Source: Membranipora membranacea
Taxonomy: Eukaryota > Bryozoa > Gymnolaemata > Cheilostomatida > Membraniporidae
NCBI GenBank assembly: GCA_914767715.1
Contig: OU612074.1
Span: 24,290,062-24,354,061, forward strand
Reading direction: 5' to 3'
DNA: 64,000 nt
The notes beneath the pieces were generated by a model. It saw nothing but the letters and a program-made list of their open reading frames with translations, was not told the DNA's origin and did no database searches. Positions 1 through 64,000 of the stretch are shown here, one piece after another (the first letter of the stretch is position 1; each line of letters begins with the position of its first letter). The translations under genes and the position numbers were made by a program.

Positions 1-2700
1 TATTTGCAAGCAAATATGAAGGAATACAACCAATCATATCGAATATCGAGGTCACGTGACATCATAATTGTTGGTCTCAAAGGATTCGGTATATGCCAAA
101 ACCCCCATATCCCAAGTCTTAACTCAAGTGCATGATCAGAACTGTTAATCGGCAAGCACTTCCTGTTCATGGTGGCATATTGGATTCGGGTCACATGACA
201 TCAAAAATGATGATGTCATAAGATTCGGTATGTGTCATAACCCCCGTATCCCAAGTTTTAACTCAATCGCATGATAAGAACTGTTAATCGGCAGCTATTA
301 ACTGTCTATGGGCCATATTGGATTTCGGGTCATGTGACATCAAAATTGATGATGTCATAATATTCGGTATATGCCAAAACCCCCATATCCCAAGTTTTAA
401 CTGAATCGCATCATAAGAACTGTTAGTTAGCTGCAATTTACAGTATATGGCGGCCATTTTGTATTTCGGGTCATGTGACATCATAGGCGATGATGTCATT
501 AGATTCGGTATACGTCAAAACCCCCATATCCAAAGTTTTAACTTAATCGCATGATTTGTTCTCAAGATATCATCAATATAAACATCAAAACCTCCTTCAC
601 TAATTAGTCTAATTAGCGAGTGTTACATAACAATTCAAAAACTCATTTAGTAATTTCTCATCTAGACATATGGAACTATGTTGTGACCAAGTAACATCCA
701 ATTCTGCCTCGTAGTTCTTGACTTATAAAAGCCCAAAAAGTGTTGCAATAATAATAATAAAAACTAGAAACGGTAAACATATTTGCAAGCAAATATAAAG
801 GAATACAACCAATATATTTGATTATCGAGGTCATGTGACATCATAATTGATGATGTCATAAGACTCGGTATATGCCGAAACCCCCTTATCTTAAGTCTCA
901 ACTCAATCGCATAATGAGAACAGCTAATCGGCAGCAATTAACTCTTTATGGCGGCCATATTGGATTTCGGGTCATGTGTTATTAAAAATGATGATGTCAT
1001 AAGATTCGGTATATGCCAAAACCCCCATATCCCAAGTTTTAACTCAATCGCATGATAAGAACTGTTAATCGGCAGCCACTTCCTGTTTATGGCGGCCATT
1101 TTGGATATCGGGTCATGTGAAATTGAAATTGATGATGTGATAAGATTCGGTATAGGTCAAAACCCCCAAATCCCAAGTTTTAACTCAATCGCATGATAAG
1201 AACTGTTAATTGGCAGCAGTTTACTGTTTATGGCGGCCATTTTGTATATCGGGTCATGTGACATAAAAATTGACGATGTCATGAGATTCGGTATATGCCA
1301 TAACCTCTGTATCCTAAGTTTCAACTCAATCGCATGATTTGTTCTCAAGATATCACCAAAAGAAAATCGAAAAAACATCCTCCACTAATTAGTGTAATTA
1401 GCAAATATTACATAACATTCCAAAACTTCGTTTTGCAATTTCTCATCTTGACATATGGGACTATGTTGTGACCATATATCATCAAATTCTGCCAAGTAGT
1501 TCTTGACATATAACAGAATGAAATTGGGTAAAAACGTTAAAAAAGGCAAAACCTCCTTCACTAATTAGTGTAATTAGCAAGTATTACATAACATTTTAAA
1601 ATTTCATTTCGCAATTTCTCATCTAAACATATGGAGCTATGTTTTGACCAAGTAACAGCAAATTCTGCCCGGTAGTTCTTGACTTATAAAAGCTACAAAA
1701 AGTGTTGCGAGACGAATAATAATAATAACTAGAAACGGTAAACATATTTGCAAGCAAATATAAAGGAATACAACCAATAGATTTGATTATCGAGGTCATG
1801 TGACATCATAATTGATGATGTCATAAGACTCGGTATAGGCCGAAACCCCCTTATCCCAAGTCTCAACTCAATCGCATGATGAGAACTGCTAATCGGCAGC
1901 AATTAACTCTCTATGGCGGCCATATTGGATTTCGAGTCATGTGTTATTAAAAATGATGATGTCATGAGATTCGGTATATGCCAAAACCCCCATATCCCAA
2001 GTTTTAACTCAATCGCATGATAAGAATTGTTAATCGGCAGCCACTTCCTGTTTATGGTGGCCATATTGGATATCGGGTCATGTGACATGAAAATTGATGA
2101 TGTCATAAGATTCGGTATAAGTCAAAACCCCCATATCCCAAGTTTCAACTCAATCGCATGATAAGAACTGTCAATCGGCAGCAATTCACTGTTTATGGCG
2201 GCCATTTTGTATATCGGGTCATGCGACAATAAAATTGATGATTTCATAAGATTCGGTATAAGTCAAAACCCCCATATCCCAAGTTTCAACTCAGTCGCAT
2301 GATTTGTTTTAAAGATATCACCAAAAGAAAAACGAAAAACATCCTCCACTAATTAGTGTAATTAGCAAATAAATTGCATAACAATTCAAAAATTGTCCAA
2401 CCATTTTTTCATCTTAACCTATAGGACTATGTTGTGACCAAGTATCATTAGAATCTGCCCAGTAGTTCTTGAGTTATAGAAGACTTAAGTTTGGTATAAT
2501 CAAGGTATGATTGATAAAAACAGCAAAACCTCCTTCACTAATTAGTCTAATTAGCGAGTGTTACATAACAATTCAAAAACTCATTAAGTAATTTCTCATC
2601 TAGACATATGCAACTATGTTGTGACCAAGTAACATCCAATTCTGCCTGGTAGTTCTTGACTTATAGAGGCCCAAAAAGTGTTGCAATAATAAAAATAATA
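1..2700. repeat. Satellite array, ~140-bp subunits with a ~963-bp higher-order period
   Basis: Related blocks recur throughout. Each carries ggcggccatattggatt, a gtcatgtgacat motif, gatgatgtcataagattcgg, an acccccatatcccaag motif and tcgcatgataagaactg. Subunits are about 140 bp apart. A larger unit is visible because the palindromic start atttgcaagcaaat occurs at about 1, 780 and 1743. Each large unit also holds a divergent segment with ctaattagtctaattagc. Short open frames here encode periodic MTSS..MSHDP peptides that follow the DNA period, so they are not genes. Class and mobility are unknown. Confidence 0.85.
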
Positions 2701-2865
2701 ATAAACCCTACTAAAGTAAAAGGAATACAACTTTGTTGTATTCCTAATAATAATAAACTCAACTAAAACAAAAGAAATACAACTTTGTTGTATTCCTAAT
2801 AATAATAAACCCTACTAAAGTAAAAGGAATACAACTTTGTTGTATTCCTAATAATAATAGCCATT
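2690..2865. repeat. Three tandem hairpin units (ggaatacaac/gttgtattcc)
   Basis: A unit of about 56 bp is repeated three times. Each holds the inverted repeat ggaatacaac-ttt-gttgtattcc flanked by AAT-rich linkers. The sequence aaggaatacaac also occurs in the adjacent satellite, so this block may be its edge. Confidence 0.75.
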
Positions 2866-2874
2866 CGCATCATG

Positions 2875-2997
2875 GTTGCACTAGTCTAAGTGCCCAGACT
2901 CCAAGGTGCAGGGAGTTACTTGCGCAAACTATTATAGTTTGCGCAAGCAACTCTCTGCGCCTTGGAGTCTGAGCACTTAGACTATGGTTGCACTAGC
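2875..2997. mobile_element. Short foldback (MITE-like) element
   Basis: Two arms of about 53 bp are near-perfect reverse complements and meet at about 2933. The left arm runs gcactagtctaagtg...tgcgcaaacta, and the right arm runs tagtttgcgcaagcaac...cacttagac. There is no coding capacity. The tip agtctaagtgctcagac also occurs near 16270 in the first synaptotagmin intron, which suggests a dispersed family. Confidence 0.7.
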
Positions 2998-5900
2998 TTG
3001 CCATGCACTTCTAGTAGCTTGACTCAGGAGGCTTTACTGGTTGTGGAGCAAGTCGATTGAATAATATAAAACTCAAGCACTTTCTAGACGATCAAATGTT
3101 TGACAAAGGTGAAAAAACCTATATATACATGAAATTACAACTAAACTACACATGAATAAAAATTTTGTTGAGATATTAATCATTGAAATAAGGTGGGAAA
3201 CCAATCAAGACCATTTGCGCCCAAGACTTATTTCCACATTTGAAGTTGAATGATGAGATTTCCTGCTAAATTACTGAATTCGAATCATTTAATTCATGAT
3301 CAGAATATTTTGTAAAATGTATTAACAATTTATAATCTTTGGTAATCACGGTATTAGGCTACCAGTAGCAGATTATAATTGTACTTGTTGCATTTGCGAC
3401 ATAGGATTATTGTGCCTCATACATTGATTGAATTGAAAGCTTGTTATAGAAGATGCTTTGTTTAGACAAAGAGAGTAAATCAAAGGCTAAGGTCTCTGGT
3501 GTATTGCGCAATCGTAAGCACACATCAGGCATACTTTCAAAAAACAGATATACATGTTACATTTTGCTTGCATGCAACTTACAATGATGCAAAAATCGGC
3601 ATATCTGGACAGCCCTATTCTGAATAACCAAAAGAAATTTGGAAGTAATCGGACTATTGGAAGTAGGTGTGCGATACATTACTTTGTTAGTAACGGCTGT
3701 TTTTTGTAAATTTCTTTGAGAAATAATATTTTTTAAAATATTATTGTGGCTCATTGGGTTTATATTGGTATAACACATAATTATATGTGGGTTTAGTTCA
3801 CCCATGTTAAATACACTTCCCTAGAGTGAAGTTCAAAGTTTGGTCAGGAGGAGATAATCACCAAACTCAGCCAATACTTTTAATGAACTGAGTGTACCAG
3901 CACAAACTTTCTATGTAGAATTCGGGTTGCGCCCATAAAATACTGGACTGTATTGCTCAATGGTTGGATGATAGGACTTGTGCTATCAGCTGACTTTGGT
4001 TACACATTAACGTACTAATAGATTGCCAGCCATCCTTTACTTTTGAAGCTTTAGTTACCAAAGTAAGCTACTTGTCCACTCCTAGCCTGTCTTAACAAGC
4101 TTTGTTCAGTGCGGGGGGGGGGAGGGAAACTGACACCGAACAAAGCTTGTCCCTCCATGCATAAAAAAATTAGTACCACTATCTAGTACTATATGTTTGG
4201 CATGCATTGCTTACTTGAGAGACAGACACAGAATGTCTACAACTAAGAATATTTCCACTCATGTTGGCTCTTTCTAGCCAACCCAAGACTGTTTCCTACC
4301 TTAGCATGCATCACCTAGGTTAGCATACTTTCAGCTTGTTCTAGATCTTTCAGCAAACTTCCTGTTGTTGTGAGTTTAGATTGACAAGTGCTACAGTCTT
4401 TGAGTTTTATTTTGATGACTCATTCCAAGGGCATAGTTTAGGGGTAGGCAACGAGACTGATAGTACTGTCTTAGTCCTATTTCAATGTATTTTAAATGTC
4501 ATAGATATTTTATGATATTACTTCGGAAATAATAGACTAGGTCTACATAGTCCTAGAAAACAATACAGACAAACATTACTGGTGTTATCTTTTCCCTATC
4601 ATGAGAAGAAATCAGACTATCAATCATTGTTTACAAAATCCTAGCAACTAGATGAGATGTTGGACAAATTAAATGTGGATGAGTCTCTCTCTCATGCAAA
4701 CTGCATAGCAGATGGCATAAATCTGACAATTGTGTCCAAAACAGTAATAGGTCACCGACAGTCTAGGGATACATTTGGACCACTCAGTCACTAAAATATC
4801 CTCTTTTTTTTCTGTCCCAATGGTTGTACTCTTCTTGGTGGTACAAGCACAATGAGCTTCCTACCACTGCAATTAGTCCACTCATCCCTGAGACACATAA
4901 TCAGAAGCCAATAATAATAAAGGGAAAATACCCACTAGGTCAACTTGTCAGTGCAGTCAGTAAGGAGTTACTCTTGGTTTTAGGTATCTAATGATTTTAT
5001 AAATAGCATGAATAATGATGGTCTTCGATGTGTCTAGCAGTTCTATGTCTATGTCAAATCTATGTCCTGGCCATATTCAACATGATACAATTTTCTTTTC
5101 TATTCGCAAACATTTATTATGCATATACAGTATATTATATATATATTCTTACTTCAACTCAGTGTTAAGTGTAGACATGGTGGTATGAATCAACCCAAGT
5201 CTAGTCAATCACATAGAATACATCATGATAATTTTACTTGAACAAGATGCAGATGCAATAAAGTTTCAGGAGTTTTTGGTTTATTGCAGAATTTTCTCAA
5301 AAGACAGCTAGTATCATCCCAGCTCATATGCAGGTAGATCACTTTTCAAGTTAACGAGTTTACATTTCCCTGTAAAGACTAAAGTTTTTTATTCCATGCA
5401 TATGGACATAAAAACCGGTACATTTTATCAAGCCGACTCTTCTTCATTCTATGAGGAAGTTCAATATAAGAAAAGCTCATAACACAACATGTCAATGTGT
5501 CTTATTAGTAATCCTTTCAGTTTCCGTGTTTAACCATTCCATCGACTCTGTTTACGCTTTGTAAACCAGCCAACCATGTTGTGTTATCACCAACAGATTG
5601 TCACACTGCTCGCTTTCTGCTCTTTCCGACTGTGGAATAGGCACCCGCATAATTTCTTACTTGAATTGACTGACTTGTTATACAGGCTGGCTGACCTGTA
5701 AAATATAAATTATCACGTCATGATTTTCATTGAAATCCCTGTTCTGTTAAACAATAAAACATAATATTGAAAGCAGTTTTATTGATCATTGATGGCTTCT
5801 GACATTAGTCAGGTCAAGATGTAATAATTGCTCAGACCAGGATGTTTGGACCTCCCAGATCAGACTGGGTTGTTTATTGACAACTTGTTCAACACTTTGG

Positions 5901-7587
5901 AGTTGTCCTCCCCATAATTCTGCAGTCAAAGAGCTTGCAACTCCCAAAAGTGTCCATATTGCCAAGTCATGTGAATACTGTACAACAGAAAAATAATGAC
6001 CTGATTTAGCCTGAGCAGGGAGAATTCTCCCTAGCCTGAGCAGGCTAGGCTGCCCAGGCTAAACTTGATTGACATTACAACAGCTCTGATGCAGATAGAG
6101 CTGCATGGCTTTTGCAGATTTCGAATGCTGCATTATCATAATTGCCTGGTGTGCAGCTCTACTAGTAGCCCATACTTTTGTCAAGGAATATTGTACTTCA
6201 AAAATACCTGCTACATTCTATTGTCTTGGCAAGACAATTCTGTTTCTTTGATAAGCACACACAAGTCATGTGCTGCACCAGTAGCTAGAGGTAGTAGCTG
6301 TAAGAATCATTCCAGTGTCCTATAAAAGAAGAAAAGAGTCCTAGCTAGTAGCAAATTGACTACTAGAGTATTTTGTAGAGGTAGACTAGGCAGGTTGTTT
6401 AGCTGAATGTTTCCCAGTAGAAGGCCCAAAGGACACAAAAATAACAGTATTATATCTCAGATACAGATAATCGGGGTGATATATAGCATAGGAACACATA
6501 TATGTGACACAACATCAAGCTAGTGTCACAGCACAGCTAACAAGAGGGTAATGGCAGTCAAGAGTTCAGATTGTGAGGCGGAAAAGAGGTGTTGTCATCA
6601 TAAGCCAGAATTAAAGAACCACATCAGCCTAAATCATAGGCAATGAGTGAAATCCAAGGCACAAACATGTGTAGAACAAATATTCAACATCACTTTTTGT
6701 GTTTACTAATTCATCAGGTGGCAGTTACATTGCATTTAAAAGATTAAAATTGAAATTTTCAGTAATATAAAATATCACATTTAAGCTACCATTGAAAGCA
6801 AAATCGGGCAGTGACAACATATCTTATTTACAAGAGGGAACAATGAAGATCTTATAAGAATTCAGAAGGGGTTTTTAGACCCAAATATTCAACAGCAACA
6901 AACTGAGTCATAATTTAAATTAAGTCAATTTTTAAAGCAAATATTCAGGATTTACCACCTCATCTTTAGCATATCATTACGATGTGACCGCCATTTAATA
7001 GGCTCTTTTCATTGTGATATATCAAATCTACAGTCTTTCTTACCTCTGTTATGTCATTTTGAAGTGTTTCAATCCTTATCCAGTGGGAGAAATGTCATTG
7101 CATCAAGAAATGACATTTCAAAAAAAATTCAGCTCTTTGATCTTTATACGTAGTCTGAGACCGTTGCCAACCCCTACCCTTGCTTATTCCATTGGGATCC
7201 CCACCTCCCAAAGATTTGAAAAAAACCCCAACAGAAGTCGGTCAACATCTATAAGCCGCTTGATTGGACATTCAATGCCTAGTTAGCCAATCACAATAGC
7301 TGTTTTAGTGACTCAACACTTCCCTTTCTACAGGCAGGGATATGTCCAGGAGGGCACAACTCACATATCTTGCCTGTCATTTAATGAAACTGAAAACAAT
7401 GTTGTGTTTTTATTTGGATTAAGGTCTAGCTGTGAGCATTCTCCCTGATGTGAGCTCACAATAAAACATAAGCAGGAAGCAATATATATATATATAGTTG
7501 CTTTATATTTGATCAGGGATTTTAAAATTCAAAATCTGTTATTGATCTTTTGATATAAAAACAAAAAAGTTGAATCGAGGGTGACTT
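2998..7587. other. Gene-free stretch, no supported coding exon
   Basis: The open frames here are short and isolated, without splice-site context or recognisable protein similarity. A truncated foldback copy lies at about 4085-4153 (tagcctgtcttaacaagc / gaacaaagcttgtccc). A small palindromic run around agcctgagcagg sits at about 6006-6062. I see nothing else. Confidence 0.5.
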
Positions 7588-8367
7588 TTAAACATTATGA
7601 TAGAAAATGAGCGGACGCTTCGATCGGAGTTCGGTTCGAGTGGATGGTGGTATGGGCAGGTCTAGGCGGGCGGATCTCCGAGGGGGTGCTGCAGGAGTAT
7701 AGCTATGGGCTAGCTGGTGGAGACAATGTTCAGGGCTGCCCATGATGCGATTGATGTAACTCTTGCTGGTGTCTTCGAGTAGAGTGAGAATGGGCACTAT
7801 TTCGGCTGTTTGAACGCGTTCATCGTAGTCTTGGCTGCTTGGGTCCATGATCTTCAGAGCTAAGTTTTCTAGTCTTACTAGCCGCAGTCTCTGCTCACCG
7901 GTTGTGAATGAGTACCAGGACGGGCAGGCGTAGAGGATGATTGGTCGAATGCATGTTGTGTAGAATTTTCTCATGATGTGTGTCGGTACTCCTGATCTCT
8001 CCAGGTCTAGTAGTGAGTACACAAGACCACGGGTTTTCTTTATAACATGATCCATGTGATCTTTGAATGTCAGATGTTCATCAATAATGACGCCGAGAAA
8101 CTTGGTGCTGGTCTCGTTCGAGATCTGCTCACCATTCATTGTGAAGGTGGGTGCTTCAGGGACGAAGTTGTTGTTGATGTTAGAGATGGACATGGTGACA
8201 GACTTCTTCGGATTAGCGATCATGTTGTGGTTGCTGCACCATCTAGTGGTCTCGTCGATGGCGGTCTGAAGATTGTTGTTGGCGTCGAGGTGTGGTTTGG
8301 TGTGAGAGTAATGTCGCTGGCATATTTGATGGTTTCATTTGAGGTAGTGGCAATATCCCACATGTAA
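7588..8367 (-). pseudogene. 5'-truncated non-LTR retrotransposon reverse-transcriptase relic
   Basis: The minus-strand frame 8223-7588 (211 aa) matches the C-terminal part of a LINE-type reverse transcriptase. It has N-P-K-K-S, then T-K-F-L-G-V-I-I-D near residues 40-48, L-T-F-K-D-H, and the thumb-like R-K-F-Y-T-T-C-I-R-P-I-I-L-Y-A. The frame opens further upstream: W-C-S-N-H-N-M precedes the first Met. In another frame just 5' of that, the minus strand reads N-E-T-I-K-Y-A-S-D-I-T-L. This is the catalytic Y-x-D-D box with the first Asp replaced by Ser. The frame change between the two segments shows an indel. Nothing RT-like is visible above about 8367. This is a dead, 5'-truncated insertion, and I cannot assign the clade. 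Confidence 0.8.
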
Positions 8368-10198
8368 GACATGAAAGAACATATTCAGCGCACTAGAACA
8401 CTGATATAGTCATACATTCTCCACATTTGTTAACGATTCTTGTTATCAGTGAATATAAGTTTTGTTTCTACTTCTTTAGAAGAGGATCTGAGCATCACAA
8501 CAAATGGACAGAATGATAGAGAAGCTACTTTCTATAAGTGGAAGGTTATAAGAGATTAGTCACAGTAACCTGATATATTACTGGTCATCTACACTGCAGT
8601 ACTTCAGAGATAGATCTCTTCACAAGTTCAAACGTTATACCATCACCATGTTTCCATGTGAATTTTGAGGTCTGCCTATATCGAGCTGAGTTGTCACCTC
8701 TTGCTTTTACTTTATTTTCTCAAATGATTAGTAAGACCAACTCTTATATCAGATTACATGGTTTATTATAAATAATGTTATATTTATCTTACTCGTTACC
8801 TATCTCACGATTTATAAGATATCCCCGTCTTTTCAATGGACATTTGAAAAGGGATCATATTGTGTTGAAGCGGCTTATTCCTATGAACTTCTACCATCTT
8901 TCATCAAAATTTTATATCAGATTTTTTAATTGATACAGTTACACCTAAGATATTGGTATGAGGAGTTTGTTTGCTGTCAAAGCTCTCAAGATTAAGCTGA
9001 CTTATTTCAAAGACAATTTTCAGCTAATAAGAATTTTTCTAAACATACACTTTCTACTGATATATGTTTAGACAATAATATGTGTGCCTCATTATTATAT
9101 TAATTTCCTTGACTATGGATGGTTGTATGAGTTCAAATTTGCTTGTAAATATTACGGCTTCTAGTTATAGTTCTATCCTAGTGACTGAGTGATTAATTTT
9201 TCTGATATTAGAATAATATAATGGTTCCAGCTGCTATTTAATTTCAGCATCTTATCACATAACAAACTGTCATGTTGATTTACAAATAAAAATTTATAAT
9301 TGAATTGTGATATCAACTTTATTTTGTACTATACTGGATTAAAAAGAGCGGCTACAATTGCATCACCGTCAAAGCTAGCCTGTCTTGAAAAGCCTTGTTC
9401 AGTGGAGGGAGGATCAAACCGAACAAAGCTTGTCAAGACAGGCTAAGTCAAAGCCAAGAGCAAAGGCAGTCACTCCCAATTCCATCGCTTGTCTTAAATC
9501 AGTTTGTTTGAATCAGCCTCCATCTCCAGCCACTAAATGCAGCACAGTCTACTCACTATCGACTTGTCGATAGTAGCTAGAAGAAGATAACTCAAATTAT
9601 CTCTGTTCTTATATTGTTTTAATCACTGCCTGCGGCTTGTGTACATAGATTATGCCTTTGGTAAAGATTGGAGATTCACAGGTAATCAGAATAAGTCTAA
9701 GCTCTCAGACGGCTACATCGCTAGTTACTGGCCTTACATTATCAACGACAGAAGATGAATGAATGATAACTTAAAGGGCAACCGAAGTTTCAAACAAGTT
9801 CTTTTTGATCAAAAGAAGATTGCACCTTATGCATTGGGAAAAAGATCAGATCTAAATCAGATGATTATTCAGTGAAAATTCTTGTGAAGCGTTTCAGCCA
9901 TCAGGTGCTTAAGGCATCTCAAATGTTGCTCAAACCCAGTTAAAATAGAACCACCAGTCAGAAAACTGATAGGCTTCAGTGTGCTTAGCTTTTTGACGAA
10001 GCGATTCGTATTCATGAAGTTAGTAGGTAAGTTGTCCTCTCTCTAAACAAGTAAAGATAACTCCTGACTCAGTCCCTTACAGTATTAATCAGCTTAGATA
10101 GGATGACTACATGCGTGTTAATGTGTATGTGAGGCCAGCAAGCTATCTTTTAATTGGATTGAAGTCAGAAACACATTGGTGATTATTGCAAAGTGATT
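8368..10198. other. Gene-free stretch, AT-rich
   Basis: I see no supported exon. The only structured feature is the foldback element at about 9372-9447, listed separately. Confidence 0.45.
9372..9447. mobile_element. Short foldback (MITE-like) element
   Basis: Inverted arms tagcctgtcttgaaaagc...ttgttc and gaacaaagc...gtcaagacaggcta enclose about 20 bp. The same family occurs at about 4085-4153 (right arm truncated), and single-arm pieces lie near 11500 and 46853-46870. This identifies a dispersed short foldback family. Confidence 0.75.
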
Positions 10199-10350
10199 TG
10201 ACATAGCAAACTGACATAGCGATCTGACATAGCGATCTGACATAGCGATTTGACATAGCGATCTGACATAGCGATCTGACATAGCGATTTGACATAGCGA
10301 TCTGACATAGCGATTTGACATAGCGATCTGATATAGAAATCTGACAGGAT
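10199..10350. repeat. Minisatellite, ~15-bp unit (gacatagcgatct)
   Basis: About ten copies of a 15-bp unit alternate gacatagcgatct and gacatagcgattt. The flanks (gatgactacatgc, ccaacaagctatctttta) are duplicated on both sides, so a larger ~240-bp duplication surrounds the array. The minus frame encodes a periodic peptide and is not a gene. Confidence 0.85.
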
Positions 10351-10756
10351 GACTACATGCATGTTAATGTGTGTGTGAGGCCAACAAGCTATCTTTTAAT
10401 TCAATTGAAGTCAGAAACACATTCAATTGAGATGCAGATCACAGTATAATGGAGATACCAGATGGTGACAGGATACAGGAGAGTATACCCTCCTACTTTA
10501 TGCTCACACTTAACTTAATCCTTGTAGTTGTCGGATTCACACAGGACTTCAGAGTCCAAGAATGAACATTTAGTTTTATGTTATATTTATTTGAGTCAGC
10601 CTTGTTGATATTTAGACAGCCCAACTGTGAGTTAGATTTGAGAAGGTACCTGCTGCAGAATGTCAATGTATTCGGTTTTTATTATTAGAAGGTGAAAGGC
10701 AACTTTACATGACTTCTATTAGCTTTAAATTTTATAATAGTTTACAGCCTTAAATC

Positions 10757-12469
10757 TTATTCAGGTAGGGGTGGATAAGGTTCTACACTATCTCCACATG
10801 ACCACATAGTTTCCTGCAGCATCTTAAATGTCTTCCTCAGACTCTGAGCTTCTGCACCGAAGTACCATCCTTTCCCTACAAACAATAATTGAGTATATTT
10901 GATGAGGTATAAAAATACAGAGTTTGCAAACAATACTCCCACAATGTAACACTCCCACAACACACCACTAGTATGATGCAACACTTTGACAATCAACCAC
11001 TACTGACTAATGGGCTCAATTGACGCCCCAGGTGTGCTCCGACCTGCCTGCAAACTGAGAGCAGCTTGGCGCCGAATATGGCGGCAGCGCTCTTTAGGCA
11101 CTCTTATTTCTCAGTCTTCTGACAGAGACAACACTTGCGATTTACTAACATTCTTTCACCAACCAAACTTTACTGCAACACATATTATCTTTGGTACATA
11201 CTTGTACAGATACCCATGACAGGCATCCAATCATCACAGCACCACCTATCAGCTCCAGTTATCATCTCCCCTGCACCTCTACCTGGACAGAACATCCTCC
11301 ATGTGGCTCTCTTATCTATAGAGGACATAATGTCACGTCTACCGACAGCCATACCATTCTTCAACTCAGGTGTACACAACCTTTAGAAAATAAATAGAAT
11401 AAGTATTAGAATCAACGTTTCTTTTCCAAATAGTGATTCATCAACACATGTTAATCAGGGATGGTAGGTCAGCCCAACCACCAATAATACTACACTGTCT
11501 TGACAAGCTTGGTTTATGTGGAAGCGAAGTCTGTCGGCAGTGACTTACTATACTAGATGGAAGTTTTCCTTCTCACAGCAACGATAAAAATCTTCACAAT
11601 TTCTAGTTTTCATTCTATGTTTACTTTACATACAAAAAAATGTAATTAAGACAATGCAGAGTAAGCAAGCACAGGGAACCAAATATTGAGGCGAATTTCA
11701 TCCTTGTTGTGTGAGATGAGAAAGCTCTTCTCGACTGATTAAATGCTCCTCGTCATTTTGAAAGCAAGTGTTGAAAAGATTTGTTTCCCTCCGTCCGACA
11801 GCTAACCAGTGTTATATCATTCCAACTCTCCGGATGCGCTGCCGGCAGTTCAAAGGAGAAAAACTTCTAATGGAGGCAAAGAAGTCATAATCGATCTAGT
11901 CATATCACTTCCCCACTCTGCACTCAGACAAAGTTGTAGAGACATTCTACAGTATGGTAACATCACTTCTCTGCTGCAGCCACTTCTGTGGCCGCTGCTG
12001 CTTTGTGGTCAATAATTCAAAATAACAGATGATATAATAGACTAATTATCAGTTCATGCTGAAAGGGATAAATATCTTCAGCAAAACAACCAAAATGTTT
12101 TACACAAATATGGACAAAATGAGACTAGATAATAACTAACCCCATTTCTCCTCTCTCCATAGATAACCAGGTATATAAGAATACTCTTAGTTGTGTAGAA
12201 TGATCCAGTTTATAGATATCGTAGCCCAAATTTCTCAGTGTAGAGATCTGTTTATCCACTGTAGTTGTCATCGGATATCTGACAGCTGTCACAGACAACA
12301 GAAGACAGGTGCTCACCAGGACAGCTGTAGAAAATGTCTGTATGACAGCCATACTTGTAGTTTTCTGATGATCCAGTGAATCTTCTGACCACCATGCGAG
12401 GATAAGATATGTCAGTTGAACGATTACCGATACCATTATAGGTAGACGTGATGTCATGTGAATTACCAT
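10757..12469 (-). CDS. Predicted membrane protein, three coding exons, family not recognised
   Basis: Coding exons on the minus strand are 12469-12141, 11380-11202 and 10875-10757 (stop TAA), giving 208 aa. The junctions agree in phase. Exon 1 ends GG before gttagt (phase 2), exon 2 begins after tctaaag and ends A before gtatgt (phase 1), and exon 3 begins after tttgtag. The start is the first Met after an in-frame TGA. Two hydrophobic segments are visible: about residues 11-27 (I-M-V-S-V-I-V-Q-L-T-Y-L-I-L-A-W-W) and 40-64 (S-M-A-V-I-Q...L-L-L-S-V-T-A-V). The rest is polar with several Cys (C-T-P-E-L, R-M-F-C-P-G-R-G, W-C-C-D-D-W) and ends P-Y-P-P-L-P-E. This could be an extracellular disulphide region after the second segment. 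Consistent phases and codon quality argue for a real gene. I do not recognise the family, and exons farther 5' may exist. Confidence 0.65.
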
Positions 12470-12883
12470 ATGTCATAGTGATTATACAGGTCTGTCCTGC
12501 TTGGATCTATGTGACTCTTGATCATATGAGCTGATAATAAGTCAGTAGTCTGTGTGAGAACTGCAAACTTATGGTCACACGACCTGCCTGATATTGAAGA
12601 TGATTGGTGATGCTGGCTGGCTGCTGCCGAGGCATACAAACCCCCAAATGTGGCTAAGATAGTTAGTGGGAATTATTAATTTATCTAAGTAATGATTGCA
12701 TACCATGAGAATTCATTGATTGAGAGTACTTATCTCTGTTCTCTTACTAATAACCAGTAAAAGTTATGAAAAGCTGAGAATAGCTGATGAATAGCCTTTA
12801 TACAATCAATGATATAAGGAGTTACCCACCCCTGTATGAAGGTTACATAACTCCAGTGATATAAGTATTTTACTTCATTGTTT

Positions 12884-13040
12884 TGGCTGCAATGGGTGAG
12901 GTATGGGTCTTGCAATCGAGAGGTCCTGTGTTCGATTCCCAGCAGATCACAGTGCTGTCAGGAAGAGCATCCGACCTCAAGTGCTCCTGTTGAGGATCGA
13001 GGACCCGTACTGATACCGGAAACAAAAAAACCAAGAATCA
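12884..13040 (+). mobile_element. tRNA-derived SINE
   Basis: The head resembles a tRNA gene: ggctgcaatgggtgagg resembles an A box and tgttcgattcc is a good B box (about 12929-12939), at near-tRNA spacing. The following aggaagagcatccgacc matches the conserved body seen downstream of the tRNA part in many invertebrate SINEs. The head does not close into a clean acceptor stem, so this is a retroposed SINE rather than a working tRNA gene. The 3' limit is uncertain. Confidence 0.65.
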
Positions 13041-15953
13041 TCAAGGTTTCTCACAAGGTATCACAGGGTATCGAAATTTTAAATGGACGTGAGCGCTTTG
13101 GCTGCTATTATTCACCATGCATCATCTACACCGATAGAGTTACATGTGGGTTATGTGAAGCGGAGTGGGTGTAACTGTCCTCTATCGGTAGAAGTTATTA
13201 GTATAGAGTCTGCAGCTGATGCCGTTTAGCCACTGAGCTGGTAATTTAGTAATTACTTGTATTATTCTACATGCTGACTATTGTCCAATAATAAAACATT
13301 AATAAATTAATGTATCTGCTGACACACACACAGATATATATAATCGTGGTGTGGTTATTGATTAATATAAATCCCATGATAGATTATACTAACACATCAC
13401 AGTATGAGATATTGATCGGCTCGGTGATGCTGACATAGTGACAGAGCTTGTATTACCAGCTGTCTGTTAGAATCAGCTACACGGAGTCTCCGTATTAGTC
13501 AGCAGTCAGCAGCTCTCAGTGTACACTAACTGGATAATCTGCAGGCAGTACTTACCAGCAGCGTCTCTTACCGGCAGCATCTCCTACCGGCAGCTTCCCT
13601 TACCGGTACATGGTATTAAAGTGTCCAGCAGTTTGATATTCACTGGTAGGTAAGCAGAGCAGAGAATGGTCTCTGATTATCAAGAGTGCAATGCAGCTTC
13701 TCCTTCAGGGGAAAATCAGTCAAAGTTCAACAAAGCCTCTGAGTACATCCAAATCTGGTGATAGGGAGATAGGGGGTGTGCTCACTTAGGTTTGAGGTGG
13801 ACTATCACATTTGGGTTACAGATTGGGTAATAGCTTAATTTGTGTGTGGATGGCTGCTCTATATGGTATGTTATAGTTTCATTTGAGTTGTTTTATGTTT
13901 GAAACCAAATGCCAGTTTCTGCTATCACTAAGAATTGTCCCTGGAAATGGTCGGCCTACTTCAATTTGATAATTTGTTTGAATGATGCAGTAAATATTTG
14001 GGTATATGAGAATACTCATCTATCAGAGGGAGTAAGGACGGTGAGAATACTCATATATCAGAGGGAGTAGGGACTGTGAGAATACTCCTCTATCAGAGGG
14101 AGTAGGGACCGTGAGAATACTCATCTATCAGAAGGAGTAGGGACTGTGAGAATACTCATCTATCAGAGGGAGTAGGGACTGTGAGAATACTCATCTATCA
14201 GAGGGAGTAGGGACTGTGAGAATACTCATCTATCAGAGGGAGTAGGGACTGTGAGAATACTCATCTATCAGAGGGAGTAGGGACTGTGAGAATACTCATC
14301 TATCAGAGGGAGTAGGGACCATGAGAATACTCATCTATCAGAGGGAGCAGGGACCATGAGAATACTCATCTATCAGAGGGAGTAGGGACTGTGAGAATAC
14401 TCATCTATCAAAGGAAGTAGGGACTGTGACAATAATCATCTATCAGAGGGAGTAGGGACCGTGAGAATACTCATCTATCAGAGGCAGTAGGGACTGTGAG
14501 AATACTCATCTATCAGAGGGAGTAGGGACCGTGATTGATCCATTGATTCATTGTTTAAATTAGGACTCATTTGTTGGATTATTTATCATGTTGTCCAGTT
14601 TGAGGGATAATTTTGAGTATGATAGATAAGGTAAATTTACCGGGATTCTTCACATGTAAGTCTCCATATTTGCTAATCTGGTCACTGCTCATATTAAAGC
14701 TCTCCGGTAATTGATTACTGCACAGGGTGCCCTGCTTGTGTACAAAGGATATTGTTCAAGGTCAAACTTGTCAATTCTCAACTTTGAGTACGGTGACTTA
14801 ATGTATTGTGAGGTACACTTGGTAACAGGTGACAGGACAAGCGAATTGTAAACCTCTATCGACAGGATTGCATACCCTTCTGCATCATTTCACAGAACAA
14901 TTTTAATAGGGCTCCTCACTGTATTTCAATACAAACTCTCCATAAGACTGAAAGTGGCACAGCACAGCAATGAACTGAGGGAGTTCATTGAGCACAGCGA
15001 CATGAGGATAGGTACCCTGCACGTAATGTCACAAACTGATAGTATGTGTGACAGGCTGACAGTCTGACAGGTTGTTCTATTAGTTTCGGGCAGCAGATAT
15101 AAGGCGGGTAACATCATTTCGCACACTTCTATCTGAGGCAGTCAGCGGATTGGATCCAGAGTATATTGTCTGTATTATTAAGTAACTTGTGTTGTGGCTG
15201 ACTGAAATGTTTTCTGATCAGTGATGCTGGGATTATTTCATATAATCAACGTAAGGTGAAGTTGTGTCTTATTATTTAATATGCAACACAAACGGGCCTT
15301 CTGAGGGGGGGGGGCAAGAGTCTGTGGCACTCAGACTAGGATTTAATGTACATGATGGTGGACACAGTCCACACTAGATAAATCATTGAGATTAATCTAC
15401 GATAAGAAAGGGTCCTGCTGCATCTTGATAGCCTAAGTAATCATCATTATTGATCTAGATATAGTGACATTGCGTAACTAAATGACTCCAATTGATTTCT
15501 TAGTATCAAAGCCTGGGCCACAAGCTAACATTGCATCAATTAATACAGTTACTATTGATTTTCAGACTTTGTCAATCATGAAATACACAACGGAATAACG
15601 TAATATAGTTTATCTGTTTTCGTGTTTTCGTGTTTTCGTGTATCTATGTATGCATGTTTCCCATAGTCTTACTGATAAAAGGAATTATTAAGCCTATACT
15701 GTTTCCACGTCTCTGGGTTTTTGCGTATCTGCCATCTGTTTAGGTGGGTAGGTGTAGAAGGGGAGCGCACAATCTAGTCTATGTGACATCTAACATATTG
15801 AAGGTTATATGGTTAATTGATGTAAACAATAATGACCTTTCATTATCTGATTGCATCGCCTTATCGCCTACATATTTTACAGGTTGCCTCTGCGGAGGTT
15901 ATAATACAGATTAATCATATCTTGTACGGAGTAGGATAATAAAACGTGAGAAG
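13040..15953. other. Gene-free stretch upstream of synaptotagmin, with one minisatellite
   Basis: I found no supported exon. It contains the 35-bp minisatellite at about 14000-14535 and a tgttttcg microrepeat near 15610-15640. Near 13130-13190, accgatagag and ctctatcggt form an inverted pair. Any 5' UTR exon and promoter of the downstream gene would lie here, but I could not identify them. Confidence 0.45.
14000..14535. repeat. Minisatellite, 35-bp unit, ~15 copies
   Basis: The unit contains gtgagaatactcatctatca followed by gagggagtagggact, with few substitutions. There are about 15 head-to-tail copies and no spacers. Each copy carries gtgagaat, a donor-like motif on the plus strand. Confidence 0.9.
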
Positions 15954-25303
<9,350 letters not shown>

Positions 25304-25447
25304 GTCACCAATGATTTACCTGCAGTATAATAATCTCACTAATAACATTATGTACCAAAATACAGGGAGTGAAACGGTCCTTCTGAGGAACGAGATGCAA
25401 ATATTACAGCAGCAGGTGCAGCTGTCACCCACACCAATCTACTTATC

Positions 25448-25625
25448 AGATACAGACTTAATATTAGGTGTGAGGATCAGTCAGATACAGACTTAATATT
25501 AGGTGTGAGGATCAGTCAGATACAGACTTAATATTAGGTGTGAGGATCAGTCAGATACAGACTTAATATTAGGTGTGAGGATCAGTCAGATACAGACTTA
25601 ATATTAGGTGTGAGGATCAGTCATA
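25448..25625. repeat. 35-bp minisatellite just 3' of synaptotagmin
   Basis: About five near-identical copies of a unit starting cagatacagacttaatatt and ending gaggatcagt, beginning 145 bp after the stop codon, so possibly within the 3' UTR. Confidence 0.85.
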
Positions 25626-26985
25626 GATTAAGTTTGTAAGTTATCAGCTCAGACTGACAGACCTGCAAGATCATAACTTATTATATTATTTATGGTATTA
25701 TAATATATATTATATATCACATGTTATAAATGATAAATTAATTATATATCATACAGCAGTCATGGCATTATGAGTGATGTATTATATATCATGTGATACG
25801 AATTTACTAACATTATAAGGGAAACAAAACTGTGCCGTTGTAACATTTAGATTGAGTTTGTAATTTTGTGTGTTGTGATAACAAAATTTAATCATTTGTA
25901 ATAATATCCAGTATTGAAAGAGCAACATTAAAATCTTCATGGTGTGAGTCTGTATCATGGTGTGAGTCTGTATAGTTTTCAATCTGACATATTTTGTTGC
26001 TAAGCGGAAATCAGTGATACTCTGCTGTCAGACCACTAAGGACAGCAGGTTGTGAGTCGTATACATTAACTTTAGTTTAGCTCTTTGGAGATTTCTTTTT
26101 TTTATTCTATATATCACAAGAAATGTGAACTATCCACTCTTATTTATTACCACATGAATAATGCCTTTTGTGGACTCTGTGGATATCTGCGGATATCTGC
26201 GGATATCTGTGGATACCTGTGCTGAGGTAACAAGATAACAGAATCATTTACAAATCTATAGTTGAGCTCATTCTTTGCTTTCATCGGGTTTTTTTTCATT
26301 CCATCGAATCTTTTGGAAAATCTGACTCACATCTGCTTCTTCTGGTATTTAGTATTTATTTAGGAGCTTTTCTTCTTTATCTCATATTGATTTGAGGTCC
26401 TCTGGTCTGTGTCAGAGCTAGAGTAAGATTTAGACAATACTTTGTGTTACTTTTTCTGTAATAAGTTCCTTTGATTATTAAAATAATTAAACTAAACAAA
26501 GATATATATATATATAATTTCTTTATAGAAGGCATCGCTCGTTAGTAAAGTATAAATAATAATGCAAGAATTGAAAAATTACAGTTACAGTAAGAACGAA
26601 CAACTAGCTACCAGATCCTGTTCACCATTGTATCGTATTTATGTACTAAAAATTTTCAGAAATCCCCAACTAATAAATATACCCACTTCATGTAGGCGAT
26701 TGTGATTGATGGGAGAAATGCTCTTTAACCATACCCATAGTATTATGGGTTGATTGAGCTAACCACCAAACTGGCTCTTCACTTCTCAGAATTATGCACA
26801 TCCCAGACTTCATACCATTGAACTGTTTAAATGAGTGAACCGTTAGGGTAAAGCTGTCCACAGACCAGCTAGAAAACCTGAGCTAGTAGAAATAAAATAG
26901 AGCTTGAAACTCTAGCTTTACTCATTATCTCTTCACTTGTCATTGCACCCACAAAGCATGTATACACACAGCAAGATATTCATTA
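25626..26985. other. Intergenic AT-rich stretch
   Basis: I see no supported exon or RNA gene. Short ggatatctgc repeats lie near 26185-26215. Confidence 0.45.
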
Positions 26986-27212
26986 GGTTAGATATCAGCT
27001 AATGGTATTCATTAGGTGAGATATCAGCTAATGGTATTCATTAGGTTAGATATCAGCTAATGGTATTCATTAGGTTAGATATCAGCTAATGGTATTCATT
27101 AGGTTAGATATCAGCTAATGGTATTCATTAGGTTAGATATCAGCTAATGGTATTCATTAGGTTAGATATCAGCTAATGGTATTCATTAGGTTAGATATCA
27201 GCTAATGGTATT
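26986..27212. repeat. 29-bp minisatellite, ~8 copies
   Basis: The unit joins ggttagatatcagctaat and ggtattcatta. Copies are nearly identical, which suggests recent expansion. Confidence 0.9.
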
Positions 27213-27379
27213 CCATGAACAAATTTACTTATTTCTTCCCAACATCAGTGCCTGACTAGCTACCACTGTCTGCAGTACCTTTACCTTATTTTATATAATT
27301 TCAACTTTGTTCCTTTAAAATCTCACATTGAACTTGAAATTGAAGCTTGACCCAATTTCCCATAAACTCTAATTGAGAC

Positions 27380-27742
27380 GCCATGTTTGGAAGGTCACAG
27401 TTAGAAAAGTTCCAAAAGGTTGCAGCAGCTTATTGGGCTGGGGAAAGTATATTATAGAGTATGAGCCTGATAGTGATGGGGCAAGCATTGTTGCACTGAA
27501 ACAATGAAAAGTTGGCAGCCTCCCAGGTTTCGCAACATCATAAACACACCAATTATGTCAAAATACCGAAATTGACAATATGCACTGAGGGTCGGAAGAG
27601 ATAGATTGAGATGCTCATCAACATGAGGAGGTTGTTCTAGAGAAGGCCTCAAAGCAGCGCTTGACTCATGGTTTCTAGCTGAAGACCCGTGTGTTGTGCA
27701 GTGGTATGCGCACCACTGTAGTTATGTCTTTGTTGCAATTTC
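27380..27742 (+). mobile_element. Fragment of the retroelement family found at 56.9-58.05 kb
   Basis: This segment is the reverse complement of about 56885-57190, with roughly 75-85% identity by eye and a deletion of about 45 bp. A plus-strand frame reads K-H-T-N-Y-V-K-I-P-K-L-T, matching the minus-strand K-H-T-N-Y-V-K-P-P-K-L-T of the larger copy. It abuts the outer edge of the inverted duplication at 27745. Confidence 0.7.
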
Positions 27743-28067
27743 CAGTGCAGAATGAACAGAAGGTGTTATATATATATATATATCAAACTAGTTTATTCTA
27801 CATGGTTGGGTCGTACTCCCTTACCATTGAGTATATCAGTCCACAGTTCAACATGCTTGTATGAAAAGAATATCACTAATGCATTTCATGTTACTGTCAT
27901 ATTAAGCGATAAAAATAAACCAGAAATCAGACATCAATATTTTCGGTACATATAATTCGGACCCAAGAGTCAGTAACAGCAATATGATTTTAATGCAGCA
28001 CTAGATACAAGAAATTCTCGACCCAAACCTCAAAAACATCAACGATTGAATTCAATGAAGAATGGTT

Positions 28068-31000
28068 TTAAATCGGGCAGACAAAGGTGTCTGGCCAGTT
28101 GCATACACAGATATCGATATCAAAGCCGAGACCATCGGGGCAGTTCTTAGTCTCTGTAGGGACTCCGGGTGCAGATTGAGTGTATTTAGTACAATCAGTT
28201 CCCGGAACAATCCTGAATGTGTTACCATACAATGAACAGCTGGCTGTAACAAATAAATATAAATACCTTAAGGCCACAATCAATTGTGAGATAATGTATA
28301 TCAGAGCATTGTATTGTCAACTCTAAGGCTCAACATAAGAGCTATTTGTAACTAGAACTGATATATCAGGGACCAAACTCCAACAAGGGCGCGATGGAAG
28401 GTAGGGATAGGAAAAGTATGAGGGGGAGGTATGTTTGCAACAGCAATATGTCCAGTGAAAAAACCGAGGCATGTCAATTATGGGTGATTTTTGTGAAAGC
28501 TGCCTCTTTCATATAGTTTGTTTATTGGGGGGGGAACCATATCGCTACTATTCCAAATAAAAAATCACTACATATCACTAGGTCTACCCCAAAAACTGGG
28601 TCTTTGGCAATGTTTGACTGCTCCTCTTGCGTTTTTGTTCAAACAACTCAAGAACAAAAGCTCAAGGGCCGGCAGTATGGCTCCGCCAAAGACCAATGAT
28701 ACATCAAAACAGCTGAAGTGTGGTCCCGGGTCAGTCTATTGTTTTAACACTCTGATAATTCAAAGTTGTTTATCCTGATCAACAAAGAAAGTAACTCTTG
28801 TTCAGATGATTTTTATTGATATAGAGGATGATCATAATCTGGATTTGGAACTTATGAATAAAACTGCCAAGCCTGCTAATCCAATTCCGTGGTTACTACT
28901 GCAGGTCACTCAGTCATCAAATCGCACTTCCTTTACCGCTTAATATTTCAGGTTGAGAAGCAAGTCTGTTGTTGTCGATTCCCTAAACATGCCCAATTTC
29001 GTTTGAAAATGCCCAAGAGTTGACACTTTTGTAAATAGGACAATGTGTAATGGAACAAAGTGCTCAGGTGTCCAGGTGTGTAAAGTAGGAAGCTTACACT
29101 ATAAATAGCTATGTTATTATGTAGCATAGTATCTAGGGTTGAGTAATGGGTGGTAAGAATCGACTCACTAGGTTTTTCACAGAGAAAAAGTCTCTCATAA
29201 TCACAGTCCAGATTATTCCAGTCTCCACTAGATGGCCATCTGTTAAACTCCAAACACTTCTCTATATCTTCATTGTTAGGTTCACCTGTAAGATATACCG
29301 AGATATAATACTGAGATTATTGAGATATCATACTGAGATATTATACTGAGTACTATACTGACTCATTATACAGACACTTTTAACCAACACATTATACTGA
29401 GATGTGTGAAGGGACTAGGGTACAGGGCATTGGGGTACTGGGGTAGTGGGGGACTAGGGTATTAGGACTAGGGACTTGTGCAAGGGTTCTAGGTACATTG
29501 GTACAGTTGGTATAATTACCCAAGTTACTACATTTGCTAGAGTTGCTATAATTCCTACTGTTCCTCCTGAGCTGTACATGTTATCAAAGCTGCCCAAGTT
29601 TTCAGTCTCTTCCGCTAAGTTTTTTCCAGGAATTTTATATGTAGATCTTTGTGACTATCAACTTGATCCAATTAGAATGCATAGAGATATCACAGATGAC
29701 TCGGCCTCTAAGATTATTTGGCCTGCCAGATGGCTCGACCTGTCATTGCTTTGTGGTGAGGATATAATAATGTCCAGCAAAGATGACGGAGATGGTGATA
29801 TAAGTACAAACAGGCTATCATTTTTGAATAAAAGATTATAGTATATGTTTATAGTCATGCGCTGAAGGTACATGTAGTTTATTCGGGAAGCACTTGTCAG
29901 ACTCTGAGCTAATCTCGCTCACCTGAACAAGGCTTAATCTCAGGTGCCTGTACAGTATAGCCCTAATAACTGAGCAAGGACTTTGACCCGGAATCAGCTG
30001 ATGACCCTGCATATCCAAAATGAACATCACACTATATTTAGTTGGATGTCATAATATCTTACCTGAGTGCCATTTTGTGTAAGTAAATGGCGTATCATCA
30101 GTCCAACTCCACTCTCCCTCAGCAATAAAATCGTTTCCACCTACCCACATTGCGTTCTCTCCACATAAGCCTAAATCAAATCAAAATCACTAAACAGACT
30201 GTCAAAATCAACCATGACATAGCCATCAAACAATTTCAATCTGAAACAAATTAACGTAACAAGAGATGTCTCCGTGACACTTGTAAGCAGAAAAGCAAGG
30301 GATGGAATAACCTTTATTATTATTTGAATGAGAGGGGATAACTTATTACTCATTTCCCTTCAGATATACAACTGTAAAAATTATTATTGTACTGCTGTCT
30401 GTAGTTGGGACGGTCAAGAGTGCCCTACCACCTCCTAACATAGAAGTTTGGGAAATTAGGCTAAACTAATAATCAATTCCAAAAATAAGATTATTTAAGG
30501 ATGATAATATTTGCCCTTACAGTCTTTTACCATGTATAAAAGTCTCGCTCTCTCAGTCTCCTACTATGTATAAAAGCCCCGCCCTCTCAGTGTCTTACAA
30601 AGAATAAGCCCCGCCCTTACACTCTCTTGCAGTATATATAAGCCCCGCCCTCACGGTCGATTACAGTAAATATAAGCACCGCCCTCACAAACCCTTACCA
30701 TATACGAAGTCTTGCTCTTGTTCATTAGATACACTCATCAGGTCTGAAGCCATAGACTGACAATAGACCCGCGCCTCGTCCCATCCCACCGCGTTGGAGC
30801 TGAGATAGTAACAATTACCAGATACATCATCACCTACCCATCCATCCCCACAGTCCATTGTACCTGAAACCGAACAAAATAAATGTATGAACATTTGGTA
30901 GGAGAATCTGTCGAGGTTGTGTTGGAAGGCAGGTTGCATTGTTGCTGTTTGCCTTAAAGGGTGAGTCCTATTAAAAAAGTGGATATATTACCCCAGGAAA

Positions 31001-32689
31001 TCAAATATAGTGAGTTCATAGGGCAAACAAAAATAATGAAAAAATGAAAATTGTGGAAAATAGCAAATAAAGGATCATAGTGGATCATAGTGGTGGTCAG
31101 GGGGAGGCAATTAATCACTATGATCCACTATGATCCCAATTTTCAGACTTTGCAGCAACTTTACTGCAATTAGGTTCACAGGCTGTTTTATTTCATATGC
31201 CCTAATGACCTCTCACCCTGAGGTCTTTAAAACAATACCAAACATGGCCTAGTAGGACTGTCACTTTAAAGTGTCTATGAAAGCAAAAAATAACTGCTGT
31301 TCATATCAAAGTTTGCCATCGCAATGAGCAAAAAAGTAAATTTTTCGCACAAAGACATTGTTAAATGATTTAACCTAATTTAAAGTGCAAGCATCCAGAG
31401 TCAAGAAGGGTCTACAGTATATTATCTCCCCTGTCACAGATTCAAATTTAATTGATGATCCACTTACAGAATGACAGTACACCTAGCCCGAGCTTACCTA
31501 GGACAGCTACAAGGCTGCTCTACATACACTAGACATTATCCAAAAAAAAACAGTATTGGACAACGGTAACATAGTCAAAGATATTTTAGTGTTAATACAT
31601 AGCAGGGGAGATAACATACTCTAGACCCTTCTAGACCCTGGATTTTCAACCTTTAAATTATGTTATATCATTCAATGATGTCCGTGTGCGAAAAAATTTA
31701 CTTTTTTTGTTCATTGCAATGGCAAAACTTTGATATAAACAGTGGTTGTGTTTTGCTTTCCTAGACACTTTAAGACTCCATCACAATCTTGTTGATACCA
31801 AAAGTTTTCTCTTTTCCTTGGTTGATACCAGCTAGAGACTAACTAGATGGGATGTAGACTCTCAGACTCAGACAACTGTTGTTTAGTAAATGAATGTAAT
31901 ATTTGACATACCCTTTGGATAAGCCTCAATGTGTTTCTGATATTTAGTCGAGTTCTCCACATGGACATCTCTCGAATCTGACATCTCTAACTTAGAGTTA
32001 TGCTCTCTCTTTGCTTCACTTTGTCCACACTGTGAGGAAAAATATCAAACTTACTAAGGACTATGGAGACATGAGTCACAGCTGACTGCCTAATACAAAA
32101 ATAATTATATTTGCACCTATGTATACTCTAGCTGATTTAAATCAGCTAGAGTTGATATGAACTGGACGGTTGTTCAACTGATTGCCTGTAGCAAAAAATG
32201 CGCAGTGGCATGTTAAAAAGGCAGCCCAAAGAGCAATGCATGTTATAGTCAGGCAGTTTGTTATAATAAAGTGTTGTCAGATTTGCATAGTAAAATAATT
32301 CAATGCCTACTTGGTATGGATTATTGAAGGTGGAAAGAGTGCCTCCCATAAGGAACAGTAACTCCCATTCTCTGAATTATGATGTCACAGTCCCCCGGAA
32401 GTGCAATACAACAAACACGCACTTCGAGACAACAGTGACAGCATGATGCAAAGAATAGGAGCTACCTTTGTGTATGGGAGACACTTTTCCTACCATCGAT
32501 AGTTTATGCCACGTAGAGCATTGCATTTTTCTACCATGCATATCTGACAAAACTTCATCCAAGTAACTGCCTGACTATAAAATGCATGGGTATTTGGGTA
32601 GCCATTAAGCTTTGATATTTGATTTCTTGTGTTTTACTTACCAAAGTTAGCAGCAGCAGCACAACCGTAGTCTTAGTGACCGTCAGCAT
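28068..32689 (-). CDS. Secreted C-type lectin with C-terminal peritrophin-like domain, 243 aa (left paralogue)
   Basis: Coding exons (minus): 32689-32642, 32029-31912, 30863-30699, 30170-30063, 29285-29169, 28243-28068 (TAA). Phases agree (0,1,1,1,1). A non-coding exon (about 32935-32885) and a TATA box precede them. The signal peptide is MLTVTKTTVVLLLLTL. A polar stalk (C-G-Q-S-E-A-K) follows, then a C-type lectin domain over residues ~57-184: M-D-C-G-D-G-W-V, W-V-G-G, E-G-E-W-S-W-T-D. The E-P-N tripeptide is the mannose-type Ca2+/sugar motif, and W-N-N-L-D-C-D stands at the WND position. The last exon encodes a ~58-aa cysteine domain with C-P-D-G-L-G-F-D and C-N-W-P, resembling chitin-binding type 2. 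Its third canonical Cys is missing and an extra Cys gives C-V-C. Likely a secreted recognition or matrix protein. Relative to its twin it has lost one stalk Cys (CGQS versus CGQC) and gained L-C-G-E in exon 5. Confidence 0.9.
30490..30700. repeat. ~36-bp repeat pairing GC-box-like and TATA-like motifs (lectin intron 4, left arm)
   Basis: Read on the gene's sense (minus) strand, each of about five copies holds gggcggggcttata followed by a variable tail. The homologous intron of the right paralogue has the same array in the same sense orientation with about ten copies (37510-37865). The array therefore predates the inversion and has since changed copy number. Confidence 0.85.
31255..31785. mobile_element. 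Foldback (MITE-like) element inserted in intron 3 of the left lectin
   Basis: Left arm 31258-31435 (starting near cactttaaagtgtctatg) and right arm about 31600-31780 (ending near tcctagacactttaa) are imperfect reverse complements of about 180 bp around a ~160-bp centre. The right paralogue's equivalent intron is about 400 bp and lacks it, so insertion probably followed the duplication. No open frame of note. Confidence 0.75.
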
Positions 32690-32884
32690 GTTGTACCTGT
32701 AAGAAGAGTGAGGAGATAAACTCAGACTAGCCAGCACATTGACATAATAAATATACTGTTAATGAATTAGGAATAACATTGTATCCCTCAATGACAATAA
32801 CATGATAGACAACCATAAATTTGTATAACATTCAAAGAAATAGGATAATATCAGCTATGTATTTAATTTTGCATGTTTACTCAC

Positions 32885-32970
32885 TATGCTGTGATACCCT
32901 CAGTACAGCTCAGAAGTGGAGATAACTCTCTCTGATGCACAATCTACATCAGGATGTCCTATTTATACTG
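32885..32970 (-). promoter_or_regulatory. TATA promoter and 5' UTR exon of the left lectin gene
   Basis: On the minus strand, tataaatagg (TATA at 32967-32961) lies about 30 bp before a likely start site near 32935. A non-coding exon then ends at the donor CATA|GTGAGT (32885). The next exon starts at 32696, seven bases before the ATG. The same arrangement is conserved in the right arm. Confidence 0.75.
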
Positions 32971-33688
32971 TCAGATTTGCATGTTTAAGTTTAGAGATTG
33001 GAATTTCCTTCTGGTTCTGTTTAGATGGGATTTGAAAAGTCCTCTTAAAGCAAAAAAGAATCATGTCTGTTTATGATTTTGTTATCATAATATACATATC
33101 TAATGTAAGATGGCTCCATACGAGCAGAGAGGGCTGCATGTGTTTTGCAGCCAATGTTAAGCCTCCAGGGCCGTAGATAAGAATCAATGGTGGGGGGGAG
33201 GGGGGGATAGTGGTGGAGAAAATCTGAAAGGTGTGAATCAAGACTGATGGGTTAACAAGGCTTATAAACAACAATGGAACCGCAATAGAGCTGAGTCAGA
33301 CATGAATTATTCAACTATGGTGTTTTCAGGCCAATTATTTGGCATTCTAGGGAATGCAATGTCTCTCTGCAGCCCCTATAACTCCGGGCCTGACCTTTCA
33401 CCCCTCACCGAATTGTTTAGGTGAGAATATAAGTCTAATCTGTGACAAACTAAAATCATACCTATATAGTAACATATCATCTCTTATATCGTCTCCGGTC
33501 TGTATCTGATGAGAGTCAGTATATTATCACTCTCTGCTCCACATGTTGTATGGGATTGATTAGTACTTTAAGGTTTGTGTTGTTTTGGATGTATAAGTCA
33601 GCTAAGTACACACACACTTACACACAAGAGTGCTGCTTATTCATGTAATTATTACAGCCGCATATAATGCTGAACGTTATCTTGCGAA

Positions 33689-35540
33689 CATAGCTCTGGA
33701 AATATATATTGTATAAATATAAATAATTGAAGTATATTCTAAGACAAAATACTGTTTACTGTGCCTAAGTTTAGCCGTATAAGGCGTCTAGGTCTAAACC
33801 CCCCCCCCCCTCTCTCCCTCTATGAGAACTATGAGGCTCTTAGACTATATGTGCTACCACTGACTGTGTAGTAGTCTTTTAGTGCAAACTACTCAAATTC
33901 AATCACATTTTTACAATTTTGGAAAAACAATGAGAGAGAATGATGGATAATTTAACATAGCCTAAGCACAAATATGATCGTTAGGTGGGGTAAAGGCTGC
34001 CCTTAAATAAATTGTTGACAACTATAACCCAACTATCAATTACAAATTATCTCTCCTGTTTGCTTACATGGTGAATAGTAAACAAAAATAGAATTAGATA
34101 CGCCCATGCAGAACTGAACCCTCTCATATAGGGTAGTACAAAGTGCATTCATCATCATGTGACGACCGGGTGCCGAAGATAGTGGGGATATATTAGAATA
34201 CCTGCCATTTTTCAGACTGGCCATTTGAGTTTCCTTTTTCAAAAGAAAATTTGAAGCTTCTTTGGTTACCTTATGAATTATAGTATGATTGGAAGACAGC
34301 GTCTTGTTTGAATATTTCTACTGCTACTTTGTCCGCGAAAAAACATGTTTGTTGACTTCAAAGATTATTTTGTGATTGATTAGGTACTAGAAAGTTATCA
34401 TGAGTAACACATGTATGTTATTATCACTTAAGTTCAAACATGTGTTACTAATAGTAATCAAGCGCATCACTACTGCATGTAAAATATAAATATGTACAGC
34501 AAAACACAACCTCTCAAGGTCAATGATCTAATATCATCATATAGGCGCTGAATGTGAAGCGTAGGATCATATAACAAAGCTAGGATCTATTATAGATTTA
34601 AAAAAAGGTAGTTAGATGGACACTGCATGCTTTCGTCATCCAATAAAATATGTTAGCTGCTTTAGCCTCAGGGCTAGGAACCAAAAAAACCTAGATCATA
34701 AGGCTTATCAATTAAACTACTTTCACAGCCAATCTAATTTTTACAGTTGTGATTGGCTTGAAAGTACCGAAAGTACCGTAGTTTATTAAAGTACCGTAGT
34801 TTATTAGAGTACCCACAATATAGCCCCAAAACATATCAACTAATTAGGACTAATTAAAAGATACCTGTTGGAGTTATGGTCAACATCTATAAAAATACCT
34901 TGGGAAAAAGAATCTTAAGGAATTCGTTCAATTTAATGTAGTTCCATGACAAAATAATCTCTGGAGTCAAAAAACACGTGAAAAAATTTAGTAGGATTGA
35001 TCAGCAGTAGAAAACTGTCTGGAGAAGCGCTCTTCCATCACACTATGATTCATAAGGTAACCAACTTGTTTTTAGGCTACATTAAAATGTGCATCAGTCT
35101 TCGGTTAATAGTTTTTCCAATAAATGAAAAGTGATTGAATTTTAGTATTTGGGACTTTCTCAAGAAAATCTAAACTAAAACCCACAGAACCGCATGTTAC
35201 TCATAACCCTTCACTCCCATCCAGTCATCAGTGATAGAAAGCAAGATAAAAAGGTGAGATCAGATATCAGGATTCGTCTGGATATATGAGTAGCCCCTCC
35301 AGGATAGAGAGTGAAGGAGGAGTTAAAAAAATCCTTCGTCCTAAGGATAGATACATAGAGCTAGTAAAACCTGTATGTACCCCATAGAGTTAACAATAGA
35401 CTTAGAGACTTAGAACCAGGACACCATATACACCTCGGGTTAGGCACAGTAATTAACAGTATATTGACTTAGAATATACCTCAATTATGTTGGGTGTTTG
35501 AACATTTGGGGATTTATACAATCTATTGACCAGTCCTATA
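33689..35540. other. Spacer between the inverted duplication arms
   Basis: About 1.85 kb without a supported exon. A hairpin around agtaacacatgt / acatgtgttact lies at 34401-34450, and a twofold aaagtaccgtagtttatta repeat at about 34765-34805. The two lectin promoters face outward from this spacer. Confidence 0.5.
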
Positions 35541-36221
35541 TTCGCAAGATAACGTTCAGCATTATATGTGGCTGTAATAATTACATGAATAAGCAGCACT
35601 CTGGTGTGTAAGTGTGTGTGTACTTAGCTGACTTATACATCCAAAACAACACAAACCTTAAAGTACTAATCAATCCCATACAACATGTGGAGCAAAAAGT
35701 GAAAATATACTGACTCTGAACAGACACAAACGTGCCCGGAGACAATATAAGAGATGATATGATACTATATAGGTATGATTTTAGTTTGTCACAGATCAGA
35801 CTTATATTCTCACCTAAACAATTCGGTGAGGGGGTGAGAGGTCACGCCTGGAGTTCTAGGGGCTGCAGAGAGGCATTAAATCCCCTAGAAAGCCAAATAA
35901 AGTGGCATGAAAAGATTATGGTTTGAATAATTCATGTCTGAATCAGCTCCATCGAGATTCCATTGCTGTTTATAAGCCTTGTTAACCCAGATTTTTGCCC
36001 CTCCCCTACCATTGATTCTTAAATTGAGGCTTAACATTGGCTTCCAAACACATGCAGTCCTCTAAAGTCGTATGGAGCCATCTTACATTAGATATATTTA
36101 TTATGATACCGAAATCATAAACAGACATGTATTTTTTTGCTTTGGGACGACTTTTTAAATGCCAGCTAAACAGAACCAGAAGGAAATTCCAATCTCATGC
36201 ACAGCACATGCAAATCTGACA

Positions 36222-36305
36222 GTATAAAAAGGACATCCTGATGTAGATTGTGCATCAGAGAGAATTATCTCCACTTCTGAGCTACACTAAGAGTATCACA
36301 GCATA
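36222..36305 (+). promoter_or_regulatory. TATA promoter and 5' UTR exon of the right lectin gene
   Basis: tataaaaagg (TATA at 36223) lies about 30 bp before the likely start near 36253. The non-coding exon ends at 36305 with donor ATA|GTGAGT. It mirrors the left-arm promoter almost base for base, so both paralogues probably share expression control. Confidence 0.75.
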
Positions 36306-36510
36306 GTGAGTAAACATGCAAAATTAAATACATAGCTGATATTATCCTATTTCTTTGAATGTTATACAAATTTATGGTTGTCTATCAATTATCATGTTAT
36401 TGTCATTGAGGGATACAATGTTATTCCTAATTCATTAACAGTATATTATTTATTATGTCAATGTGCTGGCTAGTCTGAGTTTACCTCCTCACTCTTCTTA
36501 CAGATACAAC

Positions 36511-39500
36511 ATGCTGACGGTTACTAAGACTACGGTTGTGCTGCTGCTGCTAACTTTAGTAAGTTAAACACAAGAAATCAATTATCAATCATTAAGTTGT
36601 AAGCCTTAGTACATGCTACGGCACATTTCTTGATACATGCAATCAGTAGAAAAACCAGTTCATCTAGCTGAATTTAATGAGCATGCAGTGTTTTAATCAA
36701 GTAGGAAACAAGTATCGTTATTTCTCTATTAAGGTTGATTATAATGCGTGATGGGTAGATAATAGATTAGTCAGCTGAGACTGTTATACCATGTCTTGCT
36801 ATGTTTGATATTTCTCCTCCCAGTGTGGACAATGTGAAGCAAAGAGAGAGCATAACTCTAAGTTAGAGATGTCAGATTTAATAGAAGTCCATGTGGAGAA
36901 CTCGACTAAATATGAAAAACAAATCGAAGCTTACCAGAGGGGTATGTCAGATACTATACTCACTTACTAAACAATATTGTCTCTGAGCAGCTCAGAGTAC
37001 AAATCATCTCAAGTTAAGCACTAACTGGTATCAACCAATAGATAAGAACAATATTGTGGTATCAACAAGCATTTGCAGATCGTTATGGAATCTTGTGGCA
37101 AACAACCTCAACAGAATGTCCTACTGCAGAGTGTCCTACCGCAGATTGCCCTACCGCAGATTGCCCTACCGCAGATTGTCCTACCGCAGATTGCCCTACT
37201 GCAGATTGCCCTACTGCAGATTGCCCTACCGCAGATTGCCCTACCGCAGATTGCCCTACCGCAGACTGTCATACCGCAGACTGTCATACCGCAGATTCTC
37301 CTACTACCTGCTCACATATTTATAATATTTTGTTGCAGGTACAATGGATTGTGGGTATGATCAGAGATGGGTAGGTGATGACCATTCTGGTAATTGTTAC
37401 TTTATCGGCACCACGTCATTGCAATGGGACGAGGCGCGGACAGAATGTCAAATCATGCATTCAGACCTGATGAGTGTTTCTAACGAACTGGAGCAAGACT
37501 TCATACATAGTAAGGGATTTTAAGGGCGGGGCTTATATAGACTGTAATAGATTGTGAGGGCGGGGCTTATATATACTGTAATTGATCGTGAGGGCGGGGC
37601 TTGCATATACTATAATTGATCGTGAGGGCGGGGCTTATATATACTGTAAGAGATTGCGAGGGCAGGGCTTATACATACTGTGAGAGATTGTGGGGTTTTT
37701 TATACAATGTAAGACATTGTGAGGGCAGGGCTTATATTTCCTGTGAGAGATTGTTAGGGCCAGGCTTTTATACATGGTGAGATATTTATAGGGGTGGGGT
37801 TGTTGTACATGGTGAGACATTGTGAAGGCAGGGCATTTATACATGGTAAGACATTGATAGGGGCGAGGGTTTCATATGTGAGGGTAGATATTATCACCTC
37901 TTAAAAATATTTCTTTTTAATTTGTTTATTTGTCATTGTTCATTTGTTTTGCTCAAACTCCAAAACTTCTTATTAGGAGGTGGTAGGGCGCTCACGACCA
38001 TCCCGACTTCTATGGTGCAATAATAATTATTTCCGGATGTATTGCTGCAAGGAAATGAGTAATGAGTTATCCCCTCAAAAAGTATACATTATTTTATTCC
38101 TTGTTTTTATGTTTAGTTTTGACCAGGCATATCACAGGATTTGATCAACGGTTGATAACATGTGTTCAACCATTCATTGTGTTCTCTTACTACATAAATC
38201 TTCTTCAGATTGAAGTTATTTAATGGTTTCTCCTGACAAAGATAATGTCAATGTTGATGCTAACAGTCTGCTAAGCTAAGCTGTTCTGTGATTTAAGTTA
38301 ACTCATAATTCCTTTGGTTTAGGGTTTGTTGGAGATGATGCATATTGGATTGGCGGAGAGGATTTGTACTCTGAGGGAGAGTGGAGCTGGACTGATAATT
38401 CACCGTTTACTTACACTAATTGGCACTCAGGTAAAATCTGATGTTTATTTCTTTTGATATTCACAGTCATCAGTAACTCTTTGTCATGTTCAGTGGTCAG
38501 TGAGATCAAACTGACCTCTATCTAAAGGATCAGTTCATGACTGCTAATGTATATGCTGTCGTATCACCACAGTGTACCCTCAGATCCCACACCCCAGCTG
38601 TCAAACATGTTGTGGCTCTCATTACATCCTCATCGCAAAGCCAAGTCAAGCCGATTTATCTGACAGGCCAAATAATCCGACAGGCCATTTCATCTGGTAC
38701 CCTGACACTCTTGCACTCTGTGGCGATATGATATCTCAGTATAATATCTCAGTATAACATCTTGGTATATCTTACAGGTGAACCTAACAATGATGATATA
38801 GAGAAGTGTTTGGAGTTTAATAGATGGCCGTCTGGTGAATGGAATAATCTGGCCTGTGATTATAGGAGACCTTGGATCTGTGAAACATCTAGTGAGTCTA
38901 TTCGCATCAGCCATGACTCAATCCTAGATATTGTTGTATGTGAGAGATCCTCCCCCTTCCTTCCTCTTCCATTCTCGTTTACTCCCCCCCTCCCTCTCAC
39001 TTCTATCTATAATTTCATAGCTATGTAGAGTTTGAACTAGTTAATCCACACACCTGGAGACCTGAGAAATTTGTTCCACTTATGAATAGTACAAATTTTC
39101 GGCCATTTTTGGGAAATAATAGGCATATTTCAGGTAATCCACAACAAAAATTCATCTATACATAAAGAAGTAAGTGGTTATGGAAGTGCACTGATGACTG
39201 AGTGAACAGTAGTAAGCGCTGGATTGAATTAGCAGGGTTAGCAGGTAGCAGTTTTGCTCATGTTTTGTCTCAATATGGATTGTGATCATCCTCTTTATCA
39301 AAAACAAACATCAGAATAAGGGGATCAGAGAAGACAACTTTGAAATACAGTTACAATCTTAAATTAACAGGGTGTAAAGACAATGGGCTGTCCTCGGACC
39401 ACACTCAGTATTTACAGGCTTCGAATTATCCATTTTACAATTTCATTACAAATAACTGTTATATTGAGACTGGGAGTATACTAGAGAAAGTTCTGATTAA

Positions 39501-39732
39501 TATCAAATCACATCTGACTACACCCAATAATTATCCATATTTATATGTTACAGTCAGCTGTTCGGACGCCGGAAACACATACAGGATTGTTCCTGGAACT
39601 CACTGTAGTAAATTCACTCAGTCTGCACCCGGAGTCCCTACAGAGACAAAACAATGTCCTGGAGGTCTTGGATTTGATACTGAGATCTGTGTATGCACTT
39701 GGTCACAGTCCTTCGATTGCCCAATTCTATGA
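36511..39732 (+). CDS. Secreted C-type lectin with C-terminal peritrophin-like domain, 245 aa (right paralogue)
   Basis: Coding exons: 36511-36558, 36824-36941, 37339-37509, 38323-38430, 38778-38891, 39554-39732 (TGA), with phases 0,1,1,1,1. Signal peptide MLTVTKTTVVLLLLTL is identical to the left twin. A stalk with C-G-Q-C could link subunits. The C-type lectin domain (~residues 57-185) has N-C-Y-F, W-D-E-A-R, Y-W-I-G-G, G-E-W-S-W-T-D, E-P-N and W-N-N-L-A-C-D. EPN predicts Ca2+-dependent mannose/GlcNAc-type binding by family rule. The last exon gives a ~59-aa chitin-binding-type-2-like domain (C-P-G-G-L-G-F-D, C-V-C-T-W) lacking the usual third Cys and carrying one extra. ATTAAA signals follow at 39757 and 39770. 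The protein is probably extracellular; a role in immunity or cuticle/shell matrix is inference. Confidence 0.92.
37117..37308. repeat. 15-bp microsatellite upstream of right-lectin exon 4
   Basis: About twelve copies of ctaccgcagattgcc. Each unit includes an acceptor-like ctaccgcag. The left paralogue's intron lacks it. Stop-free in three frames, which produces spurious periodic open frames. Confidence 0.9.
37510..37865. repeat. ~36-bp GC-box/TATA-like array (lectin intron 4, right arm)
   Basis: About ten copies of a unit containing gagggcggggcttatata plus tactgtaattgatcgt, decaying to the right. Homologous to the shorter left-arm array. Confidence 0.88.
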
Positions 39733-40041
39733 ACCGCTTCTAAATTGAATACAATCATTAAAGTGATGCATTAAATACTTATTGCTGCGACCAAGGAGTT
39801 AGAGTTAACTCCTTGCTGCGACTGACTCAAAGTTTATTATCTGTTTCGAAAAAATTAATGTCTGATTTTTGTTTTTTTTATCGCTTAATATGACAGTAAC
39901 ATGATATGCGTTAGTGATTCCTTTCATACTAGCATGTTGAACTGTGGACTGATATACTCAATGGTATGGGAGTACGACCCAACCATGTAGAATAAACTAG
40001 TTTGATATATATATATATAACACCTTTTGTTCATTCTGCAC

Positions 40042-42653
40042 AGGTATAATTGGTTCTATCATGGTTTTAAAAAATTACCAATCGACAATAACCAATTTGC
40101 ATATTGTTTAAACTTTTTGCTGCTTAAATGCAGCATCCCATTTAGAAGTGAGTCAGTGAATTGAGTGACCTGAAAAATTCAAGTTGATTTTGAAGCTGGA
40201 AATGAGAGATTATAAAGGAACAGGTGTGTAAACATTCAAGGTAATAACTGGAATGCATTATCAATCGATAAGCACTACAGACAGTTGAGGGCTGTCAGGC
40301 TCGGATAAAGCAAAGAACAAAAGTAAATATTTGAGCTTTTTTGCGTGTTTGTCCTGACAGAATAAGAGACAACTAAGATATAATCAACTTATCAACTAAC
40401 ACTCAGTATAAGAATGGGGATCCACACATATAAGGTAATTCAATGTTGGCATTGATGGCATGTTTCTTTGGAAAGATTTAATTTGCACTTTCCTGCATCA
40501 CGGTCTCTCACATTCTACATGTGATCAGCTAAAGAAGGAGCATCGCCACGAGTCTGTAATCTGGATCATAGTTGATGATTACATTCTTCATTTCTCTGAG
40601 CTGACTTGGACTAGCTGTCTTATGGTTCTCCATCGCACTAATATCCAATTATTACTGAATTTGCCTCATGCATCTATTATCTCATTGTCTATTATCTGTT
40701 ATCAAAGTCTGGTTACAAAAGGCAAAGACTTACCCAGATCATCCATTCACTATTGACTGAAGGTTGGTTTCCCATTGTACTGTCAGATTTGTATGAGGAG
40801 CCTAGATGGTAATGTTACATCATTGCCAGACTCTGTACTCTGTACTACATCTCAAAGTTTGCTTGATTATTCACAATCGAAAGGGTGTTTCTTTCAAAAA
40901 GGTCTTGATTCAGTTCAAATGCTCTGTAAAGAATAGAATACAAAATAAAGGGCATATTCCTAAAAACAAGCTTCGTTCTCCCTTGTCAGAAGCATGACAA
41001 ATTCCTTTTTCAAGCCGCCATTGCTAGTAGGAATATGGATAGGAACTGTGTGAAAAGTCTTCCTGGCTTATTGATTAACTAGGCATGGGCAGTAATTCCT
41101 AATATGCTACTGGCATATCATTCATCTTAGCCAAGTTCTTCCAGGACCGGACTAAAATTCCTGGAAGTCAAGGCTGTGTATCTACACACTCAATATACAG
41201 TTAAAGGAACCATCCATGCCTCTTTACTTTAAAGAGTAGCAAGGTTCACATATAGAATTAGGTGTGAGTTAGTTAGTTGAATATTTTATTTCATGTAATA
41301 TTGAACCTCAAAATTACACGAAGGAACTAAAAAAGGCCTATTTTGAAGGCAAATGTGTACATAGAATGTGATATTCAATAAGAAAAAATATATGATCTAG
41401 GTTATTTTGAAATAATATATGTGAGAATTCTAATGTGTTATTATGCTGGTGATATGAGATGATGGGATGATGGGTGGAGCACCTGAGGTAGGGATTTTGG
41501 CAATTGAATGCACACGTGCTTAGCCCCTTCGACATTTTAGACTATGATATAGGGGTACCCAACCTTTTTTTGATGGGAATAAAGCCCATAGCACCTGATG
41601 CCGTGGTCATATTTTGACATTTATTTACATGCCGTATAATGAGTAGAATAGTTGAGTATTAAGAGAGTTTGGTGCATGTGAGAGTGAGATGACTAGAATT
41701 TCTAATATTAGCTTATATTCTAGTCGTGATGTTTATACAAGTAAAGTTCGATTCTGGTTCTGTTCTATAGCCACTGAAAATAATTTTGTGTTTGTAGTTT
41801 GATTACCACTCATGGATAAAAATGTAGAATATAAACATGAAATGTGAAATATTATAATTATTGTGGATATTCGAAGGTTTATATGGTTTAGAATTACTGA
41901 GAGAATGTTCGTGTTCTGGTTGAAAAGATTTTTTGAAGTTGTGATAACAGAGATACCACGCCAAGGCAGGCATAAGGGCAGAAGCTACCCTGGCAGCCCG
42001 ACGGGCAATAAAGCTCCTGCCGTGTCTGCATTGAACAGACTGATCCACTATTTTGTATTTGTGTTGACTCTGGAGTAGATGTCCATCTAAAATGAAAGTG
42101 TCATTAGTGTGAGTACTATGAGTCCCAGTACCCGTTCCTTAGGGAGGATAACTCTTTCCACTCAAAAGAGGATGATGTTTAACTGGAAACTAATGACAAA
42201 GATTTCTAAGCGCATGACTCAGTTACACCGCTCTATTTAGGTCAAAGGATAAAAATAAAAGTGGATACCATAGACAAAACACTTTGGAGGAGGAGACTCT
42301 AAAGTTTATACTCTGAGAATTTCCCTACAATGACCTTGACCTCTGTGACCGTGACCTTGGTGACTTCACCTCACTGATTGAAGTCCATTACATTGCCATC
42401 CACAAGTATAATAAAACCTTATCAGAAGTAGTTTTGCTTTGTTAATTTACTCAGTTTATTTCATTTTCTTTTGCGATTAAAATAATTAATTGATAATTAT
42501 TGATTTCAACAGAGACTTTTGTATGCTCATCTTATTTGAAGGGATATAATAAAATACATCATTGAAAGATATATAAATTTGTTAATGCTTGTTAACTGAC
42601 GTTCATTATTGCCTGTGCTGTCTAACTGTCAGTCTTCTCTTAGAACCAACAGA
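40042..42653. other. Intergenic stretch between the two lectin pairs
   Basis: No supported exon. A cluster of TGACCT half-sites occurs at about 42330-42372. ggggtacccaaccttttttt near 41551 resembles the terminus of a hAT-type element, but I could not find its partner. Confidence 0.45.
42330..42372. promoter_or_regulatory. Cluster of nuclear-receptor half-sites (TGACCT)
   Basis: Within about 40 bp, tgaccttgacct is followed by gtgaccgtgacctt and ggtgac. This gives three exact and two near copies of the AGGTCA half-site (reverse complement) in direct orientation. It lies about 300 bp beyond the 3' end of the QPN lectin. Function is inference; it could also be a piece of a dispersed repeat. Confidence 0.35.
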
Positions 42654-45600
42654 TTATCTGATTACTTTCTCACAGAAGAAGTAGCGACCACCGTTACACC
42701 CCCAGTCATCCCAGTAATAAGATAGGCCTGCATATGTACCAAGACAGAGTGATGTGTTGTCGTTCGGCTGTCCGCCAGCGAAGAAGCTGTACTGAATCTC
42801 CCCGCTAACCCTACCATACCAGTTCCAGTGGGAACTACCAGAAGATCTTTTACCTCCAATCCAGGAATCACAATTCCACCCTGAAACTAAAATAAATGGT
42901 AATGATGTTACTGCATGCATGTGATGTAATTTTTTCCAATACATTTGTTAAAAACTTTCTATTTGGCAATCACGCTAATGCATACATCATAGCAGGCTAT
43001 AGAATTGTGCCTGCAAGAGTACAGCACCATAGTCAATATTCTTAGCTTGAATGTAAAAATTTGCTATGTGAGAGATATTGTGTCGTGCATTATGTCCTGC
43101 ATTGGGTCGCGCACTGTGTTGCGCACTCTGTCGCACATTGTGTTGCACATTGTGTCACACATTCTGTCACACACTTAGCACCTGGTGATTTGCAGTAACT
43201 AACCTTCCTGCTGCTGGATACGAAGCCATGTTGCATCTTGAATGGTGTCAAATGTGGCTAACTTTTCACCTGCATTCTCACAATAGGATTTGGCATCGTT
43301 CCAGTTCTTTGATATTCTGACGATTCTAATACAAGTGTTAGAGTATGGATTACGCTGATACCCTGATGAGCATCGAACTAGATCTGAAATATAGAAAAAC
43401 TGTTTGGACATGGGGAATAATTACTAATGTTTTGTGTCAACTTTTATACAGTTACAAAGTTAGAAGTGTTGACTGTTGAGATCAACCACCTTCTGTTTCG
43501 CAACTATTTTTTTTTGGTCGGGCAGCAATGGAGAATATTTTCTGCAATATAAGCATTCAGAAAGTTTGATTTTATGAATATCTGACTAGACATGATAATA
43601 AATACCTTGATGCACCCAAGTCCCACGCTCTCCTTTAGAACCAGTCAATCCTCTAACGCCAGGTTCGCCTTTTTGACCACGAGACCCTTGTAGCCCGGCA
43701 GTGCCTGGTACGCCAGGAGCTCCACTTCGTCCTGGTAACCCATTAGATCCGACTAGCCCTTTACTGCCTGGTGGTCCCCTTACTCCGGGATCTCCCTTAG
43801 CCCCACTGGATCCAGGTGTTCCATCTTCTCCGGGTAGTCCATGTATACCGGACTCACCTATAGAACCTTTATCCCCTTTTGTGCCAGGAGAGCCTGGGAT
43901 TCCATGTGTTCCGGGTATACCTATCAAAGTGACAAAGGCTTAGAAATGACTTGCAACTCATGACAGTTAAGTCGTCACATATACATATTGTGGTGAGTGA
44001 CATGAAACATCAGATGCCATGTGAAGATGTATCTTGGAGAATGAGAACATAACAGATCTGAATTTTATCTCTTTGCTGAAAACTTACCATTAACGCCATC
44101 ATCTCCATCAGCTCCGTCCTTCCCGTCATCTCCCTTCAGTAAAGTCACCAACTCTACAACACAGTATAACACCCAGTATAACATCTATCCCAAATTTACT
44201 CTTGAAGCATATAATACTAATCTCATGTATGTTCTAAATGCTTATGAACTAGTTGGACTTCATCAAACTTCTAGGAGAAGTAAACACTCAAGGAAAGCTA
44301 GGAGCGAGAACAATCAACCTTTATAGGGCAAGTCACCTGCCGCACCAATGGCCACCTGCTCCATCTCACCATTCGCAAAAATAATGGGTTGAATAATTGA
44401 CAAGTCAGTTCCTGCTAAAATCTTTGCGATTATAGAGGTTGGAACAATCAGCCAGGAATTCTCCCCAAATGGGACTCTACTAGTAAACTCCTACAACCAG
44501 CAGGCAGTGAATAGCCAGTGTGCTAAGCAATTATGTAATCTAGTATCTCAAAAAGGTTGGGCTGAGATTAGCAGCAGGCTATACTCTGAACTCACCAGTC
44601 AGTGATAGTCGGCTGAATATTCCATCCAGGTCGTCCCCACCTTCTCCCTCTACTACTTCCTGTCTGGCTGCCACTCCTTGGGAAACTTCTGCTACTGCCT
44701 TAGATATAACCGGCACTGTGAACTAAAATAGAGTTAATCAGAAGCCTTAACGAGGGCAGTATTAACTAGTAGAGCGAAATTGCCCGCTTCAACCTGCCGT
44801 AAACTCTGGAACGACAAATATTTAGCTTTTGACATGAGCCAAGTCTGAAACAGTTAAGTTAACAAAGGAAAGATTATTAGTTGAATGCGTGCTCGTCTAC
44901 ACACAGTTACGGAGGAGATTAACTGACCATAGTAGCGAGTTTCTTCACTGAGTCTGTCAGTTTGATGAGTTTCGTCTCACATTGACTCGAAGTTTTCTCT
45001 AGCTGCTGAATTCTTTGCGTGAACGTCTCCTCCACTTTGTGAGGAAATCCTCCAACAATTAGGCAACAAATCACCATAACCAGGAACCGACTAAAAATAC
45101 ATTAATACACTAACTTTGGCCATCTTAAGAGAAATAATATTTGCGTTGTTTTTGTTAATAAAATTATCATAATAACAATAATAAGTAGATCTGAATGAAG
45201 TGAACTAGAAATCATACCAACTACCAACTACCAACTACCAACTACCAACTACCAACTACCAACTACCAACTACCAACTACCAACTACCAACTACCAACTA
45301 CCAACTACCAACTACCAACTACCAACTACCAACTACCAACTACCAACTACCAACTACCAACTACCAACTACCAACTACCAACTACCAACTACCAACTACC
45401 AACTACCAACTACCAACTACCAACTACCAACTACCAACTACCAACTACCAACTCCCAACTCCCAACTCCCAACTCCCAACTACCAACTCCCAACTCCCAA
45501 CTCCCAACTACCAACTACCAACTACCAACTACCAACTACCAACTACCAACTACCAACTACCAACTACCAACTACCAACTACCAACTACCAACTACCAACT

Positions 45601-46206
45601 ACCAACTACCAACTACCAACTACCAACTACCAACTACCAACTACCAACTACCAACTACCAACTACCAACTACCAACTACCAACTACCAACTACCAACTAC
45701 CAACTACCAACTACCAACTACCAACTACCAACTACCAACTACCAACTACCAACTAAATTTACACAAATATACAATAATCATGAATTGTGTACATTTAAAA
45801 GATTCTTTCACATTGCCAAGGTAAGTTTACCATGGGAGCTATTGTTGATGTGTTGATTTTACTTTATCAAAAAAATTTATTTTGCTGTCATATAACCTTT
45901 GTGGGTTCTTAGTGTTATATGAATAATGATAAATTAATAGGCAACCTGTGTCTTTGAAATGACAAAAGCGATGTTCACATGCCTCAATCATAATCTCTTA
46001 AGTTATTTGGAATATGATTTAAGGGACTGCTGAAAATGAAACTGGTGTTCTGATTGTATGCCCTTTAGAAGTCTTATGTACATGAAAACACAAGCATTTT
46101 AGATGATTTTTTCCTCAAAAAATTGATATCTCACGGTTAGACCTCAAGCAGACTAAAAGAGATACTAAAATACTCACCCATGGCTAGCAGAGATCAGTGA
46201 AGTCAT
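42654..46206 (-). CDS. Collagen-domain C-type lectin with QPN motif, 368 aa
   Basis: Coding exons (minus): 46206-46178, 45090-44928, 44722-44596, 44153-44088, 43920-43606, 43383-43204, 42880-42654 (TAA). Phases 2,0,1,1,1,1 match the plus-strand paralogue exactly. The signal peptide is split by intron 1 (M-T-S-L-I-S-A-S-H-G / R-F-L-V-M-V-I-C-C-L-I-V). A heptad-like helix with one Cys (Q-Q-L-E-K-T-S-S-Q-C) and an acidic linker follow. About 38 uninterrupted Gly-X-Y triplets come next, then a C-type lectin domain of ~135 residues starting V-R-C-S-S-G-Y and ending F-F-C-E-K. The architecture is collectin-like, but the helix precedes the collagen rather than forming a neck. The sugar-selecting tripeptide is Q-P-N with W-D-D-W-G-C downstream, between EPN (mannose-type) and QPD (galactose-type). 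Probably a secreted trimer-based recognition protein. The splice to the last exon could use TTTTAG or TTTCAG; the latter keeps frame. Confidence 0.92.
45213..45755. repeat. Heptamer array (ccaacta)n, ~77 copies, in intron 1 of the QPN lectin
   Basis: About 540 bp of ctaccaa heptamers, nearly perfect except for one block of ccaactc variants at about 45445-45505. It occupies the intron that splits the signal peptide, the same intron that carries the 28-bp array in the paralogue, with unrelated sequence. The plus strand is stop-free in all three frames (P-T-T-N-Y-Q-L). Confidence 0.95.
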
Positions 46207-46499
46207 GACTCGATGATATCAGTAACTCAACTGGAGCTTTTAGTAATAACCAGTGTATGATATATGTGTTATCAATTAGGCGAGATATCAATGTTACGTA
46301 GGGAGATATCTTTGAGAGGCATGTGTTCAATTTTGATTGGTTTGAAGCAGTCGTTGAAAAGAAAGCATTTTAAGGTGGCTAGTTACGAGATGATTGTTTC
46401 CTTTGCCATGTTAGCAGTAGAGGAACCCCATCCCTCTCACCTCAGCAGCATCATACTTGCCAAGTAATCTAAATTACAAAATAGGGAGATTCCATTTTA

Positions 46500-46645
46500 C
46501 GGCGATACTGCACCACAACGTGGTGCTTCGAGGGTGCGAAGCACCCGAGTCATCCACCTGGGGGTTTGGGGGCGGTGCGAGTCCCCCAGCGGGGTACGGG
46601 GCGGAGCCCCGTCTGCAGAAGCTCTGAGAGCGTTTCAAGCCACTA
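46500..46645. other. GC-rich island with local inverted repeats
   Basis: Starkly GC-rich in an AT-rich locus. It contains short dyads: caccacaacgtggtg, ggtgcttcgagggtgcgaagcacc, gggggcggtgcgagtccccc and ggggcggagcccc. This stem-loop style resembles the structured end of a mobile element. No coding frame is supported. Confidence 0.55.
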
Positions 46646-46750
46646 GGAAGGGCTGAGAAGGTATATTTGACCCCAAATAATTTCATGTTTGTACTAGTAC
46701 TAAAATATCAAACTGAGGTGAAATACACTTTAAACAATTACAATCAATCC

Positions 46751-46853
46751 ATGGGCCCCTGGGACTCTTACATACATGCCTTTACATTGCCAATGTCCAG
46801 TATCAAACACCCCATTGGCAAAGTAGAGGCATGTAAGTCCCAGGGGCCCTTGC
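46751..46853. mobile_element. Foldback (MITE-like) element
   Basis: Arms of about 43 bp beginning gggcccctgggactcttaca and ending gtaagtcccaggggccc are reverse complements with a few mismatches around tccagtatcaaac. A ttgcctgtcaagacaggcta piece of the 9.4-kb foldback family is directly attached to its right end. Confidence 0.75.
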
Positions 46854-46869
46854 CTGTCAAGACAGGCTA

Positions 46870-49800
46870 CAAGTGCCCATGCATCATCAAGATCTGAAAA
46901 TATGCTCAGTCACAGCAGGGAGAATCCAGATAAGGTACTATATTCCTGTTTGACTAACATTAAATATGTTTCAAAGTGTTTGGTCCGAGCTTTGTTAAAT
47001 TGTAGTGGACCTACCTTTGGAATTGCTAGGTTTCTATTTTCCTTCACTTAAATTTAACTAGACTAGACAGTACAAAACTATTACTAAAAAATGTGTGATC
47101 TGAAAGGCAATGAAAACTAAATGTATGCACTTGACTAGCTACTTTATATTTTGACCAATGACAGTCAGTGTTGTGAGTTATGAGAGGATGCTATTGGTCA
47201 TTTACAATAATAGGCTGAATCTTAACAAAACAGGTAAATTTGTTAGGATTGTTTAATTTGATAATTCCTTTCAATTTTGTGTGCAAAGACCTTAACAGTA
47301 ACTAGTCAACAACAACATGTGCTTGGATAGGTCCAACACCTCTATTTATTTCCCCATTGCTTTACATGCAAACTATGTTGACTTGTCACCTCAATAGGCC
47401 TGCTTCAGATTCTTCCAATTCTTTAACCAGACCACTCAAACTGATGATATGCTCCTGGTCTTCCATATTGGTGACTATGGGTTGAAAAATGGTTGTCAGA
47501 ATTTTTTAGTGGCCCCATATATAAGACCATTGCATTTTGCACACATTTCCGGTCTAATTTACATTAGCCAATCCGTATGCATTGATCTTCCAAAAATGAT
47601 TTTGCAAAAAGATTTTCAAACTTTAATTCAATAGATTTCCATTGCAAATACACCTGAAAATATTAACAGGGTTCAATATCACTGATAGCAGTGCTTTTGA
47701 ATTGGCTACAGCCTCATTTGTCATCAGCATACTAATCATTTTATTTTGGAGGATGGGTGCAACAAGTTGACCTTCACCCAATTACAGATGTATTACCATA
47801 ACTATCAAAAAATTGCGATTGGGCTGTTTTCTCTAAAATCTGGAGGAAATAGTGAGATTTACAAAAAGTGGGAGGTGGGTGTAAAAATCTGGAGGGTCAC
47901 GCCTAAATCGGGAGACTTGACAAGTATGAGCAGCATCAATAAGAAAATAAAAGTTAATTACAAAAACATTTATTCTCAATAATTCAGTCAAAATAAACTC
48001 CTCAGTAGGCACAGGATCAGAACCAAAGATTACCCCTCAGAAATATATTGATCACAAAAACAAAATGAAAAACTCGGACAGTGAAATCTTTCGATGAACT
48101 TTCTTAGGGTGGTGTAGATAACAGAACATGAATCAGTAGCACACTTACGCTCACACTTTAAAGAATATAGTTGAGGTGCTCACACATTACCAGTACATAC
48201 AACAATCATCCATTGCTTAAGATCTATGGCGGCAAAAACTATGAGACAAATGGTTTACATCGACAGTTTGATGACATGTCCTTGACATTTCACTTGTTGG
48301 TTCTCTATCCAATGCGCAACTGTAGAAACTGTAGAACTGTTTACCGACAGCATTGATCTCGATTGATCGGTGAGCTGGATGGTTGGATGGTTGATTGATC
48401 AATCATTACCATTAGCACAGAGGTTTTGAACAAAAGATGGTGGTGTGTGAACAGTTGAGAATAATAGACACAACATACTCATTTAAAGTGCTACACCCGT
48501 GTCTTCAAAGCTGACTTTGCCCCTCCCGCTGGCACTTCTGTAAATTAGTGTGCCTCAAACAAAGTGAAGGGATAAACAGTACCAGATATATTATTGAGCC
48601 GCAAGTACTATTGATATATACTACATGTCAAACTAGAGTGTTATATAAATATAGCAATGGTTTATTGGGAATACTACTACCATTTCCAAACCACACTATC
48701 CTTGCTAAATATAACCACCCAGTGTGCAGCTGATGCACAGCTTGGTCATCAATATAGGTAGGTGTTTATATGATAGATTGAAAACATCATCCACTTTCTC
48801 AACACGTAGAAAAAACCTGTACCAGAACATAATAAGATGTAGATTTAACCTTCAAGCCTTAAACACACGAGCTAACAAGGCAGGGATGGTAGATCATATG
48901 ATCAGAGTGATTTCCTTTGATATTTAACTGCTAGTGTTTATTAAGTTTAGCACATATAAGTAACATTTTATACATCCGTCACATCAATAAGCTCAATTAT
49001 CAATCAATCAATAAGGAAATAAGATCACAAGTGGGTTTCATGATAAACTCGTCACACTTCCCTATTAGATTTCCTTGTCTTACAGCTGACGTGGTGTAAC
49101 AGCAGGGCGTCATTAACAAGGAAACACCTGAAGGTTAGTAAAACTGATGTTCAGAAAATAAAATGGTCGCTACAATTTGTGACAAGTAAGCAAAGGTGAA
49201 AAGAGCCACATCATATCATAGTAATACCAAGGTAACAAGACAAAGAAATATACATGACTTGAAGTGAGTAAAAAGTGTATTAAGAGTTGGAGAACCCAGG
49301 ATCTAGATGGGTATAGAGATTCTAGACTCCCCTGGATGAAGAAACAAAAAAAACAAACTTAACTTATCCAAAGGAATGCTTGTCACACGATACGGTTAGG
49401 CTGTCTGTTGTATGCTGCACATTCAGAGGTATCAACATCAAGCGACAGCACTTAATTAATGATAATGCTAGATTTTTCTAAAATGGAACTGGGAAGGAGT
49501 TGTCAAGGTGCTTTTCCCCTCTCAAATATAACAACCAAACATATTCAGCAAATCAGAGGTGATCATTGTTAGATAAACCTAGATAGTCACCAGTGATATT
49601 TAGTTTGTATTTATAGTTTAGGTGATAACAATTCATAAAGTAAAGACCAATCTAATATTGTTTGATCCTCAAGTTTCAGGGCGTTTCTAGGTTGAATAGC
49701 TTTCTTTGAAGTTTATCTCTCTTGGTACGTAGATGAAAGTCTTTGAAACCAACTAAATTTCGTCAATGATAGCAACTGACCTAGCTGTTTCAAAATATAT

Positions 49801-50155
49801 TGAAACTTCACTTTTATTTTTGGAAGAATGGAACAACACAAGACTTTTAATCCCTTTTGATGTAACGGTGCTAATTTTCCCTATTTGCCTGCTTCTAAGA
49901 ACAATACCCAGATCAAGGGGACGATCAGTGATTAAATAGGCACTCTATCAAATTAAAGGCCTGCCTGTTGGATTGATTGAATTGAGTTATTAGTGTTGTG
50001 ACCAATTTTGGTATTTTTTCCTTATTGTTGTTAATTTTTAACAAATTTCCAATCAGTGTGTATACTGAATATCATTTATGAAGACAGTGAAAATATTTGT
50101 GAATACCTTAGGCATATGTGTATCGGTTAAATACAGTTAACAGAAACATGCGGCA
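46870..50155. other. Spacer between the divergent collagen-lectin genes
   Basis: I found no supported coding exon. A segment at 49086-49133 is bounded by cttgtcttacag and aag|gttagt and could be a 5' UTR exon of the plus-strand collagen lectin. This is weak evidence only. Confidence 0.35.
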
Positions 50156-50165
50156 ATGGATAGGC

Positions 50166-50348
50166 ATAGACAGGCACAGTCATATCCATGTACAAGCCTG
50201 TAACACATCTGGACAGGCACAGTCATATCCATGTACAAGCCTGTAACATATCTGGACAGGCACAGTCATATCCATGTACAAGCCTGTAACACATCTGGAC
50301 AGGCACAGTCATATCCATATACAAGCCTGTAACATATCTGGACAGGCA
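50166..50348. repeat. 43-bp minisatellite, ~4 copies
   Basis: Unit begins ctggacaggcacagtcatat and ends gcctgtaacacat. Nearly identical copies. Confidence 0.85.
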
Positions 50349-50894
50349 TAGATAACACTAGATAAGCATGGTTATGGTTGAAAAGGAAAGTTTGCCAGGC
50401 AAGCCGCCATGTAAAATGTTCATCAAAACTGCGCTTTTAGCCATTTATGGGCAAAAGAGGAAATATGGACATGGATATGAACAGTGTCAAACGTGAAAAC
50501 ACTGAATGGGAAAATTTGAATAACTTCACAGGCGAAAATGGAGAAAAACATTTTTTCCTATGCTGATAACGATTTGACTTAGACTTTCAAGGTTGAGCAG
50601 GAGCGATCATATGAGATCTGAGACATGCCAAACTTGGAGCACAGTGATGGAGGCCAGTGCTGGATATATCTTATAGTAAGGAGTTATTGAATCACTTTGG
50701 CAGCAGTGACAGAATAAATATCAACTATTCATATCACAGCGCAACCATTAAATATCATAATCACAAATTCAAAAAAAGTTTTAATGTTGTGAAACCGACC
50801 AATCAACAGTATTTCTCCCTTCATTTAACTTATATAATATAGTGAGAGGGAAATCTGCTATGTTTAGTTCTACATACTACTTGTTTTTAGTAAG

Positions 50895-53800
50895 ATGTAT
50901 CTAACTATACACAGGTAGATGATAAACTAAACTGTTTCAGATTCTTATTTGTGGGTTGTTGTTACAGATTACTTATTTGTGGGTTGTTGTTACAGATTAC
51001 TTATTTGTGGGTTGTTGTTATAGATTACTTATTTGTGGGTTGTTGTTACAGATTACTTATTTGTGGGTTGTTGTTACAGATTACTTATTTGTGGGATGCT
51101 GTTACAGATTACTTATTTGTGGGATGCTGTTACAGATTACTTATTTGTGCGCTATGGTTACAGATTACTTATTTGTGGGATGCTGTTACAGGTTACTTAT
51201 TTGTGGGTTGTTGTTACAGATTACTTATTTGTGGGTTGTTGTTACAGATTACTTATTTGTGGGTTGTTGTTACAGATTACTTATTTGTGGGATGCTGTTA
51301 CAGATTACTTATTTGTGCGCTATGGTTACAGATTACTAATTTGTGGGATGCTGTTACAGATTACTTATTTGTGGGCTGTTGTTACATATTACTTATTTGT
51401 GGGTTGTTGTTACAGATTACTTATTTATGGGTTGTTGTTACAGATTACTTATTTGTGGGTTGTTGTTATAGATTACTTATTTGTGGGATGCTGTTACAGA
51501 TTACTTATTTGTGGGCTGTTGTTACATATTACTTATTTGTGGGTTGTTGTTACAGATTACTTATTTATGGGTTGTTGTTACAGATTACTTATTTGTGGGT
51601 TGTTGTTATAGATTACTTATTTGTGGTTATTGTTACAGATTACTTATTTGTGGGTTGCTATTACAGATTACTTATTTGTGGGCTGTTGTTATAGATTACT
51701 TATATGTGGGTTGTTGTTACAGATTACTTATTTGCGGGTTATTGTTACAGATTACTTATTTGTGAGTTGTTGTTACAGATTACTTATTTGTGGGCTGTTG
51801 TTACAGATTACTTATTTGTGGGCTGTTGTTACAGATTACTTATTTGTGAGTTGTTGTTACAGATTACTTATTTGTGGGCTGTTGTTATAGATTACTTATA
51901 TGTGGGTTGTTGTTACAGATTACTTATTTGCGGGTTATTGTTACAGATTACTTATTTGTGAGTTGTTGTTACAGATTACTTATTTGTGGGATGCTGTTAC
52001 AGATTACTTATTTGTGGGTTGTTGTTACAGGTTACTTATTTGTGGGTTGTTGTTACAGATTACTTATATGTGGGTTGTTGTTACAGATTACTTTTTTGTG
52101 GGTTGTTGTTACAGATCACTTAATTATGGGTTGTTGTTATAGACTATTTATGGTTATTTGTGGGATGCTGTTACAGATTACTTATTTGTGGGCTGTTGTT
52201 ACATATTACTTATTTGTGGGTTGTTGTTACAGATTACTTATTTATGGGTTGTTGTTACAGATTACTTATTTGTGGGTTGTTGTTATAGATTACTTATTTG
52301 TGGGATGCTGTTACAGATTACTTATTTGTGGGTTGTTGTTACAGATTACTTATTTGTGGGATGTTGTTACAGATTACTTATTTGTGGGCTGTTGTTACAG
52401 ATTACTTATTTGTGAGTTGTTGTTACAGATTACTTATTTGTGGGCTGTTGTTATAGATTACTTATATGTGGGTTGTTGTTACAGATTACTTATTTGTGGG
52501 TTGTTGTTACAGATTACTTATATGTGGGTTGTTGTTACAGATTACTTATTTGTGGGATGCTGTTACAGATTACTTATTTGTGCGCTATGGTTACAGATTA
52601 CTAATTTGTGGGATGCTGTTACAGATTACTTATTTGTGGGCTGTTGTTACATATTACTTATTTGTGGGTTGTTGTTACAGATTACTTATTTATGGGTTGT
52701 TGTTACAGATTACTTATTTGTGGGTTGTTGTTATAGATTACTTATTTGTGGGATGCTGTTACAGATTACTTATTTGTGGGCTGTTGTTACATATTACTTA
52801 TTTGTGGGTTGTTGTTACAGATTACTTATTTATGGGTTGTTGTTACAGATTACTTATTTGTGGGTTGTTGTTATAGATTACTTATTTGTGGTTATTGTTA
52901 CAGATTACTTATTTGTGGGTTGCTATTACAGATTACTTATTTGTGGGCTGTTGTTATAGATTACTTATATGTGGGTTGTTGTTACAGATTACTTATTTGC
53001 GGGTTATTGTTACAGATTACTTATTTGTGAGTTGTTGTTACAGATTACTTATTTGTGGGTTGTTGTTACAGATTACTTATTTGTGGGCTGTTGTTACAGA
53101 TTACTTATTTGTGAGTTGTTGTTACAGATTACTTATTTGTGGGCTGTTGTTATAGATTACTTATATGTGGGTTGTTGTTACAGATTACTTATTTGCGGGT
53201 TATTGTTACAGATTACTTATTTGTGAGTTATTGTTACAGATTACTTATTTGTGAGTTGTTGTTATAGATTACTTATTTGTGGGTTGTTGTGCATTCTGAC
53301 TGTGAATGCACAGTCTAAAGGAGATGAAGACTCTCAATGCAGCTGCTCTGTACTGCAGAATAAGGTTGAGAAACTTGAAGCTGCCATGAAGAAGTTTGTT
53401 ATGATGGTAAGTCTCTTCCCAAATATACAAACTCGTACATCCAACACATTTTCATCACCCTTCCACTGTGTGTGGTTGTCAGTTTGACCATCTTTAGAGA
53501 ATTGTTTTCATTGTAATTACTGCAGTAATCTTTGAACACTGAACGAGAACAGTTACTTTGCTCTCTTTATGTCACCAGTTCACAGCCACAGCACCTAAAG
53601 AGGCGACTCCAGGCCTGAGTAAGGAAGGTGAAGGAGCCAAACAGGCTGTTGAGGAGATGGAAGATAATGATGTGGATTTAGAAGGGATATTGAGTGGACT
53701 TTCAGCTAAAGGTAATACATGATATTATATTATAATGAGGCTGTCTCATACTAAGTACTATACATATTCTCTATTGGATAAGGCTCATTGTGTATTTCAG

Positions 53801-55845
53801 GTACTCAACTTCTTTGGCATAAGCTTGTATGATTGTATGTCATATGGTTGTAAAGAGGGAAGGAAAGTATCTGTAAGACAATAATAATCTAACTTTTTTT
53901 TGAGTTTACAGATTTGTTGGCCCTTCTCAAAGGTGATGATGGGCGTGATGGATTAAACGGTGAGCAATGTCTCATCAATGATTGTATACTTCAACGCTTC
54001 TGATATTTTGATTCTTCAGTTTGGGTTTTGCTACTGAATTATTTTTATGTTGTTGATTCAACACTGATGAAAGAGAATGAAGAGAATTAAAACCCCATTG
54101 ATTAGTCCAAGTCAGATAAGGATAGTGATAATGGTGAGATAGTGTAGTGATGATTTCAACCAGCTACATTGAATTCTTAGCCTATAGGGAGACATTGAAG
54201 TTATAGCCTATAGGGAGACATTGATTTGATTATAATGAATGTGATTTTCTTATTTTGACCATAGATCAAAGTTAATTGTGGTAGTTTAGGCTGTATCAAG
54301 CCCAGCTGTATCAGGCCCAGCTGTATCAGGCCCAGCTGTATCAGGCCCAGCTGTATCAGGCCCAGCTGTATCAGGCCCAGCTGTTAAAGACTAATATTTG
54401 TTTATTTTAGGTCTTCCTGGATATCCAGGTCACAACGGGCAAAATGGTGAGAAAGGAGATAGAGGCGCACCAGGAACACCCGGAAATCATGGATTATCCG
54501 GAGAGGATGGACAGGCTGGAGAACCAGGCACAAAAGGTGTCAAAGGTGAACCAGGTGCTCTCGGAGTTGGCGGTACAAAAGGAGCAGATGGGAGTATAGG
54601 GCCAGTTGGACCTAAAGGAACTCGTGGTGAGCTAGGCTATCAGGGACAAGCTGGTATAAAAGGGTCTAGAGGGTTACCTGGAGCAACGGGAGACCAGGGA
54701 ATACAAGGGTTACCTGGAGCAAAGGGAGACCAGGGTACCTGGAAACAACAGAGTGAGTTCATTATTATGTCATCGCTTAAAAATAAAAGCACACAAAATG
54801 ATCGCACAACTTGGGTGAAACTATTATAAGATTTTCTATCATTTGTAATGATAAAGTTCCAGACAGATCCAGACAGCATTGCTATGAAAAGTAGTAACTG
54901 TGATCTCAGCAAAATCCGTATTTGAATGACGTCAAGAAATCGCAGATAACTAAAGAATGATCGGAGGATCTTGAATACTGATCACCTTTTGTATATATCT
55001 GTAGATCTAGTTGTCTGCCCATCAGGATACAAACTCAATCCCTACTCTAATACTTGTATCCGCCTTGTGACATCATATAAACGCTGGTCTGATGCTCGAA
55101 ACTACTGTAGAGTCAGCGGAGAGGAATTAGCAACATTTGAAACTATTCAAGGAGCAGCCTGGCTTAGAATTCAACAACAACAAGGTATGAGCGATTCAGA
55201 TCTTAATAGTGGTTCATTCAGTTTCAGTGTCTGCCTCCAAGTGTAGCTGTGTGCTGTTCTTGTCCAATTTTACTCGGCCTGAAGGGGTAATTCAACTGAC
55301 AGCGGTATCAAAATATCATAAATCATGAACGCCAAACGCAACTAATATAGCCTGTATAATTTGAAATGGACGACTTGAAATCACTAAACGATTTACAATG
55401 AAACTAGATGTACACTAGATATATATTTTCATCACTTTTCGAATACGATTGGGTATCAGTACACTCCTCATTTACATGGAAAAGTTCACTACTGCTCCGA
55501 AAATGGCTGGGGAAATATGAATGCTGCTAACCATTGAATGGGGTATGGCTGAGTGATCGCTTTACGCTGACTGGACCTTTTATACCTGCCTTTTGCCTTC
55601 AAACGTTTTTTTCCTACTTTTAAGTCTCAGGATGGAATGTTCTTGCGTGGATCGGAGGGAGACTATCTCAGGGCCGTTGGCACTGGCAGGGACTAGTAAG
55701 AGAGGAAATACAGTACAGCTACTTTGCTGATGAGGAACCAAATAATGGCGCAAGTTGTTTGGGCACATATCCTCAAGGGGACTACTTCTGGGATGATGGC
55801 GGATGTGATGAGCGCAGGTTCTTCTGTGAGAAAACAGTCAACTAA
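50895..55845 (+). CDS. Collagen-domain C-type lectin with EPN motif, 358 aa
   Basis: Exons: 50895-50914 (inferred), 53268-53406, 53579-53711, 53912-53959, 54411-54752, 55005-55184, 55631-55845 (TAA). Phases 2,0,1,1,1,1 equal those of the QPN paralogue. Exon 1 (M-Y-L-T-I-H, phase 2) lies 4 bases after a tttttag acceptor. Joining to 53268 gives the signal peptide MYLTIHR then LLICGLLCILTVNA, with Arg at the junction as in the paralogue. A Cys-rich start (S-Q-C-S-C-S) and short helix follow, then an acidic linker. About 40 Gly-X-Y triplets come next, then a C-type lectin domain (V-C-P-S-G-Y to F-F-C-E-K) with E-P-N and W-D-D-G-G-C. AATAAA is at 55914. Predicted secreted, trimeric, Ca2+-dependent mannose-type lectin. 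Intron 1 is almost wholly a 28-bp array of acceptor copies, so correct splicing is in question. Exons 2-7 are secure; exon 1 is tentative. Confidence 0.88.
50941..53291 (+). repeat. 28-bp tandem array (~80+ copies), each unit a 3' splice acceptor plus the signal-peptide exon start
   Basis: The unit reads gttgttacag|attacttat followed by ttgtgg. The first copy follows a classical acceptor (ctgtttcag|attcttattt at 50940), and the last runs into the genuine exon at 53268. Variants include ttatag acceptors, catatt (acceptor destroyed) and about eight tttgtgagt units that create a strong donor motif. A higher-order duplication is clear: about 51300-51960 recurs 1265 bp downstream almost unchanged. 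The unit length is not a multiple of three and lacks stops in most variants, so long hydrophobic open frames in all frames are by-products. Confidence 0.95.
54292..54386. repeat. 15-bp repeat before the collagen exon of the EPN lectin
   Basis: About six copies of caggcccagctgtat end about 25 bp before the collagen exon acceptor (tttattttag at 54410). Each unit contains cag/ccag motifs. Confidence 0.85.
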
Positions 55846-55913
55846 CTGGTTTATCTCCAACTGCCATATCGTAAAATGACAAAGACTTATAGATCTGTAT
55901 TGTTATTTGTCTA

Positions 55914-55919
55914 AATAAA
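55914..55919 (+). terminator. Polyadenylation signal AATAAA of the EPN collagen lectin
   Basis: Canonical AATAAA 69 bases after the stop codon, followed by a T-rich stretch. Confidence 0.7.
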
Positions 55920-55929
55920 TCTTCAAAGC

Positions 55930-56880
55930 AAACCTAATTTATTGATATTCAGGTCTTCTGGTGTTTAAGGATGTTGAGATCGATCTATTTTAACTTCCTT
56001 TATGTTGTTGGCTTACATCCAGTTCATTGTTACTAATTATAATTGACATTGTGTCGGAGGTCAGAGGTCACTTCCACTGACACCTCCATATAGACATCAA
56101 TCTATATATGCACAGGTTTTATTTAGCCAAGGTAGAGTAGGTAGGTTAGGTAGTCACACAAACAAACACCAAAGGAAACATACACAAGTAACATTCTGTC
56201 TTGCTGCTTTTAGACTAAAAATTTATTAGAAAATTCACCGGATAGGGTCTGCCTGTTGTTTCTGGTAAGTTTTATGAGCTAACATTGAGCAATAAGTGGC
56301 TTACTACCATTTACCCAAACGGTGATATTCTCGGGGTCCAAGTTGTTCATTGCAAGACAAACCATGACAAGGAAAACACATGAGCCCAGAAAACCGCTAG
56401 CTTATAATGAAGCAGAAAGCAGTCACAAGCCTCAACAGAAACTGGGGAACAGGGTGACAACAACAAACAACCCCAAACCCCACTAGATATACTTACATAA
56501 CTTCATCCAAGTGGGCGGTCCTCAGAGAGTATGTTTGGTGCTTAAAAAACATCTTGAATCTGTGGAAAATTTGAGCTTGTTCCTTTGAATTCTTAACACA
56601 ACGATGGAAGTAAATCATTAAAACAAAGAGTACATTTATAATGTTCCATTCAGACACAAAAAGAAGTGTGTATCTGGTCAACGGCGACTTAGGGGAGAAA
56701 CTGAGAATTACAGAACAGCTATTTTGTTTGTGGTGATCTCACCTAACAACAATGCTGGTTGATAAGATCAAGGAGTTGTATTCAACTCCTTGATATTGAT
56801 AAGATACATGGGCATGGATTAGTTCTTTCTGGGTTGAGGCCGCCCATCTGACAGGTGGTTTTTTTTTCAGGAAAAAATTG
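55930..56880. other. Intergenic stretch
   Basis: No supported exon. A perfect 12-bp hairpin (atcaaggagttg / caactccttgat) lies at about 56768-56795. A similar one (caaggagtta / taactccttg) is at about 39794-39818. Confidence 0.45.
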
Positions 56881-58055
56881 AGATACAACATACAGTGGTG
56901 CGCGTACCGCTGCACAGCACACAGGTCTTCAGCTAGAAACCATGAGTCAAGCGCTGTTTCGAGGCCTTCTCTAGTACAACCTCCTCATGGCTGGTCCCAG
57001 CAGCATGAAGCCACCCCTGTGTGTTGATGAGTATCTCAATCAATCTCATCGCTCTCTCAGTGCATTTTGTAAGTTTCGGTGGTTTGACATAATTTGTGTG
57101 TTTACGCTGTTGCGCAACCAGGGAGGCTGCCAACTCGTCATTGTTTCAGTGTAACAAAGTTCGCCCCATCACTCTCATGCTTATACTCTAAGCCAAACCA
57201 GTGCAGGGAAGATTGCATTCCATCGACTCATCGGCGCAACATCGCTAATCGTCAAGGCACCCGCCTCTCGTGCCTTAGTTCACTACTCAAATTCACCACA
57301 TTGAGCATAGTACAACTCATACACAAGTCAGAGAGATGACTTGTTTGCGCTACAGCCAGTGGGCTGACTGTGATCTCCTGTCTCGCTCTGCCTGCATAAT
57401 ATGCGATGGCCAAGCTTTTAATCCTATGTTTGTAATGCCTTAGATCTAACTCAGATTCACTTTGGTTTTTCACCCTGCAGAGATTAAAATACTTTAATTT
57501 GAGTATTAAAGGCATAATCCCGTTTAGCCTTCTACCCCGAGCTGTTTGCTAATCATCACTTAATCCCCTCAATCGAAATCCTAACAAGGATTATAAACAA
57601 AGGAATTAAATTCTGGCCAACTCCACAAAACAAAGTGAATGTGTTAAACCCCAGCTTACAAGCAATAGGATTATTTAGCTTTTGTCTTCACACAGTGCTG
57701 TTGCCAAATGCCCATGCAGATGCGCTTTCTGCCTCATGTACTATGCTTTTTGTGGCTTGTTTGAGTTCTCTGCCCGACAGCCCAACTCTAGTCAGCAATT
57801 GGGTAGCTGATCTAGCCATGAATCCACGGCAGCCAACTTAAACTGCGAATAATTCGCAATTCCAACCTTTGTCTTGGCATTGTGTCACCAGATCTTCGTA
57901 TCTTGTCAGTTTTCTCTCATGCGCGTTTGAGAGATTTTCTTCCCAAGGCACCGTCAATTCCATCAGTATTAGTGCTTTTTCTTTGTCAGACCAGACAATT
58001 AAGTCTGGTCTTTGGTTCGTGATCACAATATGCTGTGGCATACAGTCAATTTAAA
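56880..58055 (-). pseudogene. Decayed retroelement with terminal restriction-endonuclease-like domain
   Basis: The minus frame from 58041 reads P-D-L-I-V-W-S, L-I-L-M-E-L-T-V-P-W-E-E-N, H-E-R-K-L-T-R-Y-E-D-L. A TAA at 57840-57838 follows, then in the same frame V-G-C-R-G-F-M to about 57650. This succession (PD...ELTVPWEEN...HERKxxxYEDL...VGCRGF...) is the C-terminal region of non-LTR-type mobile-element polymerases common in marine invertebrates. The PD and E-L-T residues suggest a restriction-like endonuclease fold (inference). The in-frame TAA stands where Glu is usual. A further minus segment at 57133-56933 (K-H-T-N-Y-V-K-P-P-K-L-T) belongs to the same repeat and matches the fragment at 27.4-27.7 kb. 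Several stops show it is inactive. Confidence 0.7.
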
Positions 58056-59539
58056 ACTTAGTTATGACAACGTAACGTAATGACAGACTTGTTGATACGG
58101 GTTCTGATATTTAAATACAATCTGTATCAAAATATTGGGGACTCCCTTGTCTCATAGACAACATGTTAACTTTCAGATAACTAAATTGCTATGTAATGTT
58201 ATAAGGTTGAATAGAAGCTCCTGTACTTTTTTGTAATGACGGATAGTTATAGAGCATATGAAGAGCTGTGAGATGAGGACGCGATAAATCAAGGTTTTAT
58301 TTTGGAAGCACATCCTAAACAAGCTCAAGTTTCAAGTTCAACAATATTAATTTCAGGGAACAAGTGATGAAAATAGATGCTTTCAACATCCTTCATTCAT
58401 TGTCCCGTTTGTTTATGTACGTTATCATATTATGTATGTTATCATATTAAAAGCTACAATGTCTATAAGAACTGACGTTGACGAAGGTACAATACCTGAT
58501 TTTTACAAACTAGCGTTGATGTGAAACTCAGTAACTAAGAAATGTCGTATTGTACAATTGTGTCTGAAGATGACATATTAACAAGATAAGACATAATGAC
58601 ACTTTGGGATCGGACCAATTGAAACGTAGTGTTAGATTTGCTATCAACACAATCACGGATTCAAAAATTCAATGTGAAAACTTTTTCTTGGAGGCTAAAC
58701 ACTATTGTCAGGTCATGACACAAGGTTGAAACCAATCATGCGCTATGAATATATATTTCAGAATCATCTTTGTCCTGATTGTTATAGAACGTTAATTGGT
58801 AGGATTCGATACCAGGGACTACTTTTCACAATATTGCAGGCAGATTCGGACCTAGACCAAGACTGCTTGTTCTTCTCACGAGCCTATCAGATCACTCCGT
58901 CTTCGATCAAGGACAAGAAAACTATCTGTATAATTACAGGGAATCCCTAGGCTGAATAAATTGCTACAGTATGAAGGATATCATGGACTACGGTATGAAG
59001 AACATCATGCTTTTTAAAGGTGCGAGATATCAGAACATGTGGTTATAGATTTATTGAGGTTGTGACTTAAACAGAGTTTGTGTATTTGGACCTGACTAAA
59101 CTTTGTTTATGATAACGTTATAGTTTCTTTCTCATGTGAGTGAATCCGACTTTATTACTTTTAAAAATCAACATAACCAGTCTGATGTAACCATTTTATG
59201 GCTTCTGGTGTGGATAGGGTACCTCTGGTGTTGTGTCATGGTATATTTACAAACACATCTATATACAAATCTGTTGTTATCGTTTCCTTGTGACACTGTC
59301 GCAGGAAGCAGTAAGATAGCAGTATGAGGATAAACTGGCTCTCCTAATATGACATCATTATATCTTCGTTATTACACATCTAACAGCATGCTGATATACT
59401 GTGTCTCCTGGTCCGAGTTTTATGAGTTGATATCCTGTGTCTCCAGGTCTGAGTTTTATGAGCTGATATCACTACTATATAATTATTACACATCTCTGAC
59501 TCGCTGAGAATAAATCAGAGCATCATGGCTCTGACTCAC
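58056..59539. other. Intergenic or intronic stretch
   Basis: No supported exon. Short direct repeats lie near 59400-59465 (gagttttatgagttgatatc). Confidence 0.4.
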
Positions 59540-59643
59540 CCTAACCTTATAATCTGACATCATGTCGAGCCTGGAGCTGCTCGGAGCTGGATCTGATCTT
59601 CTCTGGAGATCAGCTATAGTCAGTAGAATCCTCCCATTAGGAT
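59540..59643 (-). CDS. Candidate internal exon, gene not recognised
   Basis: On the minus strand, acceptor tttgtag is followed by 104 bases open in one frame (P-N-G-R-I-L-L-T-I-A-D-L-Q-R-R-S, then S-S-S-R-L-D-M-M-S-D-Y-K-V-R). They end at the strong donor AGG|GTGAGT (an alternative donor is AAG|GTTAGG at 59546). Entry phase 1, exit phase 0. The amino-acid composition looks coding. I could not place the flanking exons or the family, so a chance open frame remains possible. Confidence 0.4.
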
Positions 59644-59654
59644 CTACAAACCTT

Positions 59655-59760
59655 ATAGAAAAATACTACGGTCAATCAAACAGGGGAGACAAATACTACG
59701 GTCAATAAAACAGGGGAGGCAAACACTACGGTCAATAAAACAGAGGAGACAAATACATGT
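59655..59760. repeat. 28-bp repeat, ~4 copies
   Basis: Unit caaatactacggtcaataaa plus acagggga, lying immediately upstream (on the minus strand) of the candidate exon's acceptor. Confidence 0.8.
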
Positions 59761-60109
59761 ACTACAAGAAATCTTTGAGAGACTATGGAGGCAACTTATT
59801 CAGATATTCACTCCTCGGTATAATCACTTAGTGACCTCCAAATGATAGTCAACAGAGCAGAAATATTTGAAATCATTGAAAGTTGTCGCCAACGGTCCCT
59901 CATGATGAGCAGAGAATGTAAAAGATTAGTCGGTCAGTATCAATGTTGTTATGTCACCACAATTAAGTGCTCCAAATAGTGTGCTGTCCAGGTTTCCTAT
60001 TAAGGCTATGGTCAGTATGGATTCAGGCTATGAAAACCTGATAAACTGACAAGTGAAGTTCTAAAAGAGCTCTTTTTGAGATGTATATGTATCCTCAAAA
60101 GCAGTAGCC

Positions 60110-60428
60110 GTTACCTTGAAATGTAGATATGTTTGACTAAGTTACCTCAATTATTAGATATGATTGACTAAGTAACCTCGAAGCGTAGATATGATTGACT
60201 AAGTTGCCTCGAATCGTAGATATGATTGACTAAGTTACCTCGAATCGTAGATATGATTGACTAAGTTACTTCGAATCGCAGATATGATTGACTAAGTTAC
60301 TTTGAATCGCAGATATGATTGACTAAGTTACCTCGAATCAAAGATGATTGACTAAGTTACCTTGAATCGTAGATATATTATGATTGACTAAGTTACCTTG
60401 AATCGTAGATATGTTTGACTAAGTTACT
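60110..60428. repeat. 32-bp minisatellite, ~9-10 copies
   Basis: Unit joins ttgactaagttacctcgaat and cgtagatatga, with substitutions between copies. No unique spacers, so not CRISPR-like. Confidence 0.9.
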
Positions 60429-60744
60429 CTTGAGTGGTCTGGAAGGGGGCAGCACAGTGATATTGACAGCAGTCGATTCACCTTCAAATGAAAAAAAACA
60501 AAGAGAACAACAATAAAATGCTGTTGCTCGGAAATTTTAGTTGCTCAAAAGCATTTGATGGCAAACAGCAAAAATATAAAGGTGATAGGCAATTATTATC
60601 TAATGTAATTCCATTGCTGTATTTGGTGGCGCACCTAAGCTTCGCGACACTGATTGTCTTATAATTATATCTTTCTCTCACAGTGACTAAATATAGCGCA
60701 AGGTCACATGATTTAACTATCAGTATGATTGAGATCTCAAGTAC

Positions 60745-60813
60745 CTGAATTAGCAGCTGTTGAGGTTTTTGTTGAGTATCTATATCTTGAGTTGTCTTTT
60801 CTGGTGATGACAT
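60745..60813 (-). CDS. Candidate first coding exon, gene not recognised
   Basis: The minus-strand ATG (60813) is preceded by an in-frame TGA and an A-rich context (tcaaaaATG). It opens 23 codons (M-S-S-P-E-K-T-T-Q-D...Q-L-L-I-Q) ending at CAG|GTACTT in phase 0. It could start the gene that includes the exon at 59540-59643, but at least one phase-converting exon would be needed between them. Confidence 0.28.
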
Positions 60814-61591
60814 TTTTGATACTCAGACTTGCCTTGTACATTTCATCAAGTCCACCTGAAGAATGTCAGTATTACATAAACATTAAATTATTACAGTACT
60901 TCTCCCTCAAATTCAGCACTGGACAAATCAACCCGCAATATTATGTCACAGATAATTATTTTTATTCTGATATCATGTTTAAATCAGGGGTTCTCATCAC
61001 ACATCGCATACCGAAGCATTGGTGAGATATTTGTTGCTTTGAGGGCGAGGATGCAATTACATTGCAAGATTGTTCTCAGGTGGAAGGCAGCTAAGAGCAC
61101 ACCTGTCGGTTTATGGACTATAGTGACTATAGTGACTATAGTGACTATAGTGAACTCTTGACCTTCAACAGTTGCATGCTAAAAGTTCGAACCAACTAAC
61201 TAACAACAATATAGTCCAATAATCAGTAACTAACTTGTCAAACTCTGTGATGACTTTAGGCGATCATTGTTTTTTGTAGATTTCAGGCTATTCTTTGCTT
61301 TGTTGGGGGCAGCCTGGTAGTCCGTCCATATAGACTGAGAGTGTGACTTTCCTGACTTTACAATCATGACCGGACCAGACTGCGCTCCTCTATAAGAATA
61401 AACCTAAATAGATAGGAATAGCGAATGATAAGTAAGCTGGAATCGTATTAGATTCTGTTTCTTAGCCTGTCTATATTTTCATGTATTTGTTGATGAAATC
61501 GATCAAATCAAGCCCTTAAGAGTGTTTGCGAAGGAGATCGACATTTACCATGAGTATTATCTGCTTCAAGTTTATAAATGTGTGACAAATG

Positions 61592-63650
61592 TTATTTGTT
61601 ATCATACTTGCTGCCAAGATTCTGGTTTCTGGTGGGAATGGATGTCGATGATTTTGAGTTCCTTTTTCTCTTCTCTTGTTTGTTTACTGGTTCAGATTTC
61701 TGAGCAGCTTCAGCAGCAGCGGCAGCTTCAGCAGCAGCAGAAGCGGCAGCAGCAGCAGAAGCGGCAGCAGCAGCTGTATCTTTTCTAACAAAAGGACAGT
61801 ATGGTGAGAATGACTCAATGTCTCAGGTGAGGGGCTCAGGTGAGACTCTCAGGTGAGAGTCTCAGGTGTGCGGTCGGTGTATTGTGCAACGCTACCTTAT
61901 TCCAAACTTGGACCAGTTACCATTGTCTCAAACTGTAATTGCAAAATATCTGCAAACCAAACAGAGTTACTTATACTACATTTTGAACAAGGAACTTCTC
62001 TATATATAGCCCACATGGTATGTACCCTTCATGGTATGTACCCTACATGGTATGTACCCTACATGGTATGTACCCTTCATGGTATGTTGGTTTCACTAGT
62101 AACAGTACCTCTCACTTTTTCTCATCTTATCCTCAGCAGTATCCTCAGCCACTGGTCCAGCTTGAGCCTCCGGTTCTACAGCAGCTTTTTGTGGTTGTTT
62201 GTATTCACTTTTAGGTGGATATCGTTCTATTAAGGGTCTGATTCGTGACACAAATCCATAGCTGTCATCACTGATCAAATTCAACAATCGATCAAATACA
62301 ACAATCGATCAAATACAACAATCGATCAAATACAACAATCGATCAAATACAACAATCGATCAAATACAACAATCGATCAAATACAACAATCGATCAAATA
62401 CAACAATCAATCAAATACAAAGATTGATGAATTTATAAATTTTACTGTGCTTAAATTATTCTCTCACCACATGGACAAGTCGGTGACGGTACTTTTATTG
62501 TTCACTTGCTCCGCTGGTCTTCTCAAAGTTTATCACACAAGCAGGTCAGTCTTTAGGTTTATGGGTTTAGTTTATTTAGTTCAAGATCATTGAAAGACTT
62601 CAGTGTATATGATGATTATAAAGTATCTAAAGTAAACACCTGTCTAGTCTTATAATTAACTTACGCTTCAAGAAAATGATTGAGACGATCAAAATCGATT
62701 TGTGGGTCACCTGATCCCTGAGCCACAAAATCAGTTTCCATTACTGAATAGTATTTGCCTGGAAGGAAAATAAGAAATATTTTTAGAACCGACATGGCAA
62801 ATACTTTGTGATGTATACATAGCTATAGGTGCTGGCAGTTTGTATTCAGTCTCTACATTGTAGGAGAATGGAGTGTTAATCAACATAGAAGTGGAACTAT
62901 GACATTATATTAGCACTCATCCCAAGGATAAGTGTCCAACACAACAAACATAAGGCCTTAAGAGGAGCAATACAATAATATAATAATACAATACAATACA
63001 ATAATAGGTATTGTTATATTTTACTTTTCATCACACATGCATCAAAAGTATAAAATCATTACTATTACAGGCAATGACTGAGCAGCCCCAATCTCACCAT
63101 TCTAGTATACTATTACAGGCAATGACTGAGCAGCCCCAATCTCACCATTCTAGTATACTATTACAGGCAATGACTAAACAGCCCCAATCCCACCATTCTA
63201 GTATACTATTACAGGCAATGACTGAGCAGCCCCAATCTCACCATTCTAGTATACTATTACAGGCAATGACTGAGCAGCCCCAATCCCACCATTCTAGTAT
63301 ACTATTACAGGCAATGACTGAGCAGCCCCAATCCCACCATTCTAGTATACTATTACAGGCAATGACTGAGCAGTCCCAATCCCACCATTCTAGTATACTA
63401 TTACAGGCAATGACTGAGCAGTCCCAATCCCACCATTCTAGTATACTATTACAGGCAATGACTGAGCAGCCCCAATCCCACCATTCTAGTATAATTTAAT
63501 TATAACACGAGTGACATGCCTGCTTTTGAGAGAGCAGCGCTCTGACACCGACTTTGATATTCCCATATCTTTGCTCCTATAAGTGATGTATCATAACCCA
63601 CTATACTATCTGTATTCGGTGAGGGTACGATCGATGGATGGTTTGAAGCG
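61592..63650 (-). CDS. 3' part of an unidentified gene with Ala-rich, Lys/Arg-rich C-terminus
   Basis: Exons (minus): 63650-63520, 62758-62665, 62261-62109, 61784-61592 (TAA). Phases fit throughout: 1, 2, 2. The first intron appears to be GC-AG (AAAGCAG|GCATGT ... TTCCAG); the others are GT-AG. The encoded ~190 aa read V-G-Y-D-T-S-L-I-G-A-K-I-W-E-Y-Q-S, then K-Y-Y-S-V-M-E-T-D-F-V, I-D-F-D-R-L-N-H-F-L-E-A-Y-G-F-V-S-R-I-R-P-L-I. A Pro/Glu/Ala linker follows, then an Ala tract (A-A-A-A-A-S-A-A-A-A-A-S) with scattered Glu, and a basic tail (K-R-K-R-N-S-K-S-S-T). The basic tail could be a nuclear-localisation-type signal. The gene continues beyond the window to the right. I do not recognise the family. 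Confidence 0.68.
62280..62420. repeat. 17-bp repeat, ~8 copies
   Basis: Unit caatcgatcaaatacaa, ending within 25 bp of the acceptor of the 62261-62109 exon on the minus strand. Confidence 0.9.
63062..63497. repeat. 48-bp minisatellite, ~9 copies, in the first visible intron of the 61.6-63.65 kb gene
   Basis: Unit contains actattacaggcaatgactg, agcagccccaatctcacc and attctagtat. It is exactly 16 codons and open on the plus strand, giving a periodic peptide (I-L-L-Q-A-M-T-E-Q-P). The minus gene is transcribed the other way and the array lies within an intron, so the plus frame is not considered a gene. Confidence 0.92.
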
Positions 63651-64000
63651 CTGCAAAGAAATAATATATATTTAAAGTACACTCCTCAGGTGCTACTCAA
63701 TGTTAGAGCTCAACAACAGAGACTAAATAACCCAACCGCACAGATATAAATGGATTGTATATTGTACTTTTATTTTGGTGAGCAATCATTGGCTGTTATA
63801 CGAAGATTTTTTATCTGATGATAGTTTAAGGTCAGTAACAGCTTAAAAACATTTTTGGTAATCATGTTGTTTTAAAATATATCATTGGAATACTCTCAAT
63901 GTCAGGACTGCAGAAAACCGATTTTCATCAACGTCACGTTATGTAATGTAATCATTCTACATGTATTTCGACTGTTCTAGGGATAACTTCTAAACAAATG

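Follow-up and report, generated by a model that had tools for sequence, protein, structure and literature searches.

Minisatellite-like copies of intron-exon boundaries, known as mirages, have been described in amphioxus, where they occur in Adh3 and in the globin genes BflGb6 and BflGb9 (Canestro et al. 2002, cited in PMC3087553). In BflGb6, the repeated unit of 150-160 bp joins an intron end to an exon start and is present 6 times in one haplotype and 3 times in another; according to the same account, RT-PCR of amphioxus mirages suggested regular splicing (PMC3087553). On the donor side, a VNTR in intron 18 of human ABCA7 is built of 25-bp units that lie flush with the exon, the first two bases being the GT donor of exon 18, and ranges from 12 to ~427 units (PMC5954066). 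Longer alleles are reported to show skipping of exon 19 and reduced expression, the rarer of two frameshifting isoforms being at 2% (PMC5954066). Close competing acceptors are also known as NAGNAG tandems, two sites 3 nt apart between which position and context help the choice (PMC3250501, PMC2875228).

Here we describe an array of acceptor-like units in a gene on chromosome 10 (contig C10) of the bryozoan Membranipora membranacea. The window, the whole 64-kb stretch of DNA analysed, covers C10 24,290,062-24,354,061. Judged by its anatomy, the C10 array would class as a mirage: the unit spans the intron-exon boundary of our gene model (5 intronic and 23 exonic nt), many copies carry splice signals (77/83 units end in AG, and the scores of 77 YAG acceptors resemble those of 16 real sites), and the units appear to evolve in concert, with identities of 0.92 and 0.90 within the arrays of two paralogues against 0.88 between them and a variant at unit position 12 shared by exon and array. 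It therefore resembles the amphioxus mirages, as these are summarised in the source above, in having boundary-spanning tandem copies and concerted evolution within a cluster. It differs from BflGb6, with its 6 or 3 units of 150-160 bp, in consisting of 84 units of 28 bp that fill the intron and of which 23/28 nt are coding. Arrays occur here in two paralogues, whereas regular splicing is suggested by RT-PCR in amphioxus only.

The ABCA7 VNTR likewise repeats splice sites in tandem within a coding gene, but it lies on the donor side, its source calls the repeat intronic and its splicing effects were measured, whereas the C10 array lies on the acceptor side and is known from sequence. C10 units carry an acceptor in place of a donor in each unit, with the donor-like GTGAGT in 8 of them. 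NAGNAG tandems are similar in offering close competitors; however, the C10 array has 77 sites mostly 28 nt apart, with a branch-like site in nearly each unit, and outside one irregular stretch its successive sites are spaced by 27-28 nt in place of 3 nt. Recursive splicing uses a ratchet point, an AG directly followed by a GT donor. The units of the array start with ATTACT, and a GTTACT start is found in 2/83 parsed units (51192, 52031), so that the array does not have this form. We set DDX3Y aside as a parallel, as the minisatellite described there holds the transcription start and not repeated acceptors (PMC3039753). No boundary array in a bryozoan was found in the open-licence PMC literature on boundary minisatellites and bryozoan repeats, which is weak evidence of absence. 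The copy number, the nearly all-repeat intron, the origin in a signal peptide and the paralogous arrays go beyond the cases as described in these sources, and it is also unusual that exon and array have a coding variant in common.

Gene model

The array-bearing gene of the window lies on the plus strand, and its 7 coding exons give a 358-residue ORF with zero internal stops. Exon edges were set from splice consensus together with the chromosome 3 paralogue, and the following features are predicted on this basis:

50799 to 50803, plus strand: CCAAT-like element, in a block starting at 50779 that is alignable to sequence upstream of the chromosome 3 paralogue
50830 to 50841, plus strand: TATA-like element TTATATAATATA; the paralogue has GATATATATATA at roughly the same position
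50895 to 50914, plus strand: exon 1, coding part (MYLTIH and 2 nt, phase 2); the paralogue counterpart is MNLTVH and 2 nt
50915 to 53267, plus strand: intron 1 of the gene model, 2353 nt, 99% repeat array
53268 to 53406, plus strand: exon 2, coding for the signal peptide RLLICGLLCILTVNA and the beginning of the stalk; the initial 23 nt are the last array copy
53579 to 53711, plus strand: exon 3 of the gene model
53912 to 53959, plus strand: exon 4 of the gene model
54411 to 54752, plus strand: exon 5, collagen-like repeats (PF01391, Pfam)
55005 to 55184, plus strand: exon 6, first half of the C-type lectin domain (gene model and Pfam)
55631 to 55845, plus strand: exon 7, second half of the C-type lectin domain and stop (PF00059, Pfam)

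A Pfam search of the protein identified a collagen domain (PF01391 at 1e-19) and a C-type lectin domain (PF00059 at 3.8e-5, residues 253-354), both above cut-off, and on inspection by eye the N-terminal sequence MYLTIHRLLICGLLCILTVNAQS looks like a signal peptide. Given this domain order, a collagen-like stalk followed by a C-type lectin, we take the product to be a collectin; the likeness to collectins concerns the product alone and has no bearing on the array. Residues 1-112 gave zero matches at E <= 0.001 among 116 candidates from a protein database. The gene also holds a 15-bp array (GCTGTATCAGGCCCA) at 54290-54384 in intron 4, ending 26 nt before exon 5.

Exon 1 begins with the ATG at 50895, ends in CACAG at 50914 and is followed by the donor GTAGAT, and the corresponding sequence of the chromosome 3 paralogue is ATGAATCTAACCGTACACAG with the donor GTAAAT. 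The phase-2 exon 1 of the original prediction thus has a counterpart on chromosome 3. An alternative donor, GTAAGA at 50890, lies 5 nt upstream of the ATG and was rejected because its use would delete the start codon; the paralogue has a similar GTGAGA, so this may be start-codon context. Further upstream, an ATG at 50860 is not continuous with the lectin start and meets a stop after 14 codons, and the paralogue has CTGAGTTC there. This ATG may precede the transcription start.

Anatomy of the array

50933 to 53290, plus strand: 28-bp minisatellite, 84.1 copies (TRF, 90% matches, score 3843)
53240 to 53267, plus strand: last intronic unit, with acceptor TTATAG (53267) and a branch-like CTTAT and T-rich tract copied from the code of exon 2

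The tandem 28-bp array that had been proposed as intron 1 is present and has the top score among the 59 TRF rows of the window. Its consensus unit comprises ATTACTTATTTGTGGGTTGTTGT (23 nt, identical to the exon 2 start) and TACAG (5 nt, the intron end), that is 23/28 coding and 5/28 intronic nt. The acceptor is therefore fused to the start of the exon, as had been noticed, although the overlap between array and exon 2 is 23 nt (exon 2 starts at 53268 and the array ends at 53290) and not the ~16 first given. Parsing by the start motif yields 81 units at <=2 mismatches and 83 at <=3, including two 27-bp units, and one irregular stretch near 52115; outside that stretch the acceptors of neighbouring units are separated by 27-28 nt. 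All frames of the consensus unit are free of stops, and ORFs through parts of the array run up to 369 aa.

Beginning with the first copy of the exon start and ending at the acceptor, the array takes up 2327/2353 nt of intron 1. The unique stretch between the donor and the first copy is 26 nt in C10 and 92 nt in the chromosome 3 paralogue. Since 26 nt is below normal intron length, the C10 array must also supply the intron with its length, as well as with a branch-like site and an acceptor. The loose branch consensus is YTNAY, and a CTTAT that fits it stands in the same place in 75/78 in-register C10 units and 12/13 units of the chromosome 3 array, its branch-like A lying 20 nt upstream of the G in the following AG. 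These per-position counts use 78 in-register C10 units and 13 chromosome 3 units, the out-of-register unit at 50940 being left out. In the chromosome 3 array 13/14 units end in AG, and one of the exceptions in each array is the exon copy. The eight GTGAGT sites come from a variant inside the exon-derived part of the unit and could define cryptic exons inside the array.

By the gene model the array lies inside the transcription unit, in agreement with the original prediction. It is very improbable that the array is bypassed by an alternative first exon or a promoter downstream of it: the upstream region, start codon, donor and phase agree with the paralogue, and none of the 12 in-frame ATGs within the array has a frame that stays open as far as exon 2, while the next in-frame ATG (53386) follows the signal peptide. 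Because of these ATGs we rejected both the array as a coding N-terminus of the lectin and a lectin start inside or after it.

A paralogue with the same array

Our search with the array as a DNA query, which skips simple repeats and common words, revealed a single other locus (C3:2,231,017-2,231,414), and exon 2 as a query found the C10 and C3 loci and nowhere else at E <= 0.001. The chromosome 3 paralogue has a complete ORF, in which 233/333 aligned residues are identical to the C10 protein, and the pairwise comparison gives dN 0.18, dS 0.42 and dN/dS 0.43 (bootstrap 0.31-0.57). Its intron 1 ends in 13.9 copies of the 28-bp unit in the same place as the C10 array, a sixfold difference in copy number, and its upstream region, start codon, donor and phase-2 exon 1 all align with those of C10. 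A paralogue with a matching exon 1 and array supports the C10 gene model as predicted. The simplest reading of these alignments suggests an array older than the duplication that gave the C10 and C3 genes; arrays born independently at this conserved junction, or conversion of one locus by the other, could also have produced this pattern.

No comparable array was found in the stretches taken around two chromosome 2 paralogues, whose exon 2 was not located, or around a minus-strand paralogue in the window. The latter is a second collectin gene (42654-45090) that is 66% identical in the first lectin exon; its phase-2 exon 2 lies at 45090-44928, and an exon 1 was not found. Upstream of this exon 2, and not reaching it, are 77 copies of a 7-bp unit (45215-45755), probably in the first intron of the gene. 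On chromosome 2, a 42-bp array of 17 copies (C2:36792025-36792733; L012 7026-7734) lies between the known exons of the two tandem collectin paralogues.

Turnover of the array and probable exchange with the exon

The start of each exon 2 is slightly closer to its own array than to the other, with identities of 0.952 v 0.913 for C10 and 0.923 v 0.911 for C3, which are small margins. Unit position 12 is G in 73/78, A in 5/78 and T in 0/78 of the C10 units, with G in the exon; in the C3 units it is T in 8/13 and G in 5/13, with T in the exon, where TTT for TGT changes Cys to Phe in the signal peptide. As G is common to both loci it is probably ancestral, and a derived T in the C3 exon and array alike probably passed between them by copying, either from exon to array or from array to exon. 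Exchange between exon and array is probable mainly on the strength of this one site.

51258 to 51964, plus strand: 707-bp block in the array, copied at 52523-53229, 1265 bp downstream, with one mismatch

This near-identical block looks like a recent unequal exchange or block duplication, resembling ordinary minisatellite turnover. Within the one haplotype covered, it is an indirect sign of the length instability that goes with mirages. Long near-identical blocks are prone to misassembly, and those in the array give some reason to suspect the copy number of being an assembly artefact. That reading is extremely improbable, as usual HiFi reads are longer than the 2.4-kb array and the chromosome 3 array independently supports the existence of such a structure. 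The assembly itself is reported to derive from 66-fold HiFi data (PMC10290214).

Among the 78 C10 units, 2/5 positions of TACAG are variable against 12/23 in the rest of the unit (Fisher p = 1.0, a low-power test). The acceptor part is no more conserved than the rest, so that selection for decoy acceptors is without support from this weak test. The original prediction had offered a decoy array controlling output as one interpretation, and neither the conservation of acceptor positions nor the 707-bp block, with its look of ordinary turnover, speaks for it. We nevertheless weighed a regulatory array in which selection keeps redundant acceptors, lectin output is low or conditional, copy number acts as a rheostat and unproductive RNAs decay. 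Consistent with it are the presence of the array in both paralogues across a dS of ~0.42, the AG end of nearly all units (77/83 in C10, 13/14 in C3), the 83/85 AGs tested that do not open the lectin frame and the ABCA7 VNTR, in which length is reported to correlate with exon skipping and lower expression (PMC5954066). However, TACAG is not specially kept, copy number differs sixfold between the paralogues, and homogenisation by array turnover accounts for the likeness of the units without selection. We therefore regard a selected decoy as unlikely.

Genomic surroundings

The genome of M. membranacea is given as 339 Mb in 11 chromosomes (PMC10290214), with a total of 339,339,785 bases. The window lies within ~135 kb of the end of chromosome 10, which is 24.42 Mb long. 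With a period of >= 10 and >= 3 copies, TRF returned 37 rows in the 64-kb window and 14 rows, some of them overlapping, in a 200-kb sample made up of 20 evenly spaced stretches of chromosomes 1-4; the window thus has a ~8 times higher density of rows of period >= 10. The share of bases in repeats is 17.8% in the window against 11.3% in the sample, a smaller contrast because 2/20 sampled stretches are satellite DNA. Satellites of 178 bp (L019, C1:33.0 Mb) and 335 bp (L029, C3:24.0 Mb) fill these 10-kb stretches. Minisatellites are abundant throughout the window, and we find no evidence for the splice-site-driven expansion that had been suggested as the other possible origin of the array.

Two further observations concern repeats and contigs elsewhere. 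A 48-bp array of 9 copies at 63060-63493 of the window has a unit containing the acceptor-like-looking TACTATTACAGGCAATG, with no adjoining exon identified. Outside the 11 chromosomes, G000:C13:18627-19484 matches a kinase domain over positions 2-263 of 263 with 3 TAG and 5 TAA read through, and we would guess that this contig is perhaps a contaminant with a ciliate-like code.

Acceptor strength and reading frame

We scored acceptors with a model built from 16 acceptors of three collectin genes; it is small and pools positions, and it measures whether a site looks competent, not whether it is used. The 77 YAG acceptors of the array, 53267 included, have a median score of 3.8 (range 2.5-5.2), compared with 3.5 (range -1.8 to 6.1) as the leave-one-out median of the 16 real family acceptors. 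Background AGs (22,223 in the sampled DNA, two satellite loci dropped) have a median of -3.5, which places the array median at the 98th percentile. The claim of numerous near-identical, competent-looking acceptors thus holds on this small family-based score. The acceptor at 53267 ranks 32/77 and so has no advantage in strength. Among the 18 acceptors of the three collectin genes (6 each), 2 lie within arrays, and these are a homologous pair.

It is the reading frame that singles out the last site. The TGA at 53224-53226, which had been said to close the frame upstream, is present. Among the 85 AGs lying >=60 nt downstream of the donor, joins at 2 sites lead into an open lectin frame (53267 and 53255), and 53267 is the sole one of the 77 YAG acceptors to do so. 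The earlier proposal that the final acceptor is usable accordingly stands, but the set of usable joins has to admit 53255 (TGAG), a poor site that opens the frame too. Joining there would add four residues. Its score of -1.8 is level with the lowest real acceptor (-1.83) and far below the real median of 3.5, and it has a G at -3, found in 0/16 real family acceptors; on these figures 53255 could still conceivably serve as an acceptor, while TTATAG at 53267 is, we infer, the productive one. RNA structure gave no sign of presenting the last acceptor: the fold of 53128-53406 had z = -1.19, and 27/200 shuffles were as good. In the chromosome 3 gene 2/14 AGs tested open through exon 3, namely the junction and a site 84 nt upstream that adds 28 residues.

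Origin of the array and choice of acceptor

The array is probably a mirage-type minisatellite that is tolerated rather than selected, in which exon definition favours the last acceptor and lectin output may be lowered. A 28-bp piece across the junction of intron 1 and exon 2 (5 intronic and 23 coding nt) would have been duplicated, after which slippage and unequal exchange would have raised the number of copies to ~84. As it specifies a hydrophobic signal peptide, the copied code is T-rich, and it follows from the sequence that every duplication yields another complete acceptor, each copy providing the next with a putative branch site, a pyrimidine-rich tract and an AG. The intron by now consists of copies of its own exon. 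Judging from the frame, mature lectin mRNA would join 50914 to 53267, and leakage into upstream copies would give frameshifted, decay-prone RNA. The last acceptor may be preferred not for its own sequence but as the sole one directly before a full-length exon 2 with a donor. As the frame is kept in both paralogues, we take this acceptor to be used often enough, and older experiments with duplicated sites are reported to show that exon sequence and proximity matter for the choice of acceptor.

Several considerations run counter to this reading. Scanning models hold that the proximal AG is preferred (PMC3250501, PMC2875228), so that upstream copies would be expected to win, although PMC2875228 also describes many exceptions to this preference. 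With the GTGAGT sites, a donor-like sequence also lies close to some of the upstream acceptors, and the case for simple exon definition is weaker for it. An even choice among 77 acceptors would leave ~1% (1 in 77) productive RNA, a level that could hardly count as tolerated. That both paralogues have kept the array could also point to function.

A harsher reading is that the array is damaging: most C10 transcripts would end at upstream acceptors and yield little protein, the gene would be decaying, and the chromosome 3 copy with its 14 units would do the work. This is suggested by the lack of any sequence advantage of the last acceptor, by first-AG scanning as set out in the papers cited (PMC3250501, PMC2875228), by the cryptic exons that the eight GTGAGT sites could add and by the somewhat more forgiving chromosome 3 gene, with 2/14 AGs open through exon 3. 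However, the C10 frame is intact across 358 codons, and the pairwise dN/dS of 0.43 also argues against decay, though this value is blind to recent loss in one copy. We consider a damaging array improbable and retain a tolerated mirage as the preferred explanation.

Implications

Structures of this type have been described in lancelets, and the C10 array is an extreme case. It amounts to a natural experiment on acceptor choice, as one intron holds 77 near-identical, competent-looking 3' splice sites of which the last alone makes protein, and first-AG scanning and exon definition make differing predictions for the RNA of C10 intron 1. More speculatively, and with doubt, the coding sequence may act as its own splicing apparatus, the signal-peptide code doubling as branch site and pyrimidine tract and array turnover extending into the coding exon, with copy number setting the amount of lectin in an individual; an immune-type gene would then have a heritable dial, which perhaps also varies somatically. 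More generally, these collectin genes suggest that a T-rich signal-peptide code can found new acceptors and that minisatellite turnover can touch a coding exon.
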